64,000 nt of DNA, from NCBI GenBank assembly GCA_029289265.1, contig JARFTX010000007.1, forward strand, positions 1 to 64,000, given 5' to 3'. Source of the DNA: Gammaproteobacteria bacterium. Its GTDB lineage: Bacteria; Pseudomonadota; Gammaproteobacteria; Burkholderiales; Rhodocyclaceae. The position numbers and the translations under genes are program-made. Shown here one piece after another: positions 1-64,000 of the stretch. Position 1 is the stretch's first letter; the number at the start of each line of letters is the position of its first letter. Under the pieces are notes generated by a model that had not been told where the DNA came from, did no database searches, and saw only the letters and a list, made by a program, of their open reading frames with translations.

Positions 1-54
1 ACTCGCGACCTCAACCTTGGCAAGGTTGCGCTCTACCAACTGAGCTATTCCCGC
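1..54 (-). tRNA. tRNA-Gly (GCC), truncated by the window edge
   Basis: Read on the minus strand, the sequence begins with the acceptor arm GCGGGAA at base 54. It continues through a normal D-arm (AGCTCAGTTGGTAGAGC) and an anticodon arm with the loop TTGCCAA, giving anticodon GCC (glycine). The T-arm and 3' end lie beyond base 1. It is downstream of pgsA, at the end of the uvrC-pgsA gene chain, where tRNA genes are often found in proteobacteria. Confidence 0.93.
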
Positions 55-91
55 CCGAAAGACCGCCATTATAGTTGCCGCATGCCGCCTG

Positions 92-691
92 TCAACCCGG
101 TTTCTGGCCGCCCCCGCCACGGCGTTCATGCCCGGCGAGTTGCGGCAGGGCGCGATGCAGGTAATAGCCCATCGACCACAGGGTCAGCGCGGCAGCGACG
201 TACACCAGCACGCTGCCGATCATCCGGACATCGAGGAACAGGATCGACTCATAGTAGAGCAGCATCGGGATCGCGACCATTTGCGCCGTCGTCTTGAGCT
301 TTCCGACGGTGGCGACCGCGACGCTCGCCGACTGGCCGACGCGGGCCATCCACTCGCGCAGCGCCGAGATCGTGATCTCGCGGCCGATGATGACGACTGC
401 GATGATGGCGTCGACCCGCGCAAGCTGAACCAACAGGATCAGCGCGGCGGCGACCATAAGCTTGTCGGCGACCGGATCGAGGAAGGCGCCGAAGGCCGAG
501 GTCTGGCCGAGGCTGCGGGCAAGGTAGCCGTCGAACCAGTCGGTGATCGCGGCGACGAGGAAGATCGTGGTCGCAATCAGGTTCTTGAGCGCGGGCGCGA
601 TCCAGCCGTCGGGCAGGTAGAAGACCCCGACGAACAGCGGGATCATCGCAATCCGGGCCCAGGTCAGGGTGTTGGGGATGTTGAGCGGCAT
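92..691 (-). CDS. pgsA: CDP-diacylglycerol--glycerol-3-phosphate 3-phosphatidyltransferase
   Basis: This inner-membrane enzyme makes phosphatidylglycerol phosphate, the committed step to phosphatidylglycerol and cardiolipin. The 199-residue protein carries the CDP-alcohol phosphotransferase signature DG-x2-AR-x8-G-x3-D-x3-D, visible as DGYLAR followed by GAFLDPVADK, and several hydrophobic segments. The frame is open a further 28 codons upstream, but family members begin near MPLNIPNTLT, so the ATG at 691 is chosen. It follows uvrC by about 50 bases on the same strand, the usual uvrC-pgsA pairing. No separate promoter is evident. Confidence 0.95.
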   Translation of the reverse strand: MPLNIPNTLTWARIAMIPLFVGVFYLPDGWIAPALKNLIATTIFLVAAITDWFDGYLARSLGQTSAFGAFLDPVADKLMVAAALILLVQLARVDAIIAVVIIGREITISALREWMARVGQSASVAVATVGKLKTTAQMVAIPMLLYYESILFLDVRMIGSVLVYVAAALTLWSMGYYLHRALPQLAGHERRGGGGQKPG

Positions 692-743
692 CGCGCGGGC
701 TCGTGGGGCAATGGGGTCGGGCCGGATGGCGGTCGGTCGGGGT

Positions 744-2555
744 TCAGCGCAGTTTATCGTATATCTGTTCGGCAAGCTTCCGGCTCACGCCGTCGACGCG
801 GCACAGATCCTCGACGGTGGCGGCGCGCACGCCGTCGAGCCCGCCGAAGGCCGCGAGCAGCTTGCGCCGGCGCACCGCGCCGACGCCCGGGATGTCCTCC
901 AGGCGCGAGCCGATGCGCGCCTTGGCGCGGCGCGCGCGGTGGCCGGTGATGGCGAAGCGGTGCGCCTCGTCGCGGATCTCCTGCACGAGGTGCAGTGCCG
1001 CGTGGCGGCCGCCGAGATGGAGCGGCGCGCGCGCGTCGGCAAAGACCAGCGTCTCCAGCCCCGGCTTGCGCCCTTCGCCCTTGGCGACACCGATCATCGC
1101 GACCGCCTCGAGCCCGACCTCGGCGAGGATGGCGCGGGCGGCGCCGACCTGGCCCTTGCCGCCGTCGATCAGAATCAGGTCGGGGCAGACGCCTTCGCCC
1201 GCCGCGACTTTGCCGTAACGGCGCTCGAGCACCTGGCGCATCGCCGCGTAATCGTCGCCGGCGGTGATGCCCGCGATGTTGTAGCGGCGATACTCGGAAG
1301 GCTTCATCGCGCCGTTCTCGCACACCACGCAGGAGGCGACGGTGGCCTCGCCCAGGGTGTGGCTGATGTCGAAGCACTCGATGCGCTGCGGTGACTCGGG
1401 CAGGTCGAGCGCCTCGCGCAGCGCGTCGAGCCGCGCCTCGATGCGGCCGGTGTCGCGCAGGCGCGACTGGATCGCGAGCTTGGCGTTGTTCTCGGCCATC
1501 TCCATCCAGGCCTTCTCGCTCGCGCTGCGCGGTGCGAGCGGCGCGCCGGGCTTGTCGGCGATCTCGGCCATCAGCGCGCGCACCGGCTCGAGTGGCACGT
1601 TCACAAGCAGCCGCCCCGGCAACGCGTGGTCGCGGTAGTGCTGCTCGACGAAGGCGAGCGCCGCATCGAGCGCGCCGCAGCCGGCGGCGCTGGTCGGAAA
1701 CTGCGGCCGGTCGCCGAGGTGGCGGCCGCCGCGCACCATCGCGATGTTGATGCAGACGAGCCCACCCTCCTCGACCGCGGCGACGATGTCGACGTCTTCG
1801 TTGCGCCCGCTGTCGACGAACTGGCGATGCAGCACCGCCTGCAGCACGCGGATCTGGTCGCGGCAGGCGGCGGCCTCCTCGAAGGCGAGCCGCTCGGCGG
1901 CGGCCGTCATGCGCGCGGTCAGGTCGTCGATCACCTCGTTCGCCCGCCCATCGAGAAAGCGTGTCGCCAGCTGGACGTCGGCGGCGTAGGCGTCGCGCTC
2001 GATCAAACCGACGCACGGCGCGGTGCAGCGCCGGATCTGGTGCAGCAGACAGGGGCGCGAGCGGTTCTGGAACACCGGGTTCTCGCAGGTGCGCAGCCGG
2101 AAGGTCTTCTGCAGCAGCTGGATGCTCTCGCGTACCGCGCCGGCGTTGGGAAACGGCCCGAAGTAGCGCGCCCCCTTGGCAAACGCGCCGCGGTGGTAGG
2201 CGAGCCGCGGGAACTCGTCGCCGGAGAGACAGATGTAGGGATAGCTCTTGTCGTCGCGGAAGAGGATGTTGTAGCGCGGCGCGAGGCTCTTGATGAGGTT
2301 GTTCTCGAGCAGCAGCGCCTCGGCCTCGGAGCGCGTCGGCGTGACGTCGACGCGCTCCACCTGGGCGACCATCATCGCGATGCGCGGGCTTGCCTGGGTG
2401 CGCTGGAAATAGCTCGAGACGCGCCGCCTGAGGTTCTTCGCCTTGCCGACGTAGAGCACCCGCTCCTCGGCGCCGATCATGCGATAGACGCCGGGCTCCT
2501 CGGGCACCGTGCGCAGGAAGGACTTGGCGTCGAAGGTCCGGGGTGATTCAGTCAT
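744..2555 (-). CDS. uvrC: UvrABC excinuclease subunit C
   Basis: UvrC makes both incisions in nucleotide excision repair after UvrB has marked the lesion. The 603-residue protein shows an N-terminal GIY-YIG domain (GVYRMIG, then VLYVGKAKNLRRR). Next come a Cys-containing region (CLLHQIRRCTAPC), a UVR segment and the RNase-H-like endonuclease part (RIECFDISHTLG, LILIDGGKGQ). The C-terminus has helix-hairpin-helix repeats (DIPGVGAVRRRKLL). The frame is open far upstream of ATG 2555, but MTESPRTFDAKSFL matches the usual family start. Its partner uvrB is elsewhere in this window (30193-32250). Confidence 0.97.
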   Translation of the reverse strand: MTESPRTFDAKSFLRTVPEEPGVYRMIGAEERVLYVGKAKNLRRRVSSYFQRTQASPRIAMMVAQVERVDVTPTRSEAEALLLENNLIKSLAPRYNILFRDDKSYPYICLSGDEFPRLAYHRGAFAKGARYFGPFPNAGAVRESIQLLQKTFRLRTCENPVFQNRSRPCLLHQIRRCTAPCVGLIERDAYAADVQLATRFLDGRANEVIDDLTARMTAAAERLAFEEAAACRDQIRVLQAVLHRQFVDSGRNEDVDIVAAVEEGGLVCINIAMVRGGRHLGDRPQFPTSAAGCGALDAALAFVEQHYRDHALPGRLLVNVPLEPVRALMAEIADKPGAPLAPRSASEKAWMEMAENNAKLAIQSRLRDTGRIEARLDALREALDLPESPQRIECFDISHTLGEATVASCVVCENGAMKPSEYRRYNIAGITAGDDYAAMRQVLERRYGKVAAGEGVCPDLILIDGGKGQVGAARAILAEVGLEAVAMIGVAKGEGRKPGLETLVFADARAPLHLGGRHAALHLVQEIRDEAHRFAITGHRARRAKARIGSRLEDIPGVGAVRRRKLLAAFGGLDGVRAATVEDLCRVDGVSRKLAEQIYDKLR

Positions 2556-2587
2556 GGGCTTCGCGCGGGCACTGCCTGTGCCCTGCG

Positions 2588-3685
2588 TCAGGCGCCCTCG
2601 CCCGTCAGCGCCGCCACCGCCGCGCGCGCCTCGCGGTAGGCCGGATGGAGCTCGAGGTCGAACAGGTCGCCGTGGCGTGCCGTCGCGCGCAGGGCGAGGA
2701 TGCGTGCGCGGCTCTCGTCGGCGACCGTCGGCGCCCAGCGGTCGAGCAGCTCGACGACCAGATCGGGACGGTTGCACACCAGCACCATGTCGCAGCCGGC
2801 CGTGTGCGCAGCCCGCGCCCGGGCGACGATGTCACCGACCACGGTCGCTCCCTCCATCGTCAGGTCGTCGCTGAAGACGACGCCGCCGAAGCCGAGCCGC
2901 CCGCGCAGCACCTCCTGCAGCCAGAACGGCGAAAACCCGGCCGGATTCGGGTCGATGTGCTCGTAGATCACGTGGGCCGGCATCACGCCCGCCAGGCGCT
3001 TGCCGAGCCTCTGGCGGTAGGGCGCGAGATCCGCCTCCCAGATCGCATCGAAGTCGCGCGGATCGACCGGGACGTCGACGTGCGAGTCGGCCTCGACGAA
3101 GCCGTGCCCGGGAAAATGCTTGCCGACGCAGCCCATGCCCGCCTCGGCCATGCCGGCGGCGAGCGCGCCGGCGAGCTTGGTGACGATCTGCGGGTCGCGG
3201 TGGAAGGCGCGGTCGCCGATCACGCGGCTGCCGCCGTAGTCGAGGTCGAGCACCGGCGTGAAGCTCAGATCGACGCCGTGGGCGAGCAGCTCGGCAGCCA
3301 ACACGAAGCCGGTCGCCCGCGCCGCCTCCAGCGCCGCGACGTGCTCGTCCTGCCACAGCGCACCGAGCGTGCGCATCGCCGGCAGGCGCGTGAAGCCGTC
3401 GCCGCGAAAGCGCTGCACCCGCCCGCCCTCGTGGTCGACGGCGATGATGGGCGCCGGATCGCGCACCGCGCGGATCGCCGCGGTGAGCGCCTGAAGCTGC
3501 TCGGAGCCCGTGAAGTTGCGCGCGAACAGGATCACGCCGCCGACGAGCGGGTCGCGCAGGCGCTCGCGTTCGTCCGCGGTGAGCTCGGTGCCGGCGACGT
3601 CGAGCATCACCGGGCCGAGCGGAATGCGCAGCGGCTCGTCGGCGGGCTCCGGGTACGGCAGGTCGAAATCAGTCTGGGCAGTCAT
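2588..3685 (-). CDS. nagZ: Beta-N-acetylhexosaminidase (glycoside hydrolase family 3)
   Basis: NagZ is a cytoplasmic enzyme that removes N-acetylglucosamine from anhydro-muropeptides during peptidoglycan recycling. The 365-residue protein is family-sized. It shows the substrate-binding motif KHFPGHG (about residues 189-195), AVDHEGGRVQR near residue 82, and the nucleophile motif SDDLTM near residue 272. It is a single (beta/alpha)8 domain without a signal peptide. Its start overlaps the acpS stop by four bases, so translation is probably coupled. Confidence 0.96.
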   Translation of the reverse strand: MTAQTDFDLPYPEPADEPLRIPLGPVMLDVAGTELTADERERLRDPLVGGVILFARNFTGSEQLQALTAAIRAVRDPAPIIAVDHEGGRVQRFRGDGFTRLPAMRTLGALWQDEHVAALEAARATGFVLAAELLAHGVDLSFTPVLDLDYGGSRVIGDRAFHRDPQIVTKLAGALAAGMAEAGMGCVGKHFPGHGFVEADSHVDVPVDPRDFDAIWEADLAPYRQRLGKRLAGVMPAHVIYEHIDPNPAGFSPFWLQEVLRGRLGFGGVVFSDDLTMEGATVVGDIVARARAAHTAGCDMVLVCNRPDLVVELLDRWAPTVADESRARILALRATARHGDLFDLELHPAYREARAAVAALTGEGA

Positions 3686-4059
3686 GGCGTCTCGATCACC
3701 GCGAAGGCGACGACGTAGTCGGCCTCGTCGGTCAGGCTCAGGTGGGCGGTCAGGCGCCGTTCGGCCATGTAGCCGGAGAGCGGCCCGTCGAAGCGGTAGA
3801 GCGGCTTGCCGAGCGCATCATGCGCGACCGACAGCGCGTGGAAGGTCGCCGGTACTGCGACGCCGGTGCCGAGCGCCTTGCCGAAGGCCTCCTTGGCGGC
3901 GAAGCGCTTGGCGAGAATGCGCGCCGGGTCGCGGCTGGCGGCGAACTCGTCGCGCTCGGCCGGCGCCAGCACGCGCTCGGCGAAGCGCGCGCCGTGGCGC
4001 TCGAGCGAGGCGCGGATGCGTTCGATGCGGACGATGTCGGTGCCGATGCCGTGGATCAT
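3682..4059 (-). CDS. acpS: Holo-[acyl-carrier-protein] synthase
   Basis: AcpS transfers 4'-phosphopantetheine from CoA to the serine of acyl carrier protein; its likely substrate AcpP is encoded at 18302-18541. The protein has 125 residues, normal for the family. The metal-binding Asp is in GTDIVRIERI near the N-terminus, and the second signature FAAKEAFGKALGTG is near residue 70. It sits between pdxJ and nagZ; the pdxJ-acpS pairing is widespread in proteobacteria. Confidence 0.96.
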   Translation of the reverse strand: MIHGIGTDIVRIERIRASLERHGARFAERVLAPAERDEFAASRDPARILAKRFAAKEAFGKALGTGVAVPATFHALSVAHDALGKPLYRFDGPLSGYMAERRLTAHLSLTDEADYVVAFAVIETP

Positions 4060-4084
4060 GTGCGCGCTTCCCGACCGGCTCGGC

Positions 4085-4840
4085 TCACGCCGGCCGCCCC
4101 GCGGCCTCGCGCATCAGGCGCTTCATCTCCCGCACTGCCTCGCGCAGGCCGGAGAACACGGCGCGGCTCACGATGGCGTGACCGATGTGCAGCTCGCGCA
4201 CGCCGGGCAGGCGTGCGATCGGCTGAACGTTGTAGTAGTTGAGCGCATGGCCGGCGTTGAAGCGCATGCCGAGCGCCCGGATCGCCTCGCCGGCGGCGCG
4301 GACCTTGTCGATCTCGGCGACCACGGCAGGGCTCAAGGCATCGCGCCCGGCCTTGTGAAAGGCGTGGGCGTACGGACCGGTGTGCACCTCGCAGACGCGC
4401 ACGCCGATGCGCGCGGCGGCTTCGACCTGGGCGACGTCAGGATCGATGAAGGCGCTGGTGACGATGCCGGCCTCGCCCAGACGCGCGACGATCACACGCA
4501 GGCGCGCCTCCTGCCCGACCACGTCGAGCCCGCCCTCCGTGGTGATCTCCTGGCGCGCCTCGGGCACCAGCATCGCCATCTCGGGGCGCAGCGCGCAGGC
4601 GATGGCAACCATCTCTTCGGTGGCGGCCATCTCCAGGTTGAGCTTGACCTGGGTGAGGTCTCGCAGCTTGCGCACGTCCTCGTCCTGGATGTGGCGCCGG
4701 TCCTCACGCAGATGCACGGTGATGCCGTCGGCGCCGCCCAGGTGCGCCTCCACCGCTGCCCATACCGGATCGGGCTCCCAGGTGCGGCGCGCCTGGCGCA
4801 GCGTGGCGACGTGGTCGATGTTTACGCCCAGTTCGATCAC
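4085..4840 (-). CDS. pdxJ: Pyridoxine 5'-phosphate synthase
   Basis: PdxJ condenses 1-deoxyxylulose 5-phosphate with 3-amino-2-oxopropyl phosphate to give pyridoxine 5'-phosphate (vitamin B6 synthesis). The 251-residue protein begins [18 protein letters not shown] and contains [16 protein letters not shown] and [14 protein letters not shown], all typical of the family. The start codon is GTG at 4840. It overlaps the recO stop by four bases (GTGA), which supports this start and suggests translational coupling. Confidence 0.97.
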
Positions 4841-5559
4841 AATTCCTGAAACTCCTTGAGTACGCGGCGGGACTCCAGCGGCTGCCCGCCCAGGTAGTGG
4901 TGGATGAGCCGGCGCAGCAGATCGCGGCTCTGCTGCAGCGTCTCGGCACGCTCGAACTCGCCGCGCGCCATGTCGAGCAGGGTGCGGCCGCTCACCGCTC
5001 GCGCGTCGGCCGCGTCGGCGCCGGCGGCGACCGGACCCTTTTCGATTATATAGAGGTAGTGCGCGCCGGCATCGACCGGCTCGCCGCTGTCGGCATCGAC
5101 GTCGAGCCCGATGCCGTAGCCCAGCTCGCGCAGCAGCGCCAGCTCGAAGCGGCGCAGCACCGGAGACGGCGAACGCGCACGGGCGAGCTCGGCGAGCGCC
5201 GCGGCATAAGCCTCGAACAGCGCCGGGTGGGGATCCTCACGTGCGGAAAGGCGAACCAGCAGTTCGTTGAGATAGTAGCCGCAGAGCAGCGCGCGGCCCT
5301 GAAGCAGCGGCTGGCCGCCCTGCCATTCGGCCCGCACCAGCGTCTTGACCTCGCCACCGCCGCTCCAGTCGACACGCAGGGGCTGGAAGGCCATCAGCAC
5401 ACCGCGGAGCGCCGACATCGGGCGACGCGCGCCCTTCGCCACCATCGCCACCCGTCCGTGGTCGCGTGACAGCATCTCGACGATCAGGCTGGTCTCGCGC
5501 CAGGGATAGCTGTGCAGGACGAAGGACGGCTGCTGCTCGATGCGCTGCCTGATGCTCAC
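4837..5559 (-). CDS. recO: DNA repair protein RecO
   Basis: RecO works with RecR to load RecA on SSB-coated single-stranded DNA. The 240-residue protein has the N-terminal OB-fold region ([21 protein letters not shown]) followed by a helical C-terminal part containing [11 protein letters not shown] and a family-typical [15 protein letters not shown]. The start is GTG at 5559. The upstream gene era ends about 45 bases away, and the era-recO-pdxJ order is classical for proteobacteria. Confidence 0.95.
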
Positions 5560-5604
5560 GACAAATGACCAGCGATGGACGCGCCCGGCGCACCGGGCAT
5601 CAGG

Positions 5605-6522
5605 CTATTCGTAGCCGAGGCTCTTGAGCGCGCGCTCATCGTCCGCCCATCCGCTTCGGACCTTGACCCACACCTCGAGATACACCTTGCCGTCGAAGAG
5701 TTTCTCCAGCTCGACGCGCGCCTCCGAGGCGATGCGCTTGAGTTGCTCACCACCCTTGCCGATGACGATGGCCTTGTGAGCGGCCTTGTCAACAATGACT
5801 GCAGCATGGATGCGGCGCAAGGCGCCTTCGGTCTCGAATTTCTCGATCTCGACCGCGATGCCGTAGGGCAGTTCGTCGCCGAGCAGACGGAAGAGCTTCT
5901 CGCGCAGGAACTCGGAGGCGAGGAAGCGCTCGCTGCGGTCGGTGATCTCGTCAGCCTCGTACATCGGCTGGCCTTCGGGCAGCAGCGGCTGGGCGGCACG
6001 CACCAGTTCCTCGATATGCGTGCCGCGCTCGGCGCTCAGCGGCACGATCTCGACGAACGGATAGACGCCGCGCAATCGGTCGATAAAGGGCAGCAGCTGC
6101 TTCTTGTCGGCGAGGCGGTCGACCTTGTTGATGACGAGCACGACCCGGGCATCCTTCGGCAGGACGGACACGACCTTCTCATCGTCCTCGCCGAAGCGGC
6201 CGGCCTCGACGACCAGGAAGACCAGATCGACGGAAGCGAGCGCCTGCGTGACGTTGCGGTTCATCGCGCGGTTGAGGGCGCTGCGATGACGGGTCTGGAA
6301 GCCCGGCGTGTCGACGAACACGAACTGGGCGTCGTCGCGCGTCAGAATGCCGGTGACACGGTGGCGCGTGGTCTGCGCCTTGCGCGAGACGATGCTGATC
6401 TTTTGCCCGATCAGCCGGTTCAGCAGCGTGGACTTGCCGACATTGGGTCGCCCGACGATGGCGACGAAGCCGGTACGGAACGACTCGACAGCGCCCGGCG
6501 CCGATGAGGATTCGGTGCTCAT
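5605..6522 (-). CDS. era: GTPase Era, ribosome assembly factor
   Basis: Era is an essential GTPase that binds 16S rRNA and helps 30S subunit maturation. The 305-residue protein shows G1 GRPNVGKS, G3 DTPGFQT and G4 NKVD, and a C-terminal KH RNA-binding domain with [12 protein letters not shown]. The ATG at 6522 is chosen because it overlaps the rnc stop by four bases and the sequence just before it is not conserved in the family. The short acidic N-terminal tail before the G domain is slightly longer than in E. coli Era. Confidence 0.97.
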
Positions 6523-7202
6523 GCCTTGATGCCTCTGAGTTGCGCGAGGGCGTGCTGCGCGGATTGCTGCTCGGCCGCGCGGCGGCTCGGCCCGCGCCCG
6601 GTGGTGCGCAGATCGAACGCCTCGATGACGCACATGACCTCGAAATCCTGGGCATGGGCCTCACCGTGCACGTCCACGGTCACATAGTTGGGCAAGGGCA
6701 GCTTGCGCCCCTGCAGCAGTTCCTGCAACGCCGTCTTGGGATCCTTGAGCGCTTGGGCCGGATCGATCTCCGAGATCATCACGGCGTAGAGCCGGTCGAT
6801 CACGTTCTTGACCGCCGTAAAGCCGCCATCCAGATACACGGCGCCGAACACGGCTTCGAGCGCGTCGGCCAGAATCGATGGCCGGCGAAAGCCGCCGCTT
6901 TTCAGCTCGCCCTCGCCCAAGCGCAGCACGGCGCCCAGTTCCAGTTCGTTGGCGACCCGGTGCAGGCCTTCCTGGCGCACCAGCGAGGCCCGCAGCCGCG
7001 ACAGCTCGCCCTCACGCAGTTCGCCGAAACGCTCGAACAGCGCGATTGCCGTCACGCAGTTGAGGAGACTGTCACCGAGAAACTCGAGCCGCTCGTTGTT
7101 CGGCTGACCGAAGCTGCGATGCGTGAGCGCCTGTTCGAGCAGCATCCGGTCGCGAAAGCGGTAGCCGAGTCGCTGCTGCAATCGCTCGGGGTCACCGCTC
7201 AC
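6519..7202 (-). CDS. rnc: Ribonuclease III
   Basis: RNase III cleaves double-stranded RNA in rRNA precursors and in mRNAs. The 227-residue protein has the catalytic signature [10 protein letters not shown] near residue 36 and a C-terminal double-stranded RNA-binding domain (residues about 155-225) ending [16 protein letters not shown]. The start codon is GTG at 7202, overlapping the preceding gene's stop by four bases. The pairing rnc-era is near universal in proteobacteria. Confidence 0.97.
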
Positions 7203-7561
7203 AATTTTCCTGCCGACGAGGCGCTGAAGTCGAAAAGGAGACTCACGTTACCCGCTACCGGAACCTTGCGCGCGTACTCGATCTCGACCACGGTCTTGCC
7301 GCCCTGCTTGTAGATATTCAGGTCCGCGCCGCGGACGCTGACGACGTTGTCGATCTGGCCTCGACGATCGAAGCTGCGGCGCAGCTCCGAGATGGCCGCC
7401 CCGCCGTCGCCCTCGTCGGCGATGACATTGACGATGCGCTGCACCGCCATGTACTCGGTGATCGCCGGCACCGCGCGAAAGGCGATCAGGAGCGCAAAGG
7501 CGAGCAAGGCGCCGACGATGAGCAGGCTGACCAGGGTCAGCCCCTGCTGCTTGCCGTTCAT
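7199..7561 (-). CDS. DUF4845 family single-pass membrane protein
   Basis: Function unknown. The 120-residue protein has a short polar N-terminus (MNGKQQG), one hydrophobic segment (TLVSLLIVGALLAFALLIAF, about residues 8-27) and a periplasmic-type tail with alternating beta-strand character. Proteins of this family are found between lepB and rnc in many beta- and gammaproteobacteria. The ATG at 7561 is preferred over a TTG seven codons upstream, because AGGAG lies about 10 bases before it and the longer version would overlap that site. It overlaps rnc by four bases. Confidence 0.85.
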   Translation of the reverse strand: MNGKQQGLTLVSLLIVGALLAFALLIAFRAVPAITEYMAVQRIVNVIADEGDGGAAISELRRSFDRRGQIDNVVSVRGADLNIYKQGGKTVVEIEYARKVPVAGNVSLLFDFSASSAGKL

Positions 7562-7578
7562 GTGCGAGGTTCTCCTCT

Positions 7579-8367
7579 TCAATTGAATCCACCGATGCGT
7601 TTCATGTCGCTGAAGTTGAACCAGATGAAGAAGGCTCGACCGACGATGTTCTCGTTCGGCACGAAGCCCCAGACCCGGCTGTCACTGCTCGCGTCACGAT
7701 TGTCGCCCATCACGAAATAATGCCCTTCGGGCACGGTGCATGCCAAGCCCGATGCCGTATACGTGCATCGGTCGCGATGCGGAAAATCGAGCACGTGCGG
7801 TATGAAGGGCGGGATGTCGCGCTCGATCAGCACCGAGTGCTCGACCACGCCGAGGCGTTCGCGGTACATCGGCGAATAGTAGAGGCGATCCGTGTGCAGG
7901 AACTCGCCCTCGTCGATCAGCTCAACCACCTCGCCATTGATGCGCAGGCGCTTGTCGAAATATTCGACGCGATCGCCCGGCAACCCTACGACGCGCTTGA
8001 TGTAATCGACCGACGGATCGGCCGGGTAACGGAACACCATCACGTCGCCGCGCTGCGGATCGTTGATCGCGATGACCTTCTTGTTGATCACCGGCAGCCG
8101 GATGCCGTAGGTCCACTTGTTCACGAGGATGAAATCGCCGACCGCGAGCGTCGGGATCATCGAGCCGGACGGAATCTTGAACGGCTCGACCAGAAAGGAG
8201 CGCAGCACGAACACGATCAGGATGACCGGGAAGAAGCTCGCACCGTACTCGACCCACCACGGCGCCGGCGTGCCGGGCGCACGGTGCTTGCGGGCGACGA
8301 AGCGGTCGAGCAGCCACAAGGCTCCAGTGACGACGAGGAGCAGAAAGAGGATCAGCGCGAAATTCAC
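7579..8367 (-). CDS. lepB: Signal peptidase I
   Basis: LepB removes signal peptides from exported proteins at the outer face of the inner membrane. The 262-residue protein has two N-terminal hydrophobic segments, the nucleophile Ser69 in IPSGSM, the general-base Lys124 in DYIKRVVGLPGD, and box E MGDNRDASSDSR near the C-terminus. The start is GTG at 8367, preceded by GGAG at a good distance. The lepA-lepB order with a short gap indicates co-transcription. Confidence 0.97.
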   Translation of the reverse strand: MNFALILFLLLVVTGALWLLDRFVARKHRAPGTPAPWWVEYGASFFPVILIVFVLRSFLVEPFKIPSGSMIPTLAVGDFILVNKWTYGIRLPVINKKVIAINDPQRGDVMVFRYPADPSVDYIKRVVGLPGDRVEYFDKRLRINGEVVELIDEGEFLHTDRLYYSPMYRERLGVVEHSVLIERDIPPFIPHVLDFPHRDRCTYTASGLACTVPEGHYFVMGDNRDASSDSRVWGFVPNENIVGRAFFIWFNFSDMKRIGGFN

Positions 8368-8422
8368 GGGGACTCCGTCCTTGTGTTCTTGGAATGGGAT
8401 CGGGGCGGACGGCCGGCGCTCA

Positions 8423-10222
<1,800 letters not shown>

Positions 10223-10422
10223 AGGACAACGAAAGAGGGAGCTCGCGAGCCCGTCGTCGGGAGCGAATCAGGATGGGGAACGTGCGCGGACTTGCTCCAT
10301 CTCCGGGCTCATGGAGATTCCACGCGCTGTATGGGGAAACCGGCACCCTCCGCCTCGCTGAATCGCCCGACCGGAATTCGACACATGCGCCGGAGCACCC
10401 GGGATGAACGGATGAAGCGTGA

Positions 10423-10692
10423 CTAAGGCGCGGATTTTAACGGAAAACGGCCGAAATGGGCACGCACCGCAGGCTCGTCGAGATGGTAATGGCACAGGTA
10501 GGTATCGCCCGCCAGAAGCACGGGCACCATCTCGTCCCAGCGCGCCTCGAGCTCGGGGTCGGCATCGACGTCGACAACGCGCACGGCAAGCCCCAATTCG
10601 GCCGCGAGCGGCTCGAGTTGCGCGATCAAGTCGTGGCACAGATGGCGCCACTCCCGGCTCAACACGGTCAGCTCACGATCGGCTGGCGTCAT
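10423..10692 (-). CDS. Glutaredoxin-family (DUF836-like) small protein
   Basis: An 89-residue protein with a thioredoxin-fold pattern: a beta strand (LTVLSREWRHLCHDL), a helix, then AVRVVDVDADPELEARW and the cis-Pro-like MVPVLLAGD. Related small glutaredoxin-like proteins usually have a CxxC or CxxxC near the first strand; here only a single Cys (RHLCHDL) is present at that place, so a redox role is uncertain. The ATG at 10692 overlaps the mucD stop by four bases. Such a gene directly after mucD is common in betaproteobacteria. Function is inferred from fold only. Confidence 0.75.
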   Translation of the reverse strand: MTPADRELTVLSREWRHLCHDLIAQLEPLAAELGLAVRVVDVDADPELEARWDEMVPVLLAGDTYLCHYHLDEPAVRAHFGRFPLKSAP

Positions 10693-12104
10693 TGTCCTGC
10701 CCGCACGGTCACGTACAACGCGCCGAGCCCGCGATGGACCAGCAGGGTGACTTGCTGACCTTCCCTGAGGCCCGAGGTGAGCCGATTGAACTCGGCGACC
10801 GTCGTCGGCACATGCCGGCGGCCGTCCGCGACGTACTCGAGGATCACGTCGCCCGATCGCAGGTCGGCGCGCGCCGCCGCGCCCTGCACCCGTTCGACGA
10901 TCAATCCGCCGTCGACGGCCCGTTCGCGCCGCTGCGCCGCCGTCGGCACGGTCACCGTCAAGCCGAGCTTGTTGGGTGCCGCCGCAGGCGCAGGGCCGCC
11001 GCGCGCCCGAACACGGGCATCGTCCTCCCACTGCCCGACCGTGATGTCCAGCGCATGTCGCGCGTCGCCGCGCAAGACCTCGAGCACAGCGACTGAGCCC
11101 GGCCGGCTCGATGCGACGATGCGCGGCAAGTCGGCGGAATTGCGCACCGCCACGCCACCGAAACGCACGATCACGTCTCCGCGCTGCACACCGGCGCGCG
11201 CTGCAGGACTGTCGGGCTCGACCGAGCTGACCAGCGCACCTTCTGCCGACGGCAGCCCGAAGCTCTCGGCCAGCGCCGTCGTCACCTCCTGGATTGCGAC
11301 CCCGATGCGGCCGCGCTGGACCTGGCCCGTGCTTCGCAACTGTGCCTGCACATCCATCGCCACGTCGATCGGAATCGCGAAGGAAAGCCCCATGAAACCG
11401 CCGGTGCGACTGTAGATCTGCGAGTTGACACCGACCACCTCGCCCTTGAGGTTGAACAGCGGTCCGCCGGAGTTGCCGGGATTGATCGCCACGTCGGTCT
11501 GGATGAAGGGCACGAAGTTCTCGTCCGGCAGATTGCGCCCCTTGGCGCTGACGATGCCAGCCGTGACCGAGTGCTCGAAGCCGAACGGCGACCCGATTGC
11601 GACCACCCACTCGCCGACCTTGAGTGCATCGGGCTCGCCCAGCACGACCGGCTGCAGACCGCTCGCATCGATGCGCACCACGGCGATGTCGCTGCGCCGG
11701 TCGGCACCGATCACGTCGGCCCGGAACTCCCGCCGGTCGGCGAGCCGCACCACGATCTCGTCGGCATCCTCGATGACATGGGCGTTGGTCAGGATGTAGC
11801 CGTCGGCATCGATGACGAATCCCGAGCCGAGCGAGCGGCTCTCCTGGTCGAAGGGCGGCGACTCGGGCAGACGCGGGATGAAGCGCCGGAACAGGTCGAA
11901 CATCGGATCGCTCTCGTCGATCCAGGGTGCTGTCGGCCCACGGCCCTGGGCCGACGGCGTCGTGCTGATGTTCACGACCGACGGACCCTGGCTCTCCACG
12001 AGCGCAGTGAAGTCCGGCAACGATGTGGCGACAGCGCCTGACGACACGCAGGCGAGGCCCAGCACGAGGCTTGCCGCGGCAAACCAGCGACTCGATGCGC
12101 TCAC
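10689..12104 (-). CDS. mucD: Periplasmic DegP/MucD-type serine protease
   Basis: HtrA-family protease and chaperone that removes misfolded envelope proteins and dampens the sigma-E response. The 471-residue protein has an N-terminal signal peptide (WFAAASLVLGLACVSSGAVA). The catalytic triad is visible as His109 (TNAHVI), Asp139 (RSDIAVV) and Ser212 (NPGNSGGPL), followed by two PDZ domains (about 265-355 and 380-470). The start is taken as GTG 12104, which overlaps the rseC stop by four bases; the frame is open further upstream but antisense-like there. Its place as the last envelope gene of the rpoE operon makes it a likely sigma-E target. Confidence 0.95.
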   Translation of the reverse strand: MSASSRWFAAASLVLGLACVSSGAVATSLPDFTALVESQGPSVVNISTTPSAQGRGPTAPWIDESDPMFDLFRRFIPRLPESPPFDQESRSLGSGFVIDADGYILTNAHVIEDADEIVVRLADRREFRADVIGADRRSDIAVVRIDASGLQPVVLGEPDALKVGEWVVAIGSPFGFEHSVTAGIVSAKGRNLPDENFVPFIQTDVAINPGNSGGPLFNLKGEVVGVNSQIYSRTGGFMGLSFAIPIDVAMDVQAQLRSTGQVQRGRIGVAIQEVTTALAESFGLPSAEGALVSSVEPDSPAARAGVQRGDVIVRFGGVAVRNSADLPRIVASSRPGSVAVLEVLRGDARHALDITVGQWEDDARVRARGGPAPAAAPNKLGLTVTVPTAAQRRERAVDGGLIVERVQGAAARADLRSGDVILEYVADGRRHVPTTVAEFNRLTSGLREGQQVTLLVHRGLGALYVTVRAGQ

Positions 12105-12574
12105 GCAGCGCTCCCGCCCGACAAGGGGCACGGCGGCTCTTCGCGGACCACCGTCAGGCGCAGTCCATCGCGCCAACGCCGACTGCGCTGCAACATTCGA
12201 TTGACGACGAAGGCGATAGCCAATCCGGCCACGCCCCCCGCCAGAGCGGCCACGTCCTCGCCCCCGGGAGTCGCCAGCACATGCCCCACTGCCCCGCCGG
12301 TGACCAGCAGCAACGCTCCGAGTCCGTAGCTTGCGAGCGCACCCCGCAGCGGAGCCGCCTCGTCGATATGAAGGCGCACACGGTCGCCGGGCTGGACGCC
12401 CGTCGCCTCGGGCACCCGGAACACGTCCTGCGGCCCCTTGATCGCGTAGGCGAGCTTTGCCGACCGGCAGCCGCCTGGTTCGTCGCAACGTCCACAACCG
12501 CCCGGACGATCCTCGACGCGGACCCAGGCGGCACCGCCCTCGACCCGCAGCACCACCGCGCTCGCCTCGATCAT
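12101..12574 (-). CDS. rseC: SoxR-reducing/RseC-family membrane protein
   Basis: RseC is a small inner-membrane protein of the sigma-E operon; relatives affect SoxR reduction and sigma-E signalling. The 157-residue protein has a Cys-rich N-terminal part (GGCGRCDEPGGC, about residues 25-36) of the type that can bind a metal or cluster. Two membrane segments follow (about residues 80-100 and 107-125), then a basic tail. Start and stop overlap both neighbours by four bases. Confidence 0.9.
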   Translation of the reverse strand: MIEASAVVLRVEGGAAWVRVEDRPGGCGRCDEPGGCRSAKLAYAIKGPQDVFRVPEATGVQPGDRVRLHIDEAAPLRGALASYGLGALLLVTGGAVGHVLATPGGEDVAALAGGVAGLAIAFVVNRMLQRSRRWRDGLRLTVVREEPPCPLSGGSAA

Positions 12575-13545
12575 CGCGCGGGGCGCTCCATCCCGTCGCC
12601 GACGCGTTGCACGGCGCGCATCGGCACTTCGCCGAGAACCGTGATCAGATGGCCGTCCACCGTGCGCTTGTAGATATTGATCGCGCCCGTCGCCAAGGCG
12701 CCCAGGCCGGAGTAGTCATCCTGGGGATCGTCGACGGCCTCGATGAATACCGACATCGCCGCAAGACCGTCGCTGTACACTAGGTGAAGGACGTCGCGCT
12801 GATCGCGTCCGAGCGGTCGGCGCACGGCCGACTTCAGTGCGTAGCCCGGCAGCGGCATCGTCAGTGCCCAGCCGCTGTCCTCGACCGCCATCGCGTTGCC
12901 GTGGGCATTGACGATGCGCCAGTCATCGCCCTTGACGTAACGGGGCTTGAGCGCTTCGGCGTCGATCTCGCCGCCGATCGTGACGTTGCTGAAGGTGAAT
13001 TGCTCGATGATCTCTCCGGCCTCATCCACCATCCGCGCCTTGAGTAGCAGGCCCGTGGCCACATCGGCCCACAACTGGTGGCCGTAACGCAGGTCGTCAC
13101 GTGGCGCGAGCACGATCAACTGGCTGTCGAGCCCGGCCACCCGGCTGACCTCGCCGAGCGAGACGCGGTAGTTCTCGGCCAGACCGGCGAACGAGGTGGG
13201 CAGGCGCGCGGGAAACGCCCGACGACCGCCGGAACGGTCGATGATCACGGTCTTCTGATCGGGTAGCACGCACCGCACTTCGTTATTTGCGCGGATCACC
13301 TCGCGCGGGCTGCCGTCCAGCACCTCGAGACGCTCACGCTCGCCGCTCGCATCCACCATGTGGGCGATGCGCGACGTCTCGAAGTTGCGTCCCGACTGGT
13401 AGATGAAGGTCCCGGTATAGTTCAGCCGCTGCCCCGCGGTCGCGATACGGCCGAGCCACGAAAGCGGGTCGGAACTGGCCTGGGCTGCCGCGAACGGGCT
13501 GAAGAACGACGCACAAAGCGCCCATACGACGGCCAGACGCGTCAT
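12571..13545 (-). CDS. rseB: Periplasmic negative regulator of sigma-E (RseB/MucB)
   Basis: RseB binds the periplasmic part of RseA and protects it from cleavage until envelope stress or lipopolysaccharide intermediates release it. The 324-residue protein starts with a signal peptide (LAVVWALCASFFSPFAAAQA) and then has the MucB/RseB two-domain layout, with LNYTGTFIYQSG, the conserved VRCVLPDQKTVI and a C-terminal domain with DDWRIVNAHGNAM. It is translationally coupled to rseA and rseC by four-base overlaps. Confidence 0.94.
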   Translation of the reverse strand: MTRLAVVWALCASFFSPFAAAQASSDPLSWLGRIATAGQRLNYTGTFIYQSGRNFETSRIAHMVDASGERERLEVLDGSPREVIRANNEVRCVLPDQKTVIIDRSGGRRAFPARLPTSFAGLAENYRVSLGEVSRVAGLDSQLIVLAPRDDLRYGHQLWADVATGLLLKARMVDEAGEIIEQFTFSNVTIGGEIDAEALKPRYVKGDDWRIVNAHGNAMAVEDSGWALTMPLPGYALKSAVRRPLGRDQRDVLHLVYSDGLAAMSVFIEAVDDPQDDYSGLGALATGAINIYKRTVDGHLITVLGEVPMRAVQRVGDGMERPAR

Positions 13546-14087
13546 CGAGGGACATCCCCCAGCGTATCCGTAACGGTGCGCACATGGTGGATCACGCGCG
13601 GAATCGGGCCACCCGCATTCATGGCCTGATGCAGGAAGACGTACTCGCGATGGGGGTCGAGGCGCTCGGCTGCGACCAGACGCACCTGCGCGAGGCTCGC
13701 CTCGACCGCCTGGATCGGCGCCGCCGCCCCGGCGAATGAGACTCCGTCCTGAGGCTGGCTGTACAGGGTGTGAGCGACCCAGCCGACCGCGAGAATGCCC
13801 ATCACCGAAGCCGCGATCGGCATCAGCACGCGACTGAGCGCGTCGTTTTCGGGCGCCTGCCGCCGCGGCGACGGCGCCAGCACGGTCGGCTCCGATTCGA
13901 TATTTGCCATCACGCGAGCGGTCAACCCACCGCCATGTCGCGGCTCACCGCGCAAGACGTCGCCGATCAGGCAATAGGTTTCCCATTGCGCCTTGAGTTC
14001 CGGATCCCTTTCGATGCGATCCAGAACGGGCGCGCAGGAATGGTCGTCGAGATCCCCATCGAGCATTGCAGACAGTTTGTCTTTCAT
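13542..14087 (-). CDS. rseA: Anti-sigma-E factor RseA
   Basis: RseA holds RpoE at the membrane until regulated proteolysis frees it. The 181-residue protein has a cytoplasmic N-terminal anti-sigma domain (KDKLSAMLDGDLDD, then WETYCLIGDVLRGE), one transmembrane segment (about residues 100-118, VLMPIAASVMGILAVGWVA) and a periplasmic tail for RseB. ATG 14087 is preferred because TAGGTG lies six bases upstream. A GTG at 14096, touching the rpoE stop, is the alternative and would add three residues. Confidence 0.92.
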   Translation of the reverse strand: MKDKLSAMLDGDLDDHSCAPVLDRIERDPELKAQWETYCLIGDVLRGEPRHGGGLTARVMANIESEPTVLAPSPRRQAPENDALSRVLMPIAASVMGILAVGWVAHTLYSQPQDGVSFAGAAAPIQAVEASLAQVRLVAAERLDPHREYVFLHQAMNAGGPIPRVIHHVRTVTDTLGDVPR

Positions 14088-14096
14088 GTGTGACAC

Positions 14097-14708
14097 CTAC
14101 CAACGTTTGTCCGGGGCCGTATCCAGCAGCGGCCGCAAGCGTTCCGAAATGGCCTCTCTGGCCCGAAAGATTCGTGATCGAACCGTTCCGATGGGGCAAT
14201 CCATGATATTGGCGATTTCTTCGTAGCTGAGTCCTTCGAGTTCTCGGAGCATGATCGCCGTTCTCAATTCCTCGGGGAGCGCCGCCATCGCTTCATCGAC
14301 GGTCTCTCCAATCTGTCGCGTCATCAGTAGCCGTTCGGGCGTGTTGTTGTCACGCAACTGCTCGCCATCCTCGAGCGTCTCGGCCTCCTGCGCATCGAAC
14401 CCCGTCGTCGTAGGCGCGCGCCGCCCCTGTGACACCAGGTAGTTCTTTGCGGTATTGATGCCGATCCGGTACAGCCATGTATAAAACGCACTCTCGCCAC
14501 GGAACGCGCTCAGGGCACGATAAGCCTTGATGAACGTCTCCTGCGCGACATCCTCCACCTCGGCCGGATCGCGGATCAGGCGCGAAAGCAGTCTTTGCAG
14601 CTTGCGCTGGTACTTGGAGACCAGCAAGCCGAAAGCCTGCTTGTCGCCGCGCTGAACGCGTTCGACAAGTTGCCGATCAATCTCGCGATCGCTCATGAGC
14701 GGGTGCAT
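14097..14708 (-). CDS. rpoE: RNA polymerase sigma-E factor
   Basis: Extracytoplasmic-function sigma factor controlling the envelope stress response. The 203-residue protein contains region 2 (QAFGLLVSKYQRKLQRLL, then DVAQETFIKAYRAL, FYTWLYRIGINTAKN) and region 4 with helix-turn-helix (LSYEEIANIMDCPIGTVRSRIFRARE). It heads the rseA-rseB-rseC-mucD chain, so the sigma factor, its two brakes and a main protease are made together. An ATG four codons downstream is a possible alternative start. Confidence 0.97.
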   Translation of the reverse strand: MHPLMSDREIDRQLVERVQRGDKQAFGLLVSKYQRKLQRLLSRLIRDPAEVEDVAQETFIKAYRALSAFRGESAFYTWLYRIGINTAKNYLVSQGRRAPTTTGFDAQEAETLEDGEQLRDNNTPERLLMTRQIGETVDEAMAALPEELRTAIMLRELEGLSYEEIANIMDCPIGTVRSRIFRAREAISERLRPLLDTAPDKRW

Positions 14709-14734
14709 TCTCTATGGAGGGCAAAAACCGCGCC

Positions 14735-14763
14735 AGTATAGCGATCCGCAAGACTTACGGCAA
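14735..14763 (-). promoter_or_regulatory. Sigma-70 promoter for the rpoE operon
   Basis: On the minus strand TTGCCG (14763-14758) and TATACT (14740-14735) are separated by exactly 17 bases. The predicted start of transcription is near 14728, giving a leader of about 20 bases before the rpoE ATG. A basal vegetative promoter would be expected in addition to any sigma-E promoter. Confidence 0.65.
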
Positions 14764-14942
14764 AGCGGAGCTACCTCGAAAGACAGGGCCCGGTGCGAAT
14801 AGTTCAGACGCACGAGTGGTTTTGGTGCAATGCGAAGAGTACGCATTCCGCAACGCTCCGGATGCGACTTGCCAAATGGATGAAGGTCCGCGTCGAGACC
14901 TTGGCGGGAGCCGCGAGCGGCCTCTGGCGCACGGCGCCGGCG

Positions 14943-14951
14943 TGATATTCT
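14943..14951 (+). promoter_or_regulatory. Extended -10 candidate for nadB
   Basis: TGATATTCT reads as TG-n-TATTCT, an extended -10 element. The predicted start is near 14958, 25 bases before the nadB start codon. The -35 region (TCTGGC) is weak, so this is tentative. Confidence 0.4.
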
Positions 14952-14982
14952 CGCAGCTTCGCGCGCCCCCCGGAAAACGATC

Positions 14983-16638
14983 TTGAGCAAACAGTACGAC
15001 GTCCTCATCTTCGGCAGCGGCACCGCCGGCCAGTCGATGGCGCTGCGACTTGCCGACCGGCTGCGCGTGGCGCTGGTGACCAAGCGCTCGCTGGCCGACA
15101 GCGCAAGCGCCTGGGCTCAGGGGGGAATCGCCGCCGTACTCGACACGGCCGACAGCATCGAGGCGCACATCGACGACACGTTCACCGCCGGCGCCGGCCT
15201 GTGCGACCCGCGCGCGACCCGCTTCGTGGTCGAGAACGGTCGCAACGCGATCCAGTGGTTGATCGAACGCGGCGTCCCGTTTACCCGCGGCGATGAATCG
15301 GCTACGGGCTACCACCTGACGCGCGAAGGCGGGCACTCGCATCGACGCATCATCCATGCTGCCGACGCGACCGGCGCTGCGGTGCAGGCGACGCTCTCCG
15401 AGCAGGTGCTCGCCCATCCCAACATCGACATCTTCGAGAACCACATCGCCGTGGACCTGATCCTGGGCGAGCGCGTCGGCCGACCCGAAGCCGGGTGCAT
15501 CGGCGCCTACGTGCTCGACCTCCTGCACGGCCGGGTGATCGCCATGGCGGCGCGTCATACGGTCCTGGCGACAGGCGGAGCCGGCAAGGTCTATCTCTTC
15601 ACCACCAACCCGGACGTCGCCACCGGCGACGGCATCGCGATGGCCTGGCGGGCGGGATGCCGGGTGGCGAACATGGAGTTCATCCAGTTCCACCCGACCT
15701 GCCTCTTCCACCCGCAGGCCAAGTCCTTCCTGATCTCCGAAGCCGTCCGCGGAGAAGGCGGCCGACTGCTACTGCCCGACGGCACGCGCTTCATGCCGGA
15801 GCACGACCCGCGCGAGGAACTCGCACCGCGCGACATCGTCGCCCGCGCGATCGACTTCGAGATGAAGAAGCGCGGCCTCGACTGCGTGTATCTGGACATC
15901 AGCCACAAGCCGGCCGACTGGCTGCGGGGACATTTCCCCAATATCCATGCCCGCTGCCTCGAACTGGGCATCGACATCACGCGCGAGCCGATCCCCGTGG
16001 TGCCGGCCGCACACTACACCTGCGGCGGCATCGTCACCGACTTGTCGGCGCGCACCGACGTCCCCGGCCTGTATGCGGTCGGTGAATCGGCCTGCACCGG
16101 CCTGCACGGCGCCAATCGCCTCGCCAGCAATTCGCTGCTCGAGTGCCTGGTGTTCGGCGAGGCCGCGGCCCGGGACATCCTCTCGCATCCCGCCACCGAC
16201 CTGCCGGCGCTGCCTCCCTGGGACGAGAGCCGCGTCACCGATGCCGACGAGGAGGTCGTGATCGCCCACAACTGGGCCGAACTGCGGCGCTGCATGTGGG
16301 ATTACGTCGGAATCGTGCGGACCAACAAGCGGCTCGCGCGGGCGCAGCACCGCATCCGCCTTCTGGCGCGGGAGATTCACGAGTACTACTCGAACTTCCG
16401 GATCAGCAACGATCTGGTGGAGTTGCGCAACCTCGTCGTCACCGCCGACCTGATCGTGCGCTGCGCACTGAAGCGGCACGAGAGCCGAGGCCTGCACTAC
16501 TCGCGCGACTATCCGCACACCGCGCCGATTGCGCACAACACCGTGTTGCGCCCCTTCAGGCGACGCGCGCGCCATCCGGATCGTGCGAGCGATGCCGAAG
16601 CCACGCCCGCAACGTCGGCCAGTTCTCGGGGCGACTGA
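14983..16638 (+). CDS. nadB: L-aspartate oxidase
   Basis: NadB oxidises L-aspartate to iminoaspartate, the first step of de novo NAD synthesis, with FAD. The protein (551 residues) begins with the FAD-binding [14 protein letters not shown], has the flavin-linked [13 protein letters not shown] stretch, [14 protein letters not shown], and the substrate-site region [11 protein letters not shown]. The start is TTG at 14983 with GGAAAA upstream. The last 25 or so residues, rich in Arg, Ala and Ser, go past the usual family end. They are encoded by DNA that is antisense to the convergent ygfX-like gene, so they are probably a non-conserved tail. Confidence 0.96.
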
Positions 16639-17020
16639 GCGCATCAGGGAGCAGCATCAGCGAACCGGTCGCGCGGCGGCCGACCGGCTCGTCGCCAGGC
16701 GCCTGCCATTGGATGAACATCGCCCAGCCGAAATCGGTCGAACTTGGGGCAACCCTGCCCCGGACCAGACCGTCGGGGCCTTCGATCGAGAGTTGTCCGT
16801 CAAGGTAAAGGGTGAGCACCCGTCCGGCGAGTCGGCGCCGTTCGCGCCGCAGGGCATGGACGAGCGAAACGGCCGCCACGGTCAGCCCGCCGACTGAAGC
16901 GAGCATGGGCATTCCGGGCGCCACAAACGCAATCGCCGCGATCGAATGGATCGCGGCGATCAGCCCTTGCAGGCGGCGAGACGGGCGCAGGCCCAGCTCG
17001 AGGGTTTGCGACACGCGCAT
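16556..17020 (-). CDS. YgfX-like membrane protein
   Basis: A 154-residue protein with a basic N-terminus, two adjacent hydrophobic segments (about residues 22-55, [20 protein letters not shown] and onward) and a soluble C-terminal part with beta strands ([11 protein letters not shown]) ending in a helical [20 protein letters not shown]. This matches the layout of YgfX proteins, which in enterobacteria partner SdhE, but no sdhE is visible here, so the role is open. The 3' end overlaps the nadB 3' end by 83 bases in convergent orientation. It follows fabF by 11 bases on the same strand and may be read through from it. Confidence 0.75.
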
Positions 17021-17031
17021 CCCCCGTGCGA

Positions 17032-18270
17032 CTAGATCCGCTTGAACGCGAGCGTCCCGTTGGTGCCCCCGAACCCGAACGAATTCGACATGGCGACGCG
17101 AATCTCCATCTGACGCGCCTGGTTGGCGACGTAATCGAGATCGCACTGCTCGTCCTGGTCGATCAGGTTGATGGTCGGCGGGGCAATCTGGTGATGCACC
17201 GCCAGCGTCGAGAAGACCGCCTCGACGCCGCCGGCAGCGCCCAGCAGGTGCCCCGTCATCGACTTGGTCGAGTTCACCGCGAGCGACTTCGCGTGGTCGC
17301 CGAAGCAGCGCTTGACCGCGGTCGTTTCGGCGATGTCCCCGAGCGGGGTCGACGTGCCGTGGGCATTGACGTAGTCCACCTCGTCCGCGTTCACGCCGGC
17401 GTCGCGTAGCGCATTGCGCATGCAGCGCGCCGCGCCGTCGCCGTCCTCGCAGGGAGCGGTGATGTGGTAGGCGTCGGCACTCATGCCGTAGCCGACCACC
17501 TCGGCGTAGATGCGCGCGCCGCGGGCCTTGGCGTGCTCGTATTCCTCGAGCACCAGCACGCCGGCACCCTCGCCCAGCACGAATCCGTCCCGGCCCTTGT
17601 CCCACGGACGGCTTGCCGCCTGGGGATCGTCGTTGCGGGTGGACAGCGCCTTCGCCGAGGCGAAGCCGCCCACCGCCAGCGGCGTCACCGTCGATTCGGC
17701 GCCGCCTGCGACCATCACGTCCGCGTCGCCGTACTGGATCAGACGAGCGGACTCGCCGATGCAGTGCGTCGCAGTGGTGCAGGCCGTGACCATGGACAGG
17801 CACGGCCCCTTGAGGCCGAACATGATCGATAGATTGCCCGAAATCATGTTGATGATGGTGCCGGGGATGAAGAACGGCGAGATCTTGCGGTGCCCCGCCC
17901 GGAGAAAATCGTCGTGAGTGGTCTCGATCATCGGCAGGCCGCCGATACCCGAGCCGATGTTCACGCCGACTCGCTCCGCATTCTCGGCGGTGATCTCCAG
18001 GCCGGAATCCTTCAACGCGTCGATGCCCGCGGCGAGCCCGTAGTGGATGAAGATGTCCATCCGGCGGGCTTCCTTCGGCGACAGGTACGCACCGACGTCG
18101 AACCCCTTCACCTCGCCGGCGATGCGCACCGGGAAGGCGGAGGCATCGAAGCGAGTGATCTCACCGATGCCGGAGCGACCACCCACGATGTTGTCCCAGG
18201 CTTGCGGTACGGTGTTGCCGACCGGGGAGATGATGCCCAGGCCGGTAATGACGACTCTGCGACGGGTCAA
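17032..18270 (-). CDS. fabF: 3-oxoacyl-[acyl-carrier-protein] synthase II
   Basis: FabF elongates acyl-ACP with malonyl-ACP in type II fatty acid synthesis and adjusts chain composition. The 412-residue protein has the active-site Cys in [14 protein letters not shown] near residue 164, the two catalytic His in [11 protein letters not shown] and GHLLGAAGG, and the Lys in NSTKSMTGH. The start codon is TTG at 18270; a well-placed GGAG six bases upstream supports it. It directly follows acpP, its carrier substrate. Confidence 0.97.
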
Positions 18271-18301
18271 TGTTCGCTCCGGTATGTGCTGTCGATTGCG
18301 G

Positions 18302-18541
18302 TTACTTCTTCAGATGGGCGTTGACGTAGTCGATCGCCTGCTGAACGGTGGTGATCTTCTCGGCTTCCTCGTCCGGGATCTCGCACTCGAATTCTTCTTC
18401 GAGCGCCATCACCAGCTCGACCGTGTCGAGCGAATCCGCGCCCAGATCATCGACGAACGAAGACTCGTTCTTGATCTCCGATTCGTTCACGCCAAGTTGC
18501 TCGGCAACGATCTTCTTGACGCGTTGTTCGATGTTCTCCAT
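18302..18541 (-). CDS. acpP: Acyl carrier protein
   Basis: Carrier of growing acyl chains on a 4'-phosphopantetheine arm. The acidic 79-residue protein contains the invariant modification site in [17 protein letters not shown] (Ser about 37). ATG 18541 is chosen because AAGGAG sits seven bases upstream and the protein matches the family length; codons further upstream do not. It is activated by AcpS (3682-4059) and used by FabD, FabG, FabF and FabH encoded next to it. Confidence 0.98.
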
Positions 18542-18588
18542 GAAGAGACTCCTTCCCTGACAAAAATTGAGATGTAAAAAACCGGCAT

Positions 18589-18594
18589 ATTCTA
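18589..18594 (-). promoter_or_regulatory. Candidate -10 element for acpP
   Basis: TAGAAT on the minus strand lies in the fabG-acpP gap, about 50 bases before the acpP start, in an AT-rich patch. No clear -35 is visible at 16-18 bases. A weak CCGGC/GCCGG hairpin followed by six Ts on the same strand overlaps it and could end some fabG transcripts. A separate promoter would fit the high demand for ACP. Confidence 0.35.
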
Positions 18595-18629
18595 CCAAAA
18601 ACGCCGGGAACCGCTATCCAAACCAACAC

Positions 18630-19379
18630 TTACGACATGTACATACCGCCATTGACGTGTACGGTCGTTCCCGTCACGTAGGCGGCCGCCGGGGACGCCA
18701 GAAACGCCACCGCTGCAGCGATCTCCTCGGGCCGTCCGAGGCGCCCCAGAGCGATCTGACCGAGCAGGGCATCGCGCGCTGCCTCGGGCAGGGCGCGGGT
18801 CATGTCGGTGTCGATGAATCCGGGGGCGACGCAGTTTACCGTGATATTGCGGCTGCCCAGCTCTCGCGCAAGCGCGCGGGTCATGCCGGCGACGCCCGCC
18901 TTGGCGGCGGCGTAGTTCGCCTGACCGGGATTGCCGGCGCTGGCCACCACCGAAGTGATGTTGATGATGCGCCCGGTGCGCGCCTTCATCATGCCGCGCA
19001 TCACCAGCCTCGACATGCGGAAGACGCTCTTGAGGTTGGTGTCGATCACGGCATCCCACTCGGCGTCCTTCATCCGCATCGCAATGTTGTCGCGGGTGAT
19101 GCCGGCGTTGTTGACCAGGATGCCGACCGCGCCGAAGCGCTTCTCGATGTCGCCGACGGCCGCGTCGCAGGCTTCCGCGTTCGTGACATCGAGCATCAGG
19201 CCACAACCGGCGATCTTCGCCTCCTCGAGCGCGCGGCCGATGTCGGCGGCGCCGGACTCCGAGGTGGCAGTGCCGACCACCGTTGCACCGAGCCTGCCCA
19301 GTTCAAGCGCCACGGCACGGCCAATGCCGCGCGAGGCGCCGGTCACCAGCGCAATCTGTCCTTCGAGCGAACAAGTCAT
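18630..19379 (-). CDS. fabG: 3-oxoacyl-[acyl-carrier-protein] reductase
   Basis: NADPH-dependent reduction of 3-oxoacyl-ACP. The 249-residue short-chain dehydrogenase shows the cofactor motif TGASRGIGRAVA near residue 13, NNAGITRDN, the catalytic Ser in NITSVVASAG and Tyr-Lys in ANYAAAKAG, and ends GTTVHVNGGMYMS as typical FabG. ATG 19379 overlaps the fabD stop by four bases. Confidence 0.97.
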   Translation of the reverse strand: MTCSLEGQIALVTGASRGIGRAVALELGRLGATVVGTATSESGAADIGRALEEAKIAGCGLMLDVTNAEACDAAVGDIEKRFGAVGILVNNAGITRDNIAMRMKDAEWDAVIDTNLKSVFRMSRLVMRGMMKARTGRIINITSVVASAGNPGQANYAAAKAGVAGMTRALARELGSRNITVNCVAPGFIDTDMTRALPEAARDALLGQIALGRLGRPEEIAAAVAFLASPAAAYVTGTTVHVNGGMYMS

Positions 19380-20314
19380 GATTCCGTCCTCACTGCTGCA
19401 AGCGATTCCTGAAGGCTGGCCGCATCGTGAATGGAGCCGCCCTGCACGTCCTTCGCGATCCGCTTCGTCATGCCCGCGAGCACCTTGCCCGGACCGCACT
19501 CGATCACCCGGCCGATGCCGCGGGCCGCGATGGCCTCGACCGTCTCGATCCAGCGCACCGGGGAAAAGGCCTGACGCACCAACGCATCGCGAATCTGCGC
19601 CGGCTCGGTGCAGACTGCAACGTCGACGTTGTTCAATACGGCGATCTCGGGCGTACGCAACTCTACCCCGGCAAGGCGCTCGGCAAGGCGCTCCGCCGCA
19701 GGCTTCATCAGCGCGCAATGGAATGGGGCGCTCACCGGCAGCAGTACTGCGCGTTTGGCGCCACGCGCCTTGGCGGCTTCCATCGCCCGCTCGACGGCGG
19801 CACGCGCTCCCGCGATCACGATTTGCCCGGGCGCATTGAGGTTGGCCGGCTCGACCACCTGACCCTGCGCCGCCTCGGCGCAGGCCTCGCGCAAGGCGTC
19901 CAGTTCGATGCCGAGCAGCGCCGCCATCGCGCCTTCGCCCTCGGGCACCGCTTCCTGCATGGCCTGCGCGCGAAAGCGCACCAGCGGCACGGCATCGGCG
20001 AACTTCAATGCCCCGGCCGCGACCAGCGCCGAATACTCGCCCAGGCTGTGGCCGGCAACCAGCAACGGCGCGGGACCGCCGGCAGCACGCCAGGCCCGAT
20101 ATACCGCCACGCCAGCCGCCAGCATCAGCGGCTGCGTATTCACGGTCAGCGCCAGCCGCTCGGCGGGGCCGTCGGACACCATGGCCCACAGGTCCTCGCC
20201 CAGCGCGTCGGAGGCTTCGGCGAACGTGTCGCGCACCACGGGGTCGTCGCCGTAGGCGGACATCATGCCTACCGACTGGGAGCCCTGCCCCGGAAAGATC
20301 AATGCAAATGCCAT
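19376..20314 (-). CDS. fabD: Malonyl-CoA:ACP transacylase
   Basis: FabD loads malonate onto ACP. The 312-residue protein starts with MAFALIFPGQGSQSVGM, has the nucleophile Ser in VAGHSLGEYSAL (about residue 92), and His in SAPFHCALM near residue 201. The end is coupled to fabG by a four-base overlap; fabH lies 17 bases upstream on the same strand. Confidence 0.97.
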   Translation of the reverse strand: MAFALIFPGQGSQSVGMMSAYGDDPVVRDTFAEASDALGEDLWAMVSDGPAERLALTVNTQPLMLAAGVAVYRAWRAAGGPAPLLVAGHSLGEYSALVAAGALKFADAVPLVRFRAQAMQEAVPEGEGAMAALLGIELDALREACAEAAQGQVVEPANLNAPGQIVIAGARAAVERAMEAAKARGAKRAVLLPVSAPFHCALMKPAAERLAERLAGVELRTPEIAVLNNVDVAVCTEPAQIRDALVRQAFSPVRWIETVEAIAARGIGRVIECGPGKVLAGMTKRIAKDVQGGSIHDAASLQESLAAVRTES

Positions 20315-20331
20315 GACTTGACAGTCCCTTG

Positions 20332-21297
20332 TCAGAATTCGAGCAGCGCCGCGCCCCAGGTGAAGCCGCCCCCGACACCCTCGAGCAGCACCCGCTGTCC
20401 GCGCCCGATACGCCCGTCTCGCACGGCCAGGTCGAGCGCAAGCGGAATGGACGCGGCCGAGGTATTGCCGTGGCGATCGACTGTGGTGATGACCCGGTCC
20501 ATCGCCAGGCCCAGACGCTTGGCCGTCGCCTGCAGGATGCGGACGTTGGCCTGGTGGGGAATCAGCCAATCGAGGTCGCCGAGCTTCATCCGGCCGGCCT
20601 CGGCCACTTCCAGCGCGACATCGCCGAGAACCTTGACCGCAAACTTGAACACGGCCTGTCCGTCCATGCGCAGGAACGGGTCGCCGACCACCTGCCCGGC
20701 AGCGACACCGCCCGGCACGCACAGGATGGGATGGTGGCTGCCGTCGGCATGCAGCGCGCTGGCGAGGATGCCCGGCTTGTCCGAGGCCTCGAGCACGACG
20801 GCGCCGGCGCCGTCACCGAACAGCACGCAGGTGCCGCGGTCGGACCAGTCGAGAATGCGCGAGAAGACCTCGGCGCCGACCACCAGTGCGCGCCGGTGGC
20901 TGCCCGAGCGGATGAATTTCTCGGCAACCGTGAGTCCGTAGATGAAGCCGCTGCACACGGCCTGCACGTCGAAGGCGGCGCAGCCGTTCACGATGCCGAG
21001 CTTCGCCTGCAGCAGCGTCGCCGTGCTGGGGAAAATGTAGTCGGGCGTGGAGGTGGCGACAATGATCAGGTCGATGTCGTCGGGGACGAGTCCTGCGGCC
21101 GAAATGGCGCGCTCGCTCGCCAGCCGGGCCAGTTCGCTGGAGCCGATGTCCGGCCCGGCCAGATGGCGCGACCGGATGCCGGTCCGTTCGACGATCCAGT
21201 CGTCGGACGTCTCGATGCCGCGACTCACCAGATCGGCATTGGTCACCGGGTCGCCCGGCAGGTAGCTTCCGGTGCCGGCGATGCGCGCGTAAATCAT
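20332..21297 (-). CDS. fabH: 3-oxoacyl-[acyl-carrier-protein] synthase III
   Basis: FabH starts fatty acid synthesis by condensing acetyl-CoA with malonyl-ACP. The 321-residue protein shows the active-site Cys in [13 protein letters not shown] near residue 112, the catalytic His in IPHQANVRI and Asn in [10 protein letters not shown]. The start overlaps the plsX stop by four bases. Its position after plsX and before fabD is the standard order in proteobacteria. Confidence 0.97.
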
Positions 21298-22310
21298 GCT
21301 TTCACTCCGTCCATCGCCGCCATGCGTTGCGTGATGCGTTCGATCAGCTTGTTGCCGGCCGCCTCGGCGGCGCGGTGGATCGCCTGTTCGAACGCGAAGG
21401 CATCGGCCGAGCCATGGCTCTTGACGACGACGCCGCGCAAACCCACCAGGGCCGCGCCGTTGTAGCGACGATGATCGACCCGATGCTTGAAGCGCTTGAG
21501 TACCGGCATCGAGACGAGCGCCATCAGCTTGCTGAGGGGGCCACGACTGAATTCCTCGCGCAGGAAAGTGGCAAGCATCTGCGCCAGACCCTCCGAGGTC
21601 TTCAGCGCGACATTGCCGACGAATCCGTCACAGACCACGACATCGGTCGTGCCCTCGTAGATGTCGTCGCCTTCTACATTACCGTAAAAGTTGAGTCCGC
21701 TCGTCCTCAACAACTCGCCGGCCCGCTTGACGACGTCGTTGCCCTTCATCGCCTCTTCGCCGATGTTGAGCAGGCCGACCGAAGGGCGATCGATGTGCTC
21801 GACCGAGGCAACCAGCATCGCGCCCATCACGCCGAACTGCAAGAGGTGCTCGGGCTCGCAGTCGACGTTCGCGCCGAGGTCGAGCACGTAGGTCTGGCCC
21901 TTGCGCGTGGGCAGCACGGTCGCAATCGCGGGACGGTCGATTCCCGGCAGGGTCTTGAGCACGAAGCGCGAGATGGCCATCAACGCGCCGGTATTCCCCG
22001 CCGACACCGCGGCCTGGGCCCGGCCGGACTTGACCAGGTCGATCGCCACGCGCATCGACGAGTCCTTCTTGTTGCGCATGGCCGTCGCCGGCCCCTCGTC
22101 CATGCCGACGACCTCGGAGGCCGCCTGCAGGGTGAGGCGTTCGCCGAACTGCGTGGCAGCCTCGCGCCCGACACCTTCGAGAACTTCGGGCAGACCGACC
22201 AGGATGATCCGCGTACCCGGATGGCGGCGCAGGAAAGCTAGTGCCGCCGGGACAGTCACGGTCGGCCCATGATCGCCGCCCATGCAGTCTATCGCGACGG
22301 TGACATCCAT
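21294..22310 (-). CDS. plsX: Phosphate acyltransferase PlsX
   Basis: PlsX makes acyl-phosphate from acyl-ACP for the PlsY route to phosphatidic acid, linking fatty acid and phospholipid synthesis. The 338-residue protein begins [16 protein letters not shown] and contains [12 protein letters not shown] and [15 protein letters not shown], all family hallmarks. A purine-rich site (AGAAGAGA) precedes the ATG. An intrinsic terminator lies just upstream, behind rpmF, so plsX-fab transcription may rely on readthrough or on a promoter inside rpmF. Confidence 0.96.
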
Positions 22311-22342
22311 CGATTTCTCTTCTTTGCGGGCGAATGAAACAT

Positions 22343-22377
22343 AAAAAACGGCGCAGCCGCACTATGCGCTGCGCCGT
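22343..22377 (-). terminator. Intrinsic terminator after rpmF
   Basis: On the minus strand ACGGCGCAGC pairs perfectly with GCTGCGCCGT (10 bp, 22377-22348) and is followed directly by a run of Ts (22348-22343). It lies 16 bases after the rpmF stop and 33 bases before the plsX start. Confidence 0.85.
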
Positions 22378-22392
22378 CTTCGGCAGGGGAGA

Positions 22393-22572
22393 TCACTCGC
22401 CCTTGGTATTGACGACCTTCTTGCCGCGATAGTAGCCGTTGGGGCTGATGTGGTGGCGCAGGTGCACCTCGCCGGTCGTCGACTCGACGGCGAGCGGGGG
22501 GTTGGTCAGAAAGTCGTGGGCACGGTGCATGCCGCGCTTGGACGGGGATTTCTTGTTTTGCTGAACGGCCAT
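22393..22572 (-). CDS. rpmF: Large ribosomal subunit protein bL32
   Basis: A 59-residue basic protein reading [20 protein letters not shown] and ending [14 protein letters not shown], a clear bL32 of the betaproteobacterial type. The family's zinc-binding cysteines are absent, the non-zinc form. It follows yceD by 30 bases; the yceD-rpmF-plsX-fab order is conserved and links ribosome and membrane synthesis. Confidence 0.97.
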
Positions 22573-22602
22573 CAGTGCTACTCCTCGATACTAAAATGGT
22601 GC

Positions 22603-23106
22603 CTAGCCCGCCCCGCCCTGCTTGCGCAGTGCGGCAATCGCGGCGAAAGGCGATTGTTTTTCATCCCCGCCCAGAGGGCGTGGCGCATCACAACTGTCAT
22701 GTCGGGGCACGACCGGCACGGCGAGGAGGATCTCGTCCTCGACCAGCGCCAGCACGTCCATGTCGGCATTCGCCTCGATGACGTCGAACTCGTCGATCTC
22801 GAGTTCCTCGTCGGGAATCTCCGCCCCCGGCTTCACCAGCCGCAGCACCGATTCCAGGTCGAGCACCCACTCCATCTCACCGAGGCAACGCTGGCAGCGC
22901 ATCCGGAAGATTCCGGTCGCTGTCAGGCGCAGGCTCGGCTGCCCGTCGGCAGCGATCTCGCCTCCGAGCGTGTACGCGACGTCACCCACCCGATCGAGCA
23001 GCAGATCCCCGAGGCGCCCCAGTGCAACGAGCGGAACGCTGCCCGCGAGTTGCCCGGATTCCTTTGCGAACCTGAACGGATCGGCAATGATGCGACCTTG
23101 CGACAT
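22603..23106 (-). CDS. yceD: YceD/DUF177 family 23S rRNA accumulation protein
   Basis: YceD is needed for normal 23S rRNA accumulation in E. coli; the mechanism is poorly known. The 167-residue protein has the family's central CxxC ([13 protein letters not shown], about residues 69-82), an acidic stretch ([13 protein letters not shown]) and the conserved [21 protein letters not shown]. The ATG at 23106 fits the family start but lies only about three bases after the predicted transcription start, with no Shine-Dalgarno sequence. Confidence 0.93.
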
Positions 23107-23115
23107 AGGGGCGGG

Positions 23116-23144
23116 ATGATATTATTTCCGCCCTCCCCTGTCAA
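23116..23144 (-). promoter_or_regulatory. Strong sigma-70 promoter for yceD-rpmF
   Basis: Minus strand: TTGACA (23144-23139), 17-base spacer, TATCAT (23121-23116). The predicted start is near 23109, three bases before the yceD ATG (23106), implying an almost leaderless transcript. Confidence 0.8.
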
Positions 23145-23184
23145 AGCGCGCGTAAACGCGTGCCGGCCCGCCCCTGCCAATCTG

Positions 23185-23760
23185 ATGAAGCTCGTCCTCG
23201 CCTCGACCTCAGCCTATCGCCGCAGCCTGCTCGAGCGCCTGGGCATTCCCTTCGAAACGGCCCGCCCGCAGACGGACGAGCGCCCATTGAAGGGGGAGTC
23301 GCCCACCGCGACGGCACTGCGGCTCGCGGCCGACAAGGCGCGCGCGGTGGCCGACCAGTTCCCCGATGCGCTCGTGATCGGCAGCGATCAGGTCGCGCAC
23401 CTCGGCAACGAGATCTTCGGCAAACCCGGCACCGTCGAGCGCGCGATCGAGCAGTTGAGCCGGATGCGCGGCCAGACCGTCGTCTTCGACACCGCGCTCG
23501 CAGTCCTCAACACGCGGACCGGGCGCGTGCGGCGAGAGAACGTCCCGACCATCGTCCGTTTTCGCGCGCTGTCCGACGATGAGATCGTGCGCTACGTCGA
23601 AGCCGAGCGTCCGCTCGATTGCGCAGGCAGCGCCAAGTCGGAGGGGCTGGGCATCGCGCTGCTCGAGTCGCTGTCGGGCGACGACCCGACCGCACTGGTC
23701 GGCCTTCCGCTGATTGCCCTGTCGCGCATGCTGCGCGCAGAAGGGCTCGCACTGCCGTGA
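23185..23760 (+). CDS. maf: Maf-family nucleotide pyrophosphatase
   Basis: Maf proteins hydrolyse non-canonical or modified nucleoside triphosphates to keep nucleotide pools clean. The 191-residue protein begins [20 protein letters not shown] and has the conserved [19 protein letters not shown] and [19 protein letters not shown]. The Ser-Ala-Lys region ([11 protein letters not shown]) suggests the YceF subgroup rather than YhdE. ATG 23185 matches the family start; the open frame further upstream is antisense to yceD. Confidence 0.94.
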
Positions 23761-24476
23761 AGCCGGCGCCGGGCACCCTCGTGCTGGTGCCGGTGAGTCT
23801 CGGCGACGTGCAGTGGTCGCACTTTCTCCCCGAGGAGGCGCAACGCGCCGCCGCGTCGATCCGCCATTTCGTCGTGGAGAACGCCAAGTCGGCCCGCGCC
23901 CAGCTCAAGGGCATCGGCCATCCCGTGCCCCTGCGCGAACTCGATCTCCGCCCCTTGCCCGATAACGCGTCGGCGACGGAACTCGATGCCCTGCTCGCCC
24001 CCGCGCTCGCCGGTCACGACGTCGGGCTGATGTCGGACGCCGGCTGCCCCGCGGTGGCCGACCCCGGCGCACGATTGGTCGCCCGGGCCCACGCGCTCGG
24101 GCTGCGCGTCAAGCCGCTGGTCGGACCGTCTTCCATCCTGCTCGCGCTGATGGCTTCCGGCCTCAACGGCCAGAGCTTCGCCTTCTGCGGCTACCTGCCC
24201 GTAGCCGAGGCCGAGCGCGATGCACGGCTGCGCCGACTCGAGGAAGAATCGCGCCGACTCGGCCGCACCCAGATCTTCATCGAGACGCCTTATCGCAACG
24301 GCCGCCTCTACGATGCGCTCCTGAGAGTCTGCGACGCGAGCACGCAAATCTGCGTCGCCCGCGACCTCACCACCGATTCGGAATGGATCCGCACCCTGCC
24401 GGCCGATGCTTGGCGCCGCCGCGAACGCCCCGACCTGGAACGCCGTCCGGCGCTCTTTCTGATCCTCGCCCAGTAA
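23757..24476 (+). CDS. SAM-dependent methyltransferase, tetrapyrrole-methylase/RsmI-like
   Basis: A 239-residue protein of the tetrapyrrole methylase fold, close to RsmI-type rRNA methyltransferases but without the extra C-terminal part of E. coli RsmI (286 residues). The motifs [16 protein letters not shown] and [17 protein letters not shown] are clear, as is FIETPYRN. The target is not known from sequence. The GTG start at 23757 overlaps the maf stop (GTGA), so the two are co-translated. Confidence 0.85.
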
Positions 24477-24516
24477 GCTGCGAACCGGCGCCGCGGCACT
24501 CGCGCTGCGGACGCAC

Positions 24517-25173
24517 TCAGGATTTCGTCCGCAGCCAGTCGCCGAGCGCCGCCGGGGTATCGGCGATCGCGACCGGCGCAGCCTCTTCGAGCGCCGCGCG
24601 CGGATGCGCGCCGAAAGCCACCGCCAGCGCATCCACGCCGGCATTGCGCGCCATCAGCAGGTCGTGGGTCGTATCGCCGACCATCAGCGTGCGCCCGCGC
24701 CCGACGCCCAGCTCCGACATGATCTCCTCGAGCATCGCCGGATGCGGCTTCGAGAAGGTCTCGTCGGCGCAGCGGGTCGAGTGGAAGAACGCCCCCAAGC
24801 GCGTGTGCTCGAGCGCGCGGCGCAGGCCGAGCCGGCTCTTGCCGGTCGCCACCGCGAGCAGCCGCCCGGCGCCGGCGAGTTCCTCGATCAACTCGTAGGC
24901 ACCCGGAAAGAGGCTCAACTCGTGATCGCTGGACAGATAGTGATGGCGGTAGCGCTCCACCATCTGCGGATAGGCCGCTTCCGGCAGTTCCGGCACGGCG
25001 TGGCGCAGGGCCTCGCCGAGGCCCAGACCGATCACGTGGCGCGCCCGTTCGTCGCTGGGCTCGGGCAATCCGAGGTCGCGGCAGGCCGCCATGATCGCCC
25101 GAACGATCGCGCCAGCCGAATCCATCAGCGTGCCGTCCCAATCGAACACGATCAGTTCGTAGCGCTCACGCAT
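24517..25173 (-). CDS. HAD-superfamily phosphatase, phosphoglycolate-phosphatase type
   Basis: A 218-residue hydrolase with all four HAD motifs: DWDGTLMDS (nucleophile Asp about 11), a Thr in VATGKS, Lys in FSKPHPAM, and GDTTHDLLMA. A helical cap sits between motifs I and II. It resembles Gph-like phosphatases; the substrate cannot be fixed from sequence. It starts inside the end of rluC (8-base overlap), an arrangement common in beta- and gammaproteobacteria. Confidence 0.88.
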   Translation of the reverse strand: MRERYELIVFDWDGTLMDSAGAIVRAIMAACRDLGLPEPSDERARHVIGLGLGEALRHAVPELPEAAYPQMVERYRHHYLSSDHELSLFPGAYELIEELAGAGRLLAVATGKSRLGLRRALEHTRLGAFFHSTRCADETFSKPHPAMLEEIMSELGVGRGRTLMVGDTTHDLLMARNAGVDALAVAFGAHPRAALEEAAPVAIADTPAALGDWLRTKS

Positions 25174-26119
25174 CGCGGGCGGCCTCCTCGCGATCGAGAC
25201 GGTCGAGAAAGCCGCGCAGGTCGTCGGGCAGCCCGGCCTCGAGCGCCACAGCGGCACCGGTAAGAGGGTGCGCGAACTCGAGTCGCGCCGCATGCAGAAA
25301 CATCCTCTTCAATCCCTTCGCCTCGAGCGCCTTGTTGAGCGTGAAATCACCGTACTTGTCGTCACCGCACAGCGGAAAGCCCAGATGCGCGAGATGGACG
25401 CGGATCTGATGCGTGCGCCCGGTCATCAGTTCCACGTCGAGCAGTGTGTAGTCCGCATAGCTGCGGACGCGGCGGACGATGCTGTGCGAGGCCTTGCCCT
25501 CGTCGCTGACGCGCACGCGCCGCTCGCCCTCGGGCGTCAGATACTTCAGCAGCGGCAGCCGCACATGCTGCATCGCATTGCGCCAGCGGCCCGGGACGAG
25601 CGCCAGATAGTGCTTGGTGACGCGCCCCTCGCGCATCATGTCGTGCAGGGCCGTCAGCGCGGAGCGCTTCTTGGCGACGATCAGCAGACCTGAAGTCTCG
25701 CGGTCGATGCGGTGGGCGAGCTCGAGCATGCGCGCCTCGGGGCGCTGGCTGCGCAATTGCTCGATGATGCCGTAGCTCACGCCGCTGCCGCCATGCACCG
25801 CCTTGCCGGCGGGCTTGTCGAGCACGATCAGCGCATCGTCCTCGAAGACGATGGGAAGCGGACGCCCGGCCGGCGCCGGCCCCGTGCGCTCGGGCTCCGC
25901 GATGCGCACGGGCGGGATGCGGATCTCGTCGCCTTCGGCCAGCCGATAGGTGGCGGCGACGCGTCCGCCATTGACGCGCACCTCGCCACTGCGCAGGATG
26001 CGATAGACGTGACTCTTGGGCACACCCTTGCACACCCGCATCAGGTAGTTGTCGATGCGCTGGCCCGCCGCGGCCTCGTCCACCCGCTCACGCCGCACCG
26101 CAATGGCTTTGCCTTCCAT
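25166..26119 (-). CDS. rluC: 23S rRNA pseudouridine synthase RluC
   Basis: RluC converts uridines 955, 2504 and 2580 (E. coli numbering) of 23S rRNA to pseudouridine. The protein has an N-terminal S4 domain (QRIDNYLMRVCKGVPKSHVYRILRSG is in two parts here) and the RluA-type catalytic HRIDRETSGLLIVAK with the essential Asp. GRTHQIRVHLAHLG and the C-terminal MFLHAARLEF follow. Three ATGs in a row (26125, 26122, 26119) are possible; the third is best spaced from CAGG. It is divergent from rne, as in E. coli. Confidence 0.94.
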   Translation of the reverse strand: MEGKAIAVRRERVDEAAAGQRIDNYLMRVCKGVPKSHVYRILRSGEVRVNGGRVAATYRLAEGDEIRIPPVRIAEPERTGPAPAGRPLPIVFEDDALIVLDKPAGKAVHGGSGVSYGIIEQLRSQRPEARMLELAHRIDRETSGLLIVAKKRSALTALHDMMREGRVTKHYLALVPGRWRNAMQHVRLPLLKYLTPEGERRVRVSDEGKASHSIVRRVRSYADYTLLDVELMTGRTHQIRVHLAHLGFPLCGDDKYGDFTLNKALEAKGLKRMFLHAARLEFAHPLTGAAVALEAGLPDDLRGFLDRLDREEAARDA

Positions 26120-26138
26120 CATCATCCTGAAATATACT
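26109..26138 (+). promoter_or_regulatory. Sigma-70 promoter for rne
   Basis: TTGCCT (26109-26114), 18-base spacer, TATACT (26133-26138). The predicted start near 26145 gives a leader of about 358 bases before rne. It overlaps the start of the divergent rluC gene. Confidence 0.6.
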
Positions 26139-26144
26139 CTGGCC

Positions 26145-26502
26145 TGGAAGTCCCGGTTGCTGTCGGGGTTCCGGCGCGAAGCGCGTGGAACCGGACAGGA
26201 CAACGAGCCCAAACAGCGAGCTCCCGGGTGACCAAATCATGCTCTCGCTGCCCCAAAGGGCAGTGATGGTAACGCAATCGACAATCTTCGATCCAATCGA
26301 TCGAACAGTAACGTGTCGCACACATGCAGGATCAAGCGCTCCGGCCGTACCGGCGGGAGCGCGAGAGTATCGACCAGCCGACCCATCAACGCCTGAACCG
26401 TACCGGATGAAAGAAGCTTACAACCAGTGCTCCTGAACCCGTAAAGCGCGATGGTGCGCGCCGTTCGTCCTGCCCGTGTGCTGTCACGGGAGAACGAAAC
26501 AA
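26145..26502 (+). promoter_or_regulatory. Structured 5' leader of rne
   Basis: This non-coding stretch holds four strong hairpins on the plus strand. 26160-26198 has CTGTC/GACAG, GGTTCC/GGAACC and GCGC-GAA-GCGC in one long stem. 26248-26263 is CTGCCC-CAAA-GGGCAG. 26336-26362 is GCGCTCC/GGAGCGC enclosing GCCG-TAC-CGGC. 26473-26490 is CCCGTG-TGCTGT-CACGGG, whose 3' arm overlaps the GGGAGA ribosome-binding site. In E. coli the rne leader (361 bases) contains hairpins that RNase E uses to control its own mRNA; the similar length and layout suggest the same here. Confidence 0.6.
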
Positions 26503-29500
26503 ATGAAGCGCATGCTTTTCAATGCGACGCAGGCCGAGGAACTCCGCGTCGCGATCGTCGATGGTCAGAAACTGATCGACCTCGACATCGAATCGGCCTC
26601 GAAGGAAGAACGAAAAAGCAACATCTACAAGGCGGTCATCACCCGCCTGGAACCCAGCCTCGAAGCCGCGTTCGTCGACTACGGGTCCGAACGCCACGGC
26701 TTTCTGCCCTTCAAGGAGATTGCGCGCGCCTACATGGGCGGCGGTTCCGACGCCGGGAAGAGCCGCGTCCAGGACGGCCTCAAGGTCGGCCAGGAACTGA
26801 TCGTCCAGGTCGAGAAGGACGAGCGCGGCAACAAGGGCGCGGCCCTCACCACCTATATCTCGCTCGCCGGCCGCTATCTGGTGCTGATGCCCAACAACCC
26901 TCGTGGCGGCGGCGTTTCGCGCCGTGTCGAGGGTGACGAGCGGGCCGAGCTGCGTGAGGTCATGGACCAGCTCGAAGTGCCCTCGGGCATGAGCCTGATC
27001 GCCCGCACGGCGGCGATCGGCCGCAGCGCCGACGAACTCCAGTGGGACCTCAACTACCTGCTGCAACTCTGGCAGGCGATCGAAGGCGCGGCCAAGTTGC
27101 AGGCCGGTGCCTTTCTCATCTACCAGGAAGGCAGCCTCGTGATCCGCGCGATCCGCGACTACTTCCAGCCCGACATCGGCGAGATCCTGATCGACACCGA
27201 CGACGTCTACGAGCAGGCGCGCCAGTTCATGGCCCACGTGATGCCGGGCAACGTCGCCCGCGTCAAACGCTACAACGACGACGTGCCGCTGTTCTCACGG
27301 TTCCAGATCGAGCACCAGATCGAGTCGGCGTACTCGCGCCAGGTGTCGCTGCCCAGCGGTGGCGCCATCGTCATCGACCACACCGAAGCGCTCGTTTCCG
27401 TCGACGTGAACTCGGGCCGCGCGACCAAGGGCGCCGACATCGAGGACACGGCGTTTCGCACCAACCTCGAGGCGGCCGAAGAGATCGCTCGCCAGTTGCG
27501 CCTGCGCGACCTGGGCGGGCTGATCGTGATCGACTTCATCGACATGGAGTCGCAGAAGAACCAGCGCGACGTCGAAAGCCGACTGCGCGACGCGCTGCGC
27601 CACGACCGTGCCCGCGTTCAGACGGGCAAGATCAGCCGCTTCGGCCTGCTCGAGCTGTCGCGCCAGCGCCTGCGCCCGGCGCTCGCCGAGACGAGCTACA
27701 TCACTTGCCCGCGCTGCAACGGCACCGGCCACATCCGCAGCACCGAGTCCTCGGCGCTGCACATCCTGCGCATCCTCGAAGAGGAGGCGATGAAGGAGAA
27801 CACCGGCGGCGTGCACGTGCAGGTGCCGGTCGACGTCGGGACCTTCCTGCTCAACGAGAAGCGCTCGGACATCGCGCGCGTCGAGCTGCGGCACAAGATT
27901 CAGCTCATCATCGTTCCGAACCGTCACCTGGAGACGCCGCATCATCAGATCACGCGCCTGCGTCACGACCAGTTGAACCAGGAGGACATCGCGCTCGCCA
28001 GCTATGAAATGGTGGCTGCGCCCCCCGCCGAGGACTTGCGCCTTCCGGGCGGAGCGGAAGCCCGCCCGGCACGCCCCGAGGCGGTCGTCAAGGGCATCTC
28101 GCGCGATATGGCTACTGCCCCGCCCGCCCCCGCTCCGGTGCCGGAACCGGCGGCAGCGGCAGCTGCTCCCGCCTCCGAGCCGAAGCCGGGTCTGTTCCAG
28201 CGCCTGCTCGGCTGGCTGCGCAGCACCCCGGAGCCCGCCGCCGAAGCCAAGCCGGCCGCCGAAGCCGTAAGCAAGCGCGAAGGACGCCCCCAGCGCACCG
28301 AGCGCGGCGACGGTCGCCGCCAAGGCAGCCGCAATCGTCGCGAGGGTGAGCGCAGCGAGCGCGAACGGAGTGGCGAAGCCGCCGGTGGCCGCCGTGGCGA
28401 GGCCCAGGCCGGACTCCTGCAGGAGCGCGAACCGAGCGGAAATGGGCGAGGCAACCGTCGGGGCCGTGGCCAGCGTGCCGAACAGAAGCCTGTCGATGCG
28501 AACGAGAAGGTGGTGGCCGAGAAGCCGACCGGCGACAAGGTCGCAGTCGAGAAGACCGCACCCGCTGCACCGGCCGCAAAGCGGGTCGTAGATGCCCCTG
28601 CACCCGACCTGGCCGTCACCGAGGTCGAGGCACTTGGCGCGGATGCTGCCGAAACCGGGACCGAGATGGAGGTCGGCACGCCCAGCAAGCGGCGCCGGCG
28701 CGGGCGTGGCCGTCGCGGCGGGCGCGGCGAGGCACAGGGCAGTGAGGCCGTTGCGGCCGCCGGTTCGGTCGGCGACGAGGACGAAACGCTCGACCTGGCC
28801 GACGCCGAGGGCACGACCGCGATGGCGGCGAATGAGCCCCCTGCCGAAGCCGTTGCCAGGACCGACGAGATCCCGTCCGCAGAAGCGCTGCCGCCGGTGG
28901 TCGCCGGCGCGGCCAGTGCGGTCGAGGAAGGCCGCGAGGCTGCCTTGCCGCCGGTATCGATCCCGGCGGTGACGGTAACCGAAGGCGAGAAACGACAGTC
29001 GGAGTTGAAGGCCGGGGAGCCCGGTGAGGCCACGACGCAGTTTCAAGTGGCCGAAGTCGAACCGACCCCTGCCGACGAAGGCGAGGTCCGCGTGAAAATC
29101 GCCGAGGCTCAGCCCATGACAGCGCCGGTCGCGCCCGAAGTCGCGCCTGCGTCCGACTCCGGGGACACCCCCGCCGAAGCCGGTCGCAGCGCTCCCACGC
29201 CGAGCGAACCGACCGTTGCCGTCGAAGCGGCCCAGACCACGGTTGAGCGGGCCACCGCTGACGAAGCCGCAGCCGAGGCGGAGCGCGCGATTTCGCAACA
29301 TCCCGCCCCCGCGACGGAATCGGCCATGGCGGCCGCAGACGAGACGGACACTACCCGCAAGCCGAGTCCGGCCGTTGCGCATCAAGCGGCCTCGGACCCG
29401 ATCGACCTTGGCGATGCCCTTGCAGAAAGCGGCCTCGTGATGATCGAGACCGACCACTCGAAGGTCGGCACCGCCGCAACGGCAACGCCCGAGCCCGCCA

Positions 29501-29580
29501 GCCCGCCGCTCGGACGCAAACCCAAGCCGCCGACTGCCATCGCCGAAGAGCCGCTTCAACAGATCGAGACGATGAAGTAA
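26503..29580 (+). CDS. rne: Ribonuclease E
   Basis: Essential endoribonuclease for mRNA decay and rRNA/tRNA processing. The 1025-residue protein starts [17 protein letters not shown] and has an S1 domain (about 35-120) and a catalytic DNase-I-like domain. The metal-binding Asp are in VDVNSGR (about 302) and VIDFIDM (about 344). The zinc link CPRCNGTGH lies near residue 402. From about residue 520 the protein is low-complexity, with Arg-rich patches (about 585-660 and 725-745) and long Ala/Glu/Pro stretches. These resemble the RNA-binding and scaffold half that anchors degradosome partners, but specific partner sites are not recognisable. Confidence 0.97.
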
Positions 29581-29609
29581 TCGATCGCGGCAGAGCGTCG
29601 CGAAACTGA

Positions 29610-29637
29610 CGAGGGCCGTCCCATGGGGCGGCCCTCG
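29610..29637 (+). terminator. Terminator hairpin after rne
   Basis: GAGGGCCGTCCC pairs with GGGGCGGCCCTC (one G-T pair) around the loop ATG, 30 bases after the rne stop. The T-run is poor (GTTGCTC). The stem is symmetrical, so it could also act on the convergent phosphatase-uvrB transcript. Confidence 0.6.
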
Positions 29638-29698
29638 TTGCTCGGGCACACGCGCATTCCTCACACCACCGCTGTCGCCGCCACCGGGACGATCGTCG

Positions 29699-30166
29699 TC
29701 AGCGCTGCGCAAGCGCCTGGAGCAGACCCTCGACCGCGTCCTCGCAGTAGTCCAGCACGGCCTCAAAACCGGCGTCACCCCCATAGTAGGGATCCGGGAC
29801 TTCGTCGAGGGCATGGCGGCGGGCATAGCGCATGAACAGGCCCAGCCGCGGCCGGTACACCTCCGGGCAGATCCGCTGCATGGTCTCGAGATGCCCCGCA
29901 TCCATGGCCAGGACCAGATCGAAGCGTTGAAAATCGGCGATCTCGAGGCGGCGCGCGCGCAGCGCCGACAAGTCGTAACCACGCCGCGCCGCAGCGCGCT
30001 GCGTGCGCCGGTCGGGCGGTTCGCCGACGTGGTAGCCGTGGGTCCCTGCGGAATCGACCTCGACATGCCCGGCCAGTCCGGCCGCGTCGATGAAGTGGCG
30101 CGCAACGCCTTCTGCAGTGGGCGAACGACAGATGTTTCCGGTGCAGACGAATAGGACTTTTGTCAT
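29699..30166 (-). CDS. Low-molecular-weight protein-tyrosine phosphatase
   Basis: A 155-residue cytoplasmic phosphatase with the P-loop CTGNICRS (CX5R, about residues 8-15) at the N-terminus and the general-acid motif DPYYGG near residue 126. This is the length and layout of the family. The cellular target is unknown; in other bacteria such enzymes act on tyrosine kinases of exopolysaccharide systems or on arginine phosphate, but no kinase is nearby. It lies 26 bases downstream of uvrB on the same strand and is probably co-transcribed. Confidence 0.93.
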   Translation of the reverse strand: MTKVLFVCTGNICRSPTAEGVARHFIDAAGLAGHVEVDSAGTHGYHVGEPPDRRTQRAAARRGYDLSALRARRLEIADFQRFDLVLAMDAGHLETMQRICPEVYRPRLGLFMRYARRHALDEVPDPYYGGDAGFEAVLDYCEDAVEGLLQALAQR

Positions 30167-30192
30167 GTGAATGGCCGGCCTCCCCTCCGGTG

Positions 30193-32249
<2,057 letters not shown>

Positions 32250-32250
<1 letters not shown>

Positions 32251-32258
32251 GCTAGAAT
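32250..32258 (+). promoter_or_regulatory. Extended -10 candidate for the aminotransferase gene
   Basis: TGCTAGAAT reads TG-n-TAGAAT. It would give a start near 32265 and a leader of about 154 bases. It touches the uvrB start codon on the other strand. No clear -35. Confidence 0.35.
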
Positions 32259-32418
32259 TTCCTGTTGTTTCAACGCGTGCCGCCGGTGCCCCGAGGCCGG
32301 GCGCCGCGTCGTCGAGCCGCTCATTATTTCGCAAATCCCGGCGCTCGGCACGGCCGGATGGACCCGCAGCGGATGCACGGGTTCCCCGCCCGCGCCGCGC
32401 CCCAAATCTGGAGTCCAC

Positions 32419-33627
32419 ATGTCCGCATCGATCTTCGCCAACGTCGAGATGGCGCCCCGCGACCCGATCCTGGGTCTGAACGAAGCCTTCAACGCCGATG
32501 CCCGCAAGGAGAAGGTGAACCTCGGCGTCGGCGTCTACTACGACGACAACGGCAAGATCCCGCTGCTCGCCGCGGTGCGCGCCGCCGAGAAGGCACGCCT
32601 CGAAGCGGCCCCGCCGCGCGGCTACCAGCCGATCGAAGGCCCCGCCGCCTACAACGGCGCGGTGCAGGAACTGCTCTTCGGCAAGGGCGCCGACATCGTC
32701 GCGAGCGGCCGCGTCGTCACCGTGCAGGCGCTCGGCGGCACCGGCGCGCTCAAGGTCGGCGCCGACTACCTGAAGCGCCTCGATGCCGAAGCGGCGGTCT
32801 ACATCTCCGATCCGAGCTGGGAGAACCACCGCGCGCTGTTCGAATCCTCCGGCTTCAAGGTCGAGAACTACCCCTACTACGACGCCGCCACCCGCGGCGT
32901 CGATTTCGCCGCGATGAAAGCCGCGCTCGAGAAGCTCCCGGCGGGCTCCATCGTGGTGCTGCACGCCTGCTGCCATAATCCGACCGGGGCCGATCTCACC
33001 GAATCGCAGTGGGGCGACGTGGTCGAGGCCTGCCGCGCCCGCGAGCTGGTGCCCTTCCTCGACATCGCCTACCAGGGCTTCGCCGACGGTATCGAGCCGG
33101 ACTCGGCGGCCGTGCGCCTGTTCGGCGCGAGCGGCCTGCAGTTCTTCGTCTCGAGCTCGTTCTCGAAGTCGTTTTCGCTCTACGGCGAGCGCGTCGGCGC
33201 CCTGTCGATCGTCACCGATTCCAAGGACGAAGCGGCGCGCGTGCTGTCGCAGGTCAAGCGCGTGGTGCGCACCAACTACTCGAATCCGCCGATCCACGGC
33301 GGCGCCATCGTCGGGGCCGTGCTGAACTCGCCCGAGCTGCGCCAGCAGTGGGAAGACGAACTCGCCGGCATGCGCGAGCGCATCCGCACCATGCGCAGCA
33401 GCCTGGTCGAGCGACTCGCCGCGGCCGGCGTCGCGCAGGACTTCTCCTTCGTCACCCGCCAGCGCGGCATGTTCTCCTACACCGGGCTGACCGCGCCGCA
33501 GGTCGAAGTGCTGAAGAGCGAGTTCGGCATCTACGCCGTCTCGACCGGCCGCATCTGCCTCGCCGCGTTGAACTCCGGCAACATCGACTACGTCGCCCGG
33601 GCGATCGCCGCGGTCGTGGCGAAGTGA
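32419..33627 (+). CDS. Aspartate/aromatic amino acid aminotransferase (class I)
   Basis: PLP-dependent enzyme exchanging amino groups between aspartate or aromatic amino acids and 2-oxoglutarate. The 402-residue protein shows the cofactor-binding [14 protein letters not shown] region, [13 protein letters not shown], and the Schiff-base Lys in [16 protein letters not shown] (about residue 249), all typical of the AspC/TyrB subfamily. GGAG six bases before ATG 32419 supports the start. AspC and TyrB cannot be separated with certainty by eye. It is divergent from uvrB. Confidence 0.93.
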
Positions 33628-33690
33628 CCGAGCCGACCGGCGGACAGGGTCTCGACGCGGCACGAAGTTGGCCAGAGTCCGCCTCGATTC

Positions 33691-33719
33691 TTGACGCCCC
33701 GCCGCGCATTGCATAGAAT
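33691..33719 (+). promoter_or_regulatory. Promoter for the tRNA-Asn genes
   Basis: TTGACG (33691-33696), 17-base spacer, TAGAAT (33714-33719), then the GC-rich discriminator GCGCGGC. The predicted start (near 33726) is six bases before the mature tRNA. GC-rich discriminators are a known feature of stringently controlled stable-RNA promoters. Confidence 0.75.
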
Positions 33720-33731
33720 GCGCGGCTCTTT

Positions 33732-33807
33732 TCCCCGATAGCTCAGTCGGTAGAGCGACGGACTGTTAATCCGCAGGTCCCAGGTTCGAGCCCTGGTCGG
33801 GGAGCCA
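33732..33807 (+). tRNA. tRNA-Asn (GTT), copy 1
   Basis: A complete 76-base tRNA. The acceptor stem TCCCCGA pairs with TCGGGGA, the anticodon loop CTGTTAA gives GTT (asparagine), and the T-arm is GGTTCGAGCCC. The CCA end is encoded. The sequence is identical to the copy 47 bases downstream. Confidence 0.97.
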
Positions 33808-33854
33808 GAATTCGATTGCGACGCGCCACCTTGCGCGCGCAGCACGCCAGTAAT

Positions 33855-33930
33855 TCCCCGATAGCTCAGTCGGTAGAGCGACGGACTGTTAATCCGCAGG
33901 TCCCAGGTTCGAGCCCTGGTCGGGGAGCCA
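33855..33930 (+). tRNA. tRNA-Asn (GTT), copy 2
   Basis: An identical second copy with the same acceptor stem, anticodon GTT and encoded CCA. Both are probably cut from one transcript that ends at the strong terminator just downstream. Confidence 0.97.
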
Positions 33931-33935
33931 GCAAC

Positions 33936-33974
33936 AGCAAGAGGCCAACCTTCGCGGGTTGGCCTCTTGCTTTC
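33936..33974 (+). terminator. Intrinsic terminator of the tRNA-Asn transcript
   Basis: AGCAAGAGGCCAACC (33936-33950) pairs perfectly with GGTTGGCCTCTTGCT (33957-33971) around the loop TTCGCG, followed by TTT. The 15-bp stem starts five bases after the second tRNA. Confidence 0.88.
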
Positions 33975-34208
33975 ACGCTGCGCTGCCGCCTGGCGGTGCG
34001 GGATAACAGACCAGGTATCTGACGTCCGTCAAGGTTGCGCCCGGTGCGATCCGTTATCCTCTGCCCGCTGTCGGTCTGAAGGTTTCAGGTCGCGCTCCGT
34101 CGGGGCGCCACAACAACAATCCTCTCCTGTTCCCGAGATCGCCCCCGGCCGGCGTGTTGCCGCCTGGGCGCCGACAGCGTCGTCTGGTCAACTTGGGCAG
34201 GATGAAGC

Positions 34209-36563
34209 ATGTTCGATTCGCGGCAGGACCTTGCGACGCGCCGTGCGGCGGGGATGGTATTGAGTGCGGTGGTGATGCTGGCCGCGAGCGCGTGCGGTGG
34301 CGGAGGCAGCAGCGGTGGCGTGCGCGAATCGAACGACCCCGGCATCCCGACCCAACCGCCGCCGTCGGACCCCTCGCCCGGCACACAACATTCGGCCCCA
34401 CAGCCTGAACCGGCGCCGGAACCCGCGCCACAACCCGAACCGGAACCGGAACCGGAACCCGAACCCACACTCACCCCGGCCGACTTCGAAACCCTCGAGT
34501 ACGACCGCGGCCGCTTCCTGCCCCGCATCAACGCCGCCGACGCCTATGCGTCGAACGGCATCGAGCCCGTGTCGGGGGCGGGCATCGTCGTCGCCGTGAT
34601 CGACACGGGCGTGGACGTCACGCATCCGGAGTTCGCCGGTCGCATCGCGCCCGGCGGCCGGATGTTTCTGACTGCGGGCGATCCGACTGAAGTGCGCGAT
34701 CTCGACCCCGGCGGCCACGGCACCCATGTGGCCGGCATCATCGGCGCCGCCAAGGACGACCGGGGCATGCACGGCGTCGCATGGGGCGCGTCGATCCTGC
34801 CGATCAGCTATGGCGAGGGCCTCGTCAGGGACCGGGATCTCGCCGAGATGTTCTCGCATGCCCAGACGATGGGTGCGCGCGTCTACAACAACAGCTGGAG
34901 CATGAGTCACGACATCGACGACTTTGCCAGCAAGAACGCGCTCGAAGCCTTCATCCCGCGCACGGCGGCGGCGTTGCGCAGCATCGCCGCCGACCACGGG
35001 GTCATCGTCTTCGCGGCCGGTAACGACGCCGCGCCCAATCCGCAGTTCTGGGGCCGGGTGCCGGAGTTGCTCGATGAGTTGCGCGGCGTCTGGATGACGG
35101 TGGTGGCGGTGAACGGCTCGGGCACCCTGGCCTCGTACAGCAACGCCTGCGGCGACACGCTGACTGCGACCTGGTGTCTCGCGGCACCGGGCGGCAGTGG
35201 CGGCGCGCGTATCGTCTCTACCCTGCCCGGCGGCGGTTACGGCGAGAAGACCGGCACCTCGATGGCCGCCCCGGTGGTCGCAGGATCGGTCGCGGTGCTG
35301 ATGGAAAAATTTCCAACCCTGAACGGCAGCCAAGTGGTCGAGCGCATCTTCCACACCGCCGACAAGGCCGGCATCTATGCCAATACGACGCTGTACGGTC
35401 AAGGACTGCTCGATCTGGGCGCCGCCGCTTCACCTGTAGGCGGACTCTTCGTGCCGCTATCGACGTCGATCCATGGCGAGGTCGCACCCCTCGGCTCGGT
35501 CGGCCTCGGTGCGTCCCCGGCCGAGGCGGCCCGGCTGCGCGAGGCGCTCGCCGGGCAATCGTTCCTCGCGGTCGACGGCTTTCAGCGCGCACCGTTCCGG
35601 CTCGATGCCGCACACTTCGTCGCCGAGCGCACCCTCGACCGTGAGCTGCTGGCTGACCGGATCGAACGCCGTGCAGGTCGGGTCGAGCTCGGCACCAGTC
35701 CCGCGCTCGCCGGCTACCGACAGCGCGGCGGCACCGAGCGCATCGTCTCGGCCGTGCTGCCAGCGGCAACACGGCTCAGCATTGCCGCCGATGCGCCGTT
35801 CGGTGCGCTCGCGCAGGCAATGGCGCCGCTTGCGCTGACGCCGGACGGCGCGCGCAATCTATTCGAACGGCGCCAACGCGCCGAAGGGCGTGCCCTCGGG
35901 CTGGGCTTCGGTCGCGACCTGGGCAGCGCCTGGCAGGCCGGTGTCAGCGCCTGGACCGGCGACGCGGACGGCCGCGCGCAAGCATTCGGCGCGCAGCTGG
36001 GCCGCCGCCTGGGCGATACGTCAATCGCATTGTCTCTCTCGCAGCACACCGTCCGCGCGGACCGCGAGGCCGGTCGCCACGACTTCGGCATCTCCGCAGC
36101 AAACGCCCGTTACGCGGCAGAGCGCAGCAGCTTGGCGAGCCTGCTCGCTTGGCGGCCCGACCCCGTATGGGAGCTCTATTCGGAACTGGAGTTCGACGCT
36201 TCACGCACCCACAGCCGCGCCGGCGACCACTTCGCGCTGCGGCGCGAGGCGCAGCGCGCGAGCGCGACTTTCGGAGCGACCCGCCGGATCGGCGACGGCA
36301 ACCTCGCCCTCACCACCGCCTGGCGCGTCAGCGCCGCCCCGCGCACCGCCCTCTCCGTGACGGTGCCGGAATGGGTGCACGCGGACGGCTCGGTGACCCG
36401 CAAGACCGCCCGCACGGCCTGGTCCGACCCGCTCGCCCACGCCTTGGGCCTGCACCTGGCCGGCACGCTCGACCGCAAGGAACGCACGCGCTTCACGCTG
36501 GCCTTTACGCGCGACACCCGGAGCGGTACCGAGGCGACCGCCACGCTGAACCGGGCATTCTGA
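34209..36563 (+). CDS. Subtilase-family (S8) lipoprotein, probable autotransporter protease
   Basis: 784 residues in four parts. First, a signal peptide with a lipobox-like LAASAC (Cys29), followed by GGGGSSGG. Second, a Pro-Glu-rich linker with PEPEPEP repeats (about 63-90). Third, a subtilisin domain (about 105-400) with Asp132 (IDTGVDVTHP), His170 (GGHGTHVAG), the oxyanion Asn in AAGNDA and Ser351 (GTSMAAP). Fourth, about 350 residues rich in alternating polar/apolar strands that end in Ala-Phe, a typical last residue of outer-membrane barrels. The order resembles NalP of Neisseria and SphB1 of Bordetella, which are lipid-anchored surface proteases that trim other surface proteins. The barrel is inferred, not proven. 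No substrate adhesin is encoded nearby. AGGA precedes the ATG. Confidence 0.82.
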   Translation: MFDSRQDLATRRAAGMVLSAVVMLAASACGGGGSSGGVRESNDPGIPTQPPPSDPSPGTQHSAPQPEPAPEPAPQPEPEPEPEPEPTLTPADFETLEYDRGRFLPRINAADAYASNGIEPVSGAGIVVAVIDTGVDVTHPEFAGRIAPGGRMFLTAGDPTEVRDLDPGGHGTHVAGIIGAAKDDRGMHGVAWGASILPISYGEGLVRDRDLAEMFSHAQTMGARVYNNSWSMSHDIDDFASKNALEAFIPRTAAALRSIAADHGVIVFAAGNDAAPNPQFWGRVPELLDELRGVWMTVVAVNGSGTLASYSNACGDTLTATWCLAAPGGSGGARIVSTLPGGGYGEKTGTSMAAPVVAGSVAVLMEKFPTLNGSQVVERIFHTADKAGIYANTTLYGQGLLDLGAAASPVGGLFVPLSTSIHGEVAPLGSVGLGASPAEAARLREALAGQSFLAVDGFQRAPFRLDAAHFVAERTLDRELLADRIERRAGRVELGTSPALAGYRQRGGTERIVSAVLPAATRLSIAADAPFGALAQAMAPLALTPDGARNLFERRQRAEGRALGLGFGRDLGSAWQAGVSAWTGDADGRAQAFGAQLGRRLGDTSIALSLSQHTVRADREAGRHDFGISAANARYAAERSSLASLLAWRPDPVWELYSELEFDASRTHSRAGDHFALRREAQRASATFGATRRIGDGNLALTTAWRVSAAPRTALSVTVPEWVHADGSVTRKTARTAWSDPLAHALGLHLAGTLDRKERTRFTLAFTRDTRSGTEATATLNRAF

Positions 36564-36635
36564 TCCGCCGCGCTTTTGCCCGGGCCCAATCCCAAGGGCG
36601 GGCGGGCCGCAGGTTCGTCCCGACTCGCGGCCGCG

Positions 36636-39059
36636 TCAGTGCTCGCCGCGCCGCCTGTTCCGCCCGCCGCGCCCCTCCGACGCATAAGCATGGGCGGCGC
36701 TGGTCATCGCGGCCAGCGTCGCGGCGACCTTGTGATTGATGGTGCCCTTGGGGGTACGGCCCTTGGCGTCGGGCGTGCCGGCCTCGAGGCCGGTCAGGAT
36801 CGTCATCGCCTGGTCGACGTTGGCCACCGCCCAGACGTGGAACTGTCCACGGCGGGCTGCCTCGACGACGTCGGCGCGCAGCATCAGGTGGCGGACGCTG
36901 GCGGTGGGGATCACGACGCCCTGCTCGCCGGTGAGGCCGCGTGCGGCGCACAGGTCGAAGAAGCCCTCGATCTTCTCGTTCACGCCGCCGACCGCCTGCG
37001 CCTCGCCGAACTGGTTGACCGAACCGGTCACGGCGATCGACTGGCGGATCGGCACCTCGGCGAGCGCCGAGAGCAGCGCGCACAGCTCGGCGAGCGAGGC
37101 CGAGTCGCCTTCGACCGGGGTGTAGGACTGCTCGAACACCAGGCTCGCCGACAGCGACAGCGGCTGGTGCCGCGCGTACCGGGCGGCGAGGAAGGCTGAA
37201 AGAATCAGCACGCCCTTGGAGTGGATCGCGCCGCCGAGCTCGATCTCGCGCTCGATGTCGACGACGTCGCCGTCGCCCAGGCGGGCGGTCGCAGAGATCC
37301 GCACCGGGTGGCCGAACAATGCGCTGGCGAGTTCGACCACGACGAGCGCATTGATCTGCCCGGCGCGCGCACCGTCGGTCGAGATCATCACGGTGCCGTC
37401 GAGCATGGATTCGAGCACCCGTTCGGAGTAGCGGCCGAAGCGGCGCGTGCGGGCGGCGATGGCGAGGTCGATCTCGGTCGCACCGATGGCGGCGAGGCCG
37501 GCGGCACGGGCGTGAAAGTCCGCTTCGCGCATCAGGTCGGCGAGCAGGCGCGTATGCAGGGACACGCGGCCGGCGTCCTCGGCGATGCGCGCGCCCTGCT
37601 CGACCATGCGCGCCACGGCGCCACGATCGAGCGGCAGCAGGCCGGCGGCGCGCGCCAGCTTGGCCATGAGGCACGCGAACTCGAGCACGTTGTCGTCGGT
37701 ACGCGGCAAGTCGTCGTCGAAGTCCGCGGCGACCTTGAAGAGTTCGGGGAAGTCCGGATCGATCTCGGTCAGCGCGTAGAACGTCTCGCGATCGCCGATC
37801 AGCACCACCTTGACATCGAGCGGCACCGCATCCGGCGCAAGCGTCACGGTCGGGCTCCAACCCTGGGTCTCGGCCGGCGGCTCGATGCGGATCTCGCCGC
37901 TGCGCAGCGCGCGCTTGAGTCCTTCCCAGGCGAAGGGCTGGCCGAGCAGGCGTTCGGCGTCGAGCAGCAGATAGCCGCCGCAGGCGCGGTGCAGCGCGCC
38001 GGCGCGAATCAGGTTGAAGTGGGTGACCAGCGTGCCCATGTGGGCGATGTGTTCGATACGGCCGATCAGGTTGCCGAACGCCGGGTTGTCCTCGCGGACC
38101 ACGGGCGCGCCGAGGGTCTCGGCGTGGCCGACGAGGAGGTTCAGCTCGTAGCGCTGGAACCGCGACCGCGCCTCCTCGCCCGCGCCCTCGTCGTCCTCCT
38201 CATCGACGGCACTGCGCCCCGTGGCCACGCCTTCGAGCACATCGCGCTCGATGCGGGTCAGGAAGTCGAGAACCTGCGGCAGATCGGCGAAGCGCTCGCG
38301 CGGACCTAGCAGCAGGTGGGCGATGGCCGGTGACAGGGCGTCGCGTTCGGCGCGCTCGATCGCTTCGCGCAAGGCCTTGCGCCACCCGGGAAATTCGTCG
38401 AGCAGATCGGCGAGCCGGTCGCTCCAACGCTCGACCGCGGCTTCGACCGCGTCGCGCTCGGCCTGCGGGAGCGCATCGAAAGCCTCCGGCGACAGCGTTT
38501 CCTCTTCGCGCGTGGGGGCGAACACGAATCCGTCGGCTGTGCGCAAGAGCGCAAGCCCTTCGGCCCCGCAGGCCTGACCCAGCTCGCGCAGGGCGCCTTC
38601 CTCGCGTGCCTTGTGCGCTTCGTTCAGGGACTCGATGCGGCTGCTGTGGAGTTCGCTTTCGAGCGCGGCGTCGATGGCCGGCCCGAGCTCGCGAATCAAG
38701 GTCTGCAGTTCGCCCTTGAGCGCGGCGCCGCGGCCGGCGGGCAGCGTCATCAGGCGTGGCTCGAGGGGGGCGTCGAAATTGTGCACGTAGCAAAGATCGG
38801 GCGGCACCGTGCCATCGGCGGCGAATTCGCGCAGCAGCCGCATCGCGGTCGCACGACGGCCGGTGCCGGACTCGCCGAGCACGAACACGTGGTATCCGGG
38901 CTGACGCATCGCCAGGCCGAAGCGCAACGCCTCCTCGGCGCGGGCCTGTCCGAGACCGCCCGGAACATCCGGCAATGCGACCGTGGTGTCGAAGTCGAAG
39001 GCATCGGGATCGCACCGATTCAGGAGGCGGTCGGCCGCGAGTGCTGCGGGTTGCACCAT
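36636..39059 (-). CDS. Lon-family (S16) protease with AAA_32-type ATPase domain
   Basis: An 807-residue protein of the YcbZ/LonB-like group rather than classical Lon: there is no N-terminal LAN domain. The ATPase region (about 1-480) has a Walker-A-like loop GESGTGRRATAM in which the usual Lys is replaced by Arg. A long, charged insertion lies at about 110-320. The S16 domain (about 560-760) carries the catalytic dyad Ser653 (EGDSASLA) and Lys696 (VNEKIEG). The C-terminus is basic (GGRNRRRGEH). ATG 39059 has GGAGA about 11 bases upstream. Substrates are unknown. The next gene on the plus strand, the subtilase, ends 72 bases away in convergent orientation. Confidence 0.9.
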   Translation of the reverse strand: MVQPAALAADRLLNRCDPDAFDFDTTVALPDVPGGLGQARAEEALRFGLAMRQPGYHVFVLGESGTGRRATAMRLLREFAADGTVPPDLCYVHNFDAPLEPRLMTLPAGRGAALKGELQTLIRELGPAIDAALESELHSSRIESLNEAHKAREEGALRELGQACGAEGLALLRTADGFVFAPTREEETLSPEAFDALPQAERDAVEAAVERWSDRLADLLDEFPGWRKALREAIERAERDALSPAIAHLLLGPRERFADLPQVLDFLTRIERDVLEGVATGRSAVDEEDDEGAGEEARSRFQRYELNLLVGHAETLGAPVVREDNPAFGNLIGRIEHIAHMGTLVTHFNLIRAGALHRACGGYLLLDAERLLGQPFAWEGLKRALRSGEIRIEPPAETQGWSPTVTLAPDAVPLDVKVVLIGDRETFYALTEIDPDFPELFKVAADFDDDLPRTDDNVLEFACLMAKLARAAGLLPLDRGAVARMVEQGARIAEDAGRVSLHTRLLADLMREADFHARAAGLAAIGATEIDLAIAARTRRFGRYSERVLESMLDGTVMISTDGARAGQINALVVVELASALFGHPVRISATARLGDGDVVDIEREIELGGAIHSKGVLILSAFLAARYARHQPLSLSASLVFEQSYTPVEGDSASLAELCALLSALAEVPIRQSIAVTGSVNQFGEAQAVGGVNEKIEGFFDLCAARGLTGEQGVVIPTASVRHLMLRADVVEAARRGQFHVWAVANVDQAMTILTGLEAGTPDAKGRTPKGTINHKVAATLAAMTSAAHAYASEGRGGRNRRRGEH

Positions 39060-39374
39060 GTTGTGTGTTGTTCTCCGGGTGCCGGGGCGAGACGTCGATG
39101 CGGGTCGAGGTGGCTCGGCGGGATTGTCGAATGGGCCGCGCCGACGCCGGCCTGCTCGCGCCGGGACCGGGACGGCGCCTTGCATGCGCTGGGCAGTGTG
39201 CCGATAATCGTAGCAGGAACCGGCCCGCGCCGCATGGGCGCAGGGTTAGTCCGGCTTGGCGATTCAGAACTGTAAAACACTGCGCGGTGCGAAACAGTGC
39301 CGCTTGCCTGCGGTCAATTACAAACCCGCACCGACACGGCAACATCGCGGCACAGCACAAGAGTGGGCGGCATC
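39060..39374. other. Divergent intergenic region between the Lon-like gene and moaA
   Basis: About 315 bases without a credible gene. It becomes AT-richer near 39260-39330, where moaA transcription may start, but I could not assign a promoter with good spacing. A loose inverted repeat CACTG/CAGTG lies near 39279-39300. I see no molybdate (ModE) palindrome and no fold I would call a molybdenum-cofactor riboswitch. Confidence 0.5.
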
Positions 39375-40457
39375 ATGAAAGTCATCCCGATACGATCCGA
39401 GGACAATCCGCTTGCCCGGCTGATGGCCGGCGACGCCCCTGCTCCCGCCCCGGGGCCGCTCGTGGATCGACTCGGTCGGGCCGTGCACGACCTGCGGATC
39501 TCGGTCACGGACCGCTGCAATTTCCGCTGCGTTTATTGCATGCCGCGCTCCGTGTTCGGCAAGGACTACCCGTTCCTGCCCCGCGCCGAGTTGCTGTCCT
39601 TCGAGGAGATCACCCGCATCGTGCGGCTCTTCGCGGCACGTGGGGTGCGCAAGATCCGCATCACCGGGGGCGAGCCGTTGCTGCGCAAGCATCTGGAGAA
39701 TCTCGTCGAACAGCTGGCGGCAATCGGCGGGCTCGAGCTCACGCTGACGACCAACGGCGTGCTGCTTCCGCGCATGGCGCAAACGCTCAAGGATGCCGGC
39801 CTCGACCGCGTCACGGTGAGCCTCGACGCGATCGACGACGCGACCTTCCGCCGCATGAACGACGCGGACTACCCGGTCGCGTCGGTGCTGAAAGGGATCG
39901 AGGCCGCCGAGGCGGCCGGGCTTGCCCCGGTCAAGATCAACATGGTGGTGAAGCGCGGCATGAACGACCACGGCGTCGTCGACCTGGCCCGTCACTTCCG
40001 CGGCAGCGGCCACATCGTGCGCTTCATCGAGTTCATGGATGTCGGCAGCTCGAACGGCTGGAAGATGGACGCGGTCGTGCCCTCGCGCGAGATCATCGAG
40101 CGCATCGGTGCGGAGTTCCCGCTCGAGCAGATCGACCCCAACTACACGGGCGAGGTTGCCGAGCGCTGGCGCTACGCCGACGGCTCGGGTGAGATCGGCG
40201 TGATCTCGTCGGTGACGCAGGCGTTCTGCTCGACCTGCACGCGCATCCGCCTGTCGACCGAAGGCAAGCTCTACACGTGCCTGTTCGCCGACTCGGGCCA
40301 CGACCTGCGCGACCTGCTGCGCGGCGACGCGTCGGACGCCGAGCTCGACCGTGCGATTGCAGCCGTCTGGCACGCGCGCAGCGACCGCTACTCCGAGATC
40401 CGCACCGCCAACACCGCGCGCGCGCACAAGATCGAGATGTCGTACATCGGCGGCTGA
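39375..40457 (+). CDS. moaA: GTP 3',8-cyclase MoaA
   Basis: MoaA, a radical-SAM enzyme, starts molybdenum-cofactor synthesis by rearranging GTP with MoaC. The 360-residue protein has the radical-SAM cluster motif CNFRCVYC (about residues 48-55), the SAM-binding ITGGEPLL, and the second cluster C-x2-C-x13-C in [18 protein letters not shown] near residue 285. It differs from E. coli MoaA by a slightly longer N-terminus and ends IEMSYIGG, the conserved GG tail being required for activity in this family. No other mo genes are next to it. Confidence 0.96.
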
Positions 40458-40588
40458 GCGCGGCAGGCGCGGCGTGTCCATTGCGCCCCGCGGCGGCGAC
40501 CACCCGGTCGCAGCGTCGAGCACCCCCGCCCGGCGTCCCCGGCTGCATTTCCCATGGCGCCAGACCGTCGCCGCGCGATTTCGCGGGC

Positions 40589-42016
40589 CTAACCCGTGCG
40601 CGCCTCGGGGGCCGGAAGTTCGTCGAGCTGCGCGGATTCGATCTTCTGGAAGTGCGCGCTGATCTTGCGCGAACTCGTCTGCACGTCCTGCACGTCGCGG
40701 TTCGCCTGGTCGATGTGGCGGGCGAGCGCCCCCATGCGCTCGTCGAAACGCGCGAAATCCTTGGCGAGCTTGCCCAGCGCGTCCTTGATGACGTGGATCT
40801 GCTTGCGCGTCTCGACGTCCTTGAGCACGGCGCGCGCGGTATTGAGCACTGCCATCAGCGTCGTCGGCGACACGATCCACACGCGGCGCGCCTGGGCGTG
40901 GGCGACCAGCTCGGGATGATGGGCGTGGATCTCGGCGAACACCGCCTCGGCCGGCACGAACATCACCGCACCGTCCGAGGTCACGTCGGTGAGGATGTAT
41001 TTCGCCGCGATCGCGTCGACGTGGCGCTTCACGTCGGCGCGGAAGGCGCTCTGGGCGAGCCGCCGCTCGGCCTCGCCCAACGCGTCGCGGTCGTTCATGC
41101 GCTGCCAGTTCTCGAGCGGAAACTTGGCGTCGACCGCGACCAGCCCGGTCGGAGCGGGCAGCCGCAGCACGCAGTCGGCGCGGGCGCCGTTGGGCAGCGT
41201 GTACTGGAACGCGTAGCCGTCGGGCGGCAGCGCATTCCTCACCAGGGCCTCGAGCTGCACCTCGCCGAAGGCGCCACGTGCGCGCTTGTCGCCGAGCAGC
41301 GTCTGCAGGCTGACGACGTTGGTGGTCAGGCCGTCGATCTTCTTCTGCGCCTCGTCGATGGTCGCAAGCCGCGCCATCACACTGGCGAACGTCTCGTTGG
41401 TCTTGCGGAAGCCCTCGTCGAGACGCTCATTCACATGACCGGAGATCGCCCGCAGGCGCTCGTCGATGGTGCGGGAGAGCGCTTCGAGGCTGGTCGAGAG
41501 CTGCTCCGCGCCGACCCGCAGCCCCTCCTGCAGGAGCTCGCGGTCGGCGCGGGCGTGGGCGGAGAGACGCGTCAGGACCTGCTCGAGCACCTCTCCGCGC
41601 AGGCGCTGGTGGGCGGCATCGACGCTGCCCGCGAGCTCGGTGAAGCGCGTGCCGACAAGCTCGCGCTGGGTCGCGAGCTCGGCCTGCATCTGCAATTGCA
41701 GGCGCTGCACCGCGTCGCGGCCGGCGAGCACCTGCTGCCCGAGCTCGGCCCGGGCCCGCTCGGCGTCCTGGGCATTGTGGCGAACCAGGCGGTCGGTCTG
41801 GTGCTCGAGGCCGTGCCGCAGCGCATCGATGAGCGCATCGTCGCGCGCGGCCAACGCCGCGGACAGGCTTGCATCGAGCTCGTGCGGCAGCCGCCGCCCG
41901 AGCCGGCCGACCCGCACAGCCGCCCACGCGCTCGCGACCACGACGGCCGACGCGAGCGCCAGCGCGACCAGCGCCAGCGCAACCCGGTAATCCTGCAATT
42001 CCACCAGTAGCGGCAT
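40589..42016 (-). CDS. rmuC: DNA recombination protein RmuC
   Basis: RmuC limits inversions at short inverted repeats; it has a nuclease-like fold. The 475-residue protein has one N-terminal membrane segment (about 8-30, ALALVALALASAVVVASAWAAV), a long coiled-coil region (about 45-220) and the conserved RmuC domain with GAFGEVQLEALV, VAVDAKFPLENW and WIVSPTTLMAVLNTAR. ATG 42016 is preferred to an upstream GTG because it follows a GGGGG stretch and keeps the usual short N-terminus. Its transcript may start at the palindrome described upstream. Confidence 0.92.
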   Translation of the reverse strand: MPLLVELQDYRVALALVALALASAVVVASAWAAVRVGRLGRRLPHELDASLSAALAARDDALIDALRHGLEHQTDRLVRHNAQDAERARAELGQQVLAGRDAVQRLQLQMQAELATQRELVGTRFTELAGSVDAAHQRLRGEVLEQVLTRLSAHARADRELLQEGLRVGAEQLSTSLEALSRTIDERLRAISGHVNERLDEGFRKTNETFASVMARLATIDEAQKKIDGLTTNVVSLQTLLGDKRARGAFGEVQLEALVRNALPPDGYAFQYTLPNGARADCVLRLPAPTGLVAVDAKFPLENWQRMNDRDALGEAERRLAQSAFRADVKRHVDAIAAKYILTDVTSDGAVMFVPAEAVFAEIHAHHPELVAHAQARRVWIVSPTTLMAVLNTARAVLKDVETRKQIHVIKDALGKLAKDFARFDERMGALARHIDQANRDVQDVQTSSRKISAHFQKIESAQLDELPAPEARTG

Positions 42017-42052
42017 CCCGTCCCCCCGGCTCCAGCCCGCATTTCCCACGTC

Positions 42053-42084
42053 GTACCCCGGACGGGGTACTGTATGGAATTATA
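42053..42084 (-). promoter_or_regulatory. rmuC promoter with adjacent palindrome
   Basis: Minus strand: a perfect -10 TATAAT (42084-42079), predicted start near 42072, then GTACCCCG-TC-CGGGGTAC (42070-42053), an 8+8 perfect inverted repeat with a 2-base centre at about +3 to +20. No good -35 is present, so an activator or an upstream element may be needed. The palindrome could be a repressor operator or a 5' mRNA hairpin. Confidence 0.5.
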
Positions 42085-42105
42085 CGTCGAGCGAGCAGGC
42101 GCGGG

Positions 42106-44604
42106 CTACGCGAGCGCCCTCAGGCTCGCGAGCGGCGGGCGCCGCAGCAGGCTGCGCGTGCCGAGCCAGCCGCCGGCGACGACGCCAGCGGCGCCGACCA
42201 GCACGGCAACCGCCATCGGCAGCAGGCTGGGCAGGTAGGCCATCTTGAATACGTAGTGGGCGAGCACCCAGCCGATCGCCGAGGCGCCGAACCCGGCCAG
42301 CACGCCGGCGACGCCTCCCAGCACCAGGAATTCCGCGATCAGCGCCTGGCGGAGCTGGCGATTGCGCGCGCCGAGGGTGCGCAGCATGGCGAGCTCGAAG
42401 TCGCGCTCGTCGTGGGTCGACTGCAGCGCCGCATAGAGGACCACGATGCCCGCGGCGAGCGCGAAGGCGAAGACGAACTGCACGATCAGCACCAGCTTGT
42501 CGGTGACCGATTGCACCTGGGCGAGCACTGCCGCGACGTCGATCACCGAAAGATTGGGGAAGGCGTTGACGAGCGCCGTGGTGAAGGCGTGACTGTCGGG
42601 CGGTTGATGGAAACTCGTGACGAGGCTCGCGGGCGACTCCTCGAGCATCCCCGGCGCGGCAATGAAGAAGAAGTTCACGCGCATCGAGTCCCAGTCGAGT
42701 TCGCGCACGCTGGTGATCGGCGCCTCGACCGCGCGCCCCGACACGTCGAAGCGCACGGTGTCGCCGAGTTTCAGGCCGAAGGTGCGGGCGAGCCCGATCT
42801 CGATGGAGAATTGCGGCGCCTCCGGGTCCGCACCGTGCCAGCGGCCGGCGACAACGTGGTTCTGGTCGGGCAACCGGCTCGCATAGCTCAGGTTGAACTC
42901 GCGCTCGGCGAGCCGCCGCGCACGCTGATCCTCGTAGAGATCGGGATTGACCGGCGTGCCGTTGATCGCCGCCAGGCGCCCCCGGATCATCGGCAGGATC
43001 TCCGGCGCCTCGAACCCATGGGCCGTGAACAGCTCGGCAACCGGCTCGCGCTGGTCGGGCTGGATGTTGATGACGAAGCGATTGGGCGCGTCGGGCGGCG
43101 CAAGCCGGCGCCAGCTCTCCAGCAGATCGCCGCGAATCAGCGTGAGCAGCAGCAACGCGGTCATTCCGAGGCCCAGCGCGCTCGCCTGGATCACGCTCGC
43201 GCCCATGCGGCGGTTGAGCGCGGCCAGCCCGTAGCGCCAGCCGCCCCCGCGCAGGCTGCCCTCGCCCTTCAGGCCGGCAAGGGTGCGCAGCACGCCCCAA
43301 GCGCACAGCGCGAACAACCCGAGCGCGACGGCGAATCCGGCCGCCACCATCGCGCCCAGCCGCAACTCGCCGGCGATCCAGAAGACGATGCCGAACAGCA
43401 CCGCGGCCCCGAGCACCCAGGCGGTGGCGCTGTTGCGCTCGATGCGATCGAGCTCGCGGCGCAGCACGCGCACCGTCGACACCTTGCCCAGCCGCAGCAA
43501 TTGCGGCAACACGAAACCCACCAGCAGCGCGAGCCCCACCACCAGGCCGTGCGCGATCGGCAGCGGCGACGCGGGGGGAAGGCGCGCATTCATCACTTCG
43601 GCGAGCACGACCGCGAGTCCGAACTGGACCAGCCAGCCGAGCAAGGCCCCGCCCAGCGCCGCCGCGAGGCCGAACAGCACGAACTCGCCGATCACCGTCC
43701 ACAGGACCTGCGACTGGCGCGCGCCGAGACAGCGCATGACCGCGCAGCCGTCCAGATGGCGCTGCATGAAGCGCCGCGCCGACAGCCCGACCGCGACCGC
43801 CGCGAGCACCACTGCGAGGAGCGCCGCCAGCCGCAGGAACCGCTGCGCCTGGTCGAGCGCGCCGCGCACCTCCGGCCTGGCGCTCTCGATGGTCTCGACC
43901 GACTGCCCGCGCCCCAGGTTCTGGCTGGCCCAACGCTCGAAGCCGTCCACCACGGCGAGATCGCCCGCTACGTGCAGGCGCCAGGTCGCGCGACTGCCTT
44001 CGACCAGCAGTCCGGTGGCGGCGAGGTCGGCGGCATTGAACATCGCCCGCGGCAGCAGGCTGAAGAAGTTGGCACCGCGGTCGGACTCGAAGGTCACCAT
44101 CGCCCCGACCCGGAACTCGATCAGGCCCAGGCCCACCCGGTCGCCCACCGAGACGTCGAGCGCCGCGAACAGGCGCTCGTCCAGCCACACTTCGCCGGGC
44201 GCCGGCACGCCCTCGGCGAGCCGGTCGGGCTGGTTCGGCCCCGGCGCGATGCGCACGCTGCCGCGCAGCGGATAACCGGGCTCGATCACCTTCACCCCGG
44301 CGAGCTGGGCGCCCTCCTCGGTGCTCACCATGCTGGTGAAGAGCACCGTATCGACGGTCGCCAGGCCGCGCCGGCGCGCCTCGTCGTGGAACGCGTCCGG
44401 CCAGGGCCGGTCGGCGCGCAGGAGCAGATCGCCGCCCAGGAGCTGGTTCGCCTCGCGGTCGAGGCCCCGGGCGACGCGGTCGGCCAGAAAGCCGACGCTC
44501 GTGAGGCTGGCGACCGCGATCAGGATCGCGAACCCGAGCAGATGCAGCTCCCCTGCCCGCAGGTCGCGCAGCATCATCCGGAAAGCGAGTCGGAGTGTAT
44601 TCAT
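42106..44604 (-). CDS. FtsX-like ABC transporter permease (YbbP type)
   Basis: An 832-residue inner-membrane protein. It has an N-terminal membrane anchor (LGFAILIAVASLTSVGFLAD), a large periplasmic MacB-like domain, a block of four membrane segments (about 250-410), and a second set (about 415-520). A second periplasmic part precedes three last segments (about 700-825) with ELAMLRTLGARNRQLRQALIAEF, a typical FtsX coupling region. YbbP-type permeases work with a YbbA ATPase and sometimes a TesA lipase; neither is visible here, so the partner is off-window or shared. Substrate unknown; release of lipoproteins or hydrophobic compounds is only a guess. Confidence 0.87.
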   Translation of the reverse strand: MNTLRLAFRMMLRDLRAGELHLLGFAILIAVASLTSVGFLADRVARGLDREANQLLGGDLLLRADRPWPDAFHDEARRRGLATVDTVLFTSMVSTEEGAQLAGVKVIEPGYPLRGSVRIAPGPNQPDRLAEGVPAPGEVWLDERLFAALDVSVGDRVGLGLIEFRVGAMVTFESDRGANFFSLLPRAMFNAADLAATGLLVEGSRATWRLHVAGDLAVVDGFERWASQNLGRGQSVETIESARPEVRGALDQAQRFLRLAALLAVVLAAVAVGLSARRFMQRHLDGCAVMRCLGARQSQVLWTVIGEFVLFGLAAALGGALLGWLVQFGLAVVLAEVMNARLPPASPLPIAHGLVVGLALLVGFVLPQLLRLGKVSTVRVLRRELDRIERNSATAWVLGAAVLFGIVFWIAGELRLGAMVAAGFAVALGLFALCAWGVLRTLAGLKGEGSLRGGGWRYGLAALNRRMGASVIQASALGLGMTALLLLTLIRGDLLESWRRLAPPDAPNRFVINIQPDQREPVAELFTAHGFEAPEILPMIRGRLAAINGTPVNPDLYEDQRARRLAEREFNLSYASRLPDQNHVVAGRWHGADPEAPQFSIEIGLARTFGLKLGDTVRFDVSGRAVEAPITSVRELDWDSMRVNFFFIAAPGMLEESPASLVTSFHQPPDSHAFTTALVNAFPNLSVIDVAAVLAQVQSVTDKLVLIVQFVFAFALAAGIVVLYAALQSTHDERDFELAMLRTLGARNRQLRQALIAEFLVLGGVAGVLAGFGASAIGWVLAHYVFKMAYLPSLLPMAVAVLVGAAGVVAGGWLGTRSLLRRPPLASLRALA

Positions 44605-44635
44605 CTGGCCATTGACGCCGTGGCGTCCGATCGGT

Positions 44636-45811
44636 TCAATGGGGCGATGCCAGGAAGCGGCGCGCAAGCTCGACCCAATAGGCCGCGCCGACCGGGATGA
44701 TCTCGTCGTTGAAGTCGTAATGCGGGTTGTGCAGCGTGCAGCCGCCCTCGCCCGGGCCGTTGCCGATCCAGACGTAGCAGCCCGGCTTGTGCTGCAGGTA
44801 GAAGGCGAAGTCCTCCGCGCCCATGCTCGGCCGCATGTCGGCGGCGACGTGGTGGGCACCGACCAGCGTCGTGGCGACCGCCTGGCAGAGATCGGCCTCG
44901 GCGACCGTGTTGATCGTGGCCGGATAGCCACGCCGGTAGTCGAGCGCGATCTCCACGCCGTAGGCCGCGCCGATCCCGGCACAGATCTCGCCCAGCCGCG
45001 CCTCGATGCGGTCCTGCACGCCGGCGCTGAACGCCCGCACCGTGCCCGACAGGCGCACCCGGTCGGGAATCACGTTGTAGGCCTCGCCGGCGTTGAACAT
45101 CGTCACGGACACCACGGCGGGGTCGTGCGGATCGAGGGTGCGGCTCGCGATGGTCTGCACCGCCTGCACCAGCGCCGCCGCGGCCACCACCGGATCGATG
45201 CCGAGGTGGGGCATCGCCGCATGTGCCCCGTGGCCACGCACCTCGACGTCGAAGCGGTCGGCGCTCGCCATGGTCGGGCCGCGGTGCACGGCGAAGCTGC
45301 CGGCATCGAGGCCGGGCCAGTTGTGCATGCCGAAGATCGCCTCCATCGGAAAGCGCTCGAACAGCCCGTCGTCGATCATCGCCTGCGCGCCGCCGTCACC
45401 CTCCTCGGCCGGCTGGAAGACGAGATTCACGGTACCCTCGAAGTCGGCCGCCTGCGCCGCAAGCACCTCGGCCGCGCCGAGCAGCATCGTCGTGTGGCCG
45501 TCATGGCCGCAGGCGTGCATGCAGCCCGCGTGGCGCGAGCGGTGGGCGAAGGTGTTGTGCTCCTGGATCGGCAGCGCGTCCATGTCGGCGCGCAAGCCGA
45601 CCGCGCGCCCGCCCGGCCGGCCGCGCACGACACCGACGACGCCGGTGCGGCCGATGCCTCGGTGGGTTTCGATGCCGAGCGCCTCGAGCCGATCGGCGAC
45701 CAGCGCCGCGGTGCGATGCTCGGCGAACGAGAGTTCCGGGTGGGCGTGAATATCGCGGCGAATCTCCACGAGCTCGGCATGGCTGCGCCGCAGTGATTCG
45801 ATGACACTCAT
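44636..45811 (-). CDS. M20-family amidohydrolase (hippurate hydrolase/N-acyl-amino-acid deacylase type)
   Basis: A 391-residue metal-dependent amidase. It shows the metal-binding MHACGHDGHT (about 95-104), FQPAEEG with the catalytic Glu, a lid domain (about 180-290), and the C-terminal MGAEDFAFYL. Relatives cleave N-acyl amino acids, hippurate, indole-acetyl-amino acids or N-acetyl-diaminopimelate; the substrate is not fixed by sequence. ATG 45811 has GAGGAAG at good spacing. The promoter region is shared with the divergent transglutaminase/amidoligase operon, which handles amide bonds too, so a functional link is possible but unproven. Confidence 0.88.
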   Translation of the reverse strand: MSVIESLRRSHAELVEIRRDIHAHPELSFAEHRTAALVADRLEALGIETHRGIGRTGVVGVVRGRPGGRAVGLRADMDALPIQEHNTFAHRSRHAGCMHACGHDGHTTMLLGAAEVLAAQAADFEGTVNLVFQPAEEGDGGAQAMIDDGLFERFPMEAIFGMHNWPGLDAGSFAVHRGPTMASADRFDVEVRGHGAHAAMPHLGIDPVVAAAALVQAVQTIASRTLDPHDPAVVSVTMFNAGEAYNVIPDRVRLSGTVRAFSAGVQDRIEARLGEICAGIGAAYGVEIALDYRRGYPATINTVAEADLCQAVATTLVGAHHVAADMRPSMGAEDFAFYLQHKPGCYVWIGNGPGEGGCTLHNPHYDFNDEIIPVGAAYWVELARRFLASPH

Positions 45812-45850
45812 GATCGGCTTCCTCGATTGCAATTCGGATTCGATCGGATC

Positions 45851-45880
45851 AGTTTATCTGCGCCGGGCCGGTGCGTCGAA
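45851..45880 (-). promoter_or_regulatory. Candidate promoter of the M20 amidohydrolase gene
   Basis: Minus strand: TTCGAC (45880-45875), 18-base spacer, TAAACT (45856-45851); predicted start about 33 bases before the ATG. It begins only 11 bases from the first NtrC-like site on the other side. Confidence 0.4.
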
Positions 45881-45890
45881 TTCCCCCTGG

Positions 45891-45939
45891 TGTGCCAGGA
45901 CGGTGCGAACATGCCGCCGCGAAGCCCATGATTGGTGCA
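45891..45939 (+). promoter_or_regulatory. Two NtrC-like enhancer sites
   Basis: Two dyads related to TGCACY-N5-GGTGCA. Site 1 (45891-45907) has TGTGCC and GGTGCG around AGGAC. Site 2 (45923-45939) has AGCCCA and GGTGCA around TGATT. Each matches 9 of 12 defined positions. Their centres (45899 and 45931) are 32 bp apart, three helical turns, and about 142 and 110 bases before the predicted sigma-54 start. Confidence 0.6.
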
Positions 45940-46014
45940 GCGCAACCGGCGCCGTTGCCGGCGCAAGCCGCCGGCGACGGATACTGCGAGATGCGGCCGC
46001 AAGTCACGCCGACT

Positions 46015-46030
46015 TGGCGCGGGAATTGCT
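46015..46030 (+). promoter_or_regulatory. Sigma-54 promoter of the amidoligase operon
   Basis: TGGCGCGGGAATTGCT matches TGGCACG-N4-TTGCW at 11 of 12 positions. The invariant GG (46016-46017) and GC (46028-46029) are separated by exactly 10 bases. The predicted start is near 46041, 26 bases before the first gene. This class of promoter needs an enhancer-binding ATPase, for which the two upstream dyads are fitting sites. Confidence 0.75.
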
Positions 46031-46066
46031 GCATGCTGACAACGAGAGTCGAATCGAGGGTCGTTC

Positions 46067-49000
46067 ATGTCCATCCACGTTGCCCTGCACCACGTCACCC
46101 GCTACCGGTATGACCGCCCCGTTCGACTCGGCGCACAGGTCATCCGCCTGCGGCCGGCACCGCACAGCCGCACCCGCATCCTGAGCTACACGCTCAAGGT
46201 CGAACCGGCCGGCCACTTCATCAACTGGCAGCAGGATCCGCAATCGAACTATCTGGCGCGGCTGAACTTTCCAGAGCGCACCCGCGAGTTGTGCATCGAA
46301 GTCGATCTGGTCGCCGAGATGGCGGTCATCAACCCCTTCGACTTCTTTCTCGAGCCGTACGCCGAGCATTTTCCCTTCGACTACGAGGCCTGGCAGACGG
46401 ACGAGCTGGCCCCGTATTTCAAGAAGCTGCCGCTCACGCCCAGGTTCGCCGAGTACCTGAGCGGCATCGACGCCGGCGAGCGCCGTACGATCGACTTCCT
46501 GGTCGATCTCAACCGCGAGTTGTACGAGCACATCGCCTACCTGATCCGCCTCGAGCCGGGCGTCCAGTCGCCCGAGGAGACGCTGGAAAAGGCCTCCGGC
46601 TCGTGCCGCGATTCGGCCTGGCTGCTGGTTCAGCTCATGCGCCACCTGGGCCTCGCAGCACGCTTCGTGTCGGGCTACCTGATCCAGTTGAAGGCCGACC
46701 TCAAGTCGCTCGACGGCCCGTCCGGTCCCGAGGAAGACTTCACCGATCTGCACGCCTGGTGCGAGGTCTACCTGCCCGGTGCCGGCTGGATCGGCCTGGA
46801 CCCGACCTCGGGCCTCTTCGCAGGCGAGGGTCATATCCCGCTCGCCTGCGCCCCGGATCCCTTCTCGGCGGCGCCGATCTCGGGCGCCCTCGAGGAATGC
46901 GAGGTCGCGTTCGGCCACGAGATGAAGGTCACGCGCATCCTCGAAGCCCCGCGCGTGACCAAGCCCTACACCGACGCGCAGTGGCTGGCGATCGAGACGC
47001 TCGGCCACGACATCGATGCGCGCCTGAAGGCGATGGACGTGCGGCTCACCCAGGGCGGCGAGCCGACCTTCATCTCGCTCGACGATCCCGACGGCGAGGA
47101 ATGGAACACCACCGCAGTCGGCCCGAACAAGAAGAAGCTCGCGATCGACCTCTATCACCACCTGCGCAACAAGTGTGCGCCGCAGGGCCTGGTGCATTTC
47201 GGCCAGGGCAAGTGGTATCCGGGCGAACAACTGCCGCGCTGGTCGCTCGGCTGCTACTGGCGCCGGGACGGACAACCGCTGTGGCGCGACGCGGCGCTGA
47301 TCGCCGACGAGCGTCGTGGCGGCAGTGCCGATGCCGCTGCGGCGGGCGCCTTCCTGCGCGGCGTCGCGGACCGGCTCGGCCTGTCGGGCGAGCACATCTT
47401 CCCGGCCTACGAGGATGCCTTCTATTACCTCTGGCGGGAGCGGCGCCTGCCGTCGAACGTCGATCCCTTCGACTCGCGCCTCGACGATCCGCTCGAACGC
47501 GCTCGCCTGGCAAAGGTCTTCTCGCAAGGGCTCGACGAGGTGGTCGGTCACGTCCTGCCGGTCGACCGCGATGCCGCGACCGGGCGCTGGCAGTCCGGGC
47601 CTTGGTTCCTGCGCGACGAGCGCTGCTACCTGATCCCGGGCGACTCGCCGATGGGCTTCCGCCTGCCGCTCGATTCGCTCCCGTGGACCGCGCCGCACGA
47701 TTACCCATGGGTGCACCAGCCCGACCCGTTCGATCGCCGTGCGGATTTGCCCGCGCACTCGGCGCTGCGCCGGCACTTCGGCACCGAGGCCTGGCCGGCC
47801 ACGGGTGGTGCGCGCGGCGGGACGGCGCGCACCCTCCTGCCGTCGCGCAGCCATCCGACCGACGAAGCACGGAAACCGGCGAGCCACGAATCGGCCGCCT
47901 GGATCACCCGCACGGCGCTCTGCGCCCAGGCGCGCGAGGGCGTGCTCCACATCTTCATGCCGCCCACGCGCAGCGCCGAGGATTACCTGGCGCTGGTGGC
48001 CGCCATCGAGGACACGGCCGAGGCCCTCGGCCAGCCGGTGCTGCTCGAAGGCTACGAGCCGCCCTCCGACCCGCGGCTCAGCCACTTCCGCATCACGCCC
48101 GACCCGGGCGTCATCGAGGTCAACATCCACCCGGCAGCCGACTGGGACGCCCTGGTCGACCAGACCACCCATCTCTACGAAGTGGCGCGCGAATCCCGCC
48201 TCACCACCGAGAAGTTCATGCTCGACGGCCGACACACCGGCACCGGCGGCGGCAATCACTTCGTGCTCGGCGGTGCGACGCCGGCCGACTCGCCGTTCCT
48301 GCGCCGCCCAGACCTGCTGCGCAGCCTGATCGCGTACTGGCACAACCATCCGAGCCTCTCGTACCTGTTCTCGGGCCTCTTCATCGGCCCGACCTCGCAG
48401 GCGCCGCGCATCGACGAGGCCCGCAACGACTCGGTCCACGAGATCGAGTTCGCCTTCCGCGAGATCGATCGCCTGTGCCGGCCGGGTCAGGAGGTGCCGC
48501 CGTGGCTGGTCGACCGGCTGCTGCGCAACCTGCTGATCGACGTCACCGGCAACACGCATCGCGCCGAGTTCTGCATCGACAAGCTGTACTCGCCGGACGG
48601 CCCGGCCGGCCGACTGGGGCTGCTCGAGTTGCGCGCCTTCGAGATGCCGCCGCACGCGCGCATGAGCCTGACCCAGCAGCTGCTCCTGCGCGCGCTGGTG
48701 GCGCGTTTCTGGGAGCAGCCTTATGCACCGGAGCGGCTCGCGCGCTGGGGCACCGAGTTGCACGACCGCTACCTGCTGCCGCATTTCATCTGGCAGGACT
48801 TCGCCGATGTGATCGCCGAGACGCGCGAGGCCGGCATCCCGATGCGCGAGGAATGGTTCGCCCCGCATTTCGAGTTCCGCTTCCCGAAATACGGCGACTA
48901 CGCGGTGCGCGGGATCGAGCTGGAACTGCGCTCGGCGCTCGAGCCCTGGCACGTGATGGGCGAGGAAGGCGCAGCCGGCGGCACCGTGCGCTACGTCGAC

Positions 49001-49420
49001 TCGTCGCTCGAACGCCTGCAGGTAAAGGCCTCGGGCGTGCCCCCCGAGCGCTATCGCATCACCTGCAACGGCGTGCCGCTGCCCCTGCAACCGACCGGCA
49101 CCCAGGGCGAGTTTGTCGCCGGCGTGCGCTACCGGGCCTGGCAACCGCCCTCGTGCCTGCATCCGACGATCGGCGTGGACAGCCCGCTCGTGTTCGACAT
49201 CGTCGACACCTGGATGAACAAGAGCCTCGGCGGCTGCCAGTACCACGTCGCGCATCCGGGCGGGCGCAGCTTCGAGACGCTGCCGGTGAATGCCTTCGAG
49301 GCCGAGAGCCGGCGCCTCGCCCGTTTCTTCCGCATCGGCCACACCCCGGGCCGCCTCGAGGTCGGCACGCCGCGCGTGAATCCCGAGTTTCCCTTTACGC
49401 TGGATTTGCGCAATCATTGA
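46067..49420 (+). CDS. Transglutaminase-like protein with DUF2126 domain
   Basis: 1117 residues in two parts. The N-terminal part (about 1-300) is a transglutaminase-like cysteine peptidase fold with an N-terminal beta domain and the triad Cys180 (SGSCRDSAW), His229 (FTDLHAW) and Asp245 (GLDPTSG). The rest (about 305-1117) is DUF2126, with conserved RLTQGGEPTFISLDD and TGTGGGNHFVLGG. A C-terminal beta-rich region ends near SPLVFDIVDTW. No signal peptide is seen, so it acts in the cytoplasm. In many bacteria this protein is encoded with the circularly permuted ATP-grasp and alpha-E proteins found next to it. The set is thought, from comparative genomics, to make and trim or crosslink a peptide; its product is unknown. 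It is the first gene after the sigma-54 promoter. Confidence 0.93.
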   Translation: MSIHVALHHVTRYRYDRPVRLGAQVIRLRPAPHSRTRILSYTLKVEPAGHFINWQQDPQSNYLARLNFPERTRELCIEVDLVAEMAVINPFDFFLEPYAEHFPFDYEAWQTDELAPYFKKLPLTPRFAEYLSGIDAGERRTIDFLVDLNRELYEHIAYLIRLEPGVQSPEETLEKASGSCRDSAWLLVQLMRHLGLAARFVSGYLIQLKADLKSLDGPSGPEEDFTDLHAWCEVYLPGAGWIGLDPTSGLFAGEGHIPLACAPDPFSAAPISGALEECEVAFGHEMKVTRILEAPRVTKPYTDAQWLAIETLGHDIDARLKAMDVRLTQGGEPTFISLDDPDGEEWNTTAVGPNKKKLAIDLYHHLRNKCAPQGLVHFGQGKWYPGEQLPRWSLGCYWRRDGQPLWRDAALIADERRGGSADAAAAGAFLRGVADRLGLSGEHIFPAYEDAFYYLWRERRLPSNVDPFDSRLDDPLERARLAKVFSQGLDEVVGHVLPVDRDAATGRWQSGPWFLRDERCYLIPGDSPMGFRLPLDSLPWTAPHDYPWVHQPDPFDRRADLPAHSALRRHFGTEAWPATGGARGGTARTLLPSRSHPTDEARKPASHESAAWITRTALCAQAREGVLHIFMPPTRSAEDYLALVAAIEDTAEALGQPVLLEGYEPPSDPRLSHFRITPDPGVIEVNIHPAADWDALVDQTTHLYEVARESRLTTEKFMLDGRHTGTGGGNHFVLGGATPADSPFLRRPDLLRSLIAYWHNHPSLSYLFSGLFIGPTSQAPRIDEARNDSVHEIEFAFREIDRLCRPGQEVPPWLVDRLLRNLLIDVTGNTHRAEFCIDKLYSPDGPAGRLGLLELRAFEMPPHARMSLTQQLLLRALVARFWEQPYAPERLARWGTELHDRYLLPHFIWQDFADVIAETREAGIPMREEWFAPHFEFRFPKYGDYAVRGIELELRSALEPWHVMGEEGAAGGTVRYVDSSLERLQVKASGVPPERYRITCNGVPLPLQPTGTQGEFVAGVRYRAWQPPSCLHPTIGVDSPLVFDIVDTWMNKSLGGCQYHVAHPGGRSFETLPVNAFEAESRRLARFFRIGHTPGRLEVGTPRVNPEFPFTLDLRNH

Positions 49421-49427
49421 CGGCACG

Positions 49428-49455
49428 GCGCCCCGCACACTGCGGGGCGCGTTTT
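49428..49455 (+). terminator. Intercistronic terminator hairpin between operon genes 1 and 2
   Basis: GCGCCCCGC (49428-49436) pairs perfectly with GCGGGGCGC (49442-49450) around ACACT and is followed by GTTTT. It begins seven bases after the first stop codon and ends 16 bases before the next ATG. This is a full intrinsic terminator inside the gene set, so downstream genes should be expressed at a lower level or by regulated readthrough. Confidence 0.8.
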
Positions 49456-49471
49456 CGGCCCCCTCCACCGC

Positions 49472-51976
49472 ATGCCCGCTGGCATTTTCGACACGTATCC
49501 GCTTGCCGCCGACCGTTTCGACGAGATGCTCGCCGAACGCGGCAAGGCCCGGCCGCACTGGCGGGGTCTGGTCGAACGCCTGCAGTCGCTTTCCGACCAG
49601 CTGCTCGATCGGCGCGCGGACTTCGTGCGCGATGCGATCGAGTCCGACGGCGTCACCTACAGCGTCCATGCCGACCCCAAGGGCACGAGCCGTCCATGGG
49701 AGCTCGACATGCTGCCGCTGGTCCTGGACGGCGACGAGTGGGAGCGGCTCGCCGCGGCGGTCGCGCAGCGCGCGCGGCTGCTCGACGCCATCATGGCCGA
49801 CCTCTACGGCCCCCAGGACCTGCTCCTCGAAGGTCTGCTCCCGCCGGCGCTGGTATTCGGGCAGCCCGGCTACAAGTGGCCCTGCCACGGCATCCGCCCG
49901 GCTTCGGGACGCTTCCTGCACCTCTACGCGGTCGACCTCGGCCGCTCGGCGGACGGTCGCTGGTGGGCGATCGGCGACCACACCCAGACCCCGTCGGGCG
50001 CGGGCTACGCGCTGCAGAATCGCATCATCGTCTCGCGCGCGTTTCCCGACACCTTCCGCAAGCTGCACGTCCAGACCTTGGCCGCCTTCTTTCGTGGCCT
50101 GCAGGAGAACCTCGCGCGCATGGCCCCGAGCGGGGGCGAGACGCCGCTGGTGGTGCTGCTCACCGCCGGCCCGTTCAGCGAAACCTATTTCGAGCACGCC
50201 TTCCTCGCCCGCTACCTGGGCTTTCCGCTGGTCGAAGGGCGGGACCTCACGGTCCGCGACGACACGGTCTATCTCAAGACGCTGCGCGGCCTGCGCCGCG
50301 TTCATGCCATCCTGCGCCGGCTCGACGACGACTATTGCGATCCGCTCGAACTGCGCTCCGATTCGGCGCTGGGCGTGCCGGGGCTTCTCGGGGCAGTCGC
50401 CGCAGGCCGGGTGCTGATCGCCAATGCGCTGGGCAGCGGGGTGCTCGAGAGCAGCGCGATCTTCGGCTTCCTGCCCGCAATCTCGGAGCGCCTCCTCGGG
50501 GAGCCGCTTGCCATCCCGTCGGTCGCGTCGTGGTGGTGCGGCGAGGCGCCTGCGCTCGAGTACGTGCTCGAGCATCTCGACGAATTGGTGATCAAGCCCG
50601 CCTTCGCCAGCATGCGCATGGCAAGCGTCTTCGGCCACACCCTTAAGGGCGAGGCGCGCCGGCAACTGGTTGAGTCGATCCGCGCGCAGCCGCACGCCTA
50701 TGTCGCCCAGGAATGGGTCAAGCTCTCGCAGGCGCCGGTGTGGACGGGCAGGGCCGAACGCCCCCTGGCATCGCGTTCGGTCGGGTTTCGGCTGCTTGCC
50801 GCGGCCACGCCCAACGGCTACGCGGTGATGCCGGGAGCGCTGGCACGCGCCGCACCGAGCAGCGGGGTCGAGGTGCTGACCATGCAGCGCGGCGGCTTGT
50901 CCAAGGACACCTGGGTGCGCGCGCGCGGACCGGTGCGGCGCGCCAGCCTGCTCAAGAAGCGCCTCGGGGTCATCGACCTGCTCTACACGGGCAGCGACAT
51001 CCCATCCCGGGTCGGCGAGAACCTGTTCTGGATGGGTCGGCACGCCGAGCGCACCGAGTCCTCGGCGCGATTGCTGCGCGCTGCGCTGTCGCGGGTCTCC
51101 GAGTCGCCCGAGGACTCCACCGCAGAGTTGGCCGGCCTGCTCGCGGCGGCGCGGCGCATCGGCGCAGTGCCCGACATCGACGCCCAAGGCGCGGCCGAGG
51201 CGCCGCCGCTGGCATCGCTCGAAGCGACGCTGCTCGCGGCGGTCTCGGACCTGCGACGCCCCGGCTCCGTCGCCGCCAACCTGCGCGCGCTCTCCGAAAA
51301 CGCCCTGCACGTCCGCGAACGGCTGTCGACCGACAACTGGCATGTGCTGAACCGCCTGGAACAGGCCTTGCACCCCGCCCCCGTCACGGTGGACCAGGCG
51401 CTGGCGGCGCTCGACCACGTGATGCTCAGTTGCATTTCGCTGGCCGGCTTCGCGCTCGACGACATGACGCGCGACGAGGGCTGGCGCTTCCTGATCTTCG
51501 GTCGCCGCATCGAACGCCTGGCCGGGTTGGCAGGGCTGATCGCCATGGTGCTGCAGGCCGACGAGGAAGAATGCGAGGAAATGCTGGAGTGGCTGCTCGA
51601 AGCCGCCAACTCCATCGTCACCTACCGGGCCCGCTACCGGCGCACGCCCGAGCTGCTTCCCGTCGTGCATCTGCTGGTGTTCGACACGTCCAACCCGCAT
51701 TCGGTGTGCTTCCAGCTGCATTCGCTCGAACGCTACATGCACCGCAGCGAGCAAGAGCTGGGGCATCCACCCTCGCCGCTGCTCACCGCGATCAGCGAGC
51801 GCCTGCGTCACTTCGACCTGACGCTCCTCGAAGCCGAGCACTGCGCACCGGGTCGCGCCGAACTCGCCGCCTTGCTCGCCGAGGCAGAGGAGACCGCCTA
51901 CGCGCTCTCCGACGACATGCATCGTCGCTTCTTCATCCACACCGCGAAACCGGCCGTCGTCGAGGTCGCGGCATGA
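49472..51976 (+). CDS. Circularly permuted ATP-grasp (DUF404) fused to alpha-E (DUF403) protein
   Basis: 834 residues joining two proteins that are separate genes in many bacteria. Part one (about 1-480) is the circularly permuted ATP-grasp type 2 domain, with the DPKGTSRPWELDMLPLVL motif near the start, WWAIGDHTQTPSGAGYAL, the basic ELVIKPAF and AYVAQEWVKLS. ATP-grasp enzymes form amide bonds through an acyl-phosphate. Part two (about 505-830) is the helical alpha-E domain with LFWMGRHAERTESSARLL and RRIERLAGLAG. The substrate is unknown; a peptide amidoligase role is a family-level inference. It overlaps the next gene's start by four bases. Confidence 0.93.
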   Translation: MPAGIFDTYPLAADRFDEMLAERGKARPHWRGLVERLQSLSDQLLDRRADFVRDAIESDGVTYSVHADPKGTSRPWELDMLPLVLDGDEWERLAAAVAQRARLLDAIMADLYGPQDLLLEGLLPPALVFGQPGYKWPCHGIRPASGRFLHLYAVDLGRSADGRWWAIGDHTQTPSGAGYALQNRIIVSRAFPDTFRKLHVQTLAAFFRGLQENLARMAPSGGETPLVVLLTAGPFSETYFEHAFLARYLGFPLVEGRDLTVRDDTVYLKTLRGLRRVHAILRRLDDDYCDPLELRSDSALGVPGLLGAVAAGRVLIANALGSGVLESSAIFGFLPAISERLLGEPLAIPSVASWWCGEAPALEYVLEHLDELVIKPAFASMRMASVFGHTLKGEARRQLVESIRAQPHAYVAQEWVKLSQAPVWTGRAERPLASRSVGFRLLAAATPNGYAVMPGALARAAPSSGVEVLTMQRGGLSKDTWVRARGPVRRASLLKKRLGVIDLLYTGSDIPSRVGENLFWMGRHAERTESSARLLRAALSRVSESPEDSTAELAGLLAAARRIGAVPDIDAQGAAEAPPLASLEATLLAAVSDLRRPGSVAANLRALSENALHVRERLSTDNWHVLNRLEQALHPAPVTVDQALAALDHVMLSCISLAGFALDDMTRDEGWRFLIFGRRIERLAGLAGLIAMVLQADEEECEEMLEWLLEAANSIVTYRARYRRTPELLPVVHLLVFDTSNPHSVCFQLHSLERYMHRSEQELGHPPSPLLTAISERLRHFDLTLLEAEHCAPGRAELAALLAEAEETAYALSDDMHRRFFIHTAKPAVVEVAA

Positions 51977-52941
51977 GGCGCATCCGCTATCACGTCCGCC
52001 ACGACACGCTGTATCGCTACGATCAACCGGTCGGAGAATCGCATCAACTGCTGCGTCTGTTGCCGCGTACGCTGGCCTGGCAGGAGTCGATCGCGCACAG
52101 CGTCGAGGTCTGTCCCGAGCCGTCACGCGCCAAGAACTTCGTCGATCCGTTCGGCAATCGCGTCCGCGCCCTGCATTTCGAAGCCGATCACGACGAGCTG
52201 TCAATCCGCTCCGAGGTCTGGATCGACCTGATGTCGCGGCCCATGCCCGATATGGCCGCCTCCCCGCCCTGGGACACCGTGCGCGAGTCGTTGCGCTACA
52301 AGGCCGGGCACAGCATTTCGCGCGAAATGCTCGAGGCCGCCACGTTCCGCTACGAATCGACCTATATCCGACTGAAGCGCGATTTCGCCGATTACGCCCG
52401 GGCGAGCTTTCCGCCCGGCACGCCCTTGCTGGTCGGCGTCGAGGCCCTGATGCGCCGCATCTTCGCCGAGTTCAAGTTCGAGCCCGGAGCCACTGACGTC
52501 TCCACCCCGGTCACGACGGTATTCACGAGCCGGCGCGGCGTCTGCCAGGACTTCGCGCATTTCATGATCTCGTGCCTGCGCTCGCTGGGGCTGCCCGCAC
52601 GCTACGTCAGCGGCTATCTGCTGACCCGGCCGGCCGCGGGCAAGAAGCGCCTGATCGGCGCCGACGCGACGCATGCCTGGGTGTCGGTGTTCTGCCCCGG
52701 CACGGGCTGGGTGGATTTCGACCCGACCAATGCCCTGCTGCCCGACCTGGAGCACATCACCATCGGCTGGGGCCGCGATTTCGGCGACATCTCGCCGGTG
52801 CGCGGGGTCATCATCGGAGGCGGCGGCCACGAGCCCGAGATCGCCGTCACGGTGGTGCCCGAGGACGAGTTCGCGTCCGTATACGGAGCCGCCGACGACC
52901 TGCCGTTCGAGCTGCGCCCGACCCCGGCCTGCAGCGCATGA
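51973..52941 (+). CDS. Transglutaminase-like protein, second copy (COG1305 type)
   Basis: A 322-residue cytoplasmic protein with the N-terminal beta domain (YHVRHDTLYRYDQPVGESHQ) and a transglutaminase core with Cys191 (RRGVCQDFAHF), His234 (ATHAWVSVF) and Asp250 (WVDFDPTN). It ends in the family's VVPEDEF-type tail. Related only in fold to the N-terminus of the first operon gene. It may act as a peptidase or acyltransferase on the product of the neighbouring amidoligase. The start overlaps the stop of the fused ATP-grasp gene (ATGA), so the two are translated together. Confidence 0.93.
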   Translation: MRRIRYHVRHDTLYRYDQPVGESHQLLRLLPRTLAWQESIAHSVEVCPEPSRAKNFVDPFGNRVRALHFEADHDELSIRSEVWIDLMSRPMPDMAASPPWDTVRESLRYKAGHSISREMLEAATFRYESTYIRLKRDFADYARASFPPGTPLLVGVEALMRRIFAEFKFEPGATDVSTPVTTVFTSRRGVCQDFAHFMISCLRSLGLPARYVSGYLLTRPAAGKKRLIGADATHAWVSVFCPGTGWVDFDPTNALLPDLEHITIGWGRDFGDISPVRGVIIGGGGHEPEIAVTVVPEDEFASVYGAADDLPFELRPTPACSA

Positions 52942-52972
52942 GGACCGGCCCCGGCGCGCAGCGCCCGTTGCG

Positions 52973-53908
52973 GTGAAGCTTTTCTACGCCGACCACTTCG
53001 TGCTGCCGCTGCCCGAAGGCCACCGTTTCCCGATGGAGAAATATGCGCGTCTGCGCGCGACGCTGGCGTCGAGTGGCCGCTTCGGCCCCGGGGATTTCCA
53101 TGTGCCGGCCGCGGCCAGCGACGACGAGCTGCTGCGCGCCCACGATGCCGACTATCTGCGTCGCGTCGTGGCCGGCGCGCTCGACGCCGCCGCGCAGCGG
53201 CGCATCGGCTTTCCCTGGTCGGCGGCGATGGTCGAGCGCTCGCGACGCTCGGCAGGCGCCACGCTCGCCGCCTGTCGCGCCGCGCTCGTCGAGGGATGCG
53301 CGGCCAACCTGGCCGGGGGCACTCATCATGCGCACCGCGACTTCGGCTCGGGCTTCTGCGTCTTCAACGACGCCGCGGTCGCCGCACTGGCGATGCGTGC
53401 CGAGGGCCGGGTGCAGCAGGTGGCGATCATCGACTGCGACGTCCACCAGGGCGACGGCACGGCGGCGATTCTCGCCAACGAGCCGGATCTCTTCACCTTC
53501 AGCATCCATGGCGCGCGGAATTTTCCGTTCCGCAAGGCCCGTTCGGACCTCGACATCGAGTTGCCGGACGGCACCCCCGACGAGGCTTATCTCGAAGCGC
53601 TCGCAGGCGGGCTGGACATCGTGTTCGTGCGCGTCGCGCCCGATCTGGTGATCTACCTCGCCGGCGCCGACCCCTACCGCGACGACCGCCTGGGGCGTCT
53701 CGCGCTCAGCATCGAGGGACTGGCACGGCGCGACCGTATGGTGCTAGACCAGTGCCGCGTGCGGGCCATCCCGGTCGCGATCGCCATGGCGGGTGGCTAT
53801 GCGCGCGACATCGGCGATACGGTGGCGATCCATGCCGCCACGATTCTCGCTGCGGCCGACCTGTGCGATGGCGCCGCCTGCAGCGCGACCGTGCGCAATC
53901 GCGCATGA
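52973..53908 (+). CDS. Histone deacetylase-family amidohydrolase
   Basis: A 311-residue zinc-dependent amidohydrolase of the HDAC/acetoin-utilisation/acetylpolyamine-amidohydrolase superfamily. It begins VKLFYADHFVLPLPEGHRFP, with the catalytic His pair in GGTHHAH (His118-119) and zinc ligands Asp156 and His158 in IDCDVHQGDGT. The third ligand Asp is in AGADPYRDD. The GTG start at 52973 keeps the conserved N-terminal strand; no good ribosome-binding site is seen, so it may be coupled to the gene 31 bases upstream. In bacteria these enzymes remove acyl groups from small amines or proteins. Its place at the end of the amidoligase operon suggests an acyl-amide substrate related to that pathway, but this is inference. 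Confidence 0.92.
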   Translation: MKLFYADHFVLPLPEGHRFPMEKYARLRATLASSGRFGPGDFHVPAAASDDELLRAHDADYLRRVVAGALDAAAQRRIGFPWSAAMVERSRRSAGATLAACRAALVEGCAANLAGGTHHAHRDFGSGFCVFNDAAVAALAMRAEGRVQQVAIIDCDVHQGDGTAAILANEPDLFTFSIHGARNFPFRKARSDLDIELPDGTPDEAYLEALAGGLDIVFVRVAPDLVIYLAGADPYRDDRLGRLALSIEGLARRDRMVLDQCRVRAIPVAIAMAGGYARDIGDTVAIHAATILAAADLCDGAACSATVRNRA

Positions 53909-53988
53909 AGCAGTCTGCCCGCATCGCAGGCCCGATCGACGACGACCGCGGGCCGGCGACGGCCTGAAGGCATACGCCCGCTGCGGGC

Positions 53989-54684
53989 CTACCTGAGCTC
54001 GATCTGCAGCCTGGGCGGCTGGGCGGCGCGGCGGCGACGCTCCTGCTCGATCAGCTCGGCGATCTGGGTATTGCCGTTCTCCAGCGCCCAGCTCGCCGCC
54101 GTCTGCCCGCGGTCATTGCGCTGCTCGACGTCGGCCTCGGCCTGCAGCAGGCGGCGCACCACGTGGATATGACCGTTGCGGGCCGCGAACATCAGCGCGT
54201 TGGAGCCGTTGGGCGCGAGCGCATCGACGTTGGCACCGCGCACCAGCAGCCGGTCGAGGATGTCGAGGTGGCCTTCGAAGGCCGCGTAGATCAATGGCGT
54301 CCAGCCCTCGTGGTCAATCTCGGCGCCGGCGTCGAGCAGGCGGTCGACGATCGCCACATGGCCGCGCAGCACCGCCAGCATCAGGGCCGAATCGCCGACG
54401 AAATTGCGCTGCGAGACATTCGCACGGTGGCTCAGCAACGCGTCCACGGTCAGCAAGTGTCCCTCGCGGGCGGCGAGAATCAGCAGCGTATTGCCTTGGG
54501 CATCGATGGTGTTCGGGTCGAGGCCGCGGGCGAGGATGCCGACCAGCTGCCGCGTGTCGCCGCGCTGCGCGGCGCTCAGCGAGTCCTCGTAGCTGTTGCC
54601 GAAGGCGGCGCAACTGGCGGTGACGAGGACAAACAGGCAGGCAGCGGCGAGGCCGCGCAGCGGCGATTCAATGAGGGTTCGCAT
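53989..54684 (-). CDS. Exported ankyrin-repeat protein
   Basis: A 231-residue protein with a signal peptide (RGLAAACLFVLVTASCAAFG) followed by five or six ankyrin repeats. Examples are NTLLILAAREGHLLTVDALL, WTPLIYAAFEGHLDILDRLL and SNALMFAARNGHIHVVRRLL. The Cys after TAS could be a lipidation site, though the box is imperfect. It ends in a charged helix (EQERRRRAAQ). Ankyrin proteins bind other proteins; the partner here is unknown. The start overlaps the end of tatD by 17 bases. A related gene follows tatD in some betaproteobacteria. Confidence 0.88.
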   Translation of the reverse strand: MRTLIESPLRGLAAACLFVLVTASCAAFGNSYEDSLSAAQRGDTRQLVGILARGLDPNTIDAQGNTLLILAAREGHLLTVDALLSHRANVSQRNFVGDSALMLAVLRGHVAIVDRLLDAGAEIDHEGWTPLIYAAFEGHLDILDRLLVRGANVDALAPNGSNALMFAARNGHIHVVRRLLQAEADVEQRNDRGQTAASWALENGNTQIAELIEQERRRRAAQPPRLQIELR

Positions 54685-55441
54685 GTCGGAACAGCCTGAA
54701 GAAGTTGTCGGTGGTGGCGGTCTCGATGCGTTCGAGCGGTTCGTCGCGCAGCCGCGCGATCTCCTCGGCCACATGCACGACCCAGGCCGGGTGGTTGGTC
54801 TTGCCGCGATGCGGCATCGGCGCGAGATACGGCGCATCGGTCTCGATCAGCATCCGGTCGAGCGGCACGTACTGCGCGACCGCCTTCAGATCTTTCGCGT
54901 TGCGGAAGGTCACGATGCCGGAGAACGAGATGTAGAAGCCGAGATCGAGCGCCGCGCGGGCGACTTCGATCGACTCGGTGAAGCAGTGCATGACCCCGCC
55001 GGCCTCGGCCGCAGCTTCCTCGCGCATCAACCTCAGGGTGTCGTCGGCCGCCGCACGCGTGTGCACGATCAGGGGCTTCGCGCAGGTGCGCGCGGCACGG
55101 ATGTGGGTGCGAAAGCGCGCGCGCTGCCACTCCGGCGCATCCTTGCGCCAGTAGTAGTCGAGTCCGGTCTCGCCGATCGCGATCACCTTGGGGTGATCGG
55201 CGAGCGCGACCAGACGGGCCTCGTCGGGCTCTTCCACATCGTCGTTGTCAGGATGCACGCCGACCGATGCGTACAGGTTGGGGTGGCGCTCGGCGAGCGC
55301 GAGCACGCGCGCGAAGGTTTCGAGCTTGACGCTCACGCACAGCGCCCGGCCGACGCCGTGGGTCGCCATCGCGCCCAGCAGTTCGTCCTCGCGCTCGAGG
55401 AGCTCGGGAAAATCGAGGTGGCAGTGGGAATCTATGAACAT
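54668..55441 (-). CDS. tatD: TatD-family metal-dependent DNase
   Basis: A 257-residue hydrolase with the metal-binding DSHCHLDF at the start, GETGLDYYW, VHTRAA, MHCFTES and IETDAPYL, all typical of the TatD/YcfH family of 3'-5' exonucleases and D-aminoacyl-tRNA-deacylase-like enzymes. Located downstream of tmk-holB-pilZ, the position of ycfH in E. coli. ATG 55441 is the family start. A YcfH-type rather than E. coli TatD itself is likely. Confidence 0.92.
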   Translation of the reverse strand: MFIDSHCHLDFPELLEREDELLGAMATHGVGRALCVSVKLETFARVLALAERHPNLYASVGVHPDNDDVEEPDEARLVALADHPKVIAIGETGLDYYWRKDAPEWQRARFRTHIRAARTCAKPLIVHTRAAADDTLRLMREEAAAEAGGVMHCFTESIEVARAALDLGFYISFSGIVTFRNAKDLKAVAQYVPLDRMLIETDAPYLAPMPHRGKTNHPAWVVHVAEEIARLRDEPLERIETATTDNFFRLFRHANPH

Positions 55442-55502
55442 CGGCAGAAGATCGGGTCGGCGGGACGGCGACGTCCCGTTGCGCGCCCGCACGCAGTGCG
55501 GG

Positions 55503-55864
55503 TCAGAGCGTATGGGTCGGGCGCGAGGAACTCATCAATCCGGCTAGAATCGTCTCGATGCGGTTGCGCAGCGCCTTGCCGGACTCGTCGGCGCTGAACT
55601 GCAGACCGACGCCCTGGGTCTTCGCGCCCTGCGCCCCGTCCGGCGTGATCCACACGACCTTGGCGGCGACCGGGTGCTTGGTCGGATCGTCCATCAGCTG
55701 CAACAGCATGAAGACCTCGTCGCCGAGCGAATGTTTCTTCGGTGTCGGCACGAAGATCCCGCCGTTGGCGAGAAACGGCATGTAGGCCGCATAGAGTGCC
55801 GACTTCGAGTTGATGTTCAGCGACAGCACGCTCGGGCGTGCCACGTGGCTTCTGCTGGGTTCGC

Positions 55865-55868
<4 letters not shown>
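55503..55868 (-). CDS. PilZ-domain protein
   Basis: A 121-residue protein with a PilZ fold, similar to PilZ of Pseudomonas, which is needed for type IV pilus assembly. It contains YMPFLANGGIFVPTPKKHSLG and KVVWITPDGAQG. The classical c-di-GMP motif RxxxR...DxSxxG is not present; the protein has NGGIF in place of the DxSxxG part. So it probably does not bind c-di-GMP, like type IV pilus PilZ proteins. The start overlaps holB by four bases, the usual holB-pilZ order. Confidence 0.9.
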
Positions 55869-58550
<2,682 letters not shown>

Positions 58551-58619
58551 TGAACCGGGAGCTTGCGGGACTGTCGGAGCGTGTCGGGCAGACGGCGGGC
58601 CATCCGCGAACGAAGCTCC

Positions 58620-58625
58620 TATAAT
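58620..58625 (+). promoter_or_regulatory. -10 element for ygfZ
   Basis: A perfect TATAAT in GC-rich surroundings; predicted start near 58632, 28 bases before the ygfZ ATG. No matching -35 at 17 bases (GGGCCA). Confidence 0.5.
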
Positions 58626-58659
58626 ACTTCATCGCATTTTCGATCCTGACCCCGACACG

Positions 58660-59676
58660 ATGAATTCGAACTGGCAAGCGTTTCTCGAACAGGAAGGCGC
58701 AATCATCGACGCGCAAGGCATCCGATTCCCCGAGCGTCCTGCTCCGGGTGGGGTCGCGGCCGTGCCTCTGGTGCATCTCGGCGTGCTGCGCAGCCGGGGG
58801 CCGGATTCGACGACCTTCCTGCACGGGCTCGTCTCCAACGACGTCAAGAAGCTCGCGCCCGACGGTGCCCAGTGGAACAGCTTCAACACGCCCAAGGGGC
58901 GGATGCTCGCGAGCCTCCTGCTGTGGCCTGCGGACGAGGGTCACCTGATGGCGGTCGCGGCCGACATCCAGGCGGCGTTCACCAAGAAGTTGTCGATGTA
59001 CATCCTGCGCAGCAAGGTCAAGCTGAGCGATGCCAACGACGAGTTGGCGCTGATCGGCGTCACCGGCGACGGCGCCGGTGCGCTGCTCGCAGCGATGGGT
59101 CTGCCGGTGCCGGACGGCGACATGCGGCTCGCAACGGCTGCGGGGAGTTTCGTGGTCCGCCTCGACCCGCAGGATTTCATCCTGGCCGTACCGGTCGCCG
59201 AGGCCCCCGCCCGCTTTGCCGCGCTGCGCACCCAGGGTGCCGTCCCGGCCGATACAACGGTCTGGCAGCTCGCGATGATCCGGGCCGGCCTGCCGCTCGT
59301 CACGGCGGCGACTCAGGAAGAGTTCGTCGCGCAGATGCTCAATTACGAAGTGATCGGCGGGGTGAGCTTCAACAAGGGCTGCTATCCGGGCCAGGAGATC
59401 GTCGCGCGCACCCAGTACCTGGGCAAGCTCAAGAAGCGCATGTATCGCGTGCGCATCGACACGGAGGAGCCCCCGCACGCGGGCGCCGACATCTTCACGC
59501 CGGCTTTCGGCGAGCAGTCGGCCGGCAAGCTCGTCAATGTCGCGCCCGCGCCCGAGGGCGGCTTCGAGGCGCTCGCGGTGATGCAGATGAGTTGCGCCGA
59601 GTCCGGCGATGCCCGACTGGGCGGGCCCGACGGCCCCCCGCTCGCCTTCCTCGAGCTGCCGTACGCCCTGCCCTGA
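58660..59676 (+). CDS. ygfZ: Folate-binding iron-sulfur cluster repair protein YgfZ
   Basis: YgfZ uses tetrahydrofolate and is needed to keep certain [4Fe-4S] enzymes active, including radical-SAM enzymes such as MiaB. The 338-residue protein resembles the GcvT fold and contains the invariant motif KGCYPGQEIVAR (Cys about residue 245). FLHGLVSNDVKKL lies near residue 50 and TPKGRMLASLLLW near residue 73. It may support MoaA, another radical-SAM enzyme in this window, but that is inference. No strong ribosome-binding site precedes the ATG. Confidence 0.94.
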   Translation: MNSNWQAFLEQEGAIIDAQGIRFPERPAPGGVAAVPLVHLGVLRSRGPDSTTFLHGLVSNDVKKLAPDGAQWNSFNTPKGRMLASLLLWPADEGHLMAVAADIQAAFTKKLSMYILRSKVKLSDANDELALIGVTGDGAGALLAAMGLPVPDGDMRLATAAGSFVVRLDPQDFILAVPVAEAPARFAALRTQGAVPADTTVWQLAMIRAGLPLVTAATQEEFVAQMLNYEVIGGVSFNKGCYPGQEIVARTQYLGKLKKRMYRVRIDTEEPPHAGADIFTPAFGEQSAGKLVNVAPAPEGGFEALAVMQMSCAESGDARLGGPDGPPLAFLELPYALP

Positions 59677-59716
59677 CGCCGATGCGGACACGGCCGCCCG
59701 GCGCGGAGCGCCCGAG

Positions 59717-60490
59717 ATGTGCCTGATCGTCGTGGGCTGGCACGCCCACCCCGACTTCCCGCTGGTCGTCGCCGCCAACCGCGACGAGTTCCTCGCCCGT
59801 CCGGCGATTCCGGCGCACTGGTGGGGGGACGCGCCGGGCCTGCTCGCCGGGCGCGACCTCGAGGCCGGCGGAACCTGGATGGGCGTGACGCGCAGCGGAC
59901 GCTTCGCCGCGCTCACCAACTACCGTGATCCCACCCGGCACCGGCCGGGCGCCCCGTCGCGCGGGGCGCTGGTGCGCGACAGTCTCGCCGGCCATGACGA
60001 CACCGGCGGCACGCTCGATGCCCTCGCCAACGTGAGCGGCGGTTACGCCGGCTTCAACCTGCTCTTCAGCGACGGGCGCAGCCTCGGCATCCACGAGAGC
60101 ACGACCGGATCGGTGCGCGAGCTCGAGCCGGGCATCTACGGGCTCTCCAACCACCTGCTGGATACGCCCTGGCCCAAGGTGCGCCTCGCGCGCGAACGCT
60201 TCGCCGCGGCACTCGACGCACTGCCGGACGAGGCGGGATTTCTTGCGTTGCTGCGCGACGAGCAGCCCGCACCCGAGGGCGACTTGCCCGCGACCGGGGT
60301 GAGTCCGGAGTGGGAGCGGTGGCTCTCGCCGGCCTTCATCCGCGCGCCGGGCTACGGCACACGCTGCTCGACGGTCCTTGCGGTCGGCCGCGACGGACAA
60401 GTGCTCTTCCGGGAGTGGACCTGGCACGAATCGGGCAGCCTCGACAGCGAAGTCACGCACCGCTTCGTGATCGCCGAGCGCCGGCGCTGA
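59717..60490 (+). CDS. NRDE-motif (TANGO2-family) protein
   Basis: A 257-residue protein beginning MCLIVVGWHAHPDFPLVVAANRDE-, with Cys2 as the expected N-terminal nucleophile-like residue and the family NRDE motif at about residues 21-24. It also has GGTWMGVTRSGRFAALTNYRD and a conserved STVLAV near the end. In animals TANGO2 is linked to heme and lipid handling; the bacterial role is not known. ATG 59717 is chosen because it exposes Cys2. It follows ygfZ by 40 bases on the same strand and is probably co-transcribed with it. Confidence 0.9.
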   Translation: MCLIVVGWHAHPDFPLVVAANRDEFLARPAIPAHWWGDAPGLLAGRDLEAGGTWMGVTRSGRFAALTNYRDPTRHRPGAPSRGALVRDSLAGHDDTGGTLDALANVSGGYAGFNLLFSDGRSLGIHESTTGSVRELEPGIYGLSNHLLDTPWPKVRLARERFAAALDALPDEAGFLALLRDEQPAPEGDLPATGVSPEWERWLSPAFIRAPGYGTRCSTVLAVGRDGQVLFREWTWHESGSLDSEVTHRFVIAERRR

Positions 60491-60497
60491 CGAGACG

Positions 60498-60512
60498 GCA
60501 GCCCCCGGCTGC
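60498..60512. terminator. Short hairpin between convergent genes
   Basis: GCAGCC-CCC-GGCTGC, a 6-bp perfect stem between the convergent NRDE and GNAT genes. No T-run on either strand, so termination is uncertain. Confidence 0.35.
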
Positions 60513-60523
60513 ACGCCCCGCCC

Positions 60524-61045
60524 TCAGACGAGGCGTCGGCGCATCAGGCGATGCTCGATGCCTGCCTCCATGAAGATCTCGCCTTCGGCCACGAACCCGT
60601 GCCGCCGGTAGAAGTCTTCGGCGTGCACCTGCGCGTGCAGCACGACCTCCGACATGCCGATCGCACGGGCCTCGCCGGTCAGCGCTTCGAGGATGGCGCC
60701 CCCGATGCCGCAGCCGCGCCAGGGCGGCAGCACCGCCATGCGCCCGATGTGGCCGTCCGGCAAGAGCCGCCCGGTGCCGACCACGGCGCCCTCGGCGCCA
60801 GCCGGCCGATTCGGCTCGTTCGGGGTCTTGCGCGCAGCGCCGCCCTCGCCGGGCGATCCTGACGCCGCAGCCCCCATGAGGCGGGCGACGGCCTGACGGC
60901 AGAGCGGATCGCGGCCGTCCCGCTCGAGCTCGCCCGGCACGCCCTGGCCGATCACGAACACGGTTTCGCGCACCGGCATCGCATCCGCGCCTGCCCGGGT
61001 CCAGTCGAGCACCTCGACGATCACCTCTGGCCTCGCCACGCTCAT
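60524..61045 (-). CDS. GNAT-family N-acetyltransferase
   Basis: A 173-residue acetyltransferase with the acetyl-CoA-binding motif LPPWRGCGIGGAILEAL (about residues 110-126, Q/RxxGxG type) and the final VLHAQVHAEDFYRRHGFVAEGEIF. The N-terminal part (PVRETVFVIGQGVPGELERDGRDP) is like ElaA/YjcF-type members. A Gly/Ala/Pro-rich stretch of about 25 residues (around 63-88) interrupts the usual loop. The substrate is unknown. It starts inside the end of the L,D-transpeptidase gene (4-base overlap). Confidence 0.85.
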   Translation of the reverse strand: MSVARPEVIVEVLDWTRAGADAMPVRETVFVIGQGVPGELERDGRDPLCRQAVARLMGAAASGSPGEGGAARKTPNEPNRPAGAEGAVVGTGRLLPDGHIGRMAVLPPWRGCGIGGAILEALTGEARAIGMSEVVLHAQVHAEDFYRRHGFVAEGEIFMEAGIEHRLMRRRLV

Positions 61046-61521
61046 GCCTCGATGTCGACCGGGGTGCCCGCGGCGACGAGATCGAAGAGCTCGATCACGT
61101 CGGCGTTGCGCATGCGCACGCAGCCGTGCGAGCGCGGCTCGCCCATCGGCTGGTCTTCGGGCGTGCCGTGGATGTAGATGTAGCGCCGCATCGTATCGAC
61201 CGCGCCGAAACGGTTGCGGCCGGGCTCGAGCCCGCGCAGCCACAGGATTCGCGACAGGATCCAGTCCCGCTCGGGATGGGCGCGGGCGAGCGCCGGCGAC
61301 CACACCTCGCCGGTCGGCCGCCGCCCGCGGAACACCGCCCCGCACGGTGCACCGGCGCCGATGCGGGCGCGCACTTCGTGCCGGCCGCGCGGCGTGCAGC
61401 CGCTGCCCTCCTGCTCTCCGGCGCCGTTGTGCGCCGTCGACACCCGGTAGCGGCGGATGCAGGCGCCATCGTCGGCGAACAAGGACAGGCGCTGTGCGCC
61501 CAGATCGATGTGGATGCGCAT
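61042..61521 (-). CDS. L,D-transpeptidase (YkuD) domain protein
   Basis: A 159-residue protein consisting almost entirely of a YkuD domain. The active-site signature is HGTPEDQPMGEPRSHGCVRM (Cys about residue 136) and the N-terminus MRIHIDLGAQRLSLFADDG is the family's first strands. No signal peptide or membrane segment is seen, which is odd for an enzyme that crosslinks peptidoglycan in the periplasm; a cytoplasmic or recycling role, or a missed upstream start, is possible. The frame is open upstream but overlaps tadA. It lies between tadA and the GNAT gene. Confidence 0.88.
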   Translation of the reverse strand: MRIHIDLGAQRLSLFADDGACIRRYRVSTAHNGAGEQEGSGCTPRGRHEVRARIGAGAPCGAVFRGRRPTGEVWSPALARAHPERDWILSRILWLRGLEPGRNRFGAVDTMRRYIYIHGTPEDQPMGEPRSHGCVRMRNADVIELFDLVAAGTPVDIEA

Positions 61522-61526
61522 CGCGC

Positions 61527-62015
<489 letters not shown>

Positions 62016-62216
62016 CTACCCGACCCCCGCACCGGCCGCATCGCCGGGATCGGGGGTCCGCCCTCGCGGCGGCGGCACCCCGTCCGCGCGACAGGGCCGC
62101 GCGAACGCGTGTGAAACGGCAGGCGTGGTGGCAGAATGGCCGGATTCACCCCATCGGCCGGTCGGCGCGAGCTGCGGGAGCGCGGCGGCCGGACGAACTG
62201 CCGTGGAGGGCGCGTC

Positions 62217-63635
62217 ATGAGCGAGATCGTCGACGTCGCGATCATCGGGGCCGGTTCCGCCGGACTCGCGGCCCTGCGTGAAGTGCGCAAGCGCACCGAC
62301 CGCTTCGTGCTGATCAATCACGGCCCCTACGGCACGACCTGCGCGCGCGTGGGCTGCATGCCGTCCAAGGCCTTGATCGAGGCCGCCAAGGCCTTCCACC
62401 ATCGCCACGCCTTCGACACTTTCGGCATACGCGGCGCACGCGGGCTGACCGTAGACCTGCCCGCGGTCCTGGAGCGCGTGCGCGAACTCCGCGACGGATT
62501 CGTCGCCGGCACGCTCAAGGCGACCGAGAACCTGCACGACCGGTCCATCACCGGGCGGGCACGCCTTGCCGGTCCCGACCGGATCGAGGTCGAAGGCCGC
62601 GAGATCCGCGCCCACAAGATCATCATCGCGACCGGCTCGAGCCCGATCGTTCCGGCTTCCTGGCCGACGCTCGGCCGGCGCCTGCTGACCACCGACAGCC
62701 TGTTCGAGCAGACCGGGCTGCCCAAGCGCCTGGCGGTCGTCGGGCTGGGCGCGATCGGCGTCGAGATCGCCCAGGCGCTGGCTCGGCTCGGCATCGAAGT
62801 CCATGCCTTCGGACAGAACCCGATGCTCGGCGGACTCAGCGATCCGTCCGTGAGCAAGGTGTTCGAGGCCTTGCTAGGCGACGAATTTCCCCTGCATCTC
62901 GGCGCGCCGGCGCAGGTGACGCTGCTCGACGAAGACCACATCCGGGTCGGCAACGGCTCGGCCGAGGCCGTCGTCGACGGCGTCCTCGCCGCGCTCGGCC
63001 GACGTCCGAACGTCGCGGACCTGGGCCTCGAGACGCTGGGCGTCACACTCGACGCGCGCGGCATGCCCGAGGTCGACCCCGCGACGATGCAGGTCGCCGA
63101 CCTGCCCGTGTTCTTCGCCGGCGACGCCAACGGCCACAACGGGCTGCTGCACGAAGCCGCCGACGAAGGCCATATCGCCGGTCTCAACGCGATCAGCGAC
63201 GACGTGCGCTGCTTCAAGCGCCGCACGCCGCTCGCGATCGTCTTCTCCGAGCCGGGCGTCGCGGTGGTCGGCAAGCGCTTCCGTGACCTCAACGCCTACA
63301 CGACGCTGATCGGCGAGGTGAGCTTCGCCAACCAGGGCCGCGCCCGCATCGCCCAGCGCAACGCCGGGCTCATGCGCCTCTATGCCGAACAGGACACCGG
63401 GGTTCTGCTCGGCGCGGAGATGTGCGCGCCGGCCGCCGAGCACATGGCACATTTGCTCGCGCTCGCCATCGAGCACGCGATGACGGTGCGCGAGCTCCTG
63501 CGCCTGCCCTTCTATCACCCGGTGCTGGAAGAAGGACTGCGCACCGCGCTGCGCGACCTGGCCGGGCAGCTCCCGCCGTGCGGAGACTCGGACCTTGCGG
63601 CCTGCGACGCCTACGACGCGGAGGCCCTCGACTGA
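62217..63635 (+). CDS. Dihydrolipoamide dehydrogenase-like flavoprotein
   Basis: A 472-residue pyridine-nucleotide disulfide oxidoreductase. It has the FAD-binding GAGSAGLAALREVRK, the redox-active CARVGCMPSKAL (Cys pair about residues 43 and 48), the NAD-binding GLGAIGVEIAQALARLG (about 184-200), a second FAD contact VFFAGDANGH, and the C-terminal active-site HPVLEEGLR. It therefore looks catalytically complete. No E1 or E2 subunit of a 2-oxoacid dehydrogenase is nearby, so it may serve a remote complex or another disulfide substrate. GGAGG eight bases before ATG 62217 supports the start. Confidence 0.9.
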   Translation: MSEIVDVAIIGAGSAGLAALREVRKRTDRFVLINHGPYGTTCARVGCMPSKALIEAAKAFHHRHAFDTFGIRGARGLTVDLPAVLERVRELRDGFVAGTLKATENLHDRSITGRARLAGPDRIEVEGREIRAHKIIIATGSSPIVPASWPTLGRRLLTTDSLFEQTGLPKRLAVVGLGAIGVEIAQALARLGIEVHAFGQNPMLGGLSDPSVSKVFEALLGDEFPLHLGAPAQVTLLDEDHIRVGNGSAEAVVDGVLAALGRRPNVADLGLETLGVTLDARGMPEVDPATMQVADLPVFFAGDANGHNGLLHEAADEGHIAGLNAISDDVRCFKRRTPLAIVFSEPGVAVVGKRFRDLNAYTTLIGEVSFANQGRARIAQRNAGLMRLYAEQDTGVLLGAEMCAPAAEHMAHLLALAIEHAMTVRELLRLPFYHPVLEEGLRTALRDLAGQLPPCGDSDLAACDAYDAEALD

Positions 63636-63754
63636 GACGGGCCCCGCCCATCCGAAGCATCGATCACGCGCACCGTCTGCGTGGCGGGCGGCAGGGCCTC
63701 GGAAGGAAGGACCGCCCCCGCAATCATCGCCGCACGACTTGCAGCTGCCTCGAG

Positions 63755-64000
63755 TTACGGCAAGACTTGGCGCATCGACTGCGCCAGTTCGGCGTGACCT
63801 CGTGCGCGGAGCGTGTCGGCGGCGTTGAGGCGATCGCGCGCGTCCTTGTTCTGGCTGAGCTTGGACTTGCCGACCAGCGAGGTGACGACGATCTCGATGC
63901 CCACGATGTTCTGCAGCATGGCATCGATGAACCCGGGCGCGGAGTCCGCCATCTTCCAGGGCCTGGCTTCGCCCGCTTCGTGACGCCGCGTCAGGCGGCC
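63755..64000 (-). CDS. FMN-binding negative transcriptional regulator (PaiB-like), C-terminal part
   Basis: The last 81 residues of a gene that begins beyond the right edge. The frame reads PWKMADSAPGFIDAMLQNIVG, then IEIVVTSLVGKSKLSQNKDARDR, which matches the end of PaiB-family FMN-binding proteins (split in two parts here). Those in Bacillus affect protease and sporulation genes; others are flavin-binding proteins of unknown role. The last residues (AQSMRQVLP) show an unremarkable end. Confidence 0.8.
   Translation of the reverse strand, partial: GRLTRRHEAGEARPWKMADSAPGFIDAMLQNIVGIEIVVTSLVGKSKLSQNKDARDRLNAADTLRARGHAELAQSMRQVLP

Follow-up and report, generated by a model that had tools for sequence, protein, structure and literature searches.

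The 255-bp intergenic region (45812-46066) between a divergent M20 amidohydrolase gene and a gene coding for a DUF2126 protein very probably harbors an NtrC-driven sigma-54 promoter in the window, as we term the whole 64,000-nucleotide stretch of Rhodocyclaceae DNA analyzed here, and comparison of sequences predicts that the operon headed by the DUF2126 gene is active under nitrogen limitation. Control by NtrC and sigma-54 is a textbook promoter type. The regulatory link itself is on record from expression work on a relative, discussed below, and the window is a well-supported example of it, not a new kind of system. What is added here is a third dyad, estimates of chance, the breadth of conservation, the placement of the promoter at the leader gene in two operon architectures and a motif recovered de novo.

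Organization of the region

The features of the region are as follows, with dyad centers given relative to the predicted transcription start and dyad scores as matches out of 12 positions.

44636-45811, minus strand: M20 amidohydrolase, divergent (Pfam PF01546; TIGR01891 above cut-off)
45859-45875: NtrC-type dyad 1, TGCGCCGGGCCGGTGCG, 10/12, center at -173
45891-45907: NtrC-type dyad 2, TGTGCCAGGACGGTGCG, 9/12, center at -141
45923-45939: NtrC-type dyad 3, AGCCCATGATTGGTGCA, 9/12, center at -109
46015-46030, plus strand: sigma-54 (-24/-12) promoter, TGGCGCGGGAATTGCT, 11/12 consensus positions, top score of the window, with orthologue sites in 65/84 loci (window included)
46040, plus strand: predicted transcription start (+1), from promoter geometry, the first G of GG being -24
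46067-49420, plus strand: transglutaminase N, transglutaminase core and DUF2126 (putative amidoligase), 1117 aa, operon leader (Pfam PF08379, PF01841, PF09899)
49472-51976, plus strand: circularly permuted ATP-grasp fused to Alpha-E (Pfam PF14403, PF04174, PF04168)
51973-52941, plus strand: second transglutaminase-like protein (Pfam PF08379, PF01841 on 51976-52938)
52973-53908, plus strand: histone-deacetylase-like protein (Pfam PF00850)

The ATG of the second transglutaminase gene overlaps the stop codon of the ATP-grasp/Alpha-E gene (ATGA; sequence 51966-51990). The histone-deacetylase-like gene, the start codon of which was chosen by hand, lies on the same strand 31 bp downstream of the second transglutaminase gene and is possibly the last gene of the operon. 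For the M20 gene the ATG at 45811 was chosen as start, an alternative TTG start being available at 45832, and dyad 1 sits 48 bp from this ATG. The same divergent neighbor adjoins the operon in loci L001 (the window genome), L004, L005, L024, L025 and L033 of the orthologue set described below. To our knowledge, the enzymes of the DUF2126/ATP-grasp/transglutaminase operon have no established substrate. PMC6376114 is consistent with this as far as the related Anbu operon is concerned. About 7 kb upstream (36636-39185, minus strand) is a gene for a LonB-like ATP-dependent protease, which is ordinary in itself.

The probable sigma-54 promoter

The site TGGCGCGGGAATTGCT departs from TGGCACG-N4-TTGCW at a single position, with its GG and GC elements at the exact spacing, and is the sole match in the window with at most one mismatch. 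Its weight-matrix score of 15.6 bits is the highest over both strands of the window (runner-up, 14.0 bits). A preliminary description of this DNA, which had placed a sigma-54 promoter with 11 of 12 consensus positions at 46015-46030, is thus borne out. With up to two mismatches allowed, the window holds only 5 matches where 10.7 would be expected. In the 3.76-Mb genome, the pattern TGGCRCG-N4-TTGCW, which was modeled on the window's own site, occurs only 10 times against 4 for its reversed control, and hence the sigma-54 string by itself is suggestive, not decisive; one of these 10 genomic sites lies directly before the gene preceding ntrC, presumably ntrB. From the geometry of the promoter, transcription would start at about 46040. 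The finding of no sigma-70-like match in 45500-46300 carries little weight, since merely 0.1 would be expected there.

A sigma-54 promoter facing the M20 gene was also considered and was rejected, the best score in that direction being only 5.5 bits. Elsewhere in the window, a weaker sigma-54-like match of 13.4 bits (14720-14735, minus strand) stops 12 bp short of the ATG of a gene (14097-14708) for an ECF-type sigma factor and probably reflects chance or a wrong start codon for that gene.

Three phased dyads upstream of the promoter

Candidate activator sites were scored against TGCACC-N5-GGTGCA (12 positions), with the limit of 9/12 taken from the preliminary description. Three dyads precede the promoter (TGCGCCGGGCCGGTGCG, TGTGCCAGGACGGTGCG and AGCCCATGATTGGTGCA), with a successive spacing of exactly 32 bp each. 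The dyads at 45891 and 45923 had been reported beforehand at 9/12 each and 32 bp apart, as rescoring confirms, but a third and better one (45859-45875, 10/12) had been overlooked. NtrC enhancers are recognized by upstream dyads of the GCACC-N5-GGTGC type, usually two or more, and the window has three.

The arrangement had been judged hard to obtain by chance. When 45829-46010 was shuffled 20,000 times with dinucleotides preserved, three or more dyads of 9/12 were observed in a fraction of 0.0002 of the shuffles, a pair of dyads exactly 32 bp apart in 0 of 20,000 and a pair 31-33 bp apart in a fraction of 0.00005. In addition, the window can be read as 63,319 further stretches of 182 bp, none of which contains three dyads. 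Three dyads together are unusual; taken singly, dyads mean nothing, being common in the GC-rich DNA of the window (128 with up to three mismatches, on both strands and for a pattern with Y, versus 113 expected). Better dyads, with at most one mismatch, occur at 21 places in the same genome.

Conservation of the promoter at the leader gene

The orthologue set consisted of 112 loci (L001-L112), made up of the window's own genome, the top-ranking matches found in 61 relatives and, out of 591 matches confirmed in named genomes, the best 80, and by this construction it leans to close orthologues; no further genome was found in the genus of the window organism. Eight loci were dropped at extraction, L002 and L003 as paralogues and L023 and L028-L032 for matches that did not start from the N-terminus. 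Of the 104 loci with a usable N-terminus, 18 were set aside as internal and two (L034 and L081) as too short, which left a leader set of 84 loci in which the DUF2126 gene comes first and has at least 200 bp upstream, the window genome (L001) being counted in the 84 as well as in the 69 and 50 loci mentioned below. The B. ambifaria locus (L091) is probably internal, as its contig is cut, yet it is counted as a negative in the leader set. In L012 and L023 the DUF2126 match contains one in-frame stop (TGA and TAG, respectively), which may reflect assembly error or decay. Alignments for viewing were made from 13 and 16 hand-chosen loci.

Using a threshold of 12 bits, which was fixed after the first scan and applied equally to the shuffles, a sigma-54 site is present within 250 bp of the DUF2126 gene in 65 of the 84 loci (window included), as compared to a mean of 1.55 and a maximum of 5 in 40 shuffles, and 43 of these 65 sites are located at -49 to -54. 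The positive loci comprise all 28 from Pseudomonas, 22 from other named genera and 15 of the 20 in the remaining group (window included). Because Pseudomonas supplies 28 of the 65 positives, a separate count was made on the 69 representatives that are left after removal of similar upstream regions, 50 of which carry the site (shuffles 1.1, maximum 3). Site-bearing loci outside Pseudomonas include Azoarcus indigens, Azonexus, Zoogloea, Thauera, Propionivibrio, Achromobacter, Hydrogenophaga and Polaromonas. Conversely, 19 of the 84 leader-gene orthologues have no 12-bit site, among them those of an Azoarcus MAG, Denitromonas, Accumulibacter, Herbaspirillum and Serratia. As regards individual loci, the 12-bit site is present in L004, L007, L008, L011, L016 and L027 and absent from L013, L017 and L019. 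L009, L014 and L017 show a degenerate match, the -24 element of which is altered, at -51, -52 and -61, respectively.

In 18 loci (L015, L020-L022, L047, L054, L057, L060, L066, L068, L076, L088, L089, L095, L096, L106, L107 and L112) the DUF2126 gene is preceded by a second, diverged ATP-grasp/Alpha-E pair; a site directly before the DUF2126 gene is seen in none of the 18. The true leader was examined in 15 of them, with L066, L088 and L112 left out, and in 10 of these 15 a sigma-54 site lies no more than 300 bp from the ATP-grasp gene that comes first (0.29 on average in shuffles, at most 2); 7 of the 10 sites also have a dyad of at least 9/12 within 200 bp. The five alternative leaders without a site are L143 (8.9 bits), L068 (10.2) and all three of Marinobacter, L054 (11.7), L057 (1.7) and L060 (3.7). 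The site is therefore found at the start of the operon whichever gene leads it, as predicted for a working promoter and not for a chance match.

The activator motif and the regulators of the genome

Within the 195 bp upstream of the sigma-54 sites of the 50 representatives, 44 dyads of at least 9/12 were identified, distributed over 32 of the 50 loci, versus a shuffle mean of 8.3 (maximum 17) and a single one for the reversed motif. At 10/12 or better there are 15 such dyads, with 0.85 in shuffles and 0 for the reversed motif. The remaining 18 of the 50 site-bearing representatives have no 9/12 dyad.

A de novo search, with no motif preselected, covered 1024 five-base half-sites at spacings of 0-15, that is, 16,384 inverted repeats, with up to one mismatch. 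GCACC-N5-GGTGC ranks first of the 16,384, being present in 19 of the 50 loci against 1.07 expected from 30 shuffles (z 11), and the next ranks are taken by shifted versions of the same palindrome. We take this palindrome to be of the NtrC type, in agreement with the dyads of E. coli glnA as read here.

The genome encodes one protein above both NCBIfam equivalog cut-offs for NtrC (TIGR01818, 703.4 bits with a cut-off of 558.6; NF008176, 654.8 bits with a cut-off of 620) and one RpoN. Besides this NtrC, it has 13 other matches of more than 280 bits to the NtrC model.

Comparison with glnAp2 and with other promoters of the genome

The preliminary description had likened the arrangement to that of E. 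coli glnAp2. Measured in the same way, glnAp2 of E. coli K-12 has dyads at -139 (11/12) and -107 (10/12), so that in both regions two dyads 32 bp apart stand at almost equal distances from a sigma-54 promoter (-141 and -109 in the window). The window differs in its third dyad at -173 and in that its dyads are weaker (10, 9 and 9 of 12). The comparison covers the dyads; E. coli glnAp2 also has low-affinity governor sites (PMC3870243).

The spacing and distance behind this likeness are real, but orthologues do not share the geometry. They do not keep a pair of dyads near -140 and -108, the commonest 10-bp bins of dyads of at least 9/12 among orthologues being -110 to -101 (9 dyads) and -80 to -71 (8 dyads), and dyad positions are not maintained in six aligned relatives. 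We therefore reject glnAp2 geometry as a conserved class, regard the exact correspondence as a resemblance and do not let it carry the argument. Enhancers are described as tolerating varied position (PMC7408454). Dyad spacings of 31-32 and 41-42 bp seem to recur in the orthologue set, an impression on which we base no claim.

Other nitrogen-related genes of the same genome were inspected for comparison, glnA and ntrB being recognized by sequence and by position beside ntrC, without a model. The genome's own glnA is preceded by a sigma-54 site and by dyads at -216 (8/12) and -185 (10/12), 31 bp apart. A weak control is provided by one amt match, with a site 583 bp before it and dyads nearby, and no site of 11.5 bits was found in the DNA examined before two urtA copies.

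Published nitrogen regulation of related operons

PMC5491218 names I35_5080-83 of Burkholderia cenocepacia H111 (BCAM1233-1236) among common targets of sigma-54 and NtrC, with values of -8.2 for I35_5080 (DUF404/DUF407), -9.4 for 5081 (DUF403), -9.4 for 5082 (transglutaminase-like) and -6.0 for 5083 (large transglutaminase-like), rows that its text cites for the ntrC mutant and the value columns of which are reproduced here without their heads. The nitrogen link had previously been presented as undescribed for this gene set, which is incorrect in view of that report. The cluster resembles the operon of the window in that DUF404/407 corresponds to ATP-grasp and DUF403 to Alpha-E, accompanied by a transglutaminase-like and a large transglutaminase-like protein; from its order and name, the large I35_5083 protein would be the DUF2126 protein. 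It differs in that the ATP-grasp gene leads, whereas the operon of the window begins with the DUF2126 gene and has ATP-grasp and Alpha-E joined in one protein. The B. arboris locus of our set (L089) has the gene order of I35_5080-83 (ATP-grasp, Alpha-E, transglutaminase, DUF2126 protein) and carries a sigma-54 site and an 11/12 dyad before its first (ATP-grasp) gene.

The claim of novelty is also contradicted by the Anbu operon of P. putida (PP_2685-2688), for which PMC7801951 describes induction under nitrogen limitation and a likely control through NtrB/NtrC. This operon comprises a related gene set, including a transglutaminase, and differs in containing the proteasome-like Anbu (PP_2685). 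Its induction, according to the same paper, is common to the wild type, a relA/spoT mutant and an rpoN mutant, and it hence offers no clean evidence for sigma-54 and misfits simple sigma-54 control. PP2685-2687 are listed as raised in PMC3325844, and PMC6376114 and PMC5666114 both refer, for the raised Anbu operon, to a single earlier study of P. putida, so that these two are not independent.

Our searches of open-access papers turned up no account of cis-acting sites ahead of the DUF2126 operon, and the term DUF2126 is absent from the open-access papers searched. A word search of the main text of four papers on NtrC regulons and nitrogen gave no match for transglutaminase (PMC8443478, PMC5979394, PMC5748707 and PMC8467165), and none of the five terms sought occurs in the main text of a comparison of sigma-54 regulons (PMC12316311).

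Alternative explanations

If the sigma-54-like string and the dyads were functionless and the operon depended on an ordinary sigma-70 promoter, one would expect what is seen for single dyads, which are no commoner than in shuffles (128 vs 113), and for the sigma-54 pattern in the genome, with just 10 occurrences vs 4. Such a chance match is nevertheless extremely improbable given that the sigma-54 site is conserved (65/84 vs 1.55), also before the alternative leader gene. Another possibility is that the sigma-54 promoter is genuine and a different enhancer-binding protein drives it in this organism, the dyads being degenerate remnants. The 13 further matches to the NtrC model in the genome, the window dyads of merely 9 to 10 of 12 and the 18 of 50 site-bearing representatives devoid of a 9/12 dyad would all fit a different activator, but the first rank of the NtrC-type palindrome in the de novo search, the low frequency by chance of three phased dyads (0.0002) and the NtrC dependence of the B. 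cenocepacia cluster, as published in PMC5491218, argue for NtrC itself, and we regard a different activator as quite improbable.

The shared region might also regulate both the operon and the divergent M20 gene, with NtrC acting in both directions, a situation that would be compatible with an NtrC-driven sigma-54 promoter for the operon. The closeness of dyad 1 to the M20 ATG (only 48 bp) and the occurrence of the same divergent neighbor in the loci listed above speak for two-sided action, but the best sigma-54 score toward M20 (5.5 bits) means that NtrC could act there on a sigma-70 promoter only, and overall we consider such an arrangement rather unlikely. Even with no sigma-54 site directed toward it, the M20 amidohydrolase may be part of the same response to nitrogen.

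Proposed mechanism and biological meaning

In the preferred reading, an NtrC-driven sigma-54 promoter for the operon, nitrogen limitation would lead NtrB to phosphorylate NtrC, and dimers of NtrC~P would bind the three dyads (45859-45939), which lie about three helical turns apart. Bound NtrC~P would then oligomerize, reach the sigma-54 RNA polymerase at 46015-46030 by DNA looping and bring about opening of the promoter, and the operon encoding DUF2126/transglutaminase, ATP-grasp/Alpha-E and transglutaminase would be transcribed from around 46040. The earlier proposal that nitrogen limitation turns on this operon is well supported by comparison with its relatives and stands, for the window organism, as a prediction from sequence.

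More generally, it seems reasonably likely that control by NtrC and sigma-54 has long been conserved for the DUF2126/ATP-grasp/Alpha-E/transglutaminase system in the β- and γ-Proteobacteria. Since the promoter accompanies the first gene of the operon, whichever that is, the chemistry of the system would, in that reading, be part of the nitrogen-starvation response, as salvage or modification of peptide or protein amides, and not incidental to it. A conserved nitrogen-starvation switch would indicate the growth condition in which to seek the product of the operon, and it points to the strains and mutants suited to testing the question of its substrate.
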